DNA from: Pleomorphomonas carboxyditropha
GTDB lineage: Bacteria > Pseudomonadota > Alphaproteobacteria > Rhizobiales > Pleomorphomonadaceae
Length of the DNA: 64,000 nucleotides
Assembly (NCBI RefSeq): GCF_002770725.1
Contig: NZ_NQVN01000001.1
Coordinates: forward strand, 186,001-250,000
Reading direction: 5' to 3'
The notes below the pieces were generated by a model. That model did no database searches and was not told the origin of the DNA. It was given only the letters and a program-made list of their open reading frames with translations. The position numbers were made by a program, and so were the translations under genes. This document shows, one piece after another, positions 1 through 64,000 of this stretch. Position 1 is the first letter of the stretch; each line of letters begins with the position of its first letter.

Positions 1-657
1 CTCAACGATTTCGAAGTCCGCAACCATCACACCCGCAACAACCCGCATGAACGTGCTCGGTTCGTCGCGGACGGTAATGATGACGTCGAGTACTGGCTCA
101 AGCGCGCTGCAAAATTCGTTGACGCCGCGGGCCGTGATTATTGTCAGTCGCACATGGTCATTTCGAACCACGACGACGCACTTACGCGCTGGCTACTAGA
201 TCCGTCTGGAGCGGCTGATGCACAGAATGCTTGGCTCTGGCACGAACTCAATGCGCGCGCTCACAAAGCCATCCGCGAACAGCGTCCGCACTCAGTCGTC
301 GAGGACACGATGCGACGCTACGGCATGCGCGATGTCCAGTTCCACGACTACGGGGACTCGTTCGAACTCGCCGGAATCGAGCATGCAGCTCACGGCGACT
401 GCGGGACGAACGGTGCAAGAGGTTCTATGGCCGGATTCAGACGTGTTGCGCCGAAAATCACGTTTGGTCACGGTCACACCGGCGGCGCGCTTGACGGAGC
501 ATGGGAAGCCGGCGTCTCTGGATCGTATGATATGCGCTACAACGCTAAGGGGCTGACGACCTGGACGCATTCGGAAGTCGCTCTCGCTGAAAACGGAAAG
601 CGCACCTTGATAAACCACGTCGCCGACGGCCGCTGGAGAGCCGTCGGACGCGCCTAA
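1..657 (+). CDS. Phage T5 A1-like metallophosphoesterase, C-terminal part
   Basis: The frame is open from the first base, so the gene starts left of the window; 218 codons are visible. The readable part begins FEVRNHHTRNNPHERARF and contains SNHDDAL, a calcineurin-like N-H-D metal-binding motif. Further on come a GTNGARG segment, GHGHTGG (the GHxH motif of metallophosphoesterases) and a C-terminal TWTHSEV segment ending DGRWRAVGRA. This order matches the proteins related to the DNA transfer protein A1 of phage T5 that occur in many tailed phages and prophages. The family function in temperate phages is not settled; hydrolysis of phosphoesters is inferred from the metal ligands. A methionine at 154 could be taken as a start, but conserved sequence precedes it, so it is internal. 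Confidence 0.8.
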   Translation, partial: LNDFEVRNHHTRNNPHERARFVADGNDDVEYWLKRAAKFVDAAGRDYCQSHMVISNHDDALTRWLLDPSGAADAQNAWLWHELNARAHKAIREQRPHSVVEDTMRRYGMRDVQFHDYGDSFELAGIEHAAHGDCGTNGARGSMAGFRRVAPKITFGHGHTGGALDGAWEAGVSGSYDMRYNAKGLTTWTHSEVALAENGKRTLINHVADGRWRAVGRA

Positions 658-854
658 GTCGCTGAAATCACATCATTTATACATCAAACACTCAATACCC
701 ACGCTTTCATACACAATCCCTTTGAAATCAGAGACTTACTAATAATACCCCTGTAACAACCTCTTTCCGGCATCCGTAATCTAAATTCTGCCGGCGGTTT
801 GCTCGATGCTGCTGCAAGATTCATCATCAATTCCATGCAGTATGGAGTTGATGG

Positions 855-1451
855 ATGGCGTTCGACGACAGTAAATTTTGGGCGGAAATCAGAGAAAAGC
901 GTCTTTTCGGCACCTCGATTTCACAATCTAAAGTCGACGGAACATCGCTAATCATCCGTCAGGCCGCCAAGCGGTCGATTTGTCTTCGTTATCTCGCATA
1001 TGCATTAGCGACGGCGTTTCACGAGACCGCAACGTCGATGCAGCCGATCACCGAATACGGCGGCCGAAGGTATTTCGACAAGTACGATTCCGGAAAGCTC
1101 GCTAAAGCCCTCGGGAACACGCAGAACCTCGACGGCGACGGCTTCGTCTACCGCGGCAGAGGCTACGTCCAACTCACCGGACAGCGAAACTACAGTCTCG
1201 CCGGATCGCAGCTCGGCATCGATCTCGTCAAGCATCCAGACCTCGCGCTCGATCCGGAACACGCCGCCGACATCATGTTCGTCGGCATGAGCGAAGGTTG
1301 GTTCACCGGGCAGAAGCTGTCGGACTACCTCGACAGGACGCCGCCGGACTACGTGTCCGCGCGCCGCATCATCAACGGCACCGACTGCGCGAACAAGATC
1401 GCCGGGTACGCCAGAATCTTTGAAAAAGCGCTGATCGCAGGGGGGTACTGA
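855..1451 (+). CDS. GH19-type endolysin (chitinase-like muramidase)
   Basis: This 198-residue protein has the glycoside hydrolase family 19 fold signature: AYALATAFHETATSM with the catalytic Glu in HET, then GGRRYFDKY, YRGRGYVQLTGQRNY and a C-terminal RIINGTDC...IAGYARIF segment. Phage proteins of this family cut the glycan strands of peptidoglycan at lysis. No signal peptide is visible, so release through a holin is expected. The start at 855 has GGAG seven bases upstream. The gene stops one base before the next start, and it opens a five-gene cassette read in one direction. The length is typical of phage GH19 lysins. Confidence 0.92.
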   Translation: MAFDDSKFWAEIREKRLFGTSISQSKVDGTSLIIRQAAKRSICLRYLAYALATAFHETATSMQPITEYGGRRYFDKYDSGKLAKALGNTQNLDGDGFVYRGRGYVQLTGQRNYSLAGSQLGIDLVKHPDLALDPEHAADIMFVGMSEGWFTGQKLSDYLDRTPPDYVSARRIINGTDCANKIAGYARIFEKALIAGGY

Positions 1452-1452
1452 A

Positions 1453-1713
1453 ATGGGAAAATCGTTTGGCTCAATTCCGAATCCGTACACTCCAGCGACG
1501 GCTCGGCGGCTGAAAGAACAGCTGGGGGAAGCGATCACGAAGCATATAGCGGCATCTGGCACGACCGCTGCGGAGATATCTCGTCGCTACAAGAGCATCC
1601 GGAGCGGCGATCTACAGAGAATCCGAGCCGGAGAGGCGGAACTCTACGGACTGCCGAGACTGATCGCGATCGCTGAGGCAATGGGGCTCGAACTCAAGGT
1701 CACAGTGTCATGA
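1453..1713 (+). CDS. Small helix-turn-helix protein within the lysis cassette
   Basis: This 86-residue basic protein has a predicted DNA-binding region of the XRE/lambda-repressor type: TAAEISRRYKSIRSGDLQRIRAG, followed by LPRLIAIAEAMGLELKVTV, which resembles the last helices of that fold. It sits between the endolysin and the putative holin. Its ATG follows the endolysin stop by one base, and its own stop overlaps the next start in ATGA, so it is probably translated by coupling. A role in timing late transcription or in autoregulation is conceivable, but nothing in the sequence shows the target. The HTH assignment rests on reading the helices by eye. Confidence 0.65.
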   Translation: MGKSFGSIPNPYTPATARRLKEQLGEAITKHIAASGTTAAEISRRYKSIRSGDLQRIRAGEAELYGLPRLIAIAEAMGLELKVTVS

Positions 1714-1928
1714 GCCAGAACCGAAGAACATCAAAGCTCATGACATGGACATCAATAATTGGGTTGTTCGTCGTGACGCTCGCCGCAGTCGTGCGCGGAC
1801 TAGAGTCTGTTGCACAGACCGCGCTCGTGACGCTCCCGGTCGTCATCGGCTCATATATGGGAATCGGCCACGCGGACTATCGCGTCGCGATAAAAACAGA
1901 CAATCAGCAGTCCGGAGAGCAATCATGA
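1710..1928 (+). CDS. Putative holin
   Basis: This 72-residue protein has a short basic N-terminus and two hydrophobic segments, roughly residues 12-28 (TWTSIIGLFVVTLAAVV) and 37-51, followed by a polar charged tail. Size, two membrane spans and position between an endolysin and spanins fit a holin, the protein that opens the inner membrane at the time of lysis. It overlaps the preceding stop and the following start by ATGA junctions. I do not recognise a specific holin family, so the call depends mainly on context. Confidence 0.6.
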   Translation: MSQNRRTSKLMTWTSIIGLFVVTLAAVVRGLESVAQTALVTLPVVIGSYMGIGHADYRVAIKTDNQQSGEQS

Positions 1929-2293
1929 ACGCTCTCCTGCTCAAACTGCTGCCATATGGCATCGCGGCGGCTCTCGCGGTCGCCGCTGTGCTCTATGTCA
2001 ACCACCTCCGCTCGTCGATCGACGACCTTACGCAGCAACTCGCGACGTCCGAGGCGTCGGCTGCCGTAGCTCGTGAAGCGGCCAAGACGAACGCCGCCGC
2101 CGTCGAGCAAGCACGCGTCGACGGACAGAAAATGGTTCGTGCCCTCGAAGCCGAACGAGCGGAATCCGACGCCCGGGCGGCCGAACTCTCTGAGCTGCGT
2201 GCGCAAGTCGAGAGCGCGCCGGCAGAAGATGATGGACCGCTCGCACCAGTGTTGCGGAACGCGATAATCGGCAAGACAAGGAGCGCTAAATGA
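1925..2293 (+). CDS. Inner-membrane spanin (Rz-like)
   Basis: The start chosen is the ATG at 1925, overlapping the holin stop; the open frame upstream of it is only a shadow of the holin. The 122-residue product has one N-terminal transmembrane segment (LLPYGIAAALAVAAVLYV). An Ala/Glu/Arg-rich stretch follows (residues about 28-100) with the heptad pattern of a periplasmic coiled coil, then a short proline-containing tail. This is the architecture of Rz-type i-spanins, which join an outer-membrane lipoprotein partner to disrupt the outer membrane at the end of lysis. The partner is the next gene, which overlaps its stop codon. Confidence 0.8.
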   Translation: MNALLLKLLPYGIAAALAVAAVLYVNHLRSSIDDLTQQLATSEASAAVAREAAKTNAAAVEQARVDGQKMVRALEAERAESDARAAELSELRAQVESAPAEDDGPLAPVLRNAIIGKTRSAK

Positions 2294-2664
2294 CGGTCAT
2301 TCTTGCGCTCGTTGTCGGGTTTGTCGTGCTCAAGCTGCTGAAATTCGGGGTTCGTTTGCTCCCGTATGTCGTCGTCGGCGTCGCGGTCATGTTCGTCACC
2401 GGCGGATTGACGGGGTGCGCGACAAGACCGACCGAAACCGTTCCAGTTGTTACCGTGCTTCCGCCACCTCCAATTCCGGATTCGCTGTTGCATTGTAAAT
2501 CCGAGCCGTCGGTTGGACGACTGGCGACGCAACGTGACGCAGCACGTTATGTGCTCGATCTCCGTGAAGCTGGTGCGGACTGCCGCGGAAAGCTCGACGT
2601 CGTCGGCGGGATATTGAGAAGCGACAAAGCCAACGCGGCGGAAATCTCGCCGGGTTCGAAGTGA
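2290..2664 (+). CDS. Outer-membrane spanin lipoprotein (Rz1-like)
   Basis: The 124-residue product has a long hydrophobic N-terminus ending in the lipobox LTGC, with the acylated Cys predicted at residue 43. A proline-rich mature segment with the run LPPPPIPDSLLHC follows. Small proline-rich lipoproteins directly after an i-spanin are o-spanins. The pair spans the periplasm and fuses or disrupts the outer membrane. The signal region is longer than usual and contains two hydrophobic stretches; an internal start at Met34 would leave too short a signal. It is the last gene of the lysis cassette and is followed by a strong stem-loop. Confidence 0.8.
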   Translation: MTVILALVVGFVVLKLLKFGVRLLPYVVVGVAVMFVTGGLTGCATRPTETVPVVTVLPPPPIPDSLLHCKSEPSVGRLATQRDAARYVLDLREAGADCRGKLDVVGGILRSDKANAAEISPGSK

Positions 2665-2665
2665 C

Positions 2666-2698
2666 GTTGTGCCTGTAAACCGCACTTACAGGCACAAC
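2666..2698. terminator. Stem-loop between convergent genes
   Basis: A perfect 13-bp inverted repeat (2666-2678 with 2686-2698, core GCCTGTAA/TTACAGGC) with a 7-base loop lies just after the o-spanin stop and just before the end of the convergent gene. No T-run follows on either strand, so it may act as a weak or bidirectional terminator or as an RNA-stabilising hairpin. Confidence 0.65.
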
Positions 2699-2705
2699 AG
2701 AAAAA

Positions 2706-3140
2706 TCAGTCGCCGTTGATCGCCTTTGCTTTCAGCGCGTCGAATTCAGATTGGGTGATCGTTCCGCTGTCAAGCAACTCCTTGAATTCCTTAATCTTCT
2801 CGGCGATGCTACCACCTGATTCAGAGTTAGCCGAGGAATAGTGAATTACCGGCTGCGCCGATTGCTGAGATCCAGAATTCATCATAGCCCAGACTAGAGC
2901 GCCAACCCAACCGATGAAAGTCCAACCCGCAAGAATGTTCAGAATATAGATAGCGCCTTTATTCGGATGATCTCGTTTTGACGCAACAATTGATGGTACA
3001 AAATATAGCAAAAGCGACAATATTACTAATACTAGGAAGAACCCACCAAAGCCGTCGCCGCTTGATTCTCTATACATCGCTTGCGCGAATGCGTCAGTTG
3101 CCAGAGCACTTGAAGCAATAAAAGTGATGATTACACGCAT
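2706..3140 (-). CDS. Superinfection-immunity-like membrane protein with SHOCT tail
   Basis: The 144-residue product starts with a signal-like segment (RVIITFIASSALATDAFAQA). Two hydrophobic segments follow, separated by SIVASKRDHPNKGAIYILN and ending in LAGWTFIGWVGALVWA. That arrangement, with a K-x-H-P-N-K turn followed by a GW-x-IGW-x-GA-x-VWA helix, is the signature of the T4 Imm-like superinfection immunity family. The C-terminus (IKEFKELLDSGTITQSEFDALKAKAI) is a SHOCT domain, a short helical module common in oligomeric membrane proteins. Family members block DNA entry of related phages. The gene is antisense to its neighbours and has its own G-rich ribosome-binding region, the usual layout of a prophage gene expressed in lysogeny. 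Exclusion activity is inferred. Confidence 0.78.
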   Translation of the reverse strand: MRVIITFIASSALATDAFAQAMYRESSGDGFGGFFLVLVILSLLLYFVPSIVASKRDHPNKGAIYILNILAGWTFIGWVGALVWAMMNSGSQQSAQPVIHYSSANSESGGSIAEKIKEFKELLDSGTITQSEFDALKAKAINGD

Positions 3141-3320
3141 AGTTTCCGCCCCTCACGGTTGCCCCAGTAAGCATGCGTTATTGATAACGATGTTCAGATT
3201 ACCGCGAAATAGGCGATTTTCCATACCGTAGGGTTGCATTTCCATCGCGTGTCCGTACCGAACAAATTCGTTACGAATATCCGGCTACAACAAACGAAAA
3301 TCAGGCGTGGAGTCAGTGCG

Positions 3321-4568
3321 TTGCGGTGTGTCGACCTATTTTCCGGTGCTGGCGGACTATCGCTCGGTCTTCGAACCGCTGGACTCGATGTTGTCGGTGC
3401 ATTCGACGTCTGGCCCGAGGCTGTCGAGACCTATAACCGCAACATCGGCGACCATGCGCACATCCTCGATCTCAGCGACGTCATGTCAGCGGCGCTCGCT
3501 GTCGGCGAGCTGCGTCCAGACGTCATTTGCGGCGGCCCTCCTTGCCAAGATTTTTCGAAAGCCGGGCTAAAATCCGAAGGCGAGCGCGCATCAATGGTGA
3601 TTGCGTTCGCAATGATCGTCGCGTTGAGCAGGACGCCATGGTTCATGCTCGAAAACGTGCGGGGCATTTTGGAATCGGACGCCTGGCAGACGGCCTGCGA
3701 CATCTTGAAGGCGCATGGCTACGGCATCTCAACATCGATCGTCGACGCATCACACTACGGCTGCGGGCAGTCGCGGACCAGAGCGATCATCATCGGCCGC
3801 CGAGGCGAACGCGATGGTTTTCTAGAGCGCGCGATTGAGCGTGCGGCATCGGTCGAACCGACTACAATGCGTGACATACTGGGCGACAGCGTCGGGGAAT
3901 ATGTCTTCGTAAGGCCGTTCAAAGACGGCCAGGGCGTCCGTTCGACCCGCGAGCCGTGTCCGGCCGTAATCCGGACGACACCAGAAAGAGCATATCGTCG
4001 TCACATCGAGACGAGAAATCCGCTTGATCCCGTGCCGGCTTCGCTTGTGCCGCCGTTGACCGTCGAGCAGGTTGCTCGACTACAGGGATTCCCACGCGAC
4101 TGGGACTGGTCTGCGGCAGGGAACAAGCGCTCGACCATGCAAATGATTGCGAATGCCGTACCGAGTCCTCTCGCGGCGGCGATAGGACGCATCATACTCG
4201 AACGACATAACGGCAAAGCTGAGAAAACAGACGATGCATTCGGCCGCTGGCTTCAGAAGTCGCGCGGTTACGGCGGCCAGACGTTGAAAAACAGGATGTC
4301 GGCTTACACCCGGGCTAGACGCATGCTCTGCGGCCGGGAGTTCGCAACGCTGAATGACGAGATTGCGGCGCTCCAAGCGGCTGCCGAGTTTGACGCGCTA
4401 CCGAAAACGACGCGGTCGGATCTCAGGAAAGCCCTTAAATTGCATGCGGAGTACCGCATGTATCAAGCGGCCGAGGCCGAGAAGCGGAAGGAGTCGGCAC
4501 GAAAGGCAGCAGAAAGCCGCCGAAAGAAGGTCCCGGAAGCTGAGATAGGTCTGGAAGTGGCGGCTTAA
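3321..4568 (+). CDS. Solitary DNA cytosine-5 methyltransferase
   Basis: Motif I (DLFSGAGG) opens the protein. Motif IV follows with the catalytic Cys (GGPPCQDFS), then motif VI (ENV), motif VIII (QSRTRAIIIG), a target-recognition region, and motifs IX/X (RLQGFPRDW...NAVPSPLAAAIG). The start chosen is TTG at 3321, eight bases after GGAG, giving 415 residues and placing motif I at the N-terminus as in most of the family. The frame is open upstream to a TTG at 3234, which has no usable ribosome site. After motif X, about 110 extra residues follow, containing FGRWLQKSRGYGGQTLKNRM, SDLRKALKLHAEY and a lysine/arginine-rich tail. No restriction endonuclease gene is adjacent, so this is probably an orphan protective or regulatory methylase. 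Confidence 0.9.
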   Translation: MRCVDLFSGAGGLSLGLRTAGLDVVGAFDVWPEAVETYNRNIGDHAHILDLSDVMSAALAVGELRPDVICGGPPCQDFSKAGLKSEGERASMVIAFAMIVALSRTPWFMLENVRGILESDAWQTACDILKAHGYGISTSIVDASHYGCGQSRTRAIIIGRRGERDGFLERAIERAASVEPTTMRDILGDSVGEYVFVRPFKDGQGVRSTREPCPAVIRTTPERAYRRHIETRNPLDPVPASLVPPLTVEQVARLQGFPRDWDWSAAGNKRSTMQMIANAVPSPLAAAIGRIILERHNGKAEKTDDAFGRWLQKSRGYGGQTLKNRMSAYTRARRMLCGREFATLNDEIAALQAAAEFDALPKTTRSDLRKALKLHAEYRMYQAAEAEKRKESARKAAESRRKKVPEAEIGLEVAA

Positions 4569-4669
4569 GCGGTGGATCCTACCGTTCGAACTCGTGCGCG
4601 CCTACTTGGATTAACAACAAAAGGCTGCAATTATAGTGGCCTGGAACAGGCTGGTTGATAGGCAAAAGC

Positions 4670-5317
4670 ATGCAACACTTAGTCAGGTATCTGCTAGCAA
4701 GCCTAATTTTATCGTTTCCCGCTAAGGCTGCCGAGATAATTTCGACCAATTTAAAGGTTAGTGGCGGCATATCTACAGTTCTTATTAGCGATCGGGTTAA
4801 TGTACCCGAGTTGCTGGACCTCACAAAAGCCATCTTGAGTGCGCAAAACTCACAAAACATTAAGACTATTTGCTTCTACCTGAAAGATCAGGCGTCTCCG
4901 GCGTGGTCTTGCTTGGGGCGAGATGACAAGGCGTCTGGCGAATTCAAAGTGTTAACGATGCACTTCTCGAAGGATGAATGGAATTCGTTCGGCATTGATG
5001 GCGGCCTTTATCCTCCAGACTCCCAAGTTATTGGCGTATGGAATATGAAAAATGTTGAGACGCCTCTTGGCGACCACATTATATCTATTTATAAATGGCG
5101 CGGAGAAACTTACTATTACCGGAAATTCGAGCATGACGGCAGTGGGGATCCTCGGCGGGTGACGAGCGAGCATCTTCCTATTGGGGAGGCGTTCACAGAT
5201 TATGATTCTGAAAACGACTATATCGTTTTAACGAAGAGTGGCACCCTCGTTTATTGGGATAACCAAGGCCCAATCGAAACCTATAAATCGCGCAAAATGG
5301 AAGTGCCTGCACATTGA
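4670..5317 (+). CDS. Exported protein of unknown function
   Basis: The start chosen is the ATG at 4670, a few bases after an AGG; the reading frame reaches a TTG at 4655. The first 21 residues (MQHLVRYLLASLILSFPAKA) form a classical signal peptide with an A-x-A type cleavage region. The mature part, about 195 residues, is rich in aromatic residues and strand-forming segments (YKWRGETYYYRKFEH, NDYIVLTKSGTLVYWDN) and has two cysteines that could pair. I recognise no family. It is AT-rich compared with the chromosome and lies between a methyltransferase and a small antisense operon, so it is probably a prophage accessory gene acting in the periplasm. Confidence 0.6.
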   Translation: MQHLVRYLLASLILSFPAKAAEIISTNLKVSGGISTVLISDRVNVPELLDLTKAILSAQNSQNIKTICFYLKDQASPAWSCLGRDDKASGEFKVLTMHFSKDEWNSFGIDGGLYPPDSQVIGVWNMKNVETPLGDHIISIYKWRGETYYYRKFEHDGSGDPRRVTSEHLPIGEAFTDYDSENDYIVLTKSGTLVYWDNQGPIETYKSRKMEVPAH

Positions 5318-5391
5318 GCATTCCACATCGAGAATAGGCAATAGATAACTCGGTAGATTGGTTTTTACTCGTGCCGACTGACGACGCGCAC

Positions 5392-5607
5392 CTAGCCGAC
5401 CACATCGCTCAATGCCCGACCGAAAAGCTCGTCGTCAGAAATCTCACCGCGCGCCCACGCGTCAAGCAGCGCCTCGGTGTCCGGCGTGATCGGCAGTCCT
5501 TCTATTCGCGTCGACGCGAGCGCGTAGCGCACAGAATCCTGCCGCCGAATCTGCTCTTCAGTCGTCAAAACAGATGTCGTCCGCGTCTCTGTCATAAGCG
5601 CAATCAT
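5392..5607 (-). CDS. VbhA-type Fic antitoxin, orphan
   Basis: The 71-residue product contains RYALASTRIEGLPITPDTEA followed by LLDAWARGEISDDELFGRAL. The segment STRIEG matches the Fic-inhibitory motif [S/T]xxxE[G/N], and the following acidic helix pair is typical of the VbhA antitoxin family. In that family the inhibitory helix places its Glu in the ATP site of a Fic AMP-transferase. No Fic toxin gene is next to it here. The gene overlaps the end of the small acidic gene upstream (start inside 5558-5607), so translation is probably coupled; an alternative start is at 5595. The nearest Fic gene is at 9335, outside the prophage. Confidence 0.75.
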   Translation of the reverse strand: MIALMTETRTTSVLTTEEQIRRQDSVRYALASTRIEGLPITPDTEALLDAWARGEISDDELFGRALSDVVG

Positions 5608-5710
5608 ACATTGGATCGCCGTAAAGTGCTGCTTCTTCTGCTCTTATCTCCGCCGCTTCGCGTTCGTCATAGACGTCGTCGATCTCGTAACTCTCTATAA
5701 ATGTCGTCAT
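5558..5710 (-). CDS. Small acidic protein of unknown function
   Basis: This is a 50-residue frame beginning MTTFIESYEIDDVYDEREAA. It is very rich in Asp and Glu and ends in DADDICFDD. The ATG is preceded by a near-perfect ribosome-binding site (GGGAGGACGATC then ATG), which is the main reason to accept so short a gene. Its 3' end overlaps the VbhA-like gene in another frame, so the two form an operon. An acidic, DNA-mimic-like protein is a possibility, but no function can be assigned from sequence. Confidence 0.6.
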   Translation of the reverse strand: MTTFIESYEIDDVYDEREAAEIRAEEAALYGDPMYDCAYDRDADDICFDD

Positions 5711-5834
5711 GATCGTCCTCCCACGGCGATGCTGCGCTGAAATCTTGCAAGCAAGAAACGCCGTCAATCCGCCGGCGGAAATTGTGCCATGCACGCTGCA
5801 GCAGCACTCTCTCTTTAAATCACGGGAGGGGACT

Positions 5835-6386
5835 ATGTTTGCGTTTTTCAGAGCGATTTTGAACGGCATTCGGTCCGCGTTCAGCACCGCGTGGACGATC
5901 TATAATTTCTGTTTCGGCTGGCTTCTCGACGCCTTCTACCCGGGCGCTCGTGAAGCTATGAGCCAGCCGACATCGCCGGATCGCACCGACGAGTTCGCCG
6001 CGAAAGAGATGTTTGAATCCGTCAAGGCCGAGGCCGCGAAGCCGATTCTCGGCACCTTCGCAGACGCCGCGACGCAGACGATCGATTTCTGCAGATCCGA
6101 TGATCCATGGGCGTGCGATTTGAGCCGCGTTCCAGAACGCGCGCGTCGCGTGCTGACGATGCTTTCAGACGACGAGAGAGCGGTGATCGGCCGCTCTCTA
6201 TATTGCGACATCGACGCGTGGATTCACGAGCGCTACACGGCCGTGCCTATCGCGCCCGTAGCGGATTATCTAGCGATCGACGAAGCCGCTGAGGCGTTCG
6301 AGCGTAGAGATAGTGCGCTGTCGGAAATCGCATACGACGGACTGTTCGGAATCGGTGACGAAGCTGCGCAGCTGCGATTGAACTAA
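5835..6386 (+). CDS. Phage protein of unknown function
   Basis: The start chosen is the ATG at 5835, which follows a strong GGGAGGGG ribosome-binding site; the frame is open upstream but lacks such a signal. The 183-residue product has an aromatic, moderately hydrophobic N-terminus (MFAFFRAILNGIRSAFSTAW and on to about residue 36) that could contact a membrane. A charged, mostly helical remainder follows, with three cysteines and many Asp/Glu. I recognise no family. It is transcribed away from the VbhA operon, so the interval 5711-5834 probably holds divergent promoters. Confidence 0.65.
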   Translation: MFAFFRAILNGIRSAFSTAWTIYNFCFGWLLDAFYPGAREAMSQPTSPDRTDEFAAKEMFESVKAEAAKPILGTFADAATQTIDFCRSDDPWACDLSRVPERARRVLTMLSDDERAVIGRSLYCDIDAWIHERYTAVPIAPVADYLAIDEAAEAFERRDSALSEIAYDGLFGIGDEAAQLRLN

Positions 6387-6542
6387 CTATCATTCAGTTT
6401 ATCCACAGTCTATTTTCGACATCATGGTGCATGCGCAACTCTTTGTACTACAACGAATGTGACAAATCTCTAATATACGCAGCGTATCGAGACAAAATAC
6501 AATGATTAACCAAGCCTTGCCTTAGCACTCTTAGGTCATAAT

Positions 6543-6758
6543 ATGCATCCGTCGCAACGACGACGGAGAAAAACTACGACAAACCTCAGCATCAATATCT
6601 ACATTCACGCGCCAAATGGAAAAGTATCAGTATCGGGCATCGGGCACCAAATAGATATCGCGAGAGATCGTAGGTTACTGAGCAAGGTACTAATCGACAT
6701 CGCCGGATCAGCAGTAAGCAAAGCCGTGGTGAGCTTGATCCTGATTTTGCTCAACTGA
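6543..6758 (+). CDS. Small protein with C-terminal membrane segment (tentative)
   Basis: This is a 71-residue frame with a very basic start (MHPSQRRRRKTTT), a strand-rich middle (INIYIHAPNGKVSVSGIG) and a hydrophobic C-terminus (AVSKAVVSLILILLN) that could be a tail anchor. An AGG lies about nine bases before the ATG. The stretch before it (6387-6542) is AT-rich and could hold a promoter. No family is recognised. The call rests on base composition, a plausible ribosome site and absence of an overlapping gene. Confidence 0.4.
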   Translation: MHPSQRRRRKTTTNLSINIYIHAPNGKVSVSGIGHQIDIARDRRLLSKVLIDIAGSAVSKAVVSLILILLN

Positions 6759-6766
6759 GCGCAATC

Positions 6767-6804
6767 AAAAACACCAAGGGAGCCGTTCATAGCGGCTCCC
6801 TTGG
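6767..6804 (-). terminator. Rho-independent terminator for the leftward operon
   Basis: A perfect 12-bp stem (6774-6785 with 6793-6804, core AAGGGAGCCG) with a 7-base loop is followed, on the minus strand, by a T-rich tract at 6767-6771. It lies downstream of the two minus-strand genes at 6947-7497 and fits as their terminator. Confidence 0.8.
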
Positions 6805-6946
6805 ACATCTCGACACTCTCTTCGGTTTCCCTGTCCACCATCACGGTTGGACCGCAACTAAGCGGCGGATGGCTCCTTGCAGTCGATCTGGAAGCCATTC
6901 CAGATTATGAGCATGAGGTCTCGCTCGGAGCAAACCGCCGGCGGCG

Positions 6947-7201
6947 TCAGTCGTCGTCAATCTTGTCGATCAGCCATGCCGGCAGGTCGTCAGTGCGGTA
7001 TGCAACTCGGCCGCCCGACAGCAGTCGGACTCGATCATCTAGCTCGTCGAGCCGCTTCTTGAGCACGCGTACTCGCTCGCTGACGCTATCGACGTCGGGC
7101 AACTGATGCCGGTCGATGACTCCGTCGAGACACGCATTCGCGTCGTCGACGATCGACGAGAGTTCATCGAGCATCTCTACGATGTCAGGACGAGACATCA
7201 C
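6947..7201 (-). CDS. Small acidic helical phage protein
   Basis: The 84-residue product is strongly helical and acidic (MMSRPDIVEMLDELSSIVDD, then SERVRVLKKRLDELDDRVRL), with heptad-like Leu/Val spacing around residues 40-60 suggesting a short coiled coil. It ends LPAWLIDKIDDD. Its start overlaps the stop of the upstream gene by four bases (ATGA type), so the two are co-translated. No family is recognised. The minus-strand terminator at 6767-6804 closes this operon. Confidence 0.6.
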   Translation of the reverse strand: MMSRPDIVEMLDELSSIVDDANACLDGVIDRHQLPDVDSVSERVRVLKKRLDELDDRVRLLSGGRVAYRTDDLPAWLIDKIDDD

Positions 7202-7497
7202 GCCGCCCTGAGCCGCCTGACTTCGGCCGCAAGCAGCTCGGCATTCCGCCGAAGATTCTCGTTTTCCGCTGCGAGACGGCGTCTCTCAAGCATCTCGCCG
7301 CGGCCGAACTCGACCGCGTCGACGACCATCCTCGCCAGGTTCTCACGCGACTCTTCGCACGCGGCTTCATAAGCGGCACGTCGCGCGGCAGCGACACGTT
7401 CGATGCGGCCCTGCAACGCGTTCTGAAATGCTGAATAGACCGCGAGCGAAAAGAACGCTGCGGGTGTCGTCATGTCCATGGGGGTTTCGAGACGCAT
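7198..7497 (-). CDS. Coiled-coil phage protein of unknown function
   Basis: The 99-residue product has a short N-terminal region (TTPAAFFSLAVYSAFQNALQ) followed by a long Ala/Arg/Glu-rich helix ending in a clear leucine heptad stretch (RRRLAAENENLRRNAELLAA). GGAG lies 11 bases before the first ATG; Met7 is an alternative start. It is the first gene of a two-gene operon transcribed leftward from the control region at 7498-7763. Function unknown; a small DNA-binding or scaffolding protein is possible. Confidence 0.6.
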   Translation of the reverse strand: MRLETPMDMTTPAAFFSLAVYSAFQNALQGRIERVAAARRAAYEAACEESRENLARMVVDAVEFGRGEMLERRRLAAENENLRRNAELLAAEVRRLRAA

Positions 7498-7590
7498 GAT
7501 GATTCAGTCTCCGTTGCTGAACTACATGTGAGCTCGACGCGACGTAACGTCAAATAATGATCGATCGTTGAGTAAACAGAGTGCGATCGT

Positions 7591-7673
7591 TGTCCGATTT
7601 CTCAATATAAGACATCCTGGATGTCCGAATTTTCAACGTAAGGGGTCTGTTTTGTCCGAATTTTCAACGTAAG
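7591..7673 (+). repeat. Three 21-bp direct repeats with exact 31-bp period
   Basis: Copies start at 7591, 7622 and 7653. The second and third are identical over 21 bases (TGTCCGAATTTTCAACG then TAAG); the first differs at four positions but keeps TGTCCGA. The 31-bp period equals about three helical turns, so a protein bound at each copy would lie on one face of the DNA. The array lies between divergently transcribed genes and about 90 bp before the start at 7764. It is best read as an operator or iteron-like binding region; three copies with 10-bp spacers are not a CRISPR array. Confidence 0.85.
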
Positions 7674-7763
7674 AAATTTGATGCGCAAATCTTTCATGAG
7701 AACCGCCGGCGATCTACGCTCTCATTAAGCACAGGAAAGTAGTGCTGTAGTGGGGAGGTGATC

Positions 7764-8147
7764 ATGGCAGTTTGGGTGGCACCGGGAAACGGGTTCGGAG
7801 AACCGAACATCACGTTGAGACGAGCGAGAATGTGTCGTGATGCTATCGCACGCGGCGAGATTACGCTCAAAGAGATGGCGAACGAGCTGGATGTTGAGTA
7901 TACCCACTTCAAGCGTGAGTTGAATCGGCTTCTGACTGAAGCGGGGGAGCCGCCTGTCGGAGTTGCACCGCGGATCTATAGTCACACGGCCTGGGACTAC
8001 GGTATTCGCGCTGATGCTGTGAAAAAGAGACATTGTTACATCGGCGAGAAGATCGACACGACCGCTCTCTGCAACAAGATCGACGAGTTCCTCCGGGGCG
8101 GCGGTTCGGTCACGCGCATTGAGCGTCAGACGTCGATTGCAGCCTGA
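7764..8147 (+). CDS. Putative phage DNA-binding regulator
   Basis: The ATG at 7764 follows a strong GGGGAGG site; a GTG two codons earlier is less likely. The 127-residue product has a segment (ARMCRDAIARGEITLKEMAN then ELDVEYTHFKRELNRLL) that reads as a helix-turn-helix: the pattern 'ITLKEMANELDVEYTHFKREL' resembles the two DNA-contacting helices of small regulators. The rest includes three cysteines and a basic C-terminus. It lies between two clusters of short direct repeats that share the core TGTCCGA, so it is a candidate for the protein that binds them. No named family is recognised. Confidence 0.55.
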   Translation: MAVWVAPGNGFGEPNITLRRARMCRDAIARGEITLKEMANELDVEYTHFKRELNRLLTEAGEPPVGVAPRIYSHTAWDYGIRADAVKKRHCYIGEKIDTTALCNKIDEFLRGGGSVTRIERQTSIAA

Positions 8148-8264
8148 TTTTTTCGCCGGCGCATTGACCGAAGCATCTGTCGGCGGGAACATGAATATGC
8201 GGCAGGTTTTTCCTCATTCTCTCCTAGCCGCCCGCACGGCGCACGTCATGGCCGCCGATGCCTC

Positions 8265-8298
8265 GCCCCCAGCGCCCTCCCCAAGTTGCGCTGGGGGC
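8265..8298 (+). terminator. GC-rich stem-loop, probable terminator
   Basis: A perfect 11-bp stem (8265-8275 with 8288-8298, GCCCCCAGCGC/GCGCTGGGGGC) with a 12-base loop is followed by CTCCGTTTA, a weak T-tract. It lies about 120 bases after the regulator stop at 8147 and before the second repeat cluster. Confidence 0.65.
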
Positions 8299-8307
8299 CT
8301 CCGTTTA

Positions 8308-8371
8308 TGAAGAATCTGTCCGAGATCGCCCGGTTTGTGAAGTTTTTGTCCAGTGCATGAAGATGCCGTCC
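8308..8371 (+). repeat. Three TGAAG-N5-GTCC direct repeats upstream of the Ros-like gene
   Basis: The motif TGAAG, five variable bases, GTCC occurs at 8308, 8338 and 8358, with spacings of 30 and 20 bp, which are near whole helical turns. The first copy contains TGTCCGA, the core of the repeats at 7591-7673. The array ends about 70 bases before the MucR/Ros gene and is a candidate operator. Confidence 0.65.
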
Positions 8372-8441
8372 GGGCGACAGACGGCTTGCTTAGTTGCGGT
8401 GTTGTAATATTGATTGAGCAACGGGACCGCAGGAGACTCAG

Positions 8442-8876
8442 ATGTCTGAAATTGAAGACGCCGACTACACACTCATTGATCTAGCTGCGACTATCGTAGC
8501 CGCGTATGTCGGCAACAATTCAGTTCCGGTCGCCGAACTTCCGGCGTTGATCGCGTCCGTGCACGCAGCGGTCGCTGGCGTCGCGAATGGCGGAAACTCG
8601 CTGCAGACGATGCCGGAAATCGAGCCGATCCGGCCCGCAGTGCCGATCAAGAAGTCGGTGACCAACGACTTCATCGTCTGCCTTGAGGACGGCAAGAAGT
8701 TCAAGTCGCTCAAGCGGCACCTGCGCACGCACTACGACATGTCGCCGGACGAGTACCGCGCCAAATGGGGTTTGCCGAACGACTACCCCATGGTAGCTCC
8801 GGCATACGCGGAAGCCCGCAGTAACTTGGCCAAGCAGATGGGTCTAGGACAGCAGCGTCGGAAAAGCGGTCGCTAA
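8442..8876 (+). CDS. MucR/Ros family zinc-finger transcriptional regulator
   Basis: The 144-residue product has the Ros/MucR C-terminal half: FIVCLEDGKKFKSLKRHLRT followed by HYDMSPDEYRAKWGLPNDYPMVAPAYA and a basic tail. In Ros the zinc is held by two Cys and two His. Here the second Cys position is Asp (CLEDG), a known variation of MucR-type proteins. The H-L-R-T-H pair is kept. A Shine-Dalgarno AGGAG lies six bases before the ATG. MucR proteins are global regulators in alphaproteobacteria and also bind AT-rich DNA as silencers. A phage-borne copy could control prophage or host surface genes. Confidence 0.9.
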   Translation: MSEIEDADYTLIDLAATIVAAYVGNNSVPVAELPALIASVHAAVAGVANGGNSLQTMPEIEPIRPAVPIKKSVTNDFIVCLEDGKKFKSLKRHLRTHYDMSPDEYRAKWGLPNDYPMVAPAYAEARSNLAKQMGLGQQRRKSGR

Positions 8877-8918
8877 AAGAACGGCAGACGACGAGATCAC
8901 TAAGAGCCAGCAACACTC

Positions 8919-8946
8919 CCCTACGGCAGCTCACTATGCCGTAGGG
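8919..8946 (+). terminator. Stem-loop after the MucR/Ros gene
   Basis: A perfect 10-bp stem (8919-8928 with 8937-8946, CCCTACGGCA/TGCCGTAGGG) with an 8-base loop lies 43 bases after the stop codon. No T-run follows, so it is a probable but weak terminator. Confidence 0.6.
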
Positions 8947-9076
8947 ACCACACCTAGTGAAGTTCGGCAAAAGGGTAGGGGACCTCGGTTTACAGCAGTT
9001 TTGGCATCTATCGCTTGTTTCCGACCTAAACGAACGCCGTTTACAATTTAAGTAGCTGAAAACCAACAATATTCAG

Positions 9077-9126
9077 GCTGACTCTTAATCAGCGGGTCTA
9101 CGGTTCGATCCCGTACGCGCCCACCA
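9077..9126 (+). other. Attachment site: 3' fragment of tRNA-Lys(CTT)
   Basis: The sequence contains a complete anticodon arm (GCTGA, loop CTCTTAA, TCAGC; anticodon CTT). A short variable region follows, then a T arm (TACGG, TTCGATC, CCGTA), the 3' acceptor strand CGCGCCC and ACCA. The 5' acceptor strand (expected GGGCGCG) and the D arm are missing upstream, so it cannot be a working tRNA. A 3' remnant at the edge of a phage region marks the attachment site left when an element integrates into the 3' part of a tRNA gene and rebuilds the intact copy at its other end. From 9127 to about 9302 I see no gene; the translated minus strand of the tRNA remnant gives a misleading short frame. Confidence 0.88.
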
Positions 9127-9302
9127 CTTTTCTGTCATGATTTCAAATAGATAACTGAGTCGCTTGAGAGCGAGCGGTGTTCTCGTGCGCGATTTGATTT
9201 CCGCGTACGTCGCGCACGGCTTCGGTTGCCAGCAATATGTGCAAGATTGTCGAGGGCTTCGGCGAGGCATAGATGCGCTTGCTAAAGCTCAAATATAAGC
9301 CC

Positions 9303-9339
9303 ATCATGAGTTATAGAAGGGAATTCTATAACTCATGAT
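9303..9339 (+). promoter_or_regulatory. Palindrome spanning the fic start codon, probable operator
   Basis: Two perfect 16-bp arms (9303-9318 and 9324-9339, core GAGTTATAGAA/TTCTATAACTC) flank a 5-base spacer GGGAA. The fic ATG (9335) lies inside the right arm and the only Shine-Dalgarno-like bases are in the spacer. It could bind the Fic protein's own C-terminal winged helix, or fold in RNA and hide the start. Confidence 0.8.
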
Positions 9340-10429
9340 CTGGAATTGGCAGCGCGCCGCATGGCCGGATTTCACCTACGAGCCGGCGGCGATGGAGGCG
9401 CTGGAGCGGCAGTTTCTGCTGAATTCCGGTGAATTCATCGGGGCTTACCGGCATATCAGCCCTGACGAGCGGGATATGTTGCGTATCGAGCTTATCAGCG
9501 ACGAAGCGCTGACCACCTCCGAGATCGAAGGCGAATTCCTCGACCGCGACAGCCTGCAAGCGTCCCTCCGCCGGCAATTCGGCCTCGGCGGCGGCGACCG
9601 GACTGTTCCGCTTGCCGAACGGGGCCTCGCCGAGATGATGGTCGACCTTTACCGCGGCTTTGCCGAGCCCCTGACCCACGACCGGCTCCATGCCTGGCAC
9701 CGGATGATCATGGCCGATGCCAGGAGGATCGAGGTGGTCGGCGGCTACCGCACGCACACCGATGCCATGCAGGTCGTTTCCGGCGCGATCGGCAATCTCG
9801 ACATCCACTTCGAAGCGCCTCCCTCCGCCCAGGTGCCGGATCAGATGGAACGGTTCCTTGCGTGGTTCAACGGCGGCGCTTCGACCGTGCTGCCCGCCCT
9901 CACACGCGCCGGAATTGCCCACATCTACTTTGAAAGCATCCATCCCTTCGAGGATGGAAACGGTCGTATCGGCCGCGCCATCTGTGAAAAGGCCCTTGCG
10001 CAGAGCCTGGCGCAGCCCAGCTTGATTGCGCTCGCCTATACCATCTCCCGGCACCGCAAGCGGTACTACGCCATGCTGGAGCGCAGCAACAAGGATATCC
10101 TGATCACCGACTGGCTGGTGTATTTCGGCGAGACGGTCCTGGAAGCCCAGCGGAACACCATGCGGAGGGTCAGCTTCCATATCGCCAAGGCGCATTTTTT
10201 CGGCCGGCTCGGCGGCCAGTTGAACGATCGCCAGCTCAAGGCCATGACCCGGATGTTCCGGGAAGGCGTCGACGGGTTCAAGGGCGGGTTGAGCGCGGAA
10301 AACTATATCAGCATCACCAAGACGTCGCGCGCCACGGCGACCCGCGACCTGCAGGACCTGGTCGAAAAGGGCGCCCTCTCCCGGACCGGCGAGCGGCGCC
10401 ATACGCGCTACCGGTTGCGGCTGGAATAA
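9335..10429 (+). CDS. Fic domain protein with DUF4172 N-terminus and C-terminal winged helix
   Basis: The 364-residue product begins MIWNWQRAAWPDFTYEP, as in DUF4172-Fic proteins. At about residues 55-62 it carries TTSEIEGE, the inhibitory motif TxxxEG, N-terminal to the Fic core, as in class II Fic proteins. The catalytic motif HPFEDGNGRIGR is complete, with the active-site His and the phosphate-binding GNGR. The last 50 residues (ITKTSRATATRDLQDLVEKG then ALSRTGERRHTRYRL) form a winged helix-turn-helix. Fic enzymes transfer AMP to hydroxyl side chains of target proteins. Self-inhibition plus a DNA-binding tail and the palindrome at its start suggest autoregulation. It is the first chromosomal gene after the prophage. 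Confidence 0.9.
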   Translation: MIWNWQRAAWPDFTYEPAAMEALERQFLLNSGEFIGAYRHISPDERDMLRIELISDEALTTSEIEGEFLDRDSLQASLRRQFGLGGGDRTVPLAERGLAEMMVDLYRGFAEPLTHDRLHAWHRMIMADARRIEVVGGYRTHTDAMQVVSGAIGNLDIHFEAPPSAQVPDQMERFLAWFNGGASTVLPALTRAGIAHIYFESIHPFEDGNGRIGRAICEKALAQSLAQPSLIALAYTISRHRKRYYAMLERSNKDILITDWLVYFGETVLEAQRNTMRRVSFHIAKAHFFGRLGGQLNDRQLKAMTRMFREGVDGFKGGLSAENYISITKTSRATATRDLQDLVEKGALSRTGERRHTRYRLRLE

Positions 10430-10517
10430 CCCCTGCCTCACCTCGACATCACGGACAGCGGCCAGGGTGACGAGCGTCCGCGCGATCGAAGTCGGGACCG
10501 TGCGGATCGGCGGCCGG

Positions 10518-13367
10518 TCACTGCAAGGACGGCTTGATTCCGTCGGCGTTGGCCGGGCGGCTCCCTTGAACCAACGCCCGGCCGATGAACTTGCCCGCCT
10601 CGCGCACCCACAATACTGAGCTCGCCACCACGGCACAGAACAGCCAGTCGGCCGCGCCGAGGTTCGTCGTCGAGAAGGCGGCTTGCAGGAACGGGACGTA
10701 GACGACGGCGGCGTGCAGGACGGCCGACAGGCCGACGGCTGCCCACAGCCAGCGGTTCGCGAACAGGCCGACGAAAGCGCTCGTGTGATCGGAGCGGGCG
10801 TTGAAGACGTTGAACAACTGGAACAGGGTCAGCGTCGTGAACGCCATGGTCTGGGCGTAGACGATCGTCCCGCTGCCTTCGATCCAGCCGCCGGGCAGGC
10901 AGGCGTCCAGCACAACGAGCGTACCCGCGGCCATGACGAGCCCGACCAGCAGGATGCCGGCCCACATGGCGGGCGTTATGACGCGCTCGCCGCGCGGGCG
11001 CGGCGGCTGCCGCATGACGCCGGCGTCGGCCGGGTCGACGCCGAGCGCCAGCGCCGGCGCGCCGTCGGTCACCAGGTTGATCCAGAGAATCTGGGTGGCC
11101 AGCAATGGCAGGACGAAGCCGCCGCCGCCGGCCGCCGTCAGGCCGATCGCCTCGGCCAGCAGCACGCCGAAGAACATCGTCATCACTTCGCCGATGTTCG
11201 ACGACAACAGGTAGCGCAGGAATTTGCGGATGTTGGCGTAGATGGCGCGGCCTTCCTCGACCGCCGCGACGATGGATGCGAAATTGTCGTCGGCGAGCAC
11301 GATGTCGGCCGACTGCTTGGAGACGTCGGTTCCGGCGATGCCCATGGCGATGCCGATGTCGGCGGTCTTGAGGGCGGGGGCGTCGTTGACGCCGTCGCCG
11401 GTCATGGCCACCGTCTTGTGGTGGCGCTGCAACGCCTTGACGATGCGCAGCTTGTGCTCGGGGCTGACGCGCGCGAACACCGAGACCTCGCGCACTGTCT
11501 CGTCGAGCGCCTCCTCGCTCATCGCCTCCAGTTCGGCGCCGGTGGCGGCGCGGCCATCGGACAGGCCGAGTTCGGCGGCGATGACGGACGCCGTCACCGG
11601 GTGGTCGCCGGTGATCATGATCGGGCGGATGCCCGCCGCCTTGGCGCGTTCGATCGCCGCCCTGGCTTCGTCGCGCGGCGGGTCGATCATGCCGACCAGG
11701 CCGAGAAAGACCAGATCGCGTTCGATGCCGTCGTCGAAGGCTTCCGTTCCGGCGGTCTCTTCGGGCAGGGTGCGGAAGGCGAGGCCGAGCGTCCGCAGCG
11801 CCTCGCCGGCCAGTTGGTCGTTGAGGGCGGCGATCTCGCCGCGGCGGGCTTCGGACAGCGGTCGCACCTCGTTGCCCGCCAGTTCGTGCGAGCAGCGCTC
11901 GAGCAGCACGTCCGGCGCGCCCTTGGTGAGCACCACGAGGCGCCCAGGCTCGTCGCCGTCGCTGTGAACCGTGCTCATCAGCTTGCGCTCCGAGGAGAAC
12001 GGCACCTCGCCGACGCGTTCGAACCGGGCGTCGAGCGCTTCCCGTTCGAGGCCGGCCTTGCGGGCGGCGACGATCAGCGCCCCTTCGGTGGGGTCGCCCT
12101 GCACCGACCAGCGGCCGTCCCGCTCCACCAGCGCCGCGTTGTTGGCGCGATCGGCGGCCGTCAGGGCCCGCAGCGTCTCGGCAAGCTGGTCGCCGTCCAC
12201 GGCGGCGCCGCCGTCGGCACTGAGTCCACCCTGCGGGTCGTCGCCCGTTCCGCCGAACGTCGCCCGTCCGCTGGCGGTGATGATCACCCGCACCGTCATC
12301 TCGTTCCGCGTGAGGGTGCCGGTCTTGTCGGAGGCGACGACATCGGCCGATCCCAGCGTCTCGACGGCGGCGAGATGGCGGATGATGGCGTGGCGCTTCG
12401 CCATCCGCTGGACGCCGATGGCGAGAACCGCCGTCACGATCGCCGGCAATCCCTCGGGTATGGCGGCCACGGCCAGCGCCACGCCGAGGATCAGGACATC
12501 GAAGATCGCCGAAATCCCATGCACGTTCTCGACCAGCAGGATGGTGGCGATCATGACGACGGCGATCACCACGACGATGGCGCCGAGCAGCCGGCCGACC
12601 TTGTCGAGCTCCCGCTGCAACGGCGTGGTTTCCTCGGGAGCGCCTTCCAGCATGCCGGCGATGCGGCCGATCTGGGTCTGCATGCCGGTCGCCACCACGA
12701 CGGCGCGGCCGCGGCCATAGGTCGCCGCGGTGCCCGAGAAGATCATGTTGCGGCGGTCGCCGAGCGGCACGTCGGATGGAATCGGTGCGACGGCCTTGGT
12801 CACCGGCAGGCTCTCGCCGGTCAGCGGCGCCTCGGCCATCTGCAGCGAGACGGCCTCGATCAGCCGCGCGTCGGCCGGAACGGTGTCGCCTTCCTCGATA
12901 AGGATGATATCGCCGGGGACGATCTCGGTCGCCAGGATGCTCTGGCGCGTGCCGTCGCGCACGACGGTGGCGTGCGCCGCCGACATCTTCTGCAGCGCGG
13001 CGACCGCCTGCTCGGCGCGGGCGTCCTGGATATAGCCCATGGCCGCGTTGAGAAGGACGATGGCGAAGATCGCCATCGCCTCGAAGGGCAGGGCGGAATC
13101 GCGCTCGAAAAGCCAGAGGCCGGCCGATATCAGCGCTGCGACGAGCAGCAGGATCACCAGCACGTTGGCGAACTGCGCCAGGATCTTCTTCCAGGCGGGC
13201 GGCGGGCTTTCGGCGGCAAGAGCGTTGGCGCCGACCCGATCGAGCCGTTGCCGGGCTTGCCGTTGCGTCAGGCCGGATCGTGGGTCGCTGTCCAGCGCGG
13301 CAAGAACGTCGTCGGCGGTCTGCCGGTGAGGCTCGGCCGCCTCGGTTCGAGACATCGTGCTGTCCAT
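10518..13367 (-). CDS. Cation-transporting P-type ATPase, P2A (calcium-like) type
   Basis: All P-type ATPase marks are present: the TGES actuator motif (EAPLTGESLPV), the phosphorylation site DKTGTLT, the hinge MTGDGVNDAPALK and ten predicted membrane helices. In helix 4 it has PEGLPA and in helix 6 NLVTDGAPALALG, the ion-site pattern of SERCA/PMR1-like calcium pumps. The N-terminal cation ATPase domain (HRQTADDVLAALDSD...) is present. The start chosen is ATG at 13367, five bases after GGAAGG; the frame continues upstream without such a site. Length is 949 residues, normal for the family. The role is export of Ca2+ or a related divalent cation at the cytoplasmic membrane; the substrate is inferred. 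Confidence 0.9.
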   Translation of the reverse strand: MDSTMSRTEAAEPHRQTADDVLAALDSDPRSGLTQRQARQRLDRVGANALAAESPPPAWKKILAQFANVLVILLLVAALISAGLWLFERDSALPFEAMAIFAIVLLNAAMGYIQDARAEQAVAALQKMSAAHATVVRDGTRQSILATEIVPGDIILIEEGDTVPADARLIEAVSLQMAEAPLTGESLPVTKAVAPIPSDVPLGDRRNMIFSGTAATYGRGRAVVVATGMQTQIGRIAGMLEGAPEETTPLQRELDKVGRLLGAIVVVIAVVMIATILLVENVHGISAIFDVLILGVALAVAAIPEGLPAIVTAVLAIGVQRMAKRHAIIRHLAAVETLGSADVVASDKTGTLTRNEMTVRVIITASGRATFGGTGDDPQGGLSADGGAAVDGDQLAETLRALTAADRANNAALVERDGRWSVQGDPTEGALIVAARKAGLEREALDARFERVGEVPFSSERKLMSTVHSDGDEPGRLVVLTKGAPDVLLERCSHELAGNEVRPLSEARRGEIAALNDQLAGEALRTLGLAFRTLPEETAGTEAFDDGIERDLVFLGLVGMIDPPRDEARAAIERAKAAGIRPIMITGDHPVTASVIAAELGLSDGRAATGAELEAMSEEALDETVREVSVFARVSPEHKLRIVKALQRHHKTVAMTGDGVNDAPALKTADIGIAMGIAGTDVSKQSADIVLADDNFASIVAAVEEGRAIYANIRKFLRYLLSSNIGEVMTMFFGVLLAEAIGLTAAGGGGFVLPLLATQILWINLVTDGAPALALGVDPADAGVMRQPPRPRGERVITPAMWAGILLVGLVMAAGTLVVLDACLPGGWIEGSGTIVYAQTMAFTTLTLFQLFNVFNARSDHTSAFVGLFANRWLWAAVGLSAVLHAAVVYVPFLQAAFSTTNLGAADWLFCAVVASSVLWVREAGKFIGRALVQGSRPANADGIKPSLQ

Positions 13368-13573
13368 CACAACCTTCCGATCTGGCCCGGCGGTTTCGCC
13401 GAGGCGGGAGATTTTGAGCATTGCTCCTGGTATCATGGGGATATGGCCGGTGACGGCGCCGGTTTCCAGAGGACCGCGAACTCAATCCCGCGCCGCATCT
13501 TTTCCGCGTGGCCGCGAACTTCAGCGGTGCCGGAAGGGTTATGATGGCGCGGGGGCATCACAGGAGATTCACG

Positions 13574-14059
13574 ATGCGGCTACGTCCGATCCTCTTCACC
13601 CTGGCCCTTGTCGCGCCGGCCGCCGACGCTGTCGCCCAGGAGGCGATGGACCTCACGGTTCTGCCGCAGGCCTGCCGGGCCGCCATGACGTTCGCCGATC
13701 ATGGGATGTCGCAAGCGGACTTGCCCGGCGACGCGGCGAAGGCGCACCACGCCATGCCGGGCATGGACGCGACCAGGCCGGCCGGCGATACGGCCACCGG
13801 CGGCGCGCCGGAGGAAACGGCGGCGGCGCTCGATCGCATGCATGCGCCGATGATGGCGGCGGCCAGGATCGCCGACCCCGACCTCGCCTTCAATTGCGGC
13901 ATGCTGGTCCACCATCAGGGGGCGATCGACATGGCGCGGATCGAGCTCAAATACGGCAAGGATCCGGCGAGCCGAAAGATGGCCGAGGCGATCATCGAGG
14001 CGCAGACCAGGGAGATCACCGAGATGTCGGCGCGCATCGAGACGATGACCAAGCAATAG
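13574..14059 (+). CDS. DUF305 exported protein
   Basis: The start chosen is the ATG at 13574 (AGGAG nine bases upstream); an earlier in-frame start would bury the signal peptide. Residues 1-22 (MRLRPILFTLALVAPAADAV) form a signal peptide ending AVAQ. The mature part carries the DUF305 core: HAPMMAAARIADPDLAFNCG then MLVHHQGAIDMARIELKYGK and EIIEAQTREI-like helices, rich in His and Met. DUF305 proteins are periplasmic four-helix bundles often found beside metal-resistance genes; their chemistry is not settled. It is divergent from the P-type ATPase. Confidence 0.85.
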   Translation: MRLRPILFTLALVAPAADAVAQEAMDLTVLPQACRAAMTFADHGMSQADLPGDAAKAHHAMPGMDATRPAGDTATGGAPEETAAALDRMHAPMMAAARIADPDLAFNCGMLVHHQGAIDMARIELKYGKDPASRKMAEAIIEAQTREITEMSARIETMTKQ

Positions 14060-14081
14060 ACGGGCATCGGCGCCAAAGGCG

Positions 14082-14110
14082 CGACGGCCGGTGGCTACCA
14101 CCGGCCGTCG
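14082..14110. terminator. Stem-loop between convergent DUF305 and DUF411 genes
   Basis: A perfect 13-bp stem (14082-14094 with 14098-14110, core GACGGCCGGTGG) with a 3-base loop lies in the 60-bp gap between the two convergent stop codons. It could end transcription from both sides; no clear T-run is present. Confidence 0.7.
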
Positions 14111-14119
14111 TCGTGTTGG

Positions 14120-14575
14120 TCAGCCGCGATCGGGTTCGACGGTGGCGAAGACGCGGGTAGCGCCGTCCTTGCCGATCAGCAGTACGTCGAACGGCTCGGC
14201 ATCGGCGTCGGCGCCCATGCCGGGCGAGCCGAGCGGCATGCCGGGCGCGGCGAGGCCGACGGCGTCCGGCTTCTCGGCGAGCAGCCGGTCGACCAGGGCG
14301 GCCGGCACGTGGCCCTCGATGGCATAGCCGCCGACCACGGCGGTGTGGCAGGAGGCGGCGTCCTCGGGAATGCCGAGCTGTGTCTTCCTGGCGGTGATGG
14401 CGTCGTAGTCGAGCTCGCTGGCGTTGACCGTGTAGCCGGCCGCCTGCATGTGGGCGATCCACTCGTGGCAGCACATGCAGCCTTCGTTGAGCACGACGTC
14501 GACCGTCTGCCCGGCGGCGCCGGCCAGCGAGGTGGAGGCGGCGAGGAGGGCAATGGCGAGGAGATGGGATTTCAT
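14120..14575 (-). CDS. DUF411 exported metal-associated protein
   Basis: The 151-residue product has a signal peptide (MKSHLLAIALLAASTSLAGA). The DUF411 core follows: VVLNEGCMCCHEWIAHMQAA with a CxCC motif, then ELDYDAITARKTQLGIP, SCHTAVVGGYAIEGHVPAA and APGMPLGSPGM. The conserved Cys, His and Met residues suggest copper binding; family members lie in copper and silver resistance clusters. The start at 14575 leaves the signal peptide intact. It is transcribed with the Cys-rich gene upstream (92-bp gap). Confidence 0.88.
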   Translation of the reverse strand: MKSHLLAIALLAASTSLAGAAGQTVDVVLNEGCMCCHEWIAHMQAAGYTVNASELDYDAITARKTQLGIPEDAASCHTAVVGGYAIEGHVPAALVDRLLAEKPDAVGLAAPGMPLGSPGMGADADAEPFDVLLIGKDGATRVFATVEPDRG

Positions 14576-14667
14576 GGATTTTGCCTGTGATGGTGTCCGG
14601 CTGGCCGCGGCGCATCTGGGCACCGGCGGGGGCGGAACGGATTGAGGAAGTCGATGGAGATGGCCGT

Positions 14668-15012
14668 TCAGGCGCGCGGCGGTTCGAGCAAGGGCGGTGG
14701 CGAGCGGCCTTCGAGACCGGCGACGGCCATCTGCATGTCGGCGGCGCGGGCGGCGGCGAAGGTGATGGCCGCCGCGGCCGGCAGCAGGGCCGGGGCGGCC
14801 ATGGCGCAGCCGGGGCCGAGGCAACTGCCGGCAAGGCCGGCTTTGCCGGCATCGGCGTTCGAGGTCTTGCCGCAGCAATCATGCGCGCCATCGGCGACGG
14901 TCGCCATCGCGGCCTCTGCGGCCACCACCGGCAGGACGACGCCGCGGCCGGCCACAAGGCCGATCAGGGCGGCGGCAACAAGGACGAGGCGGAGGCCGGC
15001 GAGAAAGCGCAT
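14668..15012 (-). CDS. Small exported Cys/Met-containing protein, probable metal-cluster member
   Basis: The 114-residue product has an N-terminal hydrophobic segment (FLAGLRLVLVAAALIGLVAG). A short mature part follows with HDCC and CLGPGCAM, a cysteine arrangement seen in small periplasmic metal-associated proteins, and then a second hydrophobic stretch (ALLPAAAAITFAAARAA). It ends LLEPPRA, a common end of such proteins. The start at 15012 is the first that places the hydrophobic segment at the N-terminus; the ribosome site is weak. It precedes the DUF411 gene on the same strand. No firm family assignment. Confidence 0.6.
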   Translation of the reverse strand: MRFLAGLRLVLVAAALIGLVAGRGVVLPVVAAEAAMATVADGAHDCCGKTSNADAGKAGLAGSCLGPGCAMAAPALLPAAAAITFAAARAADMQMAVAGLEGRSPPPLLEPPRA

Positions 15013-15183
15013 GCCGGCAGTCTGGCATTGTTGCCGCCGCCTGACCAGCATGGAATGATGCTGATGGGCGCGGCCATGCTTTTGCCGCAGAGGCGGGGTC
15101 GGAATTGCCCCTCTTCTCTTGTCGCCGGCTCCTGATAGGTTCGTCGCGAAGGCCCCCGCCCGACCATCGATCCGGAGACCCCG

Positions 15184-16200
15184 ATGCGCGTTGCCGTTTT
15201 CAGCACCAAGCCCTACGACCGCACCTTCCTGAGCCGTGCCGCCGCCCTCTACGGCCACGAGCTCACCTTCTTCGAGCCGCGGCTCGATCTGGCGACGGCG
15301 CGGCTCGCCGAAGGATTTCCGGCCGTCTGCGCCTTCGTCAACGATACGCTCGACGCCGAGGTGATCGCGGCGCTGGCCTCCGGTGGCACGCGCATCGTGG
15401 CGCTCAGGGCGGCCGGCTTCAACAACGTCGCCCTCGAGGCGGCGGAGGAAAAGGGCGTCACCGTGCTGCGCGTGCCGGCCTATTCGCCGCACGCCGTCGC
15501 CGAATTCTCCATCGGCCTGCTGCTCGCCCTCGACCGGCGCATTCACCGGGCCTGGGCGCGGGTCAGGGAAAACAACTTTGCGCTGGAAGGCCTGCTCGGC
15601 CACGATCTCCATGGCCGCACGGTGGGCGTGGTCGGCACCGGCCGCATCGGCGCGCTGGTGGCGCGCGCCTATCGCCTCGGCTTCGGCTGCGAGGTGGTGG
15701 CCCACGACCGCTACGAGGTCGACGACCTGAAGTCGATCGGCATCACCTATGTCGGGCGCGACGAGCTGATCGAGCGGTCCGACATCATCAGCCTGCACTG
15801 CCCGCTGACGCCGGAGACGCATTACCTGATCGACGAGGCGGCGATCGACCGCGCCAAGCACGGCTTCTTGCTGATCAACACCTCGCGCGGCGCGCTGATC
15901 GACGCCGAGGCGGTGATCGGCGGCCTGAAGAGCGGCCGGATCGGCGGTGTCGCCCTCGACGTCTACGAGCAGGAGGCGGACCTGTTCTTCGAGGATCTTT
16001 CCAGCGAGATCATCCAGGACGACGTGTTCCAGCGCCTCTTGACCTTCCCCAACGTGCTGATCACCGGCCACCAGGCCTTCTTCACCGAGGAGGCGCTGCT
16101 GGCCATCGCCAAGACCACCATGGGCAACATCGCCGACGAGGAAGCCGGCAAGGTGTCGCCCAACCGCGTGCTCAGCGAGAAGGTGGCGGGCCGGGGATAA
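15184..16200 (+). CDS. ldhA: D-lactate dehydrogenase, NAD-dependent (2-hydroxyacid dehydrogenase family)
   Basis: The 338-residue protein begins [12 protein letters not shown] and contains the NAD-binding glycine motif [11 protein letters not shown], the substrate Arg in [10 protein letters not shown], the Glu in [10 protein letters not shown] and the catalytic His in [13 protein letters not shown]. The [11 protein letters not shown] stretch and the overall pattern are those of fermentative LdhA rather than of phosphoglycerate dehydrogenase. The enzyme reduces pyruvate to D-lactate with NADH in the cytoplasm. It is a single gene; a long palindrome begins 35 bases after its stop. Confidence 0.9.
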
Positions 16201-16234
16201 TGGAACCGCGGGAGAGCGGAAGGCCTTCGGCCTC

Positions 16235-16373
16235 ACCCCTCTCTCCAACTCTTCCCCACAAGGGGGGAGAGGGCACGGCTTGGTTCTTTCCAGAACCTAT
16301 TGCTTTGAAAGATTGCACCTTTCGGCTCGACGAACCCTCTCCCCCCTTGTGGGGAAGAGTTGGAGAGAGGGGT
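16235..16373. repeat. 139-bp palindromic element, 39-bp perfect arms
   Basis: The arms 16235-16273 and 16335-16373 are perfect inverted copies (starting ACCCCTCTCTCCAACTC) around a 61-bp centre. A related element with the same core (CCCCACAAGGGGGGAG) is at 37014-37161. It lies between convergent ldhA and the M24 peptidase gene, so it can also serve as a bidirectional terminator. This is a dispersed extragenic palindrome of the REP/MITE type without coding capacity. Confidence 0.9.
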
Positions 16374-16408
16374 GAACACTGTGATTTCCGAATGGGGACG
16401 CCGCTCGC

Positions 16409-17512
16409 TCAGCCCTTCGCCACCAGGATGTCGCGGGGAAGGTCGGAGAGGATTTCCGGACCGTCCTTGCGCAGGATGACGATCTCCTCGAGGCGGCAGC
16501 CGTAGCGGCCGGGCAGGTAGATGCCCGGCTCGATGGAGAACACCATGCCTTCCTCCAGCACGGTTTCCGAGGTGGCGGTGATATAGGGCGGCTCGTGGCC
16601 GTCGATGCCCATGCCGTGGCCGGTGCGGTGGGTGAAATGCTTGCCGTAGCCGGCCTCCGCGATCACCGTGCGGGCGGCGGCGTCGACGTCGCGGGCCAGC
16701 GCGCCCGGCCGGGCCGCGGCGAGCGCCGCCTGGACGGCCTGCTCGACGACGGCATGGATATCGGCAAAGCCTTCCGGCGGCCGACCGACCACGGCGACGC
16801 GGGTGATGTCGCTCGGGAAGGCCGATTTTACGCCGCCGACGTCGATCACCACCGCGTCGCCCTCGACGATATGGCGATCGGAGGCGTGATGGTGCGGGAA
16901 GGCGCCGTTGGGGCCGCTGCCGACGATCCAGAAGCTCGGCGCCGCGCCTTCCTTCAGGAAGTGGCTGCGGATGATGGCGGCGAGTTCGTTTTCCGTCATG
17001 CCGGGCTTGAGGGCGGCGACGGCCGCCTCGATCGCCCGGTCGGCGATGCCGGCGTTCATCTTCAGGAGGTCGTATTCCCGCTCGTTCTTGCGCATGCGCA
17101 GGCCGCCCAGCGTGTCGGCGGTGAAGGTGCGCAGCACGTCGGACGGCAGGGCGTCGAGGACGAGCAGCGCGAAGTCGGCGCGCATGGTCTCGTCGAGGGC
17201 GACGCGGTCGGTGGCGCTGGCGCCGATGGCGCTGAGCGCCTGGCAGAGCGCCACATGCGGCCCCACCTCGTCGGACCAGCGGAAGAAGTCGATGTCGGTG
17301 TGCTGGCGCACGTCGTCGGCGTTGAGGGCGGGCATCAGGAAGGCGGTGCCGCCCGGCGAGACCAGAAGCAGGCAGGCGCGCTCGTCGGAGGCCGGCGTGA
17401 AGCCGAGCAGCCATTGCATGTGCGAGCCCGGCGCAACGGCGACGAGGCCGGTTTCGGTGGCGACCATCCGCTCGCGCAGGGCGGCGAGGCGGACTTGGGT
17501 CTCAGGGGTCAT
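16409..17512 (-). CDS. M24 family Xaa-Pro aminopeptidase-like protein
   Basis: The 367-residue product has the creatinase-like N-terminal domain (residues 1-125) and the pita-bread M24 domain. Metal ligands are visible in VIDVGGVKSAFPSDITR, HRTGHGMGIDGHEPP, FSIEPGIYLPG and CRLEEIVIL. The family removes N-terminal residues next to proline from peptides using two metal ions. The start at 17512 follows GAGGA with eight bases between. It is divergent from pxpB (158 bp) and may act in the same peptide and 5-oxoproline breakdown, which is inference from position. Confidence 0.88.
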   Translation of the reverse strand: MTPETQVRLAALRERMVATETGLVAVAPGSHMQWLLGFTPASDERACLLLVSPGGTAFLMPALNADDVRQHTDIDFFRWSDEVGPHVALCQALSAIGASATDRVALDETMRADFALLVLDALPSDVLRTFTADTLGGLRMRKNEREYDLLKMNAGIADRAIEAAVAALKPGMTENELAAIIRSHFLKEGAAPSFWIVGSGPNGAFPHHHASDRHIVEGDAVVIDVGGVKSAFPSDITRVAVVGRPPEGFADIHAVVEQAVQAALAAARPGALARDVDAAARTVIAEAGYGKHFTHRTGHGMGIDGHEPPYITATSETVLEEGMVFSIEPGIYLPGRYGCRLEEIVILRKDGPEILSDLPRDILVAKG

Positions 17513-17669
17513 CAGGCGGTCCTCGGTATCCGTCGGCGTCTCGCGGCCGACTATCGGTTTTTCAATTATAGACTTTCGGCGAGCCCCGACCAACCGCATT
17601 GCCGCGTGGCTCCCTTGCGCGGCGGGCATTGGCTGCCGATAATCGCCGGCCGCGAACGGGGGGACCCGG

Positions 17670-18323
17670 TTGGCCGACGATTTCATCATATCCGATGCCG
17701 GCACCGGCGCCCTGCTTCTCGACGTCGCCGGGGGCGGCGCCTTCGACGAGGGGCGGCAGGCGCGACTCTTGGCGCTCGCCGACAGCCTTGCCGGCGCCGA
17801 TGGCATCGACGACGTCGTGCCCGGCATGAACAACCTGATGGTGGCCTTCGATCCGCTGGCGATTGACGCCGGCGCGATGCAGCGCCGGCTTGCCGACGGC
17901 TGGCGGATCGCCGCCGCCAGCGGCCGCGCCGGCCGCGCGCATGAGATCGCCGTCGCCTACGGCGGGCCGGATCTTCGGGACTTCGCCGCAAGCCTCGGCC
18001 TCACCGTCGACGAGGTGGTGAAGCGGCACGCCGGCGCCGTCTACAAGGTAGCGGCGATCGGCGCCATGCCCGGCTTTCCCTATCTCTCCGGCCTCGATCC
18101 GGCGCTTGCGACGCCGCGCCGGGCGATGCCGCGCCAGGGCGTGCCGAAGGGGGCGGTGATCGTCGGCGGCGGGCAGGCCGGCATCATGCCGATCACCGCG
18201 CCGTCGGGCTGGCATATCCTCGGCCACACCGATTTCACGCTGTTCGATCCGCATCGCGCCGCGCCGGCGACGCTTATGGCCGGCGATACGGTGCGCTTCA
18301 TTATCGCGGGGGTGGAGCGGTGA
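17670..18323 (+). CDS. pxpB: 5-oxoprolinase subunit PxpB (KipI-like)
   Basis: The 217-residue product contains the KipI/PxpB signatures: EIAVAYGGPDLRDFAASLGL, VVKRHAGAVYKVAAIGAMPG, FPYLSGLDPALATPRR and GIMPITAPSGWHILGHT. PxpB acts with PxpC and PxpA to hydrolyse 5-oxo-L-proline to glutamate using ATP. The start is a TTG preceded by a run of G, six bases away. The stop overlaps the pxpC start, so the two are co-translated. Confidence 0.93.
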   Translation: MADDFIISDAGTGALLLDVAGGGAFDEGRQARLLALADSLAGADGIDDVVPGMNNLMVAFDPLAIDAGAMQRRLADGWRIAAASGRAGRAHEIAVAYGGPDLRDFAASLGLTVDEVVKRHAGAVYKVAAIGAMPGFPYLSGLDPALATPRRAMPRQGVPKGAVIVGGGQAGIMPITAPSGWHILGHTDFTLFDPHRAAPATLMAGDTVRFIIAGVER

Positions 18324-19276
18324 TCGAGATCCTGTCCTCCGGCGCGCTCAATTCGGTGCAGGACCGTGGCCGCCGCGGCCTGCTGTCGAGCGGCGTTTGC
18401 CGCTCCGGCGCCATGGATATCCAGGCGCTCGACGTCGCCAACGCGCTCGTCGGCAACGACCGGGACGCGGCGGCGATCGAGGTGGCCGCCTTTCCCTTCC
18501 GGCTGCGCTTTCCGGATAGGGCGGCGGTTGCCGTCACCGGCGCCATCGCCGGGGCGAGGCTTGCCGGCCGCCGCCTGCCGCCCTGGTGGGCAACGGAGGC
18601 GCTGGCCGGCGACGAGTTGACGATCGACCCGCCGACGGTGGGCGCCCGCGTCTATGTCGCCGTCGGCGGCGGCATCGACGTGCCGCCGCTGCTCGGCGCA
18701 AGGGCGACCGACCTCAAGAGCGGCTATGGCGGCCACGAGGGCAGGGGGCTCCGGCGCGGCGACCGATTGCCGCTGGGACCACGATCGCCGGGGAAACTGC
18801 CCGACGGCGGCATCGGCGCGCTGCCGCCGCCGGGGCGGGATGTCGCCGACCGGCCGTTGCGTGTGCTGCCGGCTGCCGAGTGGCCGGAGTTCTCCGAGGC
18901 GGCCCGTGAACTGTTCGTGACCGAGGGCTGGCGCGTCACCGCCGAGGCCGACCGCCAGGGCTGCCGGCTCGACGGGCCGGAACTCATCCGCGAGCGGCGG
19001 CGCGAACTGCTGTCGCACGGCATCGTGCCGGGCACGGTGCAGGTGCCGCCATCCGGCCGGCCGATCATCCAGCTCGCCGAGGCCAACACCTGCGGCGGCT
19101 ATCCGAAGATCGCCACGGTGATCGAGGCCGACCTCTGGCGGCTCGGGCAGGCGATGCCGGGCGATACGCTACGCTTTGCCGTGGTGAGCCGCGACGAAGC
19201 CTTGGCGGCACTCGGCGAGACGGCCGGCTGGCTCGACCGGCTCAGGTCGGCGGCGGCGCTCTATCGCGTCCCGTAG
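18320..19276 (+). CDS. pxpC: 5-oxoprolinase subunit PxpC (biotin-dependent carboxyltransferase-like, KipA)
   Basis: The 318-residue product begins at a GTG overlapping the pxpB stop. It contains the family motifs VQDRGRRGLLSSGVCRSGAM, ANALVGNDRDAAAIEV and HGIVPGTVQVPPSGRPIIQL followed by TCGGYPKIATVI. It forms the 5-oxoprolinase with PxpB and PxpA. Its last 16 bases overlap the 3' end of the convergent biotin-carrier-like gene, so the two transcripts are antisense at their ends. Confidence 0.93.
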   Translation: MIEILSSGALNSVQDRGRRGLLSSGVCRSGAMDIQALDVANALVGNDRDAAAIEVAAFPFRLRFPDRAAVAVTGAIAGARLAGRRLPPWWATEALAGDELTIDPPTVGARVYVAVGGGIDVPPLLGARATDLKSGYGGHEGRGLRRGDRLPLGPRSPGKLPDGGIGALPPPGRDVADRPLRVLPAAEWPEFSEAARELFVTEGWRVTAEADRQGCRLDGPELIRERRRELLSHGIVPGTVQVPPSGRPIIQLAEANTCGGYPKIATVIEADLWRLGQAMPGDTLRFAVVSRDEALAALGETAGWLDRLRSAAALYRVP

Positions 19277-19638
19277 AGCGGCGCGCCCCAGCCGACGGCG
19301 TCGCCATCGCTCACAAGCACTCGCCCAAGCGTCAGGTCGGCGGTAGCGACGACCGGCAGCAGCAGGCCGTTGGCCTCGACGAAGGCGATGACGTCGCCTT
19401 TTTCCACCCGGTCGCCCTCGGCAAAGCGCGACGCGTTCTCCAGCGGATGCATCGGCCGGAAGCGGCCGGGCGAGGGCGCGGCGGCGAGGGGCGGCGGCGG
19501 TTCGGCCGGCGTCGGCTCGGAGGCTTCCTCGGCGGCAAAACGCAGTTTCAGCCGGGCGGCCCCGACGCGGATGTCGGCGGCGGCGATGCCCCGGCCGTCG
19601 AGCCGGCGGACGATGGCCTCGATCTCCTCGAAGGTCAT
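19261..19638 (-). CDS. Biotin/lipoyl carrier-like protein lacking the modified lysine
   Basis: The 125-residue product has an N-terminal helix (MTFEEIEAIVRRLDGRGIAA), a Pro/Ala linker and a C-terminal barrel-like domain: FAEGDRVEKGDVIAFVEANG then LLLPVVATADLTLGRVLVSD. In biotin carriers the hairpin reads EAMKM with the biotinylated Lys. Here the same place reads EANGLL, so no lysine is available. It overlaps the upstream true carrier gene by four bases. It may be a structural or regulatory partner of that carrier or a degenerate copy. Confidence 0.75.
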   Translation of the reverse strand: MTFEEIEAIVRRLDGRGIAAADIRVGAARLKLRFAAEEASEPTPAEPPPPLAAAPSPGRFRPMHPLENASRFAEGDRVEKGDVIAFVEANGLLLPVVATADLTLGRVLVSDGDAVGWGAPLYGTR

Positions 19639-20069
19639 GACGGATCGTCCGGAGCGGCGAGGCGGAACAGCACGGCGCCGCGCGTCACCAGCGTGTCGTT
19701 GCCGGCGGCGATGGCGGCGATGCGGCCGGCGCGATCGGCCTCGATGGGGTTCAGCATCTTCATCGCCTCGAGAAGGCCGATGGTCTGCCCTTCCTCGACG
19801 CGGTCGCCGATCTCGACGAATGGCGGCGCGTCTGGCGACGGCGACCGATAGAAGGTGCCGGTGAGGCCGGCGACGATCAGGTGATCCTGAGCTGACGCCG
19901 GCTCCGGCGCCGAAGCGGCGGCTTGTGGGGCTGGAGCTTCCGGCCGGACGGTGCCCTTGCCGTCCTTGACGAGGCGGATATGGACCTCGCCTTCCTCGAA
20001 CTCGATTTCCCTGAGGCCGGACGCGTGAAGGAGCGCCACGAGGCGGTCGACGAGCGCGTCGTCCATCAT
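19635..20069 (-). CDS. Biotin carboxyl carrier protein (AccB-like)
   Basis: The 144-residue product has the AccB layout: an N-terminal helical part (DDALVDRLVALLHASGLREI then EFEEGEVHIRLVK), an Ala/Pro linker, and a biotinyl domain with GTFYRSPSPDAPPFVEIGD and the biotinylation site LLEAMKMLNPIEA. It overlaps pxpA upstream and the second carrier-like gene downstream by ATGA junctions. Together with PxpA this suggests a carboxylation or 5-oxoproline-linked enzyme. A biotin carboxylase subunit is not encoded in the window. Confidence 0.88.
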   Translation of the reverse strand: MMDDALVDRLVALLHASGLREIEFEEGEVHIRLVKDGKGTVRPEAPAPQAAASAPEPASAQDHLIVAGLTGTFYRSPSPDAPPFVEIGDRVEEGQTIGLLEAMKMLNPIEADRAGRIAAIAAGNDTLVTRGAVLFRLAAPDDPS

Positions 20070-20848
20070 GCCTTGCCCGCGAAGGCGGCGAGCACGACGC
20101 CCTCGGCGGCGAGGCGTTCGCCGAGCAGGCGCGCCGTCACCACCGCCGTCGGGTTGTCGCCGTGGACGCAGATGGAGTCGATGGCGGTCGGCAGCACCTT
20201 GCCGGTGACCGACACGATCTCGCCGGTCTCGACCATGCGGCAGGCCCGCTCGACCGCCTCGGCCGGGTCGTGGACGAAGGCGCCGGGCCGGGCGCGCGGC
20301 ATCAGGCTGCCGTCGTCCTGATAGCCGCGATCGGCGTAGACCTCGGAATAGGTGCCGAGGCCGGCGTCGCGGGCGAGCTGGTGCTGCTTGCCGTGGGCGA
20401 TGGCGAGGCAGGCGAGCGAGGCGTCGACGCCTTTGATCGCCCGGACGCTGGCGGCGGCGATGTCGGGGTCGGCCACCGCCAGGTTGGCGAGGGCGCCGTG
20501 CAGCTTGACATAGACGATCGGGTGGCCGGCCAGCGCCGACAAGGCGGCCGCCGCGCCGATCTGGTAGGCGATCAGCCGCTCGATCTCGCCGGCCGAATAG
20601 GGCAGGGCGCGCCGGCCGAAGCCCCAGAGGTCGGGAAAGCCGGGATGGGCGCCGACGGCAACGCTGCCGGCCTTGGCGAGGCGGAAAGTCTCGACCATGA
20701 TCTCGGGATCGCCGGCGTGCAGGCCGCAGGCGACGTTGGCCGAGGTGATCACGTCGAGCAGCGCGGCGTCGTCGCCGATGCGATAGGCGCCGAAGCCCTC
20801 GCCGAGGTCGGCGTTGAGATCGACGGCGCGAGGAAGGACAGCAGTCAT
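20066..20848 (-). CDS. pxpA: 5-oxoprolinase subunit PxpA (LamB/YcsF family)
   Basis: The 260-residue product has the LamB/YcsF marks: VDLNADLGEGFGAYRIGDDA, SANVACGLHAGDPEIM, VGAHPGFPDLWGFGRR, VYVKLHGALANL and a C-terminal ICVHGDNPTAV. PxpA carries metal-dependent activity in the PxpABC 5-oxoprolinase. The start at 20848 has GGAGA nine bases upstream; the open frame continues far upstream without conserved sequence. It is the first gene of a three-gene operon that runs toward pxpBC, so subunits of one enzyme are on opposite strands. Confidence 0.93.
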   Translation of the reverse strand: MTAVLPRAVDLNADLGEGFGAYRIGDDAALLDVITSANVACGLHAGDPEIMVETFRLAKAGSVAVGAHPGFPDLWGFGRRALPYSAGEIERLIAYQIGAAAALSALAGHPIVYVKLHGALANLAVADPDIAAASVRAIKGVDASLACLAIAHGKQHQLARDAGLGTYSEVYADRGYQDDGSLMPRARPGAFVHDPAEAVERACRMVETGEIVSVTGKVLPTAIDSICVHGDNPTAVVTARLLGERLAAEGVVLAAFAGKA

Positions 20849-20909
20849 CGCGGCGGTCTCCGGTTGATCCAGACCAATATAGAGGCTGGGACGGCGAACG
20901 GAAGGCATG

Positions 20910-21056
20910 AGAGACCGTTTGGGAAATTCTACTCCGGCGGCCGTCTGACGCGACTTTCTGCGCTTCCGGTGCTCACGGACCTCAAAGTTCGCTGCGCTCC
21001 GGTTCTCGAAAGCCGTGCCAGCCGACTCTCCGGAGCGAATTTCCCAAACGGTCTCT
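20910..21056. repeat. 147-bp element with 20-bp inverted ends
   Basis: Perfect inverted 20-bp ends (20910-20929 AGAGACCGTTTGGGAAATTC; reverse complement at 21037-21056) enclose 107 bp; pairing resumes just inside with ACTCCGG/CCGGAG. No coding capacity. It fills most of the gap between divergent pxpA and the MFS gene, so promoters for both must lie at its edges or inside it. It is unrelated to the other palindromes in the window. Confidence 0.8.
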
Positions 21057-21127
21057 AGGGGGCTTGGCCGCTGGCTTTCGCGCCGGACAATGGATAGGGT
21101 GCGCCGCGCAACCCGCCGGACCACGCC

Positions 21128-22591
21128 ATGACCACTCTCTCTCCGCCCGACCAGCAGGTTCTCACCGAGGACGACAAGACCAAGATCGTCGTCACCGCGC
21201 TTCTCTGCATGTTCCTCGCCGCGCTCGACCAGACCATCGTCACGCCGGCCCTGCCGGTGATGGGCGCCTCGCTCGGCGGCGGCGAATGGGTGTCGTGGAT
21301 CGTCTCGGCCTATTTCCTGACGGCGACGGCGGTGACGCCGCTCTACGGCAAGCTCGCCGATCTCAAGGGGCGGCGGCCGGTGCTCTATGCCGGCGTCGGC
21401 ATCTTCGTGGCGGGCTCGCTGATCTCGGCGATAGCGCCGTCGATGGCGGTGCTGATCGCCGGCCGCGCCTTGCAGGGGCTCGGCGGCGGCGGGCTGATGG
21501 CCCTCGTCCAGACCATCATCGGCGACGTGGCGCCGCCGCGCGAGCGCGGCAAGTACATGGTGTACATCTCCGCCGTCTGGGCGACGTCGAGCGTCGCCGG
21601 GCCGGTGCTCGGCGGCCTTCTGGCCGAATATGTCCACTGGTCGGCGATCTTCTGGCTGAACCTGCCGCTCGGCGCGCTGGCCGTCGGCCTGTCGCTGAAG
21701 CCGCTGTCCCGCCTGCCGGATATCCGGCGCGACCATCGGCTCGACGTCGCCGGCGCGCTGATGATCATGGCGGCGACGCTGTTGTTCCTGCTGCCGCTGA
21801 CGCTCGGCGGCCATTCCTATCCCTGGAGCTCGCCGCTGATCCTCGGCATGCTCGCGCTGTCGGCCGCCGCCTTCGTGCTGTTCGCCTGGTACCAATTCCA
21901 GCCGGCGGAGCCGCTGCTGCCGCCGCGCATCTTCGGCGACCGGGTGATCACGCTCACCTCGGCCGCTTCCTTCCTGGCGGGCGCCGGCATGTTCGGTCTG
22001 TCGGTCTATTTCCCGGTCTACCTGCAATTGATCGACGGCTTCGGCGCCTCGGCGGCCGGCCTGGCGCTGCTCGGGCCGATGATCGGCTCGGTCGCCGGCT
22101 CCAACATCTCGGCGCGCATTTTGCGCAAGGGCCGGCGCTACAAGCGGCTGCCGATGATCGGCAGCCTGCTGTCGGCGGTGGCGCTGGCGGCGGTCGGGCT
22201 TTTTGCCGGAAACGTGCCGTTCTGGGCGATCGAGGCGCTGGCCGTGCTTACCGCCTTCGGCCAGGGCACGCTGTTCCCGGTCGCCACCGTCATGGTGCAG
22301 AACGCCGCCGATCCGCGCGACCTCGGCACGGCCACCGGCGCCTACACCTTCGTGCGCTCGCTGGGCGCCGTCGTCGCCATCGCCGTGCTGGGGGCCATCG
22401 TCGGCAGCGCCGGCATCGGCGACCATATCAGCGAGGGCGCGCTCGATCCGGCGGCCCGGGAGGGCGCCGTCGCCGCCTTCCAGGCGCTGTTCGCCACGGC
22501 GGCGGTGGCGCAACTGATTTCGCTGGCGCTGCTCGCCCGCATCGAGGAGCGGCCGCTGCGCGGCCGTACGCCGCCGCCCGTCGAGGATTGA
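21128..22591 (+). CDS. MFS multidrug exporter, DHA2 (EmrB/QacA) family
   Basis: The 487-residue protein has about fourteen hydrophobic helices. It contains the DHA2 signatures LDQTIVTPALPVMG in helix 1, the loop motif GKLADLKGRRPVL and the antiporter motif ALQGLGGGGLMAL...GPVLGGLLAEYVHWSAIFWLN. These proteins export drugs or toxic compounds by proton exchange across the cytoplasmic membrane. No TetR regulator is adjacent. The next gene (Dabb protein) lies 40 bases downstream and may be co-transcribed. Confidence 0.9.
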   Translation: MTTLSPPDQQVLTEDDKTKIVVTALLCMFLAALDQTIVTPALPVMGASLGGGEWVSWIVSAYFLTATAVTPLYGKLADLKGRRPVLYAGVGIFVAGSLISAIAPSMAVLIAGRALQGLGGGGLMALVQTIIGDVAPPRERGKYMVYISAVWATSSVAGPVLGGLLAEYVHWSAIFWLNLPLGALAVGLSLKPLSRLPDIRRDHRLDVAGALMIMAATLLFLLPLTLGGHSYPWSSPLILGMLALSAAAFVLFAWYQFQPAEPLLPPRIFGDRVITLTSAASFLAGAGMFGLSVYFPVYLQLIDGFGASAAGLALLGPMIGSVAGSNISARILRKGRRYKRLPMIGSLLSAVALAAVGLFAGNVPFWAIEALAVLTAFGQGTLFPVATVMVQNAADPRDLGTATGAYTFVRSLGAVVAIAVLGAIVGSAGIGDHISEGALDPAAREGAVAAFQALFATAAVAQLISLALLARIEERPLRGRTPPPVED

Positions 22592-22631
22592 GAGTTTGGC
22601 CGGATGGTCATCCGGCGAGGGAGGAGTTCGC

Positions 22632-22940
22632 ATGATCCTGCATTGCGTGTTCATGAAGATGCCGGCCGCCGCGTCGTCGGCCAACATCCTGAAGCTCTAT
22701 GGCGCCGTGGCGGCGCTGAAGTCGTTCATCCCCGGCATGGTCGATTTCAAGGCCGGGCCGAACGCGTCGCCGGAGGGCCTCGGCCACGGCTTCCAGCATG
22801 GCTTCGTCGTCACCTTCACCGACGCGGCGGCGCGCGACGCCTATCTCGTCCACCCCGAGCACGTAAAGGTCGGCGACAAGATCGTGGCGGCGGCCGACGG
22901 CGGGCTGGACGGCATCCTCGTCTACGACTTCGAGGTCTGA
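22632..22940 (+). CDS. Dabb-domain (stress-response A/B barrel) protein
   Basis: The start at 22632 follows GGGAGGAG. The 102-residue product has the Dabb pattern: an opening strand MILHCVFMKMP, a helix (LYGAVAALKSFIPG), a strand with VDFKAGPNASPEG, and FQHGFVVTFTDAAARDAYLV then HPEHVKVGDKIV. Dabb proteins form dimeric alpha/beta barrels; some are stress-induced, others act as small catalysts, and the function here is not known. It sits 40 bases after the MFS exporter gene. Confidence 0.85.
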   Translation: MILHCVFMKMPAAASSANILKLYGAVAALKSFIPGMVDFKAGPNASPEGLGHGFQHGFVVTFTDAAARDAYLVHPEHVKVGDKIVAAADGGLDGILVYDFEV

Positions 22941-22975
22941 AGATAAAACAAGCCCTGACCGGCGGATTGCCTTGA

Positions 22976-23000
22976 ATTGTGTTGACATTGTCAACACAAT
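22976..23000. promoter_or_regulatory. TacAT operator palindrome overlapping a -35-like box
   Basis: A perfect palindrome of 11-bp arms (22976-22986 and 22990-23000, ATTGTGTTGAC/GTCAACACAAT) with a 3-base centre lies 15 bases before the antitoxin start. It includes TTGACA (22982-22987), a consensus -35 box. This is the expected site for autorepression by the ribbon-helix-helix antitoxin. Confidence 0.85.
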
Positions 23001-23015
23001 GGGTCATGGAGAAGC

Positions 23016-23306
23016 ATGCCGAACGAACAAGCCACCGCCGACGTGAATATCCATCTGCGGGCACGCCCGCAGGATCGGATTCTCATTGACCAGGCGGCCG
23101 AGCTGGTCGGCGCGAACCGGTCGCAGTTCATGCTGTCCTCCGCCATCAAGGAGGCCAAGGCCGTTCTCCTCGACCAGACGTCCGTCTACATGAATGCTCC
23201 CGCTTTCCAGAAGACCCTCGACTGGATGGATGCCCCGGTCTCGGCCGAAGAGGCCGCCGGCATGAAGCGCCTGATGGCCGCCAAGACGAACTGGTCACGT
23301 GGCTGA
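23016..23306 (+). CDS. tacA: TacA-type (DUF1778) antitoxin
   Basis: The 96-residue product has an N-terminal ribbon-helix-helix domain (ADVNIHLRARPQDRILIDQA followed by AELVGANRSQFMLSSAIKEA). A C-terminal toxin-binding tail follows (FQKTLDWMDAPVSAEEAAGM then KRLMAAK). DUF1778 antitoxins bind their own promoter and neutralise a GNAT toxin. Its end overlaps the toxin start by eight bases, the usual layout of this pair. Confidence 0.92.
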   Translation: MPNEQATADVNIHLRARPQDRILIDQAAELVGANRSQFMLSSAIKEAKAVLLDQTSVYMNAPAFQKTLDWMDAPVSAEEAAGMKRLMAAKTNWSRG

Positions 23307-23808
23307 GCAGAATTTTCCGTTCACGGCGCCGATGCTCCTCCGGGAGGAGCATGACATCGGCGCCTTCAGGTCGGGGGAACCCAGCCTGGACGATTGGCTG
23401 CGTGGCCGCGCGCTCGCCAACATGGTCCTGGGGGCCAGCCGCACCTTCGTCTCGTGCCAAACGGGAACCCGGCGGGTTGTCGGGTTCTATGCCCTCTCCA
23501 TGGGACAAATCCTCAACCAGGAAGCCATTGGCTCGGTTCGGCGGAACATGCCCCGGTTCATTCCGGCCGTCGTTCTCGGCCGTCTCGCGGTCGATGAGAA
23601 CTGGCAGCGCAACGGCCTTGGCGCGGCGCTTCTCAAGGACGCCGTGCTGCGTTCCCTGCGGGCGGCCGAAGAAGTATCCGCCCGCCTCGTGGTGGTGCAT
23701 GCGATTTCGCCGGCGGCCGAGGCGTTCTATCTGAGGCATGGGTTTTCACGGCTTCCGGTCGATACGCCGACCTATGCGCTTGACCTGGTGAAGTTCGCCA
23801 GAATTTGA
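23299..23808 (+). CDS. tacT: TacT-type GNAT acetyltransferase toxin
   Basis: The 169-residue product begins at GTG inside the end of tacA. It shows the GNAT core of TacT: an opening LREEHDIGAFRSGEPSLDDW, then VVGFYALSMG, the acetyl-CoA binding loop LAVDENWQRNGLGAALLKDA (R/QxxGxG/A form) and the late AISPAAEAFYLRHGFSRLP. TacT toxins acetylate the amino group of charged tRNAs and stop translation. The catalytic Tyr of the family is present in EAFYLRHGF. It forms a type II toxin-antitoxin pair with the upstream gene. Confidence 0.92.
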   Translation: MAEQNFPFTAPMLLREEHDIGAFRSGEPSLDDWLRGRALANMVLGASRTFVSCQTGTRRVVGFYALSMGQILNQEAIGSVRRNMPRFIPAVVLGRLAVDENWQRNGLGAALLKDAVLRSLRAAEEVSARLVVVHAISPAAEAFYLRHGFSRLPVDTPTYALDLVKFARI

Positions 23809-23952
23809 GCCGATGGTGGCCGTCAGACGGCTTTCATATCGATTCAACCGTCAAGGCATTGTCGGCGGGCGGCGTTGGCTGTAGAGATTGGGAATGTTGC
23901 GGACGATACTTTCGTCTGAGCGACGCTCCTTTTCGCCGACCACCAAAGGCCC

Positions 23953-24729
23953 ATGTCCTTCACCGATCCGCACGACCTCGCCGCCCATCTGCCCGCACCC
24001 GACCGCCTCGCGCTGTTCCTCGACGTCGACGGCACGCTGATCGGCCCCACCTACGCCGACCGCGAGCGCGGCATCGCCGCCGACCGCATCGCCCTGATCG
24101 GCCGGCTCTACGACCTCATGGATGGCGCGCTGGCCATCGTCAGCGGCCGCTCGGTGGAAACCGTCGATCCGATGTTCACGCCCTTGAGGCTGCCGGTGGC
24201 GGCGCTGCAGGGCGCTGATCGCCGCTTTGCCGACGGCCGCCGCTTCACGCCGGTGCAGACGCCGGAGGAGCGGCAGGCGCTCGAGGACATCGCCTCGGTG
24301 GTGGCCGACGCCTATCCCACCATGGACATCCAGTGGAAGATCGGCGCGCTGGCCATCGTCTACAACGAGGGCGATCCGCTGGCCGCCAAGGCGGCGGCGC
24401 TGGCCGCGCGCCATTCCGGCGGCCACGTGGCGGTGATCCCCGGCCGGGTGTCGATCGACGTGGTGCCCCAAGGGGCCAACAAGGGCTCGGGCATCGCCTT
24501 CCTGATGGAACACCGGCCGTTCCTTGGCCGCGTGCCGGTGCACGTCGGCGACGACGTTCCCGACGAGCCCGGCTTCGCCACGTCCCGCGACCTCGGCGGC
24601 TACGGCATCACCATCGGCCGCAAGGTGGCCGGTGTCGACCGCCGCCTGCCCGACCACGAGGCGACCTGGGCGATGCTCGCCGCCTACGAGGCGCGCTGGC
24701 TGGACGAGACGCGCGCCGCCGCCCAATAG
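23953..24729 (+). CDS. otsB: Trehalose-6-phosphate phosphatase
   Basis: The 258-residue HAD-family protein has motif I FLDVDGTLIGPT with the nucleophile Asp, motif II AIVSGRSVETVD, a cap domain containing DIQWKIGALAIVY, and motif III/IV VPQGANKGSGIAFLM...VHVGDDVPDEPGF. It releases trehalose from trehalose-6-phosphate, an osmoprotectant route. The synthase otsA is not in the window. The gene stands alone between the tacAT pair and the convergent binding-protein gene. Confidence 0.92.
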   Translation: MSFTDPHDLAAHLPAPDRLALFLDVDGTLIGPTYADRERGIAADRIALIGRLYDLMDGALAIVSGRSVETVDPMFTPLRLPVAALQGADRRFADGRRFTPVQTPEERQALEDIASVVADAYPTMDIQWKIGALAIVYNEGDPLAAKAAALAARHSGGHVAVIPGRVSIDVVPQGANKGSGIAFLMEHRPFLGRVPVHVGDDVPDEPGFATSRDLGGYGITIGRKVAGVDRRLPDHEATWAMLAAYEARWLDETRAAAQ

Positions 24730-24933
24730 GCGAGGATCGAAAACGGCCGAGCCGCGGATGGCATCGGCCTCGCCCGAAAGATCGAAATGAGATTCGGGCG
24801 AGGCTCTGTGGCAGACGGTGAGGAAGAGAATTCATCCGTCCATCGAGCTGCGCCGATTGGCGAACCGCGGACGGAAATCACCGACCCATTCCTTTTTCTC
24901 GAAACGCCGCATGACGGCGTCTCGGAAAGGGAA

Positions 24934-25878
24934 TCACTTGGTCAGGTCGGCCCGCTGGTCGAGCAGGGCCTGGGCATTGTCCCTGGTGATGAGCTCGGCG
25001 CCGGAATCGATGCGCTTGTCGACCGCCTCGCCCTTGATCGCCGCCAGCGCCTTCTCGACGCCGAGAACGCCCATCTGGTAGTTGGACTGGGCGACGGAGC
25101 CGTAGAGGTCGCCGGCCAGGATGGCGTGCAGCGCGTCGTCATCGGCATTGACGCCGATGACCGGCACGTCCTTGCCGTTCTGCTTCAAGGCCCGCATGGC
25201 GCCGAGCGCCTCGTCGTCATTGCCGGCGAATACGGCGGCGATGTCCGGCGTCGACTGGAGCACGTTCTGCGTGACCGAGAAGGCGCGTTCGCGGTCGCTG
25301 TAGGCCGGCTGGCGGGCGCCGATGACGATACCGGCGGCATCGAGCCTTTCCTTGGCGCCGTCGACGCGGTCGGTCATGGCCGGATTGCCCGGCGCGCCGT
25401 CGAGCAGCAGCACCTTGTCGCCCTTCTTCAGCACCTTGACCAGCGCCTCGCCACCGGCCTGGCCGGCGGCGTAGTTGTCGGTGCCGATGAAGGTGACGTA
25501 GTCGGTGAAGCCTTCCGGCATGCCGGTGTCGACCAGAATGACCGGGATCTTCGCCTGGGCAAACTTGTTCAGCACGCCGACGGCGGTGGGCGGCTGCGAC
25601 GGCGAGAAGATCAGGGCGTCGGGCTTCTGGGCCAGGACATCCTGGACCATGTTGATCTGCTGCTCGACGGCGTCCTCGGTCGGCGGCCCGAGCACGACCA
25701 GATCGGCGCCGTTCTTGTCGGCCGCCTCCCTGGCGCCGGCCACGACGATCTGCCAGTAGGGCGCGCTGAGCGTCTTGAGGATCATGGCGAGCTTGGGCTT
25801 CTCGGCGGCAGAGGCGCTGCCGATACCGAGAGCCATGGCGGCGACGGTCAGGGCCAGCGCAATACGAAAGCACTTCAT
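24934..25878 (-). CDS. Periplasmic sugar-binding protein (RbsB-like), no transporter partners nearby
   Basis: The start at 25878 follows GGGAGGA with seven bases between, and leaves a signal peptide (MKCFRIALALTVAAMALGIG ending ASA). The 314-residue product follows the periplasmic binding protein 4 (RbsB) layout: LAMILKTLSAPYWQIVVAGA, DALIFSPSQPPTAVGVLNKF, VTFIGTDNYAAGQAGGEALV, AVFAGNDDEALGAMRAL and a C-terminal ITRDNAQALLDQRADLTK. The ligand is probably a sugar or polyol. No permease or ATPase gene is near, so it must use components encoded elsewhere. It is the last gene after a dehydrogenase and SDR on the same strand. Confidence 0.88.
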   Translation of the reverse strand: MKCFRIALALTVAAMALGIGSASAAEKPKLAMILKTLSAPYWQIVVAGAREAADKNGADLVVLGPPTEDAVEQQINMVQDVLAQKPDALIFSPSQPPTAVGVLNKFAQAKIPVILVDTGMPEGFTDYVTFIGTDNYAAGQAGGEALVKVLKKGDKVLLLDGAPGNPAMTDRVDGAKERLDAAGIVIGARQPAYSDRERAFSVTQNVLQSTPDIAAVFAGNDDEALGAMRALKQNGKDVPVIGVNADDDALHAILAGDLYGSVAQSNYQMGVLGVEKALAAIKGEAVDKRIDSGAELITRDNAQALLDQRADLTK

Positions 25879-26092
25879 TTGGAATCCTCCCATTCGTGTT
25901 GGTCGCTTGGATCAGGGCGGCGCAGTGGATCGTGGCCTCCTCCGCCAGGACCGCCGCTCCGCGTCTCACAGGAGCAACCGGCAGAGTTGATCCGATCTCT
26001 GCCGTCCATGAGATCGATTAAGTGCCTAAACCATAGGGTCCTGGAGCCGGGTCTCCACTGCCCCGGCCTGTCGATACCCGTCGATTGCTTCC

Positions 26093-26123
26093 GACGGGCG
26101 CGTCATGGCCGCGCCCGTCTTTT
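26093..26123 (+). terminator. Rho-independent terminator without an upstream + strand gene
   Basis: A perfect 10-bp GC stem (26093-26102 with 26110-26119, GACGGGCGCG/CGCGCCCGTC) with a 7-base loop is followed by TTTT (26120-26123) on the plus strand. The nearest plus-strand gene ends 1.3 kb away. It lies in the 296-bp gap between two minus-strand genes, so it may end a small RNA; on the minus strand it would be a hairpin without a T-run. Confidence 0.7.
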
Positions 26124-26173
26124 GATGCCCGTGGGGTTTCTCTCTCAGACTCTCGCCGGTGTTGCCCGCAGGC

Positions 26174-26968
26174 TCATTCCGGATAGGAACCAGGAATCTG
26201 CTGGTCGTAGTCGACGAGGGCGCCGGTCATGACGCCGGCGCTCGGAGCCAGCATGAAGCTGGCGAGGCAGGCGAGTTGGTAGGGCTTGGCCAGCTGCTTC
26301 ATAGGTTGCCCTGCCTCGGCCCGTTCCAGCCAGCCATCGGTGGCGCCGTGGAACTTGCGCTGGGTGATGTCCTCGCCTGGGGTATCCATCCAGCCCGGCA
26401 GGATGGCGTTGCAGCGGATCCGGTCGAATTTGTAGGCGTTGGCGACGTTCTTGGTCAGCGTCGCCAGCGCGCCCTTCGACGCCGAATAGGATGCAAGATA
26501 AGACTGGCCGCAGTGAGCGCAGTTGGAAACGATGTTCAGGATGGCGCCGCCGCCGCCTTCGGCAAGGCGATGCCTGACAAACCCTTGCATGAGGAAGTAG
26601 GGGGCGCGGACGTTGGTGGCGAACATCCGGTCGAACTGGTCCAACGTTCCGTCGACCAGCGTGTCGCGGGCGCCGAGAGCGGCGGCGTTGACCAGCACGT
26701 TGACGGTGCCGAGCTCGCGGATGGCGGTGTTGATCAGCCCCAGACAGGAGGCGACATCGGTGAGGTCCAGCGCCACCGCCTTGACCGTGATCCCCCGGGC
26801 GCGAAGCTCGGCGGCGGAGGCCTCCACCTTCTCGGCGTTGAGATCGGCCAGCACGACGCGGCGGCAACCCTCGTCGACCAACTGGGTGGCGATGGCCAGC
26901 CCCAGTCCCTGGGCGCCGCCGGTGACCACGGCGGCACTGTCGGCATGACGGTTCATTGTGTCAGACAT
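26174..26968 (-). CDS. SDR family oxidoreductase
   Basis: The start at 26968 follows AGGAG by seven bases; a TTG two codons earlier is less likely. The 264-residue product has the classical short-chain dehydrogenase marks: VVTGGAQGLGLAIATQLV (NAD(P)-binding GxxxGxG), the NAA motif (LVNAAALGARD), the catalytic YSASKGA and a following ILPGWMDTPGED. The acidic residue after beta strand 2 (LADLNAEK) suggests NAD. It overlaps the upstream dehydrogenase by eight bases. Its substrate is likely a sugar or sugar acid, by context. Confidence 0.88.
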   Translation of the reverse strand: MSDTMNRHADSAAVVTGGAQGLGLAIATQLVDEGCRRVVLADLNAEKVEASAAELRARGITVKAVALDLTDVASCLGLINTAIRELGTVNVLVNAAALGARDTLVDGTLDQFDRMFATNVRAPYFLMQGFVRHRLAEGGGGAILNIVSNCAHCGQSYLASYSASKGALATLTKNVANAYKFDRIRCNAILPGWMDTPGEDITQRKFHGATDGWLERAEAGQPMKQLAKPYQLACLASFMLAPSAGVMTGALVDYDQQIPGSYPE

Positions 26969-27983
26969 TTGCAAACTCCTGATCGGGTCCGGTGAGCTCG
27001 ATGGTCTTTCCCTGCTTGCGCGAAGCGGTCGCGGCCTCGGCCAGATAGGCCGCCATCAGGCCGTCGATGGCGTTGACCGGCATGTCCCGACCCTCGCGGG
27101 CGCAGTCGAGGAACAGCCGGATTTCCGCGGCGTAGCTCGGGCCATAGCGCTCCATGAAGAACTCAAGGATCGGCGCTTGCGTGCCGGGGTTCTCGTTGGT
27201 GAAACGCTGGAAGCCCGACTGGCGCGGATTGTCGGAGATCACCATGCCGGTCGAGCCGAAGGCCTCGAGGCGCTGGTCGAAGCCGAAGGCGCAGCGGCGC
27301 GAATTGTGGATGGTGACGATGGTGCCGTCGGCGGCGACCAGCGTCACGGCGGCGGTGTCGATGTCGCCGAGACGGCCGATCTCCGGATCGATGATCGACG
27401 AGCCGTGGGCGGTGACCGAGACGAAGTCCTGCCGGGTGATGGCGCGAGCCATGTCGAAGTCGTGGATCATCATGTCGCGGAACAGGCCGCCGGAGCGGGG
27501 CACGTAGTCGAGCGGTGGCGGGAACGGATCGCGGCTGGTGATGATCAGTTGCTCGAGCCGGCCGACCGCGCCGCCATGGACCGCTTGGCGCACCGAGGCG
27601 TGACCGTGATCGTAGCGGCGGTTGAAGCCGAGGAAGACGCGCCGCGCGGCCGTCTCGCCGATGGCGGCGACGCACTTGCGGGCCGCCGCGTAGCTGCTGG
27701 CCAGCGGCTTCTCGCAGAGCACCGGCTTGCCGGTCTTCACCGCTTCCAGCACCAGGTCGACGTGAGTGTCCGACGAGGTGGCGATGACGATGGCGTCGGC
27801 GGCGGCGTCACCCATGGCCTCGGCGGCGGTGGACGCCACGCGGGCGCCGGTCCTGGCGGCGAGGCCTTCCGCCGCCGCCGTGACGGGATCGTAGATCGCC
27901 GCCAGCCGGGCGCCGGCTTCGACGATGGCGGCGGCATGGACCTGTCCCATGCGGCCTGCGCCCATGAGGGCAATTCCGGTCAT
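26961..27983 (-). CDS. Gfo/Idh/MocA family dehydrogenase (inositol 2-dehydrogenase-like)
   Basis: The start at 27983 follows AGGAGGAG. The 340-residue product has the Rossmann motif IALMGAGRMGQVHAAAI, the family's catalytic EKPLA (VLCEKPLASSYAAARK), GFNRRYDHGHASVRQ, and MMIHDFDMARAI with the catalytic Asp and His. This pattern resembles inositol 2-dehydrogenase (IolG) and related sugar dehydrogenases. It heads the operon dehydrogenase-SDR-binding protein, divergent from a LacI-type regulator that probably controls it. The exact sugar cannot be told. Confidence 0.85.
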   Translation of the reverse strand: MTGIALMGAGRMGQVHAAAIVEAGARLAAIYDPVTAAAEGLAARTGARVASTAAEAMGDAAADAIVIATSSDTHVDLVLEAVKTGKPVLCEKPLASSYAAARKCVAAIGETAARRVFLGFNRRYDHGHASVRQAVHGGAVGRLEQLIITSRDPFPPPLDYVPRSGGLFRDMMIHDFDMARAITRQDFVSVTAHGSSIIDPEIGRLGDIDTAAVTLVAADGTIVTIHNSRRCAFGFDQRLEAFGSTGMVISDNPRQSGFQRFTNENPGTQAPILEFFMERYGPSYAAEIRLFLDCAREGRDMPVNAIDGLMAAYLAEAATASRKQGKTIELTGPDQEFANV

Positions 27984-28299
27984 ACTTGTCACTCCTCCTG
28001 ATAATCTCGACTGTTCCTGGATGCCGGACGGCACCACAGCTTCGGCCGGCACGGCCGTCGGATCGGTGGACAAAGGGAGGGGCGCTGAGTGATGCACGCG
28101 CCGTCTGCCGGGCAACGCCTCGATGAGGCAGTCCTCCTCCCTTCGAAGCCCTGCCGCAGGCAGGCGCTTCGCTGCTGTTTTGTTTACTGTTTTCGCTGCG
28201 ATGCCCGTGACCGGCCGATACTTAGCTTGCCGGCGCCCGTCCCCGTTGGTTCCTCGACTTGAAAATTATTTGGTCTTTTCCATTCAGTCGAGTTGATTT
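27984..28299. promoter_or_regulatory. Divergent control region between dehydrogenase operon and LacI gene
   Basis: This 316-bp interval has no gene. It contains the minus-strand ribosome site, several AT-rich stretches suited to promoters (around 28175-28200 and 28258-28300), and a pair of 7-bp inverted copies CTCGACT (28253-28259) and AGTCGAG (28286-28292). The same pair also reads as near-direct repeats TCGACTTGA and TCGAGTTGA. These are candidate operator halves for the adjacent LacI-type protein. Confidence 0.5.
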
Positions 28300-28317
28300 A
28301 TGATGGGAAACCATCAT
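28300..28317. promoter_or_regulatory. Palindrome at the LacI gene start
   Basis: The 7-bp arms ATGATGG (28300-28306) and CCATCAT (28311-28317) are separated by GAAA. They lie over the first possible start codon and just before the second. It could be an autoregulatory operator or an RNA hairpin affecting start choice. Confidence 0.5.
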
Positions 28318-29358
28318 ACTAAGGCCATGAGCAACAAAGCGACCCTGATCCGCATCGCGGAAGCCGCCGGCGTCAGCATCAGCACGGTGGATCGCGTCGT
28401 TAACAGCCGCGGCGGCGTTTCACCCGATACCGAGGCCAAGGTTCTGGAATGGGCGACCAGGCTCAATCTCGATCGCCGCCTCTTCCGCAGTCACCTCAGG
28501 ACGCTGCGCGTGGCGGTGATGATGCAGTCGCCGCACAATCCGTTCTTCGAGGCGCTGCGCGACGCCTTCAGCGACCTCAACCTGACCATGGCCGATCTCA
28601 GGATCACCAGCTTCGTCCACTACATCGACGTCAACGACTTCGCGGGCACCAGCCGCAAGATCGAGCAGGTGGCGGCCGGCTACGACGGGCTGATCGTCAC
28701 CTGTCCCAACGATCCGAAGATTTCCGAAGCCCTTCGCCGCGTCTCGCGGAAGATCCCGATCGTGACGCTGGTCACCGACCTGCCGGACAGCGGCCGCATC
28801 GCCTATGTCGGCTCCAACAACCGCCAGACCGGCCGGGTGGCCGGCGAGCTGATGGGGCGTTTCCTCGGCGGCGAGGGCGGCGACATCCTGCTCGTCCTCG
28901 GCCTGCAGCGCATGGCCGGGCACGAGGAGCGGGAGATGGGGTTCCGCTCGGTACTGCGCGAGCGCTTCCCGTCCTGCCGGATCGTCGCCGCCCTGGAAAG
29001 CGGCGAGAACCGCGAAAGGGCCGGACAGGTCGTTCTCGACGCGCTGCGCGAATATCCCGGAATCCGGGGCATCTACAATGTCTCGGCCGGCAACTCGGCC
29101 ATCGTTCAGGCCATCGGCTCGCTCGGCCTCACCCACAAGATCGTGCTGATCACCCACGAACTCACCGAGGCGCGCCGGCAGATGCTCCTCGACGGTGCTC
29201 TCGACGCTGTCATCGACCAGAACCCGCGGCTCGAAGCCCAGCGCGCCCTGGAGGTGCTGGGGCGGAATTTCCAAAGAGGCGAGTCCGGTACCACCGGCGG
29301 GGAATACACCCCGTTTCAGATATTTATCCGGGAAAACTGCCCGACCATTTCCTATTGA
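28300..29358 (+). CDS. LacI family transcriptional regulator
   Basis: The N-terminal HTH reads ATLIRIAEAAGVSISTVDRV then VNSRGGVSPDTEAKVLEWA, followed by a periplasmic-binding-protein-like ligand domain (VAVMMQSPHNPFFEALRDAF, DGLIVTCPNDPKISEAL, AYVGSNNRQTGRVAGELM). The ligand domain belongs to the RbsB-type fold used for sugars. Two starts are possible: 28300 (352 residues) and the ATG at 28327 (343 residues), which leaves the usual short lead before the HTH but has AAGG only two bases away. It probably represses the divergent dehydrogenase-SDR-binding-protein operon. Confidence 0.88.
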   Translation: MMGNHHTKAMSNKATLIRIAEAAGVSISTVDRVVNSRGGVSPDTEAKVLEWATRLNLDRRLFRSHLRTLRVAVMMQSPHNPFFEALRDAFSDLNLTMADLRITSFVHYIDVNDFAGTSRKIEQVAAGYDGLIVTCPNDPKISEALRRVSRKIPIVTLVTDLPDSGRIAYVGSNNRQTGRVAGELMGRFLGGEGGDILLVLGLQRMAGHEEREMGFRSVLRERFPSCRIVAALESGENRERAGQVVLDALREYPGIRGIYNVSAGNSAIVQAIGSLGLTHKIVLITHELTEARRQMLLDGALDAVIDQNPRLEAQRALEVLGRNFQRGESGTTGGEYTPFQIFIRENCPTISY

Positions 29359-29437
29359 GGCTTTTCGGGCGGGTGGTCTGTTTGTTGGCTGCGCATCCGC
29401 TTATCCGAAAAGTCTCACACCTTTTCGGGCGGATGCG

Positions 29438-30265
29438 TCAGCCGACGGCGATCCGCAAATAGGTGGTGTCGTCGAAATAGTCGCGGCCCGGCATGAACGG
29501 TCGCGAGCCCATGACCAGGTCCACCATCAGCGGATCGTTTTCCCGGATGCGGGTGATCTCGGCGAGGCCTTCGGCAAGGGTTGCCGGCGGTGACAGGAAG
29601 CCGTCGGAGGCGAGCACGATGTCGCGGGCGGCCGTCGCCTCGATCACCTCGACGAAGCGGTCGGGCACGAAGGTGCCGGCCAGGCCGCCGTAGGCGAGGG
29701 GATCGTCGCTGTCGAGGTTGAGAAAGGCGTGCTGGGCGGTGACCAGCGGCCGGAAGGGCTGCTCCATGGTCGGCACCCGCCGCTCGGCCTCGAGGTTGGT
29801 CAGCCCGAGGCGGAGGCGCGCCCGGATGACGGCGCAGCGGAATTCGTAGCCGATGCGGTCGATCTCCTTGCCGCCGGGATAAGCGCGGCCGTCGATGCGG
29901 ACGTGGCAGTCGCCGACCCGCCAGACCTCGCCGCGCGCCCGCGACCAGACGGCGGCCACCGCCGACGGACGCATCAGCGTTTCATCCGGCCAGTCGCCGA
30001 TCGCCGCCGCGATATTCGCCGTGGCGCGGTCGACGAAGTCGCGAACCGTGGCGGCCGGCGGGAGCTCTTTGACCGCCCGCTCCACCGCCTCGGCGGCGAC
30101 GATGCCGCCCGGCCGGTCGCCGATCGGGCCGGAGGAGGTGGCGCCGTCGATGACGGCGGCGAAGTCGTCGGTGACGACCAGCCGATCCTCCTTTTTCGCC
30201 TCCGACTCCTTGCCGGTGGCGCACAGGCTTTCGACCACCCGGAAGGGACGCAGGGAAGCGGTCAT
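29438..30265 (-). CDS. PP2C-like serine/threonine phosphatase
   Basis: The 275-residue product shows PP2C metal-site motifs in order: KKEDRLVVTDDFAAVIDGAT (EDR and DGAT), VWRVGDCHVRIDG, IVLASDGFLSPPAT (SDG) and a final YFDDTTYLRIAVG (DDxT). The protein has no membrane segment and presumably removes phosphate from a cytoplasmic protein or small molecule. The ATG follows GAGGA by eight bases and lies ten bases after the stop of the LysR gene, so the two are an operon. No kinase gene is adjacent. Confidence 0.8.
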   Translation of the reverse strand: MTASLRPFRVVESLCATGKESEAKKEDRLVVTDDFAAVIDGATSSGPIGDRPGGIVAAEAVERAVKELPPAATVRDFVDRATANIAAAIGDWPDETLMRPSAVAAVWSRARGEVWRVGDCHVRIDGRAYPGGKEIDRIGYEFRCAVIRARLRLGLTNLEAERRVPTMEQPFRPLVTAQHAFLNLDSDDPLAYGGLAGTFVPDRFVEVIEATAARDIVLASDGFLSPPATLAEGLAEITRIRENDPLMVDLVMGSRPFMPGRDYFDDTTYLRIAVG

Positions 30266-30275
30266 GCCGATATCC

Positions 30276-31202
30276 TCAATCCGCGTGGCCGGTGATCTTC
30301 GGCAGGTAGTCGCCGCCGTGCTCGACCCAGAAGCGATACATCGCCTCGGCCGACGGCAGCAGCCGCTTGTCGGTGCGGCGGACGACGTGCCAGGTCTTCA
30401 TGAGCGGCAGGCCGATGACATCCATGATGACGAGGCGGCCGGCATCGACCTCGGCGGCGATGGTGTGCGAGGAGATGAAGGAGATGCCGAGGCCGGCCAT
30501 CACCGCCTGCTTGATGGTCTCGTTGGAGCCCATCTCGAACTCGCGGATGTCGCGGCCGCCGTCGTGCTGGCTCATCAGTTGGGCGAAGGAATGGCGGGTG
30601 CCGGAATTGGCCTCGCGCACCAGGAAGGTCTCGCCCATCAAGGCTTCGATGGGGATGTTGCGCTCGCGGGCCAACGGATGGTCGGGCGCGCAGATGATCA
30701 CCTGCGGATGCTGGCCGATCGCCTTGGCCTCGACGTCGAACTCGCCCGGCGGCCGGCCCATGACGGCGAGGTCGACCTCGTAGTTCCTGAGGCGCAGGAT
30801 GGTCTCGTCGCGGTTGCCGACGATGAAGTCGATATCGACCTTCGGCCGCTCCCGGCGGAAGGCGGCGAGCACGGTCGGCGCGAAATAGCGGGCGGTGGAG
30901 ACGACGCCGACGGCGACGCGGCCGGAGCCCGCCTCGCGCATCTCGGCCAGCGCGCCGGAGCATTCGTTGAGTAGCGCCTCGATGCGGTCGAGCGTGCTGG
31001 CGATCTCCCTGCCGGCCGAGGTGGCGATGAAACGGTCGCCGACGCGCTCCACCAGCGGCAGGCCGACCAGGTCTTCCAGCGCCTTGACCTGGGCGGTGAT
31101 GGCCGGCGGCGTGACGTTCATGGCCGAGGAGGCGGCGGTGACGGTGCCGGTCTTGATGACCGCCGACAGGAATCGTAGCTGCTTCAGGGTTGTGTGGCGC
31201 AT
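30276..31202 (-). CDS. LysR family regulator, CbbR-like
   Basis: The 308-residue product opens with the LysR HTH (LKQLRFLSAVIKTGTVTAAS, then AMNVTPPAITAQVKALEDLV). Its effector domain begins GRVAVGVVSTARYFAPTVLA and contains VMGRPPGEFDVEAKAIGQHP and NSGTRHSF, a pattern typical of CbbR proteins that control Calvin-cycle genes. No Rubisco gene is in the window. The nearby rpe, gph and cbbY-like genes are on the other strand, after the YjhX-like gene, and could be targets. Confidence 0.82.
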   Translation of the reverse strand: MRHTTLKQLRFLSAVIKTGTVTAASSAMNVTPPAITAQVKALEDLVGLPLVERVGDRFIATSAGREIASTLDRIEALLNECSGALAEMREAGSGRVAVGVVSTARYFAPTVLAAFRRERPKVDIDFIVGNRDETILRLRNYEVDLAVMGRPPGEFDVEAKAIGQHPQVIICAPDHPLARERNIPIEALMGETFLVREANSGTRHSFAQLMSQHDGGRDIREFEMGSNETIKQAVMAGLGISFISSHTIAAEVDAGRLVIMDVIGLPLMKTWHVVRRTDKRLLPSAEAMYRFWVEHGGDYLPKITGHAD

Positions 31203-31659
31203 GCTCGGATTCCCGCCCCTCCATGTTTCGATGCCGGCAAGGCCGGGCGGCGACGCCTGCCCGGACTCACGATGGTCTTCCCGAGCTTACCGCAAGCTCT
31301 CGCCGGACACCATTTGCCGGACGCCGTTTCGACCATTGTCACGGGGAAAAGATTGAATACCGATCCCGTCCCCGTCGGTCCCCTCGGTGCTCGTCAAAAG
31401 CGACGGTATCGTGACCGGAGCGCCACAATCGGCAGATGATGAGCAAAGGGACGGCCGCTGGCCGTTGACGCTCCGGCGGACGCCCGGCAGGATCGAGCCG
31501 TCGCAACAGGAGCGTGGATGTCACGTCTGTCTGAATCCCGGTGACGGCCCGCCCGGCATGCTGCCGGCAACGCGGGCCGATCCAATGCCGCCCCGGAAGC
31601 CTCGATGCTTCCGGAACGCTTTGGTGCGCCCAAGCGGCGCTACTTCCGGACTTCAGACC
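31203..31659. other. Intergenic region, 457 bp, no convincing gene
   Basis: No frame here has a ribosome site or recognisable product; the open frame that runs into the YjhX-like gene is a read-through artefact. The region presumably holds the promoters of the divergent LysR and YjhX-like genes. One small hairpin is visible at 31593-31614 (CCGGAAGC, 6-base loop, GCTTCCGG), in the probable leader of the YjhX-like gene. Confidence 0.6.
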
Positions 31660-31917
31660 ATGGATATTTCACGCGCCGAGCAGCGCATCCTGCACCTGCT
31701 CGCCCAGGGCGGACGCATCGACATCGTCCGCGACGAACGCGGCGACATCGAGGAGCTCGCCTGCTACAGCCGCGACGGCTGGCTCTACACCGATTTCAGC
31801 CTGCTCCTGTTCCGCAAGTTGAAGAACAAGCGGGCGATCGCCTCCAGGGGCGGCCAACCCTATCGCATCACGCCGCGCGGGCTGGAACTGGTACGCTCCC
31901 AGCCGGATAACAGATGA
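31660..31917 (+). CDS. YjhX family (UPF0386) protein, putative toxin
   Basis: The start chosen is the ATG at 31660. The 85-residue product matches YjhX over its length: MDISRAEQRILHLLAQGGRI, ACYSRDGWLYTDFSLLLF and RKLKNKRAIASRGGQPYRIT. E. coli YjhX is described as a toxin neutralised by the acetyltransferase YjhQ. No yjhQ-like gene is adjacent here. The fold is a small winged-helix-like module, so a regulatory role is also possible. A 12-bp stem-loop follows two bases after the stop. Confidence 0.85.
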   Translation: MDISRAEQRILHLLAQGGRIDIVRDERGDIEELACYSRDGWLYTDFSLLLFRKLKNKRAIASRGGQPYRITPRGLELVRSQPDNR

Positions 31918-31919
31918 AG

Positions 31920-31960
31920 CAAGTACCGGCGGTGGCGTCATCCGCCGTCGCCGGTACTTG
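31920..31960 (+). terminator. Stem-loop after the YjhX-like gene
   Basis: A 12-bp stem (31920-31931 CAAGTACCGGCG with 31949-31960 CGCCGGTACTTG), with further pairing inside the loop (GGCG/CGCC), begins two bases after the stop. No T-run follows. Confidence 0.6.
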
Positions 31961-32071
31961 ATCGATTACGGCTCGATTTTCACCCCGCGTGGGGAAACGG
32001 GGTTAGCGCTCGGCAGCGTCTTGCTTTAAGAACGTCTTACTCCTGAACACCTTTTGCCGGAACGCTCCTTC

Positions 32072-32728
32072 ATGACCGTCAAGATTGCTCCTTCCGTATT
32101 GTCGTCGGATTTCGCGCGCCTCGGCGAAGAACTGGCCGCCGTCGAGGCGGCCGGCGGCGACTGGATCCACATCGACATCATGGACGGCCACTTCGTGCCC
32201 AACATCACCTTCGGCCCGGCGGTGGTGAAGGCGATGCGGCCGCACAGCAGCCTGCCGTTCGACGTGCACCTGATGATCGAGCCGGCCGATCCGTTCATCG
32301 CCGCCTTCGCCGAGGCCGGCGCCGACGTGATCTCCGTCCACAAGGAAGGCGGGCCGCACGTCCACCGCTCGCTGCAGGTGATCCGTTCGCTCGGCAAGAA
32401 GGCCGGCGTGGTGCTCAACCCCGGTACCGACGTCGGTGGCCTCGAGTATATGCTCGACGAGATCGACCTGGTGCTGGTGATGACCGTCAACCCCGGCTTC
32501 GGCGGCCAGGCGTTCATTCCGGCCGTCGTCGAGAAGGTGAAGAAGGTGAAGGCGCTCACCGGCGACCGGCCCATCCACATCGAGATCGACGGCGGCGTTT
32601 CCACCGCCAACGCCGGCCTCCTGGCCCGCGCCGGCGCCGACGTGCTGGTGGCCGGCACGTCGGTGTTCAAGGGCGGCACCGAGGCCGATTACCGCCGCAA
32701 CATCCAAGCCCTGAGAGACAGTCTATGA
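32072..32728 (+). CDS. rpe: Ribulose-phosphate 3-epimerase
   Basis: The start is the ATG at 32072. The 218-residue TIM-barrel protein has IAPSVLSSDFARLGEELAAV, the metal-binding DWIHIDIMDGHFVPNITFGP, FDVHLMIEPADPF, MTVNPGFGGQAFIP and EIDGGVSTANAG. It interconverts ribulose-5-phosphate and xylulose-5-phosphate in the pentose phosphate and Calvin cycles. Its stop overlaps the gph start (ATGA), so they are co-translated. Confidence 0.96.
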   Translation: MTVKIAPSVLSSDFARLGEELAAVEAAGGDWIHIDIMDGHFVPNITFGPAVVKAMRPHSSLPFDVHLMIEPADPFIAAFAEAGADVISVHKEGGPHVHRSLQVIRSLGKKAGVVLNPGTDVGGLEYMLDEIDLVLVMTVNPGFGGQAFIPAVVEKVKKVKALTGDRPIHIEIDGGVSTANAGLLARAGADVLVAGTSVFKGGTEADYRRNIQALRDSL

Positions 32729-33387
32729 GCATTCGCGCCCTGATTTTCGACCTCGACGGCACGCTGGTCGACAGCCTGCCCGACCTCGCCGAGGCGGTGA
32801 ACGACCTGATGGCCGCCAACGGCCTTGCCCCGCATGCAACACGCGCCGTGGCGTCGATGGTCGGCAAGGGCGTGCCGGTGCTGGTGCAGAAGGCCTTCGC
32901 CGCCCATGGCGTGATCGTCGCCGGCGAGGTGCTCGACGCGCATGTGAAGACCTATCTCGGCTTCTACGAGCCGCGCGCCACCCGCCTGACGCGGCTGTTC
33001 CCGCACGCCGCCGACATGGTGAAGGAACTGGCGAAGAGCTATCGGCTGGCCGTCTGCACCAACAAGCCGGCGGCGGTGTCGCGCGAGATCGTCGACAGCC
33101 TGGGCATCGGCGCGGAGATCGCCGTGGTGGTCGGCGGCGACAGCGGCGTCACCCCCAAGCCGGCGCCCGACATGCTGTGGCTGGTGGCCGAGCGGCTCGG
33201 CCTTCCGAAGGAAGACGTGCTGATGGTCGGCGACAGCGCCAACGACGTCGCCTCGGCCAAGGCGGCCGGCATCAAGGTGGCGGTGGTGCGCTACGGCTAC
33301 ACCGACATTCCCGCCGACGAGCTCAAGGCGGATTTCGTGATGGACGATTTCCGGGGTCTTCCGGCAGTATTGGAGAAGCTTCAGTAG
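32725..33387 (+). CDS. gph: Phosphoglycolate phosphatase
   Basis: The 220-residue HAD protein begins MSIRALIFDLDGTLVDSLPD with the nucleophile Asp. It has a four-helix cap, motif II LAVCTNKPAAVSREIV, the Lys of VTPKPAPDMLW and motif IV VLMVGDSANDVASAKAAG. It removes phosphate from 2-phosphoglycolate produced by DNA repair or by Rubisco oxygenation. Pairing with rpe is common (rpe-gph). A short repeat element and a CbbY-like gene follow. Confidence 0.92.
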   Translation: MSIRALIFDLDGTLVDSLPDLAEAVNDLMAANGLAPHATRAVASMVGKGVPVLVQKAFAAHGVIVAGEVLDAHVKTYLGFYEPRATRLTRLFPHAADMVKELAKSYRLAVCTNKPAAVSREIVDSLGIGAEIAVVVGGDSGVTPKPAPDMLWLVAERLGLPKEDVLMVGDSANDVASAKAAGIKVAVVRYGYTDIPADELKADFVMDDFRGLPAVLEKLQ

Positions 33388-33438
33388 AGCATTTTCGAGC
33401 GAAGTGGACACCGATTCCCGCTTTTCCAAAGGATGCTC
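33387..33438. repeat. Hyphomicrobiales-type intergenic repeat
   Basis: The sequence GAGCATTTTCGAGCGAAGTG and the following ACACCGATTCCCG, with GAGCAT/ATGCTC ends (33387-33392 and 33433-33438), resembles a short intergenic motif that recurs across Rhizobiales genomes. It lies between gph and the CbbY-like gene. Recognised from memory of rhizobial sequences; not checked by search. Confidence 0.5.
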
Positions 33439-33454
33439 AGGCCGAGAGGGCGTG

Positions 33455-34261
33455 ATGGCACCGATCAAGGCGCTGATCTTCGATGTCGACGGCACGCTGG
33501 CGGAAACCGAGGAGGTCCATCGCCTCGCCTTCAATCGCGCCTTCGCGGAAGCCGGCCTGTCCTGGGTGTGGGAGCCCGACTTCTACGGCGAACTGCTGGC
33601 CGTGCATGGCGGCCGGGCGCGCCTCGTCCATTTCATCGAGCATTACGCACCACCGATGGCCGAAATCGGCCGGCAGAAGGTCGACGAGCTGCACGCCGCC
33701 AAGACGCGGCTGTTCGCCAAGCTGGTCGACCGGCGGCTGGCCCGGCCGCGGCCCGGCATCGAGCGGCTGATCGACGACGCCCGCTCGCAGGGGCTCGCCG
33801 TGGTGCTGGCCACCACATCGAGCATCGAGAACGCCGAGGCGCTGATCCTGGCCAATTTCGGGCTCGACGGCCTCGAAAAGATCACCGCCATCGTCGGCGG
33901 CGCCGGCGCGGTGCGGCCGAAGCCGGCGCCCGACGTCTACCAGCAGGCGCTGGCCCGGCTCGATCTGACGCCGCGCGCGGCGATCGTCTTCGAAGACAAC
34001 GGCCCCGGTCTGGCGGCGGCCACGGCGGCCGGCATCCGCACCATCGTCACGCCGAGCCGCTATGCCGGCGGCGACGACTTCAGCACCGCCTTTGCCGTGC
34101 TGTCGCATCTCGGCGATACCTTCGAGCCCTACCAGCACATCGCCGGCGTCGGCGATGAGGGCGGCACCGACATGGTGACGGTGGCCGCCTTGCAGCGCTG
34201 GGTGTCCGACGACGACGACATGCTCGGTCTGCTGACCATCGGCGGCAAGCCGGTGTATTGA
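33455..34261 (+). CDS. CbbY-like HAD phosphatase
   Basis: The start at 33455 follows GAGAGGG. The 268-residue product begins APIKALIFDVDGTLAETEEV followed by HRLAFNRAF, has a cap with FYGELLAVHGGRARL, motif II VVLATTSSIENAEAL, RPKPAPDVYQQAL and motif IV AIVFEDNGPGLAAATAAG. This is the CbbY subgroup, which in phototrophs degrades xylulose-1,5-bisphosphate, an inhibitor of Rubisco. Position after rpe and gph fits a Calvin-cycle related set, although Rubisco itself is not seen. Confidence 0.85.
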   Translation: MAPIKALIFDVDGTLAETEEVHRLAFNRAFAEAGLSWVWEPDFYGELLAVHGGRARLVHFIEHYAPPMAEIGRQKVDELHAAKTRLFAKLVDRRLARPRPGIERLIDDARSQGLAVVLATTSSIENAEALILANFGLDGLEKITAIVGGAGAVRPKPAPDVYQQALARLDLTPRAAIVFEDNGPGLAAATAAGIRTIVTPSRYAGGDDFSTAFAVLSHLGDTFEPYQHIAGVGDEGGTDMVTVAALQRWVSDDDDMLGLLTIGGKPVY

Positions 34262-34295
34262 CCGAGCGGCCTATATTTGCCTGTTGCTCTTTTCG

Positions 34296-34402
34296 GCCCG
34301 AGGTCCTGCGCCTTCGCGCAGGATGACAGATTTATATATAGGAAACATATGGATAGCCTACCTATAGGTTGTCATCCTACGCGAAGGCGTAGGACCTCGG
34401 GC
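34296..34402. repeat. 107-bp paired REP element (copy A)
   Basis: Two 33-bp arms (34296-34328 and 34370-34402) are inverted copies with two mismatches. Each arm is itself palindromic (CCTGCGCCTTCGCGCAGG), and they flank a 41-bp AT-rich centre containing TATATAGGAAACATAT. Copy B at 50443-50549 has the same length and an identical right arm. The layout is that of bacterial interspersed mosaic elements: two REP units in opposite orientation. Confidence 0.9.
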
Positions 34403-34449
34403 AGGATAGAGCAAGGGGCCGATATAGGTCGCCTGCACGATACGGCCGG

Positions 34450-34923
34450 CTACAGCCCAACGGGGAAGCCCTTGAACGGCTTGATCTCCTTCAGCACGAA
34501 GGTGGTCTGCATCTCCTTGATGCGCGGCAGCCGGCGGATCACCGTCATGGCGAAATCGGCGTAGGTGTCGAGGTCGGGCGACACCACCTGCAACAGGAAG
34601 TCGGCGTCGCCGGCGATCGAATAGCAGGCGATCACCTCGCGCAGGCGGGCGACGCTCCTGGAGAATTCCTCGGCTTCCGCCTCGCTGTGGCTGTCGATCT
34701 TGACGCGGACGAAGGCGAGTACGCCGAGGCCGATCTTCTGCCGGTCGAGCGCGGCGCGGTAGCCGCCGATGACGCCGCTGTCCTCGAGCTGCCGCACCCG
34801 CCGCCAGCAGGGCGATGTCGACAGGCCGGCCTCAGCGGCGAGCGCCTGGTTGGTCAGGCGACCGTCGGCCTGCAACGCGTCGAGAATCCTGATGTCGACC
34901 GGTTCGAGCGATGAATTCGGCAT
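34450..34923 (-). CDS. Lrp/AsnC family transcriptional regulator
   Basis: The 157-residue product has the AsnC HTH (LEPVDIRILDALQADGRLTN then QALAAEAGLSTSPCWRRVRQ) and the C-terminal RAM domain (GLGVLAFVRVKIDSHSEAEA, VIACYSIAGDADFLLQVVSP). SPCWRR is typical of Lrp-type regulators. It is divergent from a DUF2000 gene, and the 129-bp gap contains the palindrome GGTAGATTCTACC, a plausible binding site. Effectors are usually amino acids. Confidence 0.92.
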   Translation of the reverse strand: MPNSSLEPVDIRILDALQADGRLTNQALAAEAGLSTSPCWRRVRQLEDSGVIGGYRAALDRQKIGLGVLAFVRVKIDSHSEAEAEEFSRSVARLREVIACYSIAGDADFLLQVVSPDLDTYADFAMTVIRRLPRIKEMQTTFVLKEIKPFKGFPVGL

Positions 34924-34949
34924 GCCGTACCTGTTGTCAGCTTGAAATC

Positions 34950-34962
34950 GGTAGATTCTACC
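34950..34962. promoter_or_regulatory. Candidate Lrp-type operator
   Basis: GGTAGATTCTACC is a 13-bp palindrome (6-bp arms, one centre base) 27 bases before the Lrp-family start and 90 bases before the divergent DUF2000 start. Lrp-family proteins commonly bind such sites in their own promoters; this one is proposed from position only. Confidence 0.45.
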
Positions 34963-35052
34963 ACATTCGGCGAATCCGATGCAAACTCCGGCAGAAATTG
35001 TCGTGACGGGCGGGATATCCTGCCGGCGTTCAACCATCGTTCCGGAGTGATC

Positions 35053-35469
35053 ATGCCGCCCGACAGCCGCCTCGCCATCGTCGTCAATCCCGAGCTGCCG
35101 CCCGGTCTTCTCGCCAACACGGTCGGCGCCATCGGCATCGGTCTCGGCGCCCGCCTGGCGTGGCTCGGCAACCGGCCGCTGACCGACGCCGACGGCCGGA
35201 CCATCGACGACAGCTCCATCCTGCCGGTCCCCATCCTGGCGGCGGCGCCCGAGGCCATCGGCGCACTGATGCTGAAGGCGATGCCGCGCGGCGACGACGG
35301 CGCGCTGGTGGTGTTTCCCGCCTTCTCGCGGTCGCTGCACGACTATCGGGAGTACGAGGCGCTACTGCCGGAAAAGCACCTTGCCGACGAGACGATCGAT
35401 GGTCTCGGCCTGTGCGGCCCGGCCAAGTGGGTCAAGTCGCTGACCGGCTCGCTGCGGCTGTTGCGCTGA
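35053..35469 (+). CDS. DUF2000 family protein
   Basis: The start at 35053 follows GGAG. The 138-residue product has the DUF2000 pattern: LAIVVNPELPPGLLANTVGA, IGIGLGARLAWLGNRPLTDA, LPVPILAAAPEAIGALMLKA and CGPAKWVKSLTGSLRLL. The family resembles peptidyl-tRNA hydrolase II in fold and often sits next to AsnC/Lrp regulators. Its activity is unknown. Divergence from the Lrp-type gene suggests regulation by it. Confidence 0.85.
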   Translation: MPPDSRLAIVVNPELPPGLLANTVGAIGIGLGARLAWLGNRPLTDADGRTIDDSSILPVPILAAAPEAIGALMLKAMPRGDDGALVVFPAFSRSLHDYREYEALLPEKHLADETIDGLGLCGPAKWVKSLTGSLRLLR

Positions 35470-35472
35470 TCG

Positions 35473-36027
35473 TCAGCGGAACGGCCGGCTCAGGAAGGGC
35501 GATCCCCTGAGGCCGAAGCGCCAGAGGCGGTCGGCGGCCCTGGTGATGCCGATGCGCGGGCCGGTGACGATGTCGGGCGCGCCGTCGCGCGGGATCAGGC
35601 GGAAGGGCGGCGCGTCGAGCGACAGGCCGTCGTGGGCGATGGTTATGCCGAGCGCCTCGGTCAGCCGGCCGGGGCCGGAGGCGAGGAGGCGCGGCTCGGC
35701 CATGCCCCGCCGTTCCGCCATCGTCGTCAGGCCGACGGTCGGCTCGATCGCCCGCACCAGCACGGCGGCGCCGTGGCCGGCCGGACCGGTGACGATGTTG
35801 AAGCACCAGTGGACGCCGTAGGAGCGGTAGACGTAGGCGGTGAGCGGCGGGCCGAACATCGCCCGGTTGCGGGGGCGCTCGCCGGCGAAGGAGTGCGAGG
35901 CGGGGTCGTCGGCCTCGTAGGCCTCGGTCTCGACGATGACGCCGCCGACGCCATCGACCGTCAGCGTGGCGCCGATCAGGAGCGGCGCCAGTTCGGCGGC
36001 GGGGACGGCGGAAAGGGCGGCGATCAT
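35473..36027 (-). CDS. mpg: DNA-3-methyladenine glycosylase (AAG/MPG family)
   Basis: The 184-residue product has the AAG signatures [20 protein letters not shown] and [20 protein letters not shown], then [10 protein letters not shown] and AVLVRAIEP, with the catalytic Glu in ETEAY. It removes alkylated purines from DNA, starting base-excision repair. Its start overlaps the stop of the LysR gene upstream by four bases, so it is expressed with that regulator. It ends three bases from the convergent DUF2000 stop. Confidence 0.92.
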
Positions 36028-36917
36028 CGTGTCTCCCGGGAATTGATGCGGCGGGCGAGGCCGTCGGCGAGGCGGTCGGCGACGAAGCGGACGCGGCGGT
36101 TCGGCCGGAGGTCCTCGTGATAGGCGAGCCAGAGCGGCAGCGCAAAGCCGATGTCTTCGACCGGAAGGCGGACGACGCGCGGCTCGGCCTCGGCGATCGG
36201 CACCTGCACGAAGCCGATGCCGGCACCGGCGATCACCATCTGCCAGCCGACGACGTGATCGTCGCAGCGGATGGGAAACCATTCGCGCGGTACCGGCATG
36301 CCGAAGCGGGCAAAGCCCTGCAACAACTCGTCGGCCCGGTCGAGGCCGATGATGTCGTGATCGAGCAGGTCGGCCAGCGTGGCCGGCGTGCCGCGCCGGG
36401 CGAGGTAGGCGGGCGCGGCATAGACGGCGAGCGGGATGTCGCCGATGCGGCGGCGGACCAGTTGGGCCTGCCGCGGCTCGTACATGCGCAGCGCGATGTC
36501 GGCGTCGCGGCGCAGCAGGTTCTGCGTCTCGTCGCTGGCGACGATCTCGATGTCGACGGCCGGCTCCTCGACATGCAGCGCCGCGACGATGTCCGGCAGC
36601 AGGTAGGTCGCCACCATGCGGCTCGCCGTGACGCGCACCGTGCCGGCGAGGCTGTCGCCGGCGCCGCTCGCCTTGCGCTCCAGCGCCATGGCCGCCTCGC
36701 CCATGCGGCGGGCGTCCTCGACGAGGTCGAGGGCGGCCGGCGTCGGCTCGAGGCCGCGCGGCTGGCGGCGGAACAGCGGGGCGCCGAGCGTCTCCTCGAG
36801 CTCGCGGATGTGCCGGCCGACGGTGGGCTGGACGAGGCCGAGCCGCTCGGCGGCGGCCGACAGCGAGCCGGTGTCGATCACGGCGAGGAAGGAGCGGAGA
36901 AGAGTCCAGTCGAGCAT
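36024..36917 (-). CDS. LysR family transcriptional regulator
   Basis: The 297-residue product has the LysR HTH ([20 protein letters not shown], then [20 protein letters not shown]) and a LysR substrate domain ([40 protein letters not shown]). It overlaps the glycosylase gene downstream. It is divergent from the NAD-dependent epimerase-like gene at 37216, with a palindromic repeat in the gap, and may regulate that gene. Confidence 0.9.
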
Positions 36918-37013
36918 TTATCCATGCAGAAATGAATATCGTGTCGGTCAATATAGTGAATTGATATGCGAAATGAAACTATCCATTTTGTCGGGCCAGA
37001 GGTTGCCGTCGCC

Positions 37014-37161
37014 ACCCCTCTCCCTGTTCCCTCCCCCACAAGGGGGGAGGGGACGGCAGGATCGGCCGACCCATTTTCGGGGCAAGTCGAGCCTTCCAGA
37101 AGGGGGTAGATTCAAGCTGCGTCCCCTCCCCCCTTGTGGGGGAGGGAACAGGGAGAGGGGT
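37014..37161. repeat. 148-bp palindromic element, 42-bp perfect arms
   Basis: The arms 37014-37055 and 37120-37161 are perfect inverted copies (ACCCCTCTCCCTGTTCCC and on) around a 64-bp centre. The element shares its core with the one at 16235-16373 (CCACAAGGGGGGAG) but differs elsewhere, so the two are diverged members of one family. It lies between divergent genes, where it may affect promoters. Confidence 0.9.
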
Positions 37162-37215
37162 GATAGGCGGCTGGATATCAAGTATTTGTAATAACTTATT
37201 TTTCAGGAGTTCATC

Positions 37216-38145
37216 ATGACCGGTCATGTCCTCGTCCTCGGCGCTCTCGGTGGCGTCGGCCAGGCGGTTGCCGAGGAATTCCATCGCCGGGGCTGGCAGG
37301 TGTCCGGCCTGGTGCGCAAGGGGCGGGCCGGCGAGCTGCCGGACTGGGTTTGGCCGGTGGAGGCCGATCTCCAAGACGCCGAAGCGGTCGCCAAGGCGGC
37401 CAGCTCGCCTGTTGACGTGGTGTTCGACGGCCTCAACGCGCCCTATCACCGCTGGGCCGAGCTGGCGAGGCCGCTTTACGCCGCCGCGCTGGCCATCGCC
37501 GAGCGGCTCGGGGCGCTGCATCTGTTCCCCGGCAGCGTCTACGGCTTCGGCGAGGGCATGCCGGACCGGCTGACGCCGGATATTTCCTTTGCTCCGACCT
37601 CGGAGAAGGGCCGCATCCGCGTCGACATTGAGCGCAGCTTTGCCGAGGCGGCGCGCGACGGTCGGGTTCGCACCGTTATCCTGAGGGCCGGCGACTTCTT
37701 CGGCCCGACCATTTCCGGCCAGAGCTGGCTTTCCGCCTTCATCGCCACCAGGGCGAGGCAGGGCGTCATCCGGTCGCCGGGGCCGACGGATGTGCCGCAT
37801 GCCTGGGCCTACCTGCCCGATCTCGCCCGCGCCTTCGTGGAGCTGGCCGGGCAGCGCGATCGCCTCGGCGCCTTCGAGGTGTTCCATTTCGAGGGGCATA
37901 CCGCCTCGATCGCCGATATCGCCGCGGCGGCCGGCGTCGCCTACCGGCGGCCGATGCGGGTGCGGCGGGTGCCCGGCTTGGTCTTCACGCTGATCGGCCT
38001 CATCGATCCGGTGGTCCGCGCTTCGCGCGAAATGGCCTATCTCTGGCGGGTGCCGCACCGGCTCATCGACCGCCGCCTCGAAACGGTGACGGGGCCGCTC
38101 GTGGCGACCCCGCTGGAAAAAGCATTGGCGTCGATCCGGGTCTGA
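37216..38145 (+). CDS. NAD(P)-dependent epimerase/dehydratase-like protein
   Basis: The 309-residue product begins with the extended-SDR nucleotide motif GHVLVLGALGGVGQAVAEEF (GxxGxxG). It continues with DVVFDGLNAPYHRWAELARP, HLFPGSVYGFGEGMPD containing the Tyr of the active-site region, and VILRAGDFFGPTISGQSWLS. It resembles proteins annotated as nucleoside-diphosphate-sugar epimerases, but its reaction is not known. AGGAG precedes the ATG. The divergent LysR may control it. Confidence 0.8.
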   Translation: MTGHVLVLGALGGVGQAVAEEFHRRGWQVSGLVRKGRAGELPDWVWPVEADLQDAEAVAKAASSPVDVVFDGLNAPYHRWAELARPLYAAALAIAERLGALHLFPGSVYGFGEGMPDRLTPDISFAPTSEKGRIRVDIERSFAEAARDGRVRTVILRAGDFFGPTISGQSWLSAFIATRARQGVIRSPGPTDVPHAWAYLPDLARAFVELAGQRDRLGAFEVFHFEGHTASIADIAAAAGVAYRRPMRVRRVPGLVFTLIGLIDPVVRASREMAYLWRVPHRLIDRRLETVTGPLVATPLEKALASIRV

Positions 38146-38146
38146 C

Positions 38147-38172
38147 CTCACCGGCGACTTCCAGCCGGTGAG
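38147..38172. terminator. Stem-loop between convergent genes
   Basis: The 9-bp stem CTCACCGGC (38147-38155) with GCCGGTGAG (38164-38172) and an 8-base loop sits in the 30-bp gap between the two convergent stops. It can end transcription from both sides; no T-run is visible. Confidence 0.55.
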
Positions 38173-38175
38173 ACC

Positions 38176-39201
38176 TTACGCCATCTCGACGACGATCTTG
38201 CCGAACGGCCCTCGATCGAGGTGGTCGAGGGCCGCCGAGAAATCCGCGAGCGGGTATTTCCGATCGATCGCCGGCTTGAGGCCGATGCGATCCACCGCCG
38301 CGACGAGATCTTCCAGCGCCCGGCGATGGCCGACGCCGATCCCCCGCAGCGTGACGTTCTTCAGCATCAGCGGGCCGGCGGGGGCCGCGACGTCGAAGCC
38401 TTCCAGCACGCCGATCTGGTAGATGCGGCCACCGATCGCCGCCGCCCGCACGGCCTTTTCGAGATGGGCGCCGCCGACCAGCTCGAGGATATGGTCGGCC
38501 CCATCGTCGGCGGTCAGGCGATAGACGGCTTCCACCCAGTCTTCCGACGACCGATCGATGCCGTGATCGGCGCCGAGCGCCTTCGCGCGTGCCAGCTTCT
38601 CCGCGCTGCCGGAGACGACGATCACGGCCGCGCCATGCGCCTTGGCGATCTGCAGGCCGAACAGGGCGACGCCGCCGGTCCCCTCGATCAGCACGGTCTC
38701 TCCGGCATGGACTTGACCCTTTTCAACCAGTGCGAACCAGGCGGTCAATCCGGCGCAGGGCAGGGTGCTGGCCTCGCCATCGTCGAGCGAGGATGGCGCG
38801 CGTACGAACCAGTCCTCGGGGAAGGCGACATATTCCGCGAGCACGCCGGCATAGGTGCCCCCGAGCGTCCGGTAAGGCGGTAGGCGGCCGCTGCCGAGCG
38901 GCGTGCCATCGATCCAGCCCGGCGCGAAAGTCGAGATGACGCGATCGCCGACGGCAAAGCGCGTCACCCCGTCGCCGACCGCCTGCACCGTTCCGGCGAG
39001 ATCGGAGCCGGGCGTAAAGGGAAAGACGAGCGGCAGGCCCATGCCGCCTTCGATCACCAGCTTGTCGCGGTAGTTGAGCGACACCGCCGCCACCTTCACC
39101 AGCAGCTCGCCGGGCCTGGGCTCGGGGATAGGTGCATCCGTCAGTGCCAGCCTGTCGCGGCCGATCCCGTCCATCTGCCAACGCTTCATGCTTGCCGCCA
39201 T
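38176..39201 (-). CDS. Zinc-independent MDR family NAD(P)-dependent oxidoreductase
   Basis: The 341-residue product has the quinone-oxidoreductase-like layout: VAAVSLNYRDKLVIEGGMGL, FPFTPGSDLAGTVQAVGDGV, CAGLTAWFALVEKGQVHAGE and the nucleotide motif VLIEGTGGVALFGLQIAKAH. Typical zinc ligands of alcohol dehydrogenases are not arranged as in zinc enzymes. It is divergent from a LysR gene (103-bp gap) that is the likely regulator. The substrate is unknown. Confidence 0.85.
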   Translation of the reverse strand: MAASMKRWQMDGIGRDRLALTDAPIPEPRPGELLVKVAAVSLNYRDKLVIEGGMGLPLVFPFTPGSDLAGTVQAVGDGVTRFAVGDRVISTFAPGWIDGTPLGSGRLPPYRTLGGTYAGVLAEYVAFPEDWFVRAPSSLDDGEASTLPCAGLTAWFALVEKGQVHAGETVLIEGTGGVALFGLQIAKAHGAAVIVVSGSAEKLARAKALGADHGIDRSSEDWVEAVYRLTADDGADHILELVGGAHLEKAVRAAAIGGRIYQIGVLEGFDVAAPAGPLMLKNVTLRGIGVGHRRALEDLVAAVDRIGLKPAIDRKYPLADFSAALDHLDRGPFGKIVVEMA

Positions 39202-39304
39202 CGTTCGCTCCTTGTCGTGAATCTACGGGGCGCAGCATATCGTTGAGCATCGGGAGCCAGTGATGACATATATTCCAGGCATCGGTTCCTGGTGGATGAC
39301 AATC

Positions 39305-40210
39305 ATGAGCGAAATGCTGAACGGCGTGGACGTCTTCGTGGCGGCGGTGGAAACGGGAAGCTTCGCCGCGGCGGCCGAGCGGCTGCATGTGACCCGCTCG
39401 GCGGTGGCCAAGACGATCGCGCGGATGGAAGCGCGGCTCGATGTCCGCCTGCTTCATCGCACGACGCGCAGTCTGGCGCTCACCGAGGACGGGCAGGGCT
39501 ATTACGAGCACTGCCTGCGTGCCCTGGAAGAGCTGCGCGCCGGCGAGACGGCCCTGGATTCGGGCCGGCGCGAGGCGGCGGGGCGGCTGCGCGTGTCCGT
39601 GCCGACGCTGTTCGGGAGGCGCTGCGTGGCGCCGGTGCTGGCGCGGCTGGCGGCGCGGCATCCCCGGCTCGAACTCGATCTATCCTTCAGCGATCGCCAG
39701 GTGGACCTGATCGAAGACGGTTTCGATCTGGCGATCCGCAACGGCGAGATCGGCGACGGCACTGGCCTCATGACCCGGACGGTAAGCCTGCAACGCATGT
39801 CGGTTTGCGCCTCGCCGGCCTATCTCGACCGCAACGGGCGGCCGGAAAGCCTCGACGATCTCAGCGCCCATCAGGCGATCACCTACGGCCGCGCCGACCG
39901 CATCAGGACCTGGCAATTTCCGACCGGTGACGGCGGCCTGCGCGAGGCGACGCCGCCCAGCCGAATGCGGTTCGACGACCTCGAGGCGCTCGCCGATGCG
40001 GCGGAAGCCGGCTATGGGCTCGCCTGGCTGCCGTGCTGGCTGATCCGCGACAGGGTGAGGCTCGGCGCCCTCGTTCCCCTGCTCGACAATACGCCTCGCC
40101 TCGTGTTCAGGACGCACGCCCTCTGGCCGGAGACGCCGCACCTGCCGCTGCGCGTCCGGTTCGCCATCGATGCGCTGGCGACCGCGCTTCCGGGAAGCGC
40201 CGAGCTGTGA
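39305..40210 (+). CDS. LysR family transcriptional regulator
   Basis: The start at 39305 places the HTH (LNGVDVFVAAVETGSFAAAA then ERLHVTRSAVAKTIARMEAR) at the N-terminus as usual; the frame is open to 39260. The effector domain has GRLRVSVPTLFGRRCVAPVL, DLAIRNGEIGDGTGLMTRTV and PSRMRFDDLEALADAAEAGY. It is divergent from the MDR oxidoreductase gene and probably regulates it. The ribosome site is weak for either start. Confidence 0.88.
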   Translation: MSEMLNGVDVFVAAVETGSFAAAAERLHVTRSAVAKTIARMEARLDVRLLHRTTRSLALTEDGQGYYEHCLRALEELRAGETALDSGRREAAGRLRVSVPTLFGRRCVAPVLARLAARHPRLELDLSFSDRQVDLIEDGFDLAIRNGEIGDGTGLMTRTVSLQRMSVCASPAYLDRNGRPESLDDLSAHQAITYGRADRIRTWQFPTGDGGLREATPPSRMRFDDLEALADAAEAGYGLAWLPCWLIRDRVRLGALVPLLDNTPRLVFRTHALWPETPHLPLRVRFAIDALATALPGSAEL

Positions 40211-40230
40211 ATACGGCAAGGCGCCTGGAC

Positions 40231-42235
<2,005 letters not shown>

Positions 42236-42236
<1 letters not shown>

Positions 42237-43120
42237 CACGACCTCTTCAGCTTCGGATCGAGGGCGTCGCGCAGGCCGTCGCCCATCAGGTTGATGGCCA
42301 GCACGGTGATCAGGATGGCCAGGCCCGGGAAGGTCACCACCCACCAGGCGCGGGTGATGAACTCGCGGGCCTCGGCCAGCATGGTGCCCCATTCCGGCGT
42401 CGGCGGCTGGGCGCCCATGCCGAGGAAGCCGAGGGCGGCGGCGTCGAGAATGGCGCCGGAAAACGACAGGGCGGCCTGGACGATCAGGGGCGCCATGCAG
42501 TTCGGCAGGATGGTGACGAACATCAGCCACAGCGGACCGGCGCCGGAGACGCGGGCGGCCGTCACGTAGTCGCGGTTGCGCTCGGTGAGCACGGCGGCGC
42601 GGGTCAGGCGCACATAGTGCGGCTGGGCGACGATGGCGATGGCGATCATCGCGTTGGTGAGGCCGGGGCCGAGGATGGCGACCAGCGTCAGCGCCAGCAA
42701 GAGCGACGGGAAGGCGAGGATGATGTCCATGACGCGCATGATCGTCGTGTCGACCCAGCCGCGGAAGAAGCCGGCGAACATGCCGATGACGACGCCGCCG
42801 ATCAGCGACACCGAGACGACGACCACGCCGATGAACAGCGAGAAGCGGGACCCGAAGATCAGGCGCGACAGGATGTCGCGGCCGAGGGCGTCGGTGCCGA
42901 GCAGGAAGATGCCTTCGCTGCCGTGGGTGAGCGGCGGCATCAACAGCGCGTCGCGGAACTGCTGGTCGGGGTCGAACGGGGCGAAGATCGGCGCGGCGAT
43001 CGCCACGACCACCAGCGCCGCGAACAGCACGAGGCCGGCGACGGCGCCGTGGTTTTCCGAGAAGTAGCGCCAGAATTCCTTGAGGCGCCCCGGACGGACG
43101 GAAGCGGAGACGGCGGTCAT
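42236..43120 (-). CDS. dppC: Dipeptide ABC transporter permease DppC
   Basis: The 294-residue membrane protein has the OppC N-terminal domain (NHGAVAGLVLFAALVVVAIA), the GTDALGRDILSRLIFGSRFS motif of DppC/OppC, about six helices and the EAA loop region VTAARVSGAGPLWLMFVTIL then PNCMAPLIVQ. It forms the channel with DppB. Four bases separate it from dppB. Confidence 0.94.
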
Positions 43121-43124
43121 CGGG

Positions 43125-44135
43125 TTACCTCTGGTGCCGGATCTTGGGATTGACGAGGCCGTAGAGCATGTCGACGACGAGGTTGACGCCCATGACGATC
43201 AGGGCGATCAGCACGAGGCCGCCCTGCACGGCGGGATAGTCGCGGCGGAAGATGGAATCGACCATCCACTTGCCGACGCCCGGCCAGGAGAAGATGGTCT
43301 CGGTCAGGATGGCGCCGGCCATCAGCACGCCGATCTGCAGGCCGATGGTGGTGATCACCGGGATCAGGGCATTCCTGAGGGCGTGCACGGCGACGACGCG
43401 GAACGGGCTGAGGCCCTTGGCGCGGGCGGTGCGGATATAGTCCTCGCCGAGCACTTCCAGCATGGCCGAGCGCGTCTGGCGGGCGATGACGGCGAGCGGG
43501 ATGGTGCCGAGCACGATGGTCGGCAGGATCAGGTGGCTCGCCGCCGACTGGAAGGCGCCCGCCTTGCCGGACAGCAGGCTGTCGATCAGCATGAAGCCGG
43601 TCACCTTGGGGAAGAAGAACATCAGCGAGATGCGGCCGGACACCGGCGTCCAGCCGAGCGTGCCGGAGAAGACGATGATCAGCAGCAGCGCCCACCAGAA
43701 GATCGGCATGGAATAGCCGACCAGCGCGGTGGCCATCGCCGTGTGGTCGAACCAGGAATTGCGCTTGACGGCGGCGATGACGCCGGCCGGCACGCCGAGC
43801 ACGACGGCGAAGATCACCGCGCAGATCGACAGCTCCAGCGTGGCCGGGAACAGCGTGAAGAACTCGGTGAAGATCGGCTTCTTGGTGGAGATCGAGGTGC
43901 CGAAATCGCCGTGCATCAGGTCGCCGAAGTAGTAGATGAACTGCTTCCAGAGCGGCAGGTCGAAGCCGAAGCGGTGCATCAGCTCGGCGTAGCGCTCGGG
44001 CGATATGCCGCGCTCGCCGGCGAGCAGCAGCACCGGGTCGCCCGGCAGCAGGCGGATGAAGAAGAAGGCGACCAGGCTGACGCCGATGAAGGTCGGGATC
44101 AAAAGGCCGAGGCGTCGGAGAATGAAACCGAACAT
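43125..44135 (-). CDS. dppB: Dipeptide ABC transporter permease DppB
   Basis: The 336-residue protein begins MFGFILRRLGLLIPTFIGVS and continues VAFFFIRLLPGDP, the typical DppB/OppB start, with six helices and the EAA loop DYIRTARAKGLSPFRVVAVH then ALRNALIPVITTIG. It is the first transporter gene of the dppBCDF run. Nine bases separate it from the acetyltransferase gene upstream. Confidence 0.95.
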   Translation of the reverse strand: MFGFILRRLGLLIPTFIGVSLVAFFFIRLLPGDPVLLLAGERGISPERYAELMHRFGFDLPLWKQFIYYFGDLMHGDFGTSISTKKPIFTEFFTLFPATLELSICAVIFAVVLGVPAGVIAAVKRNSWFDHTAMATALVGYSMPIFWWALLLIIVFSGTLGWTPVSGRISLMFFFPKVTGFMLIDSLLSGKAGAFQSAASHLILPTIVLGTIPLAVIARQTRSAMLEVLGEDYIRTARAKGLSPFRVVAVHALRNALIPVITTIGLQIGVLMAGAILTETIFSWPGVGKWMVDSIFRRDYPAVQGGLVLIALIVMGVNLVVDMLYGLVNPKIRHQR

Positions 44136-44144
44136 GATGCGGGG

Positions 44145-44642
44145 TCAGTCCAGGCTCGAGAGTTGCTTGACGAAGATGTGGGTCGGATGCGTTTCATGGC
44201 GGCCGTCGGGAGTCCAGATCGGGGCTTGCCGGACGCCGCTGTCGCGCCAGCCGGCGCGCGCATAGAAGCGGTGGGCGCGGTCGTTGCCGGCCGAACACTG
44301 GATCACCGCGTCGCGGACGCCGCGCCGGGCGAGTTGCGTCTCGGCGGCGTCGAGCATGGCGGTGGCAAGGCCGGTGCCGCGCGCCTCGGCGACGACGTAG
44401 AACTGGTCGATCTCGTTGCCCTCGACGATGGCAAAGCCGAGGATGCGGCCGTCCGCCTCGGCGACGAGGCAGCCGGCTTCGAGCGGCCCCAGGCGAAGAT
44501 CGAAGCTCTCCATGGTCCGCTCGGCAACCACGTGCGCCGGCAGCACCGCCCCGTGGCCGTCATGCCAGGCGTCGTGCCACAGCCGGACGACCGCGGCGCG
44601 GTCGTCTGGGCGAAAGGGGCGGAAGGCGGTTGCGATGGACAT
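44145..44642 (-). CDS. GNAT family acetyltransferase within the dpp cluster
   Basis: The 165-residue product shows the GNAT fold: FRPFRPDDRAAVVRLWHDAW, LVAEADGRILGFAIVEGNEI, a strand QFYVVAEARGTGLATAMLDA with the acetyl-CoA loop RGTGLA, and NDRAHRFYARAGWRDSG. Substrate unknown. It lies nine bases before dppB and after the terminator that follows dppA. Its place suggests action on an imported peptide or amino acid, which is inference. Confidence 0.85.
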   Translation of the reverse strand: MSIATAFRPFRPDDRAAVVRLWHDAWHDGHGAVLPAHVVAERTMESFDLRLGPLEAGCLVAEADGRILGFAIVEGNEIDQFYVVAEARGTGLATAMLDAAETQLARRGVRDAVIQCSAGNDRAHRFYARAGWRDSGVRQAPIWTPDGRHETHPTHIFVKQLSSLD

Positions 44643-44799
44643 GGGGCTTCCAGTAGCCGCCGGAAACCCGGCCTGCAAGCGACAAGGACGCGATTTGACC
44701 ATTTTCGCGGCATCAAAATGCCGGGATTTCCGCCATCCTACATGGTTTCCCGCATGAGGGCGGACGCGCGCGGCGTCTTTCGGCTTTGTTTCCCGATGC

Positions 44800-44832
44800 A
44801 AAAACGGTTCCGGGGATCGCTCCCCGGAACCG
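44800..44832 (-). terminator. Strong terminator between dppA and the rest of the cluster
   Basis: A perfect 12-bp stem (44805-44816 with 44821-44832, CGGTTCCGGGGA) with a 4-base loop is followed on the minus strand by five T (44804-44800). It lies 22 bases after the dppA stop. Partial read-through here would give more binding protein than permease and ATPase. Confidence 0.9.
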
Positions 44833-44853
44833 CATCCGTCCTGATGGCTTGCC

Positions 44854-46446
44854 TTACTCGGCGAGGTCGACGCCGTCGAAGCGGTGCGAGCCGAGCGGAT
44901 CGACCTTGAAGTCGATCACGGCCTTGGACATCGGCACGTAGGTGGTCGAGTGGGCGATGGTCGCCCAGGGCGCCTCGCGCTTGAAGACGACCTGCGCCTC
45001 CTCGTAGAGCTTGGTGCGCTCGGCGACGTCCGACACCTTGCTGGCCTTGACGACGAGGTCGTTGAACTCGTCGTTGCACCAGTTGGCGCGGTTGGAGCCG
45101 CCGACGCCGGCGCAGCCGGCCAGCACGGCGAGGAAGTTGTCCGGGTCGCCGTTGTCGCCGGTCCAACCCATCAGCACCGCGCCGTCGCGCTCCTTGTCCT
45201 GGCTGCGCTTCAGGTACTCGGCCCACTCGTAGGAGACGATCTCGACCTTGACGCCGACGTTGGCGAAGTCGGCCTGGATCAGCTCGGCCATGCGGCGGGC
45301 GTTCGGGTTGTAGGGACGCGACACCGGCATCGCCCACACCTTCATGGCGAGATCGTTGACGCCGGCCTCGGCGAGCAGCTTCTTGGCCGCTTCCGGATCA
45401 TAGGGGTCGTCCTGGACCTGGTCGTTGTAGGACCACATGGTCGGCGGGATCGGGTTCTTGGCCACCTGGCCGGTGCCCTGGAAGACGGCGTCGATGATGG
45501 CGTTCTTGTTGATCGCCATGTTGAGCGCCTTGCGGACGCGCACGTCGTCGAAGGGCTTCTGCAGCACGTTGTAGGCGAGATAACCGATGTTGAGGCCGGC
45601 CTGGCTCGCCAACTGGATGCTGTCGTCGGACTGCAGGGCCTCGACGTCGGCCGGGTTCGGATAGGGCACCAGCTGGCATTCGCCGGCCTTCAGCTTCTGC
45701 ACGCGGACCGAGGCGTCCGGCGTGATGGCGAAGACGAGGTCGTCGATCTTCTGCTTGCCGCCCCAGTAGTCGGCGAAGGCCTGGTAGCGGATGACCGCGT
45801 CCTTCTCGTAGGCGACGAACTGGAACGGGCCGGTGCCGACCGGCAACTGGTTGAGGTCGGACTGCTTGCCGTCGGCGGCGAGCTTGTCGGCGTATTCCTT
45901 GGAAAGGATCGACGCGAAGTCCATGGCGAGGTTGGCGAGCATCGGCGCGTTGGCGGCGGTCAGCGTCAGCTTGATGGTGTAGTCGTCAACCTTCTCGATC
46001 GACTTGACGAGGTTCGGCATGTCCATGCCGGTCCAGTATTCCCAGGTGCCGCCGGCATAGGAATACCACGGGTCGTTCTTGTCGTTCTGGCGCTGGAACG
46101 AGAAGATCACGTCGTCGGCGTCGAAGTCGCGGGTCGGCGTGAAATACTCGGTGGTGTGGAACTTGACGCCCTTCCTGAGATGGAAGGTGTAGACGGTGCC
46201 GTCTTCGGAAATGTCCCAGCTCTCGGCGAGGCCGGGAACGACGTTGGTGGTGCCGCGCTCGAACTCGGTCAGGCGGCTGTAGACGGGCTTCGAAGAAGCG
46301 TCGAAGGTGGTGCCGGAGGCGTAGGGCGCCGGGTCGAAGCCTTCCGGGCTGCCTTCCGAGCAGTAGACGAACGTCTTGGCGTGGGCGGCGCCGGCAAGGC
46401 CCGCCACGAGCATGGTGGCCGCCAGAAGGCGGGACATCGTTTTCAT
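44854..46446 (-). CDS. dppA: Periplasmic dipeptide-binding protein DppA
   Basis: The start at 46446 follows GGGGAG and gives a signal peptide (KTMSRLLAATMLVAGLAGAA ending HAK). The 530-residue mature-type family 5 solute-binding protein shows KTFVYCSEGSPEGFDPAPYA, TFHLRKGVKFHTTEYFTPTR and MGWTGDNGDPDNFLAVLAGC, the latter typical of DppA. It binds peptides in the periplasm and delivers them to DppBC. It is separated from the permease genes by a terminator and the acetyltransferase gene. Confidence 0.95.
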   Translation of the reverse strand: MKTMSRLLAATMLVAGLAGAAHAKTFVYCSEGSPEGFDPAPYASGTTFDASSKPVYSRLTEFERGTTNVVPGLAESWDISEDGTVYTFHLRKGVKFHTTEYFTPTRDFDADDVIFSFQRQNDKNDPWYSYAGGTWEYWTGMDMPNLVKSIEKVDDYTIKLTLTAANAPMLANLAMDFASILSKEYADKLAADGKQSDLNQLPVGTGPFQFVAYEKDAVIRYQAFADYWGGKQKIDDLVFAITPDASVRVQKLKAGECQLVPYPNPADVEALQSDDSIQLASQAGLNIGYLAYNVLQKPFDDVRVRKALNMAINKNAIIDAVFQGTGQVAKNPIPPTMWSYNDQVQDDPYDPEAAKKLLAEAGVNDLAMKVWAMPVSRPYNPNARRMAELIQADFANVGVKVEIVSYEWAEYLKRSQDKERDGAVLMGWTGDNGDPDNFLAVLAGCAGVGGSNRANWCNDEFNDLVVKASKVSDVAERTKLYEEAQVVFKREAPWATIAHSTTYVPMSKAVIDFKVDPLGSHRFDGVDLAE

Positions 46447-46739
46447 AAAGTATACTCCCCTGTTGCCGAGCGAGGTCGGCGAACCCCGTGCCTGGCCGGA
46501 CGGTCTTCTTGTCACTTTTCCCCGTCGGCCGGCGAGCCCTTATCCGAACCGACAATTGACCGGTTGGCAAGCGTTTTTTCCCGTCCGGTCAGAAATGCGG
46601 CCTCTCGCCGTGCCGGCGGCGATCGCCGGCCGGTTTCGGCGGCGGCGGACGGCCATCCGGAATCCGAATCGTTCCGGGGTGGCTCGTCAAACCCTTCTGG
46701 CGGCGATAGGATCGACACGAACGCGATGAGGGGGCGAGC

Positions 46740-48248
46740 ATGGCAGACGGCGTCGAGGCGGAACTGAAGGTGGCCGTGGACGCGGCCGGCGCCTCGCGCC
46801 TCGCGCGCCTTGCTTCCCTCGCCGGGCTGGACGTCACGCCGAAGGGCGACAAGCGGCTGGTCAGCACCTATTTCGACACGCCCGACCTCGCCCTGCGCGC
46901 CAAGGGCATCAGCCTGCGGCTGCGCCGGTCGGGGCGGAGCGGCGAACAGACGGTGAAGTTTTCCGGCAGCTTCTCGCTCGGCCTCGCCGAGCGGCCGGAA
47001 TTCAACGTGCCCTACAACGGCCGGGTGCCGGATCTCTCCCGCCTGCCCGACGAGGCGGCGGTCGAACTGACCAGGCTGGTCGATGGCCGGCCCTTGGTGC
47101 CGCTGTTTTCCATGCGGGTGACGCGGCGGCGCTGGGACATCGCCACGCCCGGCGGCGACCGCGTCGAGATGGCGCTCGACCGCGGCACGGCGACGGCCGG
47201 CAGCCGGCGCGCCGACATCCGGGAAGTGGAATTCGAGCTCGTCTCCGGCGACCGGCGGGCGCTGTTCGAGGTGGCGCGGCCGGCGCTGGCCGGCGTCGCC
47301 TTCCACTTTTCGACCGAGGCCAAGTCCGATCTCGGCTACGCGCTGCTGGAAGGCGAGATCGGCGCGGCCGAGCCGACGACGGCGGTGGATGCCGACCTCG
47401 ACGACGACATGTCGGTGGAGATGGCGCTGCAACAGGTGCTGAGATCCTGCGCCTTGCAGATTTCCGCCAATGTCGCGGCCCTGAGGGCGGCCGACGATCC
47501 CGAGGGCGCGCATCAGTTGCGCGTCGGGCTGCGGCGCCTCCGGACGGCGCTGAAGGTGTTCGCCTCCGTCATGGCGCCGGGCGCCGCCGAGCCGCTCGGC
47601 GCCGAGGCGCGGCGGCTGGCCGCCGAGGTGGCCCATACGCGGGACATGGACGTGCTGATCGACGAACTGGTGGCGCCGCTGGAAGGCGACGACATCGCCG
47701 CGCTGATCGTCCTGCTGGAGAAGCGGCGCAAGGCGGCGCGCGCCCGGCTCGCCACCGTCCTCGCCGAGCGGAGCACCGGCGATTTCCTGATCGACCTCCT
47801 CGCCTTCACCGAGGCGCGCGGCTGGCTGTCGACGGACGATATCGGCCAGAGCGTCGGGCTCGCCGCGCCGGTCACCCCGTTCGCCGAGGAGGTGATCGCC
47901 CGCCTCAGGCGCAAGGTGGAAAAGCTCGGCCGCGACCCGGAGGCGCTGTCGCCCGACGAACGGCACGAGCTCAGGAAGCGCTTCAAGCGGCTGCGCTACG
48001 CCTACGACTTCTTCGAGCCGCTGTTGCCGAAATCGGCGCGGCGCAAGCTGCTGCCGCGCGTCAAGGCGGCGCAGGACGTGCTCGGCGTGCTCAACGACAT
48101 CCACATGGCCCATCTCATGCTCGACGACGTCCATGCCGCCGGACCGAAGGCCGGCGCCGTGGAGCGGGCCATCGGCTATTGCCTCGGCTGGCACAGCGCG
48201 CGGGCCGAGGCGATCTGGGAGCGGCGCTCCGACGACCTGACGCTCTGA
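46740..48248 (+). CDS. CYTH-CHAD domain protein, probable inorganic triphosphatase
   Basis: The 502-residue protein has an N-terminal CYTH domain with the ExExK motif (VEAELKVAV), STYFDTPDLALRAKGISLRL, RRSG...QTVKFSG and EVEFELVSGD. A C-terminal CHAD domain (from about residue 220) is rich in conserved His and Arg (HQLRVGLRRLRTALKVFASV, HTRDMDVLIDEL, ELRKRFKRLRYAYDFF). CYTH hydrolyses triphosphate; CHAD binds polyphosphate. It is a single gene, divergent from dppA (293-bp gap with no other gene seen). Confidence 0.92.
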   Translation: MADGVEAELKVAVDAAGASRLARLASLAGLDVTPKGDKRLVSTYFDTPDLALRAKGISLRLRRSGRSGEQTVKFSGSFSLGLAERPEFNVPYNGRVPDLSRLPDEAAVELTRLVDGRPLVPLFSMRVTRRRWDIATPGGDRVEMALDRGTATAGSRRADIREVEFELVSGDRRALFEVARPALAGVAFHFSTEAKSDLGYALLEGEIGAAEPTTAVDADLDDDMSVEMALQQVLRSCALQISANVAALRAADDPEGAHQLRVGLRRLRTALKVFASVMAPGAAEPLGAEARRLAAEVAHTRDMDVLIDELVAPLEGDDIAALIVLLEKRRKAARARLATVLAERSTGDFLIDLLAFTEARGWLSTDDIGQSVGLAAPVTPFAEEVIARLRRKVEKLGRDPEALSPDERHELRKRFKRLRYAYDFFEPLLPKSARRKLLPRVKAAQDVLGVLNDIHMAHLMLDDVHAAGPKAGAVERAIGYCLGWHSARAEAIWERRSDDLTL

Positions 48249-48352
48249 GACCCTGTCTCCGAGCGGTCGGCGGCGAATTACGCGGTTTACACATTCGGGA
48301 AAATACCGGACTGTCGGCGCGGGCGAGGGGCGTCCTTCGAGGGAGCACCGAG

Positions 48353-49231
48353 ATGAGCGAACGCATCGTCATCACGCAGGAGATGATCCGGCTCTACGAC
48401 GAATACACCCACCTGACGCTCGACCGCCGCGGCTTCATGGAGAAGCTCGCCAAGCTCGCCGGATCGAGCGCCGCGGCGGCCGCCATCGTGCCGCTGATCG
48501 AGGCGGGGCAGGCGAAAGCGGCCGTCGTCGACGCCACCGACGACCGGCTCGACGCCTCGACGGTCGAATTCCCCGGCGACGGCGGCACGCTGAAGGGCTA
48601 TCTCGTCCGGCCCAAGGCGGAAACCGGCCCGCTGCCGGCGGTGATGGTCATCCACGAGAACCGCGGGCTCAACGGCCATATCGAGGACGTCGCCCGCCGC
48701 CTGGCGCTGGAGGGCTTCCTGGTGCTGGCGCCGGATTTCCTGTCGCCGGCCGGCGGCACGCCCGCCGACGAGGACAAGGCGCGCGAGCTGATCGCCGCGC
48801 TCGACCGGGTGAAGGCCGTGGGCAACGCCGCGGCGGCCGCCGCCTTCCTGCGCGGCCGGGAGGGCGGCAACGGCAAGTCCGGCAGCGTCGGCTTCTGCTG
48901 GGGCGGCGGGCTGTCGCTGCAGACGGCGGTGGCCGATCCCGGCCTTGGCGCGGCGGTGGCCTATTACGGCGCCCAGCCGGCGGCCGAGCAGGTGCCCGCC
49001 ATCGAGGCGTCGCTGCTGCTGCACTACGCCGGCCTCGACGACCGCATCAATGCCGGCATCCCGGTGTTCGAGGCGGCGCTGAAGGAGGCCGGCAAGCCCT
49101 ACGAGCTTTACGTCTATCCGGGCGTCAACCACGCCTTCAACAACGACACGTCGGCGGCGCGCTACGACAAGGCGGCGGCCGATCTCGCCTGGACGCGCAC
49201 CGTCGGCTTCCTGAAGTCGCATCTTGCCTGA
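48353..49231 (+). CDS. Dienelactone hydrolase family protein
   Basis: The start at 48353 follows GGGAG. The 292-residue product has an N-terminal segment (LTLDRRGFMEKLAKLAGSSA then AAAAIVPLIEAGQAKA) that resembles an export or membrane-targeting signal. The dienelactone hydrolase domain follows: VMVIHENRGLNGHIEDVARR, the nucleophile Cys in VGFCWGGG, Asp in YAGLDDRIN and His in PGVNHAFNND. The family hydrolyses lactone esters; the substrate is not known here. Confidence 0.9.
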   Translation: MSERIVITQEMIRLYDEYTHLTLDRRGFMEKLAKLAGSSAAAAAIVPLIEAGQAKAAVVDATDDRLDASTVEFPGDGGTLKGYLVRPKAETGPLPAVMVIHENRGLNGHIEDVARRLALEGFLVLAPDFLSPAGGTPADEDKARELIAALDRVKAVGNAAAAAAFLRGREGGNGKSGSVGFCWGGGLSLQTAVADPGLGAAVAYYGAQPAAEQVPAIEASLLLHYAGLDDRINAGIPVFEAALKEAGKPYELYVYPGVNHAFNNDTSAARYDKAAADLAWTRTVGFLKSHLA

Positions 49232-49331
49232 GGCTTGCCGGGGCGCCGCGAAGTCCAAAAATATGATAAATCGGGCCTTGGTCCCGCGGCAAATCGCGAT
49301 ATAAGCGGCTGAGCAAGGAGCTGCCTCTTCC

Positions 49332-50258
49332 ATGTCGCCGACCGCCGCGGGCGTTCTTTTCAAGCTCGCCTCGACCATCGCCTTCGCTTTCATGCTGACG
49401 CTGATCAAGCTGGTGTCCGGCCGCGTGCCCTCGGGCGAAGTGCTGTTTTTCCGCTCCTTTTTCGGCATCATCCCGGTGCTCGTCTATCTCGTCGCGCTCG
49501 GCGTGTTTCCCGCCTCGCTGAGGACGGCGAAGCCGCTCGGCCACGTGCGGCGATCGGTGGTCGGCACCGTCTCGATGTTCTGCTGGTTCACGGCGGTCGC
49601 CTACCTGCCGCTGCCGGACGCCACCGCCATCAGCTATTCGGGGCCGCTGTTCGGCGTCTGCTGCGCGGCGCTGGTGCTGCACGAGCGGGTCAGGGCCTTC
49701 CGCTGGGCGGCGGTCGGCATCGGCTTTCTCGGCGTGATGATCGTCCTGTCGGAGCAGGTCGGCGGCTTCGATACCGGGCTCCACGGCGGCCGGGCGATCG
49801 GCGCGGCCTGCGCGCTCGCCTCGGCGGTGCTCGGGGCGATCGCCGCCGTCACCGTGCGCGAGCTGACGGCGACCGAGACCACCGGCGCCATCGTGTTCTA
49901 CTTCCTGGCCTGCGGCTCGGTGTTCTCCTTCGTGACGCTGCCCTTCGGCTGGGTGATCCCCAGCTTCGCCGACGCGATCATGCTGATCTTCGCCGGCCTG
50001 TTCGGCGGCATCGGGCAGGTGCTGATGACGCAGTCCTATCGCTTGGCCGAGGCCTCGGTGATCGCGCCGCTCGACTACATCAACATGGTCTGGATCGTCA
50101 TCCTGTCCTACCTGGTGTTCGGCGACGTGCCGACGGCGATCGTGCTGGCCGGCTCGCTGGTGGTGATCGCCTCCGGCGTGTTCGTGGTCTGGCGGGAGCG
50201 GCGCCTCGGCATTCTCGAGGCCAAGGCGAAGGCCAAGAGCGCCGATACGCCGACTTAG
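49332..50258 (+). CDS. DMT superfamily (EamA) transporter
   Basis: The 308-residue protein has ten hydrophobic helices in two EamA repeats: residues about 5-140 (GVLFKLASTIAFAFMLTLIK, YLPLPDATAISYSGPLFGV) and 150-290 (AIGAACALASAVLGAIAAVT, EASVIAPLDYINMVWIVILS). The DAT-A-ISY-x-PLF pattern is typical of metabolite exporters. Substrate unknown. The C-terminus is a charged cytoplasmic tail (ERRLGILEAKAKAKS). Confidence 0.9.
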   Translation: MSPTAAGVLFKLASTIAFAFMLTLIKLVSGRVPSGEVLFFRSFFGIIPVLVYLVALGVFPASLRTAKPLGHVRRSVVGTVSMFCWFTAVAYLPLPDATAISYSGPLFGVCCAALVLHERVRAFRWAAVGIGFLGVMIVLSEQVGGFDTGLHGGRAIGAACALASAVLGAIAAVTVRELTATETTGAIVFYFLACGSVFSFVTLPFGWVIPSFADAIMLIFAGLFGGIGQVLMTQSYRLAEASVIAPLDYINMVWIVILSYLVFGDVPTAIVLAGSLVVIASGVFVVWRERRLGILEAKAKAKSADTPT

Positions 50259-50728
50259 TTTTCCGCCTCAGGCGCCGGCGGGCCTCCGGCCCTTGGCTTC
50301 CGCTCCGCTTTGCGCCTTTCGGGGCTTCGTCCCGAAAGGCCCGCTCCGCGGGGCGCCGCTTGGCGCCGGAAGCCGCCAGGGCGGCTTCGGGTGCCCTCCG
50401 ATGCTCGGCACGGCGATCCATATATGCGGTTCGCCCCATTCTGCCCGAGGTCCTGCGCCTGCGCGTAGGAAGACAGAATTATATATAGGAAACATATACA
50501 TAACCCATATATAAGGTGTCATCCTACGCGAAGGCGTAGGACCTCGGGCAGGAAAAGGCACGCGGCATATATAAGGCATTCCTGGTTGCCGAAGGCGGGC
50601 TTGAGTTTTCTCGGCCACCGTGGAAGCGATTGCCCCGAAACCGCGCGGCGAGCGTTGACACTCCTTCGGCCGCGGGCCAAAAAGGTCACGCCGGGCCAAT
50701 GGAAAAGCGTCGGCGCGAGAGATATCCG
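50259..50728. other. Intergenic region with GC-rich palindromes, 470 bp
   Basis: No gene is seen. The first part holds several GC-rich hairpins, for example CTTTCGGG with CCCGAAAG, and the middle holds the paired REP element at 50443-50549. The last 150 bp form the leader of thiO. I looked for a TPP riboswitch (CTGAGA and ACCTGATC blocks) there and saw none. Confidence 0.6.
50443..50549. repeat. 107-bp paired REP element (copy B)
   Basis: The arms 50443-50475 and 50517-50549 face each other around an AT-rich centre that again contains TATATAGGAAACATAT. The right arm is identical to that of copy A at 34370-34402. The left arm has drifted (a T to G change breaks its inner hairpin). Equal length and centre show that the whole 107-bp unit was copied. 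Confidence 0.9.
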
Positions 50729-51754
50729 ATGAGCGAAATTGCGAGCGGCAAGCGCGAGATGGTCGATGTGGCGATCGTCGGCGCCGGTCCCATGGGGCTC
50801 GTCACCGCGCTGATGTGCGCCCGCGCCGGCCTCAAGGTGGCGATCTACGAGCGGCAGGGCGATTTCTCCGCCTCGCCGGCCTGGAACGGCACCGGCGTTC
50901 TCGCTCCCGACTGCGAGGCCGACGTCGCCGACGCCACCATCGTCGACCTCGGGCGCCGCTCGCTCGACCTCTGGCCGACCCTGATCCCCGGCTTCACCCT
51001 CAACGGCGCGCTGGTGCTCGGCAACCGGCGGCAGCCGACGGCGCTCGACGACTATTCCAGCTTCGTCCTCAACTACGAATGGGCCGACGAGGAACGGATC
51101 GCCGCCCTCGAGCCGTCGCTCGCCGGCATCTACAATCGCGGCATGTATTTCCCGCAGGCGGCGCACGCCGATCCGCGCGTCCTGTTCACCGGCCTCAAGG
51201 AGGTGCTGGAGGCGGCGGGCATCCGGATCCGCTTCGACTGGATCGGCACGATCGACGGCCTGCAGGCCGAGCGCATCGTCGACACGCGCGGCCTCGGCGC
51301 GCGCGACCGTTTCCCCGAACTCAGGGCCGTCACGGCGGAGATGGCCCAGGTGCGCAGCCACAAGATCGAGCTCAACCGGCCGATCCGCCTGCTGCACAAC
51401 CGGCATGCCCTCTACGTGACGCCGCGCGGCCAGGGAATCTACGTCATCGGCGCAACCACCGTCGACGACGACCGCAGCGGCGTGTCGGTGCGCTCGGCCG
51501 GCGAACTGATGACCCACGCGGTGTCGCTGCTGCCGGCCTTCGCCGACGCCGAGGTGGTGGAGCTGCGCTCGGGCCTGATGCCGGTGCTGATGAACGGCGT
51601 GCCGAAGGTGGTGGTCGGCGACCGGATCATCGCCGTCAACGGCCTCTACCGCTACGGCTGGATGGTGGCGCCGGCCATTGCCGAGGATCTCCTGCGCGTG
51701 ATCTATACGCAGGCGACCAAGGTCATCCATGCCAGCCGGCCGATGCGCCACTGA
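50729..51754 (+). CDS. thiO: FAD-dependent oxidoreductase, ThiO-like (glycine oxidase)
   Basis: The start at 50729 leaves a short lead before the FAD-binding VDVAIVGAGPMGLVTALMCA (GxGxxG). The 341-residue product also has YFPQAAHADPRVLFTGLKEV and GIYVIGATTVDDDRSGVSVR then NGLYRYGWMVAPAIAEDLL, typical of the DAO/ThiO family. ThiO oxidises glycine to the imine used to build the thiazole of thiamin. It is followed by thiE after 27 bases. The thiS and thiG genes that usually follow thiO are not present. Confidence 0.87.
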   Translation: MSEIASGKREMVDVAIVGAGPMGLVTALMCARAGLKVAIYERQGDFSASPAWNGTGVLAPDCEADVADATIVDLGRRSLDLWPTLIPGFTLNGALVLGNRRQPTALDDYSSFVLNYEWADEERIAALEPSLAGIYNRGMYFPQAAHADPRVLFTGLKEVLEAAGIRIRFDWIGTIDGLQAERIVDTRGLGARDRFPELRAVTAEMAQVRSHKIELNRPIRLLHNRHALYVTPRGQGIYVIGATTVDDDRSGVSVRSAGELMTHAVSLLPAFADAEVVELRSGLMPVLMNGVPKVVVGDRIIAVNGLYRYGWMVAPAIAEDLLRVIYTQATKVIHASRPMRH

Positions 51755-51781
51755 TCTGAGTTTCCCTTTGTTTCGGACGGA

Positions 51782-52396
51782 ATGCCGATGCTCGACCGCT
51801 TCTATCTCATCATCGACCGCGCCGCCTGGCTGCCGCGCCTGCTGCCGCTTGGGCTGAAGCTGGCGCAGATCCGCACCAAGGCGCCGGATATCGAGACGCG
51901 GCGGCGCGAAATCCGCGACTCGCTCGCCCTCTGCAAGGCGGCCGGCGCCACGTGCGTGGTCAACGATCACTGGCGGGAGGCGATCGAATTCGGCGCCGAG
52001 TGGCTGCATCTCGGCCAGGAGGATCTCGACACCGCCGACCTCGCGGCCATCCGCAAGGCCGGCATTCGCCTCGGCGTTTCCACCGCCAACCGGGCGGAGC
52101 TCGACCGGGCGCTCGCCGTCGATCCGCACCACGTGGCGCTCGGGCCGATCTGGTCGACCGTCTCCAAGGACGACGCGGCGCCGGCCAGCGGCCCGGAGTT
52201 GCTGACCGAGTGGAAGCGCATCGCCAAGCGGCCGCTGGTGGCGATCGGCGGCATCTCGCTCGACCGGGCGCCGATCTGCTGGGGCGCCGGCGCCGACAGC
52301 GTGGCGGTGATCTCCGACGTGCTGTCGGCCGCCGATCCCGAGGCACGGCTCACCCAATGGCTCGACGCGGCGAAATCCTGGGAGGCGCGGCCATGA
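51782..52396 (+). CDS. thiE: Thiamine phosphate synthase
   Basis: The 204-residue TIM-barrel protein has [40 protein letters not shown] containing the ND of the substrate site, [40 protein letters not shown] and [11 protein letters not shown]. It joins the pyrimidine and thiazole halves of thiamin. It is somewhat divergent from classical ThiE (HLGQED kept, GPIWST in place of GPIFPT). The stop overlaps the thiD start. Confidence 0.88.
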
Positions 52397-53190
52397 CGGC
52401 GATCGCGGTCACCATCGCCGGTTCGGATTCGGGCGGCGGCGCCGGCATCCAGGCCGACCTCAAGACCTTCTCGGCGCTCGGCGTCTACGGCGCGTCGGTG
52501 ATCACCGCGCTGACGGCGCAGAATACGCGCGGCGTGACGGCGATCCACGAGGCGCCGGCCGACTTCGTGCGCGCCGAGATCGACGCCGTGTTCTCCGATC
52601 TTGCCGTCAATGCGGTGAAGATCGGCATGCTGGCCAGCCCGGAGCTGATCCGCACCGTCGCCGCCGGCCTCAGGGATTACGGCCAGAGCCGCGTCGTACT
52701 CGATCCGGTGATGGTGGCGACCTCCGGCGACAGCCTTCTCAAGGGCGAGGCGGTGGCGACGCTGCGCGACGAGCTGTTCCCGCTGGCCAGCCTGATCACG
52801 CCCAACCTGCCGGAAGCCGGCAAGCTGCTGGGCCGGACCGTCGGCGAGACGCCGGACGACATGCTGGCGGCGGCGCGCGAGCTCAAGTCGCTCGGCCCGC
52901 AGGCGGTGCTGGTCAAGGGCGGACACGGCAGCGGCGCCGAAAGCGCCGATCTCTATCTCGACGGCGAGGGGGAGCGCTGGCTGACGGCACCGCGCCACGC
53001 GACGCGCAACACCCACGGCACCGGCTGCACGCTGTCGTCGGCCATCGCCGCCGGTCTCGCCAAGGGGCTCGACCTGGCCGCCGCCGTTTCCGAGGGCAAG
53101 GCCTATGTGACGGCGGCCATCGTCGCCGCCGACCGGCTGGAGATCGGCCACGGCCACGGCCCGGTGCATCACTTCCACGCCTGGTGGTGA
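52393..53190 (+). CDS. thiD: Hydroxymethylpyrimidine/phosphomethylpyrimidine kinase
   Basis: The 265-residue ribokinase-fold protein has [58 protein letters not shown] and the anion-hole motif [20 protein letters not shown]. It phosphorylates HMP twice for thiamin synthesis. It overlaps thiE by four bases and ends one base from the convergent LysR gene. Confidence 0.94.
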
Positions 53191-53191
53191 G

Positions 53192-54049
53192 TTAGCCTTG
53201 GCCGAGCCGGCGGCTCACCGTCGCGTCGATCCAGCGTGCGACGGCGCGCACCGCCGGCGCCTTGCCACGCTCCGGATGGGCGAGGCGGTAAACGTCGCGG
53301 ACGGCGGCGCCGCGCGTGCCGGCGACTTCGGAGAAGCGGTGATCGGCGTCGCCCATCAGGACCGGCAGCATGACCGCCGCGCCGGTCGATACGGCGGCCT
53401 CGGCCAGCACGTCGAGCCGGTTGGAGCGGGCGAGAACGCGGGCATCCGGCCGTAGCGCCTGGAGGGCGATCGCCTCCGGCAATTCGGCGTAATCCTGGCC
53501 ATAGGCGACCACCCTGCCCGAATGCGCGCCGTCCTTCGGGCGGTAGAGGGCGAAGGGGAGGCGGCCCAACCGGCGGATGGTGGCGGTGTCCTGCGGTCCC
53601 CGACCGAGCCGCACGGCGAGATCGGCTTGCCGCTCCTCGAAGCTGACGCTGCGATCCTCGATCGCCAGTTCCACCTCGATATCGGTATGAGCAGTGGCAA
53701 GCTCGCCAAGCGCCGGCGCCAAAACAAGGCGATGAACGAGCCCGAGGCTGGAAACGCGGACGCTGCCGGCCGCCTTCTGCCGCGAGCGGCGCAGCCGGCC
53801 GCCGGCTTCCTCGGCAACCGCCGCCATGGCGGACAGTTGCGGCAGGATCGCCCTGAGAAGCGGCGTCGGCCGCAGGCGGCGATCGATGCGGTCGAACAAC
53901 GCCGCCCCGAGCCGCGCCTCGATGCGGCCGAGGCGACGGGCGGCGGTGGTCTGGTCGACGCCCAGCCGGCGGGCCGCCTCGCTCAGCGTGCCGCCGGCGA
54001 CGATCTCGCTCACCAGTTCCAGCTCGTCCCAACGCATGTCTGCGTTCAT
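53192..54049 (-). CDS. LysR family transcriptional regulator
   Basis: The product (about 285 residues) has a LysR HTH (RWDELELVSEIVAGGTLSEA then ARRLGVDQTTAARRLGRIEA) and a LysR substrate domain (GSVRVSSLGLVHRLVLAPAL, LAVRLGRGPQDTATIRRLGR). Starts at 54067, 54049 and 54037 are all possible; none has a clear ribosome site, and 54049 is a compromise. It is divergent from the isochorismatase-type gene, which is the likely target. Confidence 0.87.
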   Translation of the reverse strand: MNADMRWDELELVSEIVAGGTLSEAARRLGVDQTTAARRLGRIEARLGAALFDRIDRRLRPTPLLRAILPQLSAMAAVAEEAGGRLRRSRQKAAGSVRVSSLGLVHRLVLAPALGELATAHTDIEVELAIEDRSVSFEERQADLAVRLGRGPQDTATIRRLGRLPFALYRPKDGAHSGRVVAYGQDYAELPEAIALQALRPDARVLARSNRLDVLAEAAVSTGAAVMLPVLMGDADHRFSEVAGTRGAAVRDVYRLAHPERGKAPAVRAVARWIDATVSRRLGQG

Positions 54050-54135
54050 GCAGATGATACCCCGCATATCGCCGGTTCCCTGCGTCGATGCAGAGCGTAT
54101 CCTTGCCTGGAGGTCAAGCAGGAAAGGACATCCGC

Positions 54136-54723
54136 ATGCCGCGCACGCTCAACGAAATTTTCGGCCGATCGCTGGCGCCGGCCCGCCTCGGCGTGGCGCC
54201 GCTGGTGCTGATCGACGGCCAGAACGATTATCTCGCCGGACCGCTGGCGCTTGCCGGCGTCGAGGCGGCGGTGGAGGCGGCCGGCCGCCTGCTCGATGCG
54301 GCGCGGGCGCGCGGCTCGAAGGTGGTCCACGTCGTCCAGCGCGGCGCCGCCGGTGGGCTGTTCGATCTCGACGGTCGCGGCGGCGCGATCGTCGACCGGC
54401 TGGCGCCGCGGGCCGGCGAGAGCGTGGTGATCAAGACGCGGCCGAACGGCTTTTCCGACACGTCGCTGCTCGCTGAGCTCGAAGACCTCGGCGGCGAGCT
54501 GATCGTCGCCGGTTTCATGACGCACAATTGCGTTTCCTCGACCGCCCGCGCCGCCCTCGACCTCGGCTTGATGCCGACCGTCGTCGCCGACGCCACCGCC
54601 ACGCGCGACCTGCCGATATCCGGCGGAATCGTGACGGCCGCCGATCTCCAGAGGGCGGAACTCGCTGCTCTCGCCGACCGGCACGCCTTGGTGGTCGCCG
54701 TGGCCGATCTTCTCCGAGGCTGA
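54136..54723 (+). CDS. Isochorismatase-type cysteine hydrolase
   Basis: The start at 54136 follows AGGAAAGGA. The 195-residue product shows the family triad: Asp in VLIDGQNDYLAG, Lys in VVIKTRPNGF, and Cys in IVAGFMTHNCVSSTARAALD. The family splits vinyl ethers, amides or nicotinamide; the residues around the Cys (MTHNCV) are those of general cysteine hydrolases rather than nicotinamidase. Substrate unknown. It is divergent from a LysR gene. Confidence 0.9.
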   Translation: MPRTLNEIFGRSLAPARLGVAPLVLIDGQNDYLAGPLALAGVEAAVEAAGRLLDAARARGSKVVHVVQRGAAGGLFDLDGRGGAIVDRLAPRAGESVVIKTRPNGFSDTSLLAELEDLGGELIVAGFMTHNCVSSTARAALDLGLMPTVVADATATRDLPISGGIVTAADLQRAELAALADRHALVVAVADLLRG

Positions 54724-54896
54724 CGCGATTGTCGGCAGACATGGTTACTTGGGGGATTTCAACAGCTTGTCCCGGGGTATGCGCATATTTCGCAATCGAA
54801 CCAAGCCGAAGGCACTAGCCTTGCTCCATTAGTCTCCCTAATATTCCGCGCCAATCGGCGGAACATACGCGGGCAGTCGCCTAGCATGGGAGTAAC

Positions 54897-56546
<1,650 letters not shown>

Positions 56547-56558
56547 TTTTCCGAGATG

Positions 56559-56590
56559 GCCGGCGGCGGCCCGCCGCCGGCGTTTCCCGT
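56559..56590 (+). terminator. GC-rich stem-loop after pgi
   Basis: An almost continuous palindrome GCCGGCGGCGG/CCGCCGCCGGC (56559-56581) is followed by GTTTCCCGT, a weak T-tract. It lies twelve bases after the pgi stop. Confidence 0.65.
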
Positions 56591-56784
56591 GTCGGTTTTT
56601 CCACCGCAATGGCGGACACGGTTTGATAGGGATTGCGAAAAGTCGGCCGATGCCAACGCCGGCCGATTGTGTATATTCAAACAAGGGGAAACCGGCCGGC
56701 ACGGCATCGTCCGATGCATCGGCCGACCGCCGTCCAGCCGATGAGAGCCGGCGGCGCCAAGGGATCGCCGATCTGGAGGAACGG

Positions 56785-57477
56785 ATGTACGAGTTTCAGG
56801 AGTTCGAAAACGGCGCCGCGCTCGCCGACGCGTTGACCGTCGAGGTCGCCGGCGCGCTCGCCCATGCCATCCGTCTGCACGGCAAGGCGGCGCTGGCGCT
56901 GTCGGGGGGCAAGACGCCGGTGCGTTTCCTCGAGGCGATGTCGCGCTATCGCATGCCTTGGAACGACGTGATCGTGACGCTGGTCGACGAGCGCTGGGTG
57001 CCGGAGACGCACGAGCGCTCCAACGCCGGCCTCGCCCGTCGCCACCTGCTCAAGGGGCCGCTCAGCAACATCGAGTTCGTGCCGCTCTACCGGCCGGTGC
57101 CGACGCCCGAGGAGGCGGTGGCCGAGGTGGGCAGGACGATCGCCGACCTGCCGCTGCCGTTCGCCGCCGTCGTGCTCGGCATGGGCGAGGACGGCCACAC
57201 TGCCTCCTTCTATCCGGGCGGCGACAACCTGGCGGCCGCCAACTCGCCGGACTGCAAGGCGCAGGTGATGGCGATTCGCGCCGAGGCGGCGGGCGAGCCG
57301 CGCATCACGCTGACCCTGCCGCTGCTGCTCGCCGCCGACGAGATCCTGCTGCATATCGAGGGCGCCGACAAGCGCGCCGCCTTCGACAGGGCGGTGGCCG
57401 GCGACGACGTGATGGAAATGCCGGTGCGCAGCCTCCTGAAGTCGGAAAAGCTGGTGAAGGTTCTCTGGTGCCCGTAA
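56785..57477 (+). CDS. pgl: 6-phosphogluconolactonase
   Basis: The start at 56785 follows GGAGGAACGG. The 230-residue product has LALSGGKTPVRFLEAMSRY, WNDVIVTLVDERWVPETHER and the active-site GMGEDGHTASFYPG. It hydrolyses 6-phosphogluconolactone in the oxidative pentose phosphate and Entner-Doudoroff routes. zwf and edd, its common partners, are not in the window; pgi precedes it by 238 bases. Confidence 0.94.
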   Translation: MYEFQEFENGAALADALTVEVAGALAHAIRLHGKAALALSGGKTPVRFLEAMSRYRMPWNDVIVTLVDERWVPETHERSNAGLARRHLLKGPLSNIEFVPLYRPVPTPEEAVAEVGRTIADLPLPFAAVVLGMGEDGHTASFYPGGDNLAAANSPDCKAQVMAIRAEAAGEPRITLTLPLLLAADEILLHIEGADKRAAFDRAVAGDDVMEMPVRSLLKSEKLVKVLWCP

Positions 57478-57508
57478 GCGCCTGACCCGAACCGATTCTT
57501 CTGGCATG

Positions 57509-57540
57509 CGGCCCGGTCTTGACCGGGCCGTTTTGCTTTT
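57509..57540 (+). terminator. Rho-independent terminator after pgl
   Basis: The stem CGGCCCGGTC (57509-57518) with GACCGGGCCG (57521-57530) is followed by TTTTGCTTTT (57531-57540). It is a clear intrinsic terminator about 30 bases after the pgl stop. Confidence 0.9.
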
Positions 57541-57771
57541 GATGCCAACGATTTTCGAAAGGATCGCCGGTATTCGGCTCGCCGAGCGGCCATGTCGGCG
57601 GCTTCGCTTGGCCATATGGGGGCTGAGTGGTCCCCCTGATCACCGTTTGGAGGCAAATAGGCGTCTTTGTCATAAAACTGAGAAGCTGCCGGGACAAAAG
57701 GAGGTATCGGGATCGGCGAGTTGCCATTGATTCCCGCCTCGGAGAAGATGCAGCGTGCATCTTTGTTTGCC

Positions 57772-58575
57772 ATGACGGACGCCAATACTACTCGAAGCCT
57801 CAGAGCGCTGTTCCTGTCCGACATTCATCTCGGTACGCGCGACTGCCAGGCCGATCTTCTGCTCGATTTCATGCGCGTTCACGAGGCGGAGACGATCTAT
57901 CTGGTCGGCGATATCGTCGACGGCTGGCGGATGCGCCGCTCCTGGTTCTGGACGCAGAGCCACAACGACGTGGTGCAGAAGCTGCTGCGCAAGGCCCGCA
58001 AGGGCGCCCGCGTCGTCTATATCCCCGGCAACCACGACGAATTCCTGCGCGACTATCTCGGCACGCATTTCGGCGGCGTCGAGGTGATGGACCGCTGCGT
58101 GCACGAGGCGGCCGACGGCCGCCGCTACCTGGTCATCCACGGCGACCAGTTCGACGTGGTGGTGCGGCACGCCCGCTGGCTCGCCTATTTCGGCGACTGG
58201 GCCTACGAGGTGGCGCTGTGGACCAATACCTGGATCAACAAGATCAGGCGCTTCGTCGGGCTGCCCTACTGGTCGCTGTCGGCCTGGGCCAAGCTCCGGG
58301 TGAAGAATGCCGTCAACTTCATCGGCGCCTTCGAGGATGCGCTCGCCTACGAGGCGCGGCGTGTCGGCGCCGACGGCGTCATCTGCGGCCATATTCACCA
58401 TGCCATCATGCGCGACATGAACGGCATCGCCTACGTCAATACCGGCGACTGGGTGGAGAGCTGCACGGCGGTCGCCGAGAACCATGACGGCAGCCTGGAG
58501 ATCATCCGCTGGACGCGCCTCGAGCACGAGCGCCGGACGCCGCTGATGCTGCCGCGCGCCGAGGCCGCCGAATGA
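57772..58575 (+). CDS. LpxH-like UDP-2,3-diacylglucosamine diphosphatase family metallophosphoesterase
   Basis: The start chosen is the ATG at 57772, which leaves a short lead before the first motif; an ATG at 57748 is possible. The 267-residue product has all metallophosphoesterase blocks: FLSDIHLGTRDCQADLLLDF, YLVGDIVDGWRM, IPGNHDEFLRDYLG, VIHGDQFDVVVRHARWL and GVICGHIHHAIM. It resembles the group related to LpxH. Overlap with a glycosyltransferase gene (ATGA) suggests a joint role in glycolipid or envelope synthesis, which is inference. Confidence 0.88.
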   Translation: MTDANTTRSLRALFLSDIHLGTRDCQADLLLDFMRVHEAETIYLVGDIVDGWRMRRSWFWTQSHNDVVQKLLRKARKGARVVYIPGNHDEFLRDYLGTHFGGVEVMDRCVHEAADGRRYLVIHGDQFDVVVRHARWLAYFGDWAYEVALWTNTWINKIRRFVGLPYWSLSAWAKLRVKNAVNFIGAFEDALAYEARRVGADGVICGHIHHAIMRDMNGIAYVNTGDWVESCTAVAENHDGSLEIIRWTRLEHERRTPLMLPRAEAAE

Positions 58576-59630
58576 CGCGCATCACCGTCGTCACCGACGC
58601 CTGGCATCCGCAGGTCAACGGCGTCGTCCGCTCGATCGAGCGTACCAACGCCGAGCTCGTCGCCATGGGCGCCGAGGTCACCATGGTGACGCCCGACCTG
58701 TTCCGGACGCTGCCGCTGCCGAGCTATCCGGAGATCCGCGTCGCCATCTCCACCTATCGCCGCGTGGCGCGCGAGATCGAGCGCGGCCAGCCGTCCTACG
58801 TCCACATCGCCACCGAGGGGCCGCTCGGCCTCAAGGCGCGCAAGTGGTGCCGGCGCAACGGCATGCCGTATACGACGAGCTATCACACCCGCTTTCCCGA
58901 ATATGTGGCGGCGCGGCTGCCGGTGCCTCAGTCCTGGCTCTATGCGCTGGTCCGCCGCTTCCACAACGGCGGCGCCGGCTGCATGGTCGCCACCGACACG
59001 CTGGCGGCGGAGCTGTCGGCGCGCGGCTTCCGCAACCTGATGCGCTGGGGCCGCGGCATCGACGCCGACCTGTTCCGGCCGCGGCCGGACGAGGCAGGCG
59101 CGTTCGACCATCTGCCGCGGCCGATCTTCATCAACGTAGGCCGCGTCGCCGTCGAGAAGAACCTCGAGGCCTTCCTGGCGCTCGACCTGCCGGGCTCCAA
59201 GGTGGTGGTAGGCGACGGACCGCAGCGGGCCAGCCTAGAACGGCGCTATCCGAACGTCCATTTCGCTGGCGTCAAGATCGGCGAGGACCTCGCCCGCGCC
59301 TATGCCTCGGCCGACGTCTTCGTGTTCCCCTCGCGCACCGACACCTTCGGCAACGTGCTGCTGGAAGCCCTGGCCTCGGGCCTGCCGGTCGCCGCCTATC
59401 CGGTGATGGGGCCGCTCGACATCCTCGGCGACAGCGACGCCGGCATCCTCGACGAGGATCTCAGGGCGGCCTGCCTCGGTGCCCTTGCCATCGACCGGGC
59501 GGCGGCGCGCGAGCTGGCGCTGTCCTTCAGCTGGCGGCGGGCGGCGATGCAGTTCCTCGACAATGTCCGCCTTGCCAACGGCGAAACGCTCGACGCGCCG
59601 CCACCGCTGGTGGTCCCGGCCGTGGTGTGA
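58572..59630 (+). CDS. Glycosyltransferase family 4 protein
   Basis: The 352-residue GT-B protein has the donor-side loop WHPQVNGVVRSIERTNAELV, HIATEGPLGLKARKWC, SYHTRFPEYVAARLPVP, the sugar-nucleotide site FINVGRVAVEKNLEAFLAL and the C-terminal FVFPSRTDTFGNVLLEALAS (EX7E-like). It resembles plant-type and bacterial glycolipid alpha-glycosyltransferases. It overlaps the LpxH-like gene, so the two form one operon, probably for a membrane glycolipid. Confidence 0.88.
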   Translation: MTRITVVTDAWHPQVNGVVRSIERTNAELVAMGAEVTMVTPDLFRTLPLPSYPEIRVAISTYRRVAREIERGQPSYVHIATEGPLGLKARKWCRRNGMPYTTSYHTRFPEYVAARLPVPQSWLYALVRRFHNGGAGCMVATDTLAAELSARGFRNLMRWGRGIDADLFRPRPDEAGAFDHLPRPIFINVGRVAVEKNLEAFLALDLPGSKVVVGDGPQRASLERRYPNVHFAGVKIGEDLARAYASADVFVFPSRTDTFGNVLLEALASGLPVAAYPVMGPLDILGDSDAGILDEDLRAACLGALAIDRAAARELALSFSWRRAAMQFLDNVRLANGETLDAPPPLVVPAVV

Positions 59631-60258
59631 ATTTCCGACACGCCTTTCGCCCGAAATGCTCCGGCTGCGACGGCAGTCTGGGTGAGGGAGCCCGATATCG
59701 GCCGCTCGCCCCGTTCTGCCCGAGGTCCCCCGCCTTCGCGGAGGATGACAATCTATATATATGATTTAATTATATAAATCTCGCCGAGACCTGCGGAGAC
59801 GGCCCCTCTCGGACCGAAGAAGGGTGCCACGTCCCGTCCGGGGCCAATTTCCGGGCCAGCTTGAGAAATAGCACGCGCGGGAATTTACCTGGGTACCAAT
59901 GTGCCGAGCTATCCCTTTGTTCCCCATATATAAAGCTGTCACCCTCATATAAAATTGTCATCCTCGCGCAGGCGAGGACCTCAGGCAGAACAAAGCTCAA
60001 CGCAGATATGGCGCTCCGGCAACGCAAGGCGCCTGATACGCCCTTCATCACCTTCTCGTCCTGAGGTCCTCGCCTTCGCGAGGATGACAATCTATGCGAA
60101 GCGACGCGCTCGGCGGCGAACGGCGTGACAGGAACGTTCGCGTACCTGCGAAGGCGGAGGACCTCAGGCAGAACGGGGCGCGGGGCGGATATCAGACGCC
60201 CTTCCGGCTGCGCCAGGGAGATGGTCCCGGGCAACTGCTCTCGTCGGCAAAAAAGGCC
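59631..60258. repeat. Intergenic cluster of four REP units, 628 bp
   Basis: No gene is seen in this long gap. Four REP units of the family in copies A and B lie at 59718-59750 (forward), 59956-59986 (reverse), 60060-60089 (forward) and about 60148-60169 (reverse), each with the core GAGGTCC...CTTCGCG...GGATGACA. An AT-rich stretch (59750-59780, TATATATATGATTTAATTAT) follows the first. The two pairs are spaced irregularly, unlike the 107-bp unit, which suggests repeated insertion and decay. Confidence 0.8.
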
Positions 60259-61461
60259 TCAGGAGAACAGCGCCTGCCGTTCGGCCTTGGTCATCCGGGC
60301 GAAGGGGTCGTCGATGTCGGCTTCCTTGCCCTGCTTGACGGTGTCCGACACTTCCTTCAGCGCCTCGATGGCCGTGTCGACGGCTTCGGAGGCGATGGCC
60401 AGCGCTTCGTCGGTCGGCTCCTCGCCGGCTTCCGGCGTGTCGTCGGGCTCGATGGCATCGAAGTCGATGCTGTCGGCCAGGGCCGCGGCATCCCCCGCCG
60501 TGTCGTCGCCGGTCTGGATGGCGTCGAAGTCGAGGCTGTCGGCCAGCGTCGCGGCGTCTTCCGCCGTGTCGTCGTCGGTCGGAATGGCGTCGAAGTCGAT
60601 CTGGCCGTCGGCGCCGACCATCGACGGGGCGGCGGCCTGTTCGAGGCCGGCCATGGCGTCGATGCGGTCGAAATCCATCTCGTCGATGGCGTGATTGGTC
60701 ACCGCGTCGAGGGCGGCCCGGTCGGCGTCGGCATCCTCGACCAGCAGGCCGTCGACGAGGTGCTGCTCGATGCCCTCGCCGGCCAACGCCGGGCCGTTGA
60801 GCAGGTGGGCATCGGGACGATGGTCGTGGGCGTTGAGGGCGACGCGCCGGTCGACCGAGGTGTTGTGCACCTCCTCCTCGTCCATGCCCCAGATCTCGAT
60901 CATCGCGTTGATGCGGTTCTCGAGATAGCGCAGCACCTGCACCACCTTCTGCGTCCGCTGGCCGGTCAGGTCCTGGAACGAGCAGGCCATGTAGATGTTG
61001 GTGGTCAGATTCTCGACGTCGTCGCAGAGCGCGTTGTCGACGCCGGCCTCGCGCATGGTCCAGGCGAGTTCCTGGATCTTCTCGGCCGAACCGAGGATCT
61101 CCGAGGTCGCCGCCTCGGTCTGCTCGACGATGGCGTCGAGCTCGTTGGAGGCGCGGTCGAAGCGGCTCAGCGGCGAGCGGCCATCGCTCTTGATCTGGGC
61201 GATCTCCAGCTTGGTGCGCTCGATGGCGTCCTTCATCTCGCCGATGTCGAGGCGGATGCGGTCGGCGTCGGGGCGGCGCTCGCGCTTCAAGATAGTCTCG
61301 AGCCGGCCGATGGCGCCGATCACCAGGTCGGTGTCGGCCGAACGATGACGCCGGGCATACTCGGAGAGGAACCAGCGTCCCTTCTCCGTCTCCATGACGG
61401 CGGCTTCGATGGCCTCGTAGTCGGATTCGCGCAACGGCGAGAGGGCTTGCGAATTTTCCAT
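60259..61461 (-). CDS. CheZ-like protein with acidic repeats
   Basis: The 400-residue product has a helical N-terminal half ending in YMACSFQDLTGQRTQKVVQV, which carries the QDxTGQ motif of the CheZ phosphatase family, and coiled-coil stretches (SRFDRASNELDAIVEQTEAA). The C-terminal 200 residues are acidic and contain two full and one partial copy of a 22-residue repeat (DFDAI, DDTA, LADS), then a short basic end AFRMTKAERQALF-like. CheZ removes phosphate from CheY. No other chemotaxis gene is in the window. The start at 61461 has only a weak ribosome site. Confidence 0.78.
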   Translation of the reverse strand: MENSQALSPLRESDYEAIEAAVMETEKGRWFLSEYARRHRSADTDLVIGAIGRLETILKRERRPDADRIRLDIGEMKDAIERTKLEIAQIKSDGRSPLSRFDRASNELDAIVEQTEAATSEILGSAEKIQELAWTMREAGVDNALCDDVENLTTNIYMACSFQDLTGQRTQKVVQVLRYLENRINAMIEIWGMDEEEVHNTSVDRRVALNAHDHRPDAHLLNGPALAGEGIEQHLVDGLLVEDADADRAALDAVTNHAIDEMDFDRIDAMAGLEQAAAPSMVGADGQIDFDAIPTDDDTAEDAATLADSLDFDAIQTGDDTAGDAAALADSIDFDAIEPDDTPEAGEEPTDEALAIASEAVDTAIEALKEVSDTVKQGKEADIDDPFARMTKAERQALFS

Positions 61462-61612
61462 ATTTTCGCCGCAGACCCCTTTGTAGACTAAACGGATACA
61501 GCTACAGGTAAAGTGTCGGCCGGAAACAGGCAAGCGATTCAGATCGGCGAGCCGCCATCATCGGCACGAATCCTTCACAACGAGTTTATTCCGAGTTGCT
61601 CTGTTGACAAGA

Positions 61613-62833
61613 ATGATCGGGCGGTTTGCCCCCGCCTATTTGATGGGCGCCTTCTATGCCATCGCCTTCTTCGTCAACGGCGTGCTGACTCCGTTCTTTC
61701 CGGTTCTCCTGCAGGTCAAGGGCCTGAGCGGCGAACAGATCGCCTTCGTGCTGGCGACGCCGCAGGTGATGCGCATGTTCACCATGCCGGTGGTCAGCGG
61801 CCTGTCGGACCGGGCGCGCGACCGGCGCCAGGTGATGGCCGGCCTGATCGGCCTGACGCTCGGCTTCTCCATGCTGTTCGGCTTCGCCCAGGGCGATCTC
61901 GCGGTGATGGCCGTCGGCTCCATCCTCCTGGTGCTGTCCTACTGCGTCGGACCGCTCGCCGACGCCTTCGCCATGATCATGGAGCGCCACGGCCTCGGCG
62001 AATACGGCAAGATGCGGCTGTGGGGCTCGGCGTCGTTCATTCTCGGCAATATCGTCGGCGGCTATGCCATGGAGCATTCCGGGTCGACGGCGGTCTATTT
62101 CCTGGTGCTGTTCGGCTTCGCCATCGCCCTTCTGTCCACCGTCGCCATTCCGCCGGCGCCGCCGGCCGCCGCGCCGTCTTCCGCGGCGGCGCTCACCGTG
62201 CTGCGCAAGCCGGCCTTCCTGGCCGTGCTGCTCGGCCACGCGGTCAATCAGGCGGGACACGCCGCGCTCTACAGCTTCGGCACCATCCTGTGGCGGGCCA
62301 ACGGCTTTTCGGACTTCACCATCGGCATCTTCTGGGCCGTCGGCGTCATCGCCGAGATCATCCTGTTCGCGCTGGCCGGGCGGATGTTCCGCGTCGTGTC
62401 GCCGCTGAAGCTGATGGCCGGCGGCGCGGTGATCGGCTGCCTGCGCTGGCTGCTGTTCGCGATGGACCTGCCGCTGTTGCCGACGCTGGCGCTGCAGGTG
62501 ATGCACGCCGGCTCCTTCGCGCTCGCCCATATCGGGCTGATGCGCTTCCTGCGCGAGGTGGTGCCGACCGAGCGCGCCGCCTCGGCGCAGGGCACCTTCG
62601 TCATCTTCAACGGCCTTGCCATGGCGCTCGGCACGGCGCTGGCCGGCCGGCTGGTGCCGACGCTCGGCTCGGATACCTATGTGGTGATGTCGGTCTTCCC
62701 GATCCTCGGGCTGATCATCCTGACGGCGGCCGGCGGCGGCGCCCGGCGTCTGCCGGCCCACGACGCGACGTTCCGCGTCACCGGGGGCGAGGACCTGATG
62801 CCGGCGCCGAGCCCGGACGCGCCGGCCCGCTGA
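61613..62833 (+). CDS. MFS transporter (MFS_1-like, phenylpropionate permease group)
   Basis: The start chosen is the ATG at 61613; a TTG three codons earlier is possible. The 406-residue protein has twelve hydrophobic helices (FAPAYLMGAFYAIAFFVNGV, VLTPFFPVLLQVKGLSGEQI) and the HcaT-like MERHGLGEYGKMRLWGSASF then ILGNIVGGY. The group includes carriers of phenylpropionate and other small acids and nucleosides. It is divergent from the CheZ-like gene and ends four bases from the convergent epimerase gene. Confidence 0.87.
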   Translation: MIGRFAPAYLMGAFYAIAFFVNGVLTPFFPVLLQVKGLSGEQIAFVLATPQVMRMFTMPVVSGLSDRARDRRQVMAGLIGLTLGFSMLFGFAQGDLAVMAVGSILLVLSYCVGPLADAFAMIMERHGLGEYGKMRLWGSASFILGNIVGGYAMEHSGSTAVYFLVLFGFAIALLSTVAIPPAPPAAAPSSAAALTVLRKPAFLAVLLGHAVNQAGHAALYSFGTILWRANGFSDFTIGIFWAVGVIAEIILFALAGRMFRVVSPLKLMAGGAVIGCLRWLLFAMDLPLLPTLALQVMHAGSFALAHIGLMRFLREVVPTERAASAQGTFVIFNGLAMALGTALAGRLVPTLGSDTYVVMSVFPILGLIILTAAGGGARRLPAHDATFRVTGGEDLMPAPSPDAPAR

Positions 62834-62837
62834 GCCA

Positions 62838-63818
62838 TCAGCCCCAGAGGTCGGGGTAGGGCGGATGGACGATCGAGCCGGAGAACATCAGGCCGGGCAG
62901 GCGGTCGCGGGCCAGGAGAAGCGGGCCGTCGATGTCGGCATACTGGGCGCGCTGGGCGGCGACGAAGGCCGGCGCCATGGCGAGCGAGCTCGAAACCATG
63001 CAGCCGACCATGACGATCAGCCCTTCCTCCTCGGCGGCGGCGATCATCTCCAGCGCCTCGGTGAGGCCGCCTGTCTTGTCGAGCTTGACGTTGACGGCGT
63101 CGTAGCGGCCGACCAGCCGCTTGATGTCGGCCGTGGTGTGGGCGCTCTCGTCGGCGCACACCGGCACCGGCCGCTTGGCCTCGTCGAGATAGTCGTCGGC
63201 GTCGGCCGGCAGCGGCTGCTCGATCATGGCGACGCCGAGCTCGATGCAGGCCTCCATCATCTCGGGGAACATCTCCGGCGTCCAGCCCTCGTTGGCGTCG
63301 ACGATGATGCGGCTCCGCGGCGCGGCCCGGCGGATGGCGACCAGGCGGTCGCGGCCGCCGTCGCCGCCGAGCTTCACCTTCAGCGTCGGCCGGTCGCTGG
63401 CCGACTTCGCCGCGGCGGCCATGGCGTCGACGCTGTCGAGCGAAATGGTGAAGGCGGTGTTCACCGGCTCGAGCGGCGGCAGGCCCAGAAGGTGGGCGAC
63501 GCCGCGATGGGTCGCCTTGGCTTCGAGGTCGATCAGCGCGCAGTCGAGCGCGTTGCGGGCGGCGCCTGGCGCCAGAATGTCGCGCAGGGCGAAGCGGTCG
63601 CCGCCCTTTTCGATGAAGGCGCGGGCGCTCTCGATCTGGGCGAGGACGCTTTCGACCGATTCCCCGTAGTGGGCGTAGGGAACGCCTTCGCCCCGCCCCG
63701 ACACGGCGCCTTCGCTTATGGTGGCCACCACCACGACCGCCTCCGTCTTGGAGCCGCGCGAGATGGTGAAGGTGCCGGCGATGGGAAAGCTGTCGACGGT
63801 TATGCTGAGCTTACGCAA
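62838..63818 (-). CDS. Dipeptide epimerase / N-acetyl-D-glutamate racemase (DgcA-like, enolase superfamily)
   Basis: The start chosen is TTG at 63818, with GAGG six bases upstream. The 326-residue product shows the enolase-superfamily pattern: the N-terminal VSGRGEGVPYAHYGESVESV, the Lys of TLKVKLGGDG, metal ligands in IIVDANEGW, the Glu in AMIEQPLPADADD, ADESAHT and the second Lys in VNVKLDKTGG. It epimerises L-Ala-D/L-Glu dipeptides or, as in DgcA, N-acetyl-D-glutamate. The neighbour dgcN is not in the window, so the two readings cannot be separated. Confidence 0.87.
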   Translation of the reverse strand: MRKLSITVDSFPIAGTFTISRGSKTEAVVVVATISEGAVSGRGEGVPYAHYGESVESVLAQIESARAFIEKGGDRFALRDILAPGAARNALDCALIDLEAKATHRGVAHLLGLPPLEPVNTAFTISLDSVDAMAAAAKSASDRPTLKVKLGGDGGRDRLVAIRRAAPRSRIIVDANEGWTPEMFPEMMEACIELGVAMIEQPLPADADDYLDEAKRPVPVCADESAHTTADIKRLVGRYDAVNVKLDKTGGLTEALEMIAAAEEEGLIVMVGCMVSSSLAMAPAFVAAQRAQYADIDGPLLLARDRLPGLMFSGSIVHPPYPDLWG

Positions 63819-64000
63819 GGCGACCTCACATTGATTTCCGCGCGGGGCAGAGCGGCTTCGGCCGAAGCCGCCGGCGATCGGCCGGAAAACGCCACATCGT
63901 GGGGACCGAACAACTGTCTGTTTCGGTCCATTTTGTCCATCAGGTGCTCCACGGACGCCGGCTTGGCGCGGCCCGGGTAGCAACCAGAGTAAAGACATCA

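Follow-up and report, generated by a model that had tools for sequence, protein, structure and literature searches.

A vbhA-type antitoxin gene without a Fic toxin in a Pleomorphomonas prophage, a possible inhibitor of Fic enzymes in trans

A prophage of Pleomorphomonas carboxyditropha carries a gene for a VbhA-family antitoxin, and neither a Fic gene nor a credible remnant of one. The gene, vbhA, lies at 5392..5607 on the minus strand of the window (the whole stretch of 64,000 nucleotides analysed here), where it overlaps an ORF for a small acidic protein. Our preferred reading, to which we give a probability of about 0.45, is that vbhA encodes a working orphan inhibitor of FicT enzymes acting in trans, such action on a Fic enzyme being plausible by analogy with the known systems considered below. 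An antidote gene present without its toxin suggests, short of proof, that the virus turns it against Fic toxins made by the host or by rival elements. The fuller scenario is quite unlikely as a whole, namely that a temperate phage has retained, from a FicTA module, the antitoxin alone, coupled to a new acidic protein, as a counter to Fic-based abortive infection, against the FicT-type AMPylating toxins that hosts or rivals use as defence.

The vbhA product is 71 residues long from the ATG at 5607, 67 from the ATG at 5595 and 58 from the TTG at 5568. Its residues 22-64 match PF18495 in a Pfam profile search at 51.3 bits, against a curated cut-off of 25.9 (E=1.1e-13), and this is the sole PF18495 match in a profile search of the whole genome. 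The (S/T)xxxE(G/N) inhibitory motif of VbhA/FicA-type antitoxins of class I Fic enzymes is present as S32-TRI-E36-G37 (codons at 5497..5514, minus strand), placed from the sequence and from phmmer alignments with the BiaA chains 5eu0_B and 5nh2_B and the VbhA chain 3zc7_B. The phmmer alignment puts E36 at the position of E24, the motif glutamate of VbhA, the numbering and the role of the motif in VbhA being those given in the accessible part of PMC8401265. Searched against the PDB as a single sequence the protein retrieves BiaA and VbhA chains (E 1.5e-4 to 0.086), and a profile of 12 relatives retrieves the same five chains at E 7e-20 to 5e-9. An AlphaFold2 model built on an alignment of six sequences (mean pLDDT 81.9) predicts three helices, at residues 16-36, 42-52 and 58-70, for which the top five Foldseek matches in the PDB are again VbhA or BiaA chains (probability 1.00, TMq 0.63-0.70, E only 0.045-0.21); no PDB match reaches E 0.001, as may be expected of such a small protein. 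Searched against BFVD the model gave no match at E<=0.001, the top one being A0A516L8F2 (TMq 0.70, probability 1.00). Six letters are few, and a chance occurrence of the motif was therefore considered; it was rejected, since neither the score over the whole domain nor the predicted fold can be put down to chance. The window thus encodes a VbhA-family antitoxin at 5392-5607, as a sequence-only reading of this DNA, which noted the STRIEG motif, had proposed.

VbhA of Bartonella schoenbuchensis is encoded together with its toxin VbhT. This antitoxin of VbhT (PDB 3shg, 3zc7) is of the same family as the window protein, with the same LASxR(L/I)EGL stretch round the inhibitory glutamate and the same predicted three-helix fold; its PDB entries are VbhT/VbhA complexes, whereas the window prophage is without Fic. 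The BiaA antitoxins of Bartonella (5eu0, 5nh2), which are the best PDB sequence matches of the window protein and have its fold, are called promiscuous in the accessible part of PMC8401265. BiaA differs in being encoded by genomes that carry its partners, and not by a phage.

The prophage location, likewise claimed in the sequence-only reading, is confirmed by attachment sites and structural genes. The element is a tailed-phage prophage of about 48.6 kb (contig C11, 146500-195132) bounded by a perfect 56-bp repeat, of which the attL-side copy (C11:146500-146555, outside the window) begins with 50 bases that are the 3' part of tRNA-Lys(CTT), while attR, an unstranded feature, lies at 9077..9132 of the window (C11:195077-195132). 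An integrase gene is found at the attL end, followed by genes for terminase, portal, head protease, major head protein and tape measure, and then endolysin. Beyond the lysis genes the right arm holds a gene combining Imm_superinfect, a superinfection-immunity domain (PF14373, 68.9 bits), with SHOCT (2706..3140, minus), a C5-cytosine DNA methyltransferase gene (PF00145; 3234..4568, plus), the unit of acidic ORF and vbhA, and a ROS/MucR-type regulator gene (PF05443; 8442..8876, plus) that the att sites place inside the prophage, just before attR. Regulators of the ROS/MucR type are usually host genes. The methyltransferase is apparently solitary, with no restriction enzyme among the scanned ORFs neighbouring it. 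A divergent ORF of 183 aa without a family match (5835..6386, plus) faces away from the acidic ORF and vbhA. In make-up this right arm resembles an accessory region holding conflict genes, and it is this context, with the superinfection-immunity and methyltransferase genes in the same arm, that suggests a possible anti-defence role for vbhA.

The acidic ORF (5558..5710, minus) precedes vbhA and encodes 50 residues, of which 18 are D or E and three K or R (computed pI 4.05). A GGGAGG ribosome-binding site (5717..5722, minus) stands six bases before its ATG, and its overlap with vbhA amounts to 50, 38 or 11 nt for a vbhA start at ATG 5607, ATG 5595 or TTG 5568, respectively; acidity, ribosome site and overlap are thus all as first described. 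Judged from the alignment, the TTG start would bring the window protein nearly into register with the start of Bartonella VbhA. At none of the three vbhA starts is a clear ribosome site visible by eye, which fits translational coupling; vbhA is likely translated in this way, with the acidic ORF probably serving as leader in an operon of the two genes. A promoter and terminator scan gave nothing above chance. Codon use is coding-like in both genes: scored against 18 long prophage ORFs, an uncurated set chosen by length, so that some may be spurious, the acidic ORF reaches 0.395 and vbhA 0.292, compared with means of 0.263 in frame (160 windows) and -0.043 off frame (800 windows, sd 0.179), and 0.25% and 2.75% of the off-frame windows attain the respective scores. 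The acidic protein has no match in Pfam, PHROGs or NCBIfam (E up to 1) or in PADLOC (E up to 0.01), and a known anti-restriction or DNA-mimic protein, which we considered, finds no family match in its support. Small ATG ORFs just upstream of vbhA were sought in six plasmid relatives. A Deinococcus plasmid has one of 49 aa (pI 4.1), with no likeness by eye to the window ORF, and one of 79 aa (pI 5.0); in four further relatives their pI is 6.0-11.5, and the sixth lacks such an ORF.

The sequence-only reading had also stated that the prophage encodes no Fic toxin, and each search made here agrees. Seven PF02661 (Fic) matches occur in the genome, none of them in the prophage or near vbhA, and no fic gene stands directly downstream of vbhA as it would in a FicTA (VbhTA-like) module. 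An IMG/VR contig of 47,494 bases, identical at every one of the 7,753 bases compared and therefore a copy of this same prophage and no second case, is also without a PF02661 match; a toxin hidden in the prophage was rejected on these grounds. With 16 Fic proteins as tblastn queries (nine VbhA partners and the seven of the host), nothing inside the prophage scored better than E=0.028. This very weak match (query the host Fic on contig C21) sits on the vbhA strand at 4996-4766 (minus), some 400 nt downstream of that gene. Its 77 alignment columns show 25% identity and contain two stops, and it runs antisense to an ORF at 4655-5317. Two Fic profiles, applied to 1,592 stop-to-stop six-frame peptides of a 60-kb region, found the Fic gene at 9335, reached no better than E=0.35 within the prophage and did not see the weak match at all; we considered it as a fic remnant and read it as chance.

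These results bear on a serious rival, although one we think somewhat unlikely, namely that vbhA and fic once formed an addiction module from which the toxin was deleted, leaving an antitoxin that persists without present function. The weak match downstream could be taken as a trace of such a toxin, but the Fic profiles are blank there and the match has the stops and the antisense ORF just described. Nor is vbhA visibly decayed, though Fic is missing: its frame is open, its motif intact and its codon use, like that of the acidic ORF, coding-like, and the upstream partner gene retains a strong ribosome site of its own. What favours a lost toxin is the state of the relatives, in which vbhA most often stands beside a Fic gene, intact or broken, making toxin loss the simplest history.

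PF18495 is rare. At E<=0.001 it occurs in 1 of the 14 genomes sampled from the genus, 6 of the 297 from the order, 5 of the 385 from the class and 13 of the 398 from the phylum; above the cut-off the counts are 1, 4, 3 and 8, respectively. These samples overlap, each includes the genome itself, and in the larger searches not all first-look candidates were scored. Twelve further loci score above the cut-off. At six of them (L011, L023, L024, L027, L028 and L029) an intact ORF with the Fic motif lies within about 1.5 kb. Three more (L012, L031 and L032) have, as judged by eye, a truncated or frame-broken Fic-like start, which shows that toxin loss does happen, and two (L010 and L033) have no Fic within about 1.5 kb on each side; the twelfth, L030, has a kinase gene as its neighbour and is taken up below. 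A scan of genome contigs added one weak match (L016), with no Fic-motif ORF in its 12 kb. At L024 (1222-2505, plus) VbhA and Fic domains are fused in a single ORF of 427 aa, the VbhA part scoring 27.2 or 23.3 bits, depending on the search, against the cut-off of 25.9.

Plasmids give a similar picture. VbhA matches were found in 18 plasmid records, and among the 13 examined (all except H4, H5, H7, H8 and H9) fic stands beside vbhA in seven, while the other six, pCOOP-101 and five Bacillus plasmids of replicon type Inc13, have no PF02661 in the whole record. Mobile elements, among them plasmids of two quite different kinds, have thus repeatedly come to carry vbhA without its toxin, but toxin loss is recurrent as well. 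On the conjugative plasmid pCOOP-101 (L018), the VbhA-like gene (2959-3165, plus) overlaps the start of repA by 4 bp.

A change of function is a further alternative, in which the VbhA domain has been repurposed as a small regulator, or as the partner of another toxin or enzyme, and is no longer a Fic inhibitor. There is a precedent of a kind at L030 (1456-2168, plus), where the VbhA-family gene overlaps by 4 bp a gene for a zeta-toxin-like kinase (PF06414, E=2e-11) in place of fic; as L029, from the same genus group, has fic, this is an apparent change of toxin partner. The window vbhA, too, overlaps an ORF of no known family. The inhibitory residues S32, E36 and G37 and the predicted fold are nevertheless kept, and we regard repurposing as improbable.

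The sequence of the window protein, a profile of three and the acidic ORF found no relative in 50,697 phage records, giving only five hits at E 3-6, and other VbhA seeds gave none at E<=1e-3 among phages and viral contigs. Pattern scans of IMG/VR with the window protein, a close profile or the acidic ORF returned only the same prophage; such scans reach close relatives only, and so do not demonstrate that phage relatives are absent. Indeed vbhA also has a match in PHROG 18905 (E=9.3e-9), a phage protein family of unknown function, so that some phage family of the VbhA kind exists. For the surrounding DNA no phage relative was found at 3000-8300, and the stretch 4600-8300, compared with 14 genus genomes, has outside its own genome just four short matches, one of 126 query bases at 78% identity (G004) and three of 33-34 bases in others.

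Which Fic enzyme might be the target can be asked of the seven in the host. The sequence-only reading had named the neighbouring one, a class II type protein with DUF4172 and Fic domains (9335..10429, plus), and for this choice speak its proximity and its match to the SoFic defence profile (145.8 bits). Inhibition of this enzyme by the vbhA product is nevertheless very improbable. The gene lies 203 bp beyond attR, outside the prophage, and is not part of the vbhA unit; its product has its own N-terminal TSEIEG motif, which should occupy the VbhA site in cis, whereas VbhA-type antitoxins serve class I enzymes; and all nine VbhA-partner Fics compared are closer to another host Fic. Its best matches in other genus genomes are 37-38% identical. 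As a SoFic-like gene it is a possible host defence gene adjoining the phage integration site.

Four of the seven host Fics, this one included, have an (S/T)xxxE(G/N) match of their own. The three without are a FicT of 198 aa on contig C15 (HAFREGNGR), a protein of 279 aa on contig C8 and a Doc-like protein. The C15 FicT is the best host match for 9/9 of the VbhA-partner Fics (E 4e-8 to 6e-48), although these partners are not uniform, those of Lichenicola and Massilia missing the canonical FIC motif pattern used and that of L028 having an inhibitory-motif match of its own. On these sequence comparisons the class I FicT of C15 is the best candidate target among the seven. The orphan inhibitor in a prophage thus stands from the earlier interpretation, and its named target gives way to C15 FicT as the likely one. 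C15 FicT also matches the PADLOC candidate-defence profile PDC-S04 at 239 bits. Directly upstream of both the C15 and the C8 gene, with a 4 bp overlap, lies a small ORF without a Pfam match, carrying SANIEN at C8 and, at C15, SAVEG, which is one residue under the standard spacing; these ORFs are probably the enzymes' own antitoxins. That C15 FicT probably has its antitoxin at hand, and that it is patchy, being present in only 4 of 14 genus genomes and in one of these in two pieces, count against the orphan-inhibitor reading.

If our preferred reading of an inhibitor in trans is right, the target would be a class I FicT of the host or of a competing element, whose Fic fold the three-helix domain would bind. 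In the accessible part of the source, the toxin's own first helix is said to complete the three of the antitoxin, and the same would be expected of the window protein, if made, with a matching class I FicT. In the toxin's HxFx(D/E)GNGR motif the partner of E36, itself held by S32, would be the second arginine; this pairing would leave ATP unreactive and prevent AMPylation of the toxin's targets, which for known FicTs are DNA gyrase and topoisomerase IV (title of Harms 2015; accessible part of PMC7479194). The phage might thereby infect, persist or replicate in cells holding FicTA modules. Fic enzymes are described, in the part of PMC12249575 available, both as toxins of toxin-antitoxin pairs and, as Sofic, in anti-phage defence.

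The reading has some precedents. A Fic inhibitor encoded by an ICE of Campylobacter fetus neutralises in trans a toxin encoded elsewhere (accessible part of PMC5651007); this protein, Fti3, stands outside the VbhA family, is reported there to have no apparent relation to known Fic antitoxins, and is accompanied by a partner Fic. Orphan antitoxins of plasmid leading regions have been proposed as anti-defence (accessible part of PMC11541004), and phage orphan antitoxin-like enzymes against DarTG1, as well as T4 Dmd, appear in titles cited in PMC12548467; as far as these sources go, in all three the mobile element carries the antidote alone against a toxin-based system, and the toxin families differ from Fic. 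Closest are Acetobacter prophages, in which TAfinder listed vbhA without a named toxin (NA-vbhA; accessible part of PMC9379143). Like the window's, these loci are toxin-less vbhA genes in prophages, appearing in that part of the paper as a table category only, with no structure, partner or target analysis. With the NA-vbhA loci and the orphan antitoxins proposed as anti-defence (on plasmids and, by title, in phages against DarTG1), toxin-less vbhA is a known kind, and the window case adds one more example, whose partner ORF belongs to no known family. An experimentally tested phage-borne VbhA is not among the literature matches listed for VbhA and Fic antitoxins, phage and anti-defence; a Hafnia phage paper found under 'VbhA' matched by phage name only.

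A phage-borne Fic inhibitor, if real, would show how phages answer Fic-based defences, and would be a natural inhibitor for class I Fic enzymes. With a candidate host target in the same genome, it could also be asked here in a simple way whether an antitoxin gene that a mobile element carries without its toxin is a weapon or debris.

The left arm of the prophage (L037) has a feature of its own, a SRAP peptidase gene (PF02586; 15044-15679, minus) adjoining a gene for a Rep3-type replication initiator (PF01051; 15692-17212, minus). Initiators of this type are more typical of plasmids.
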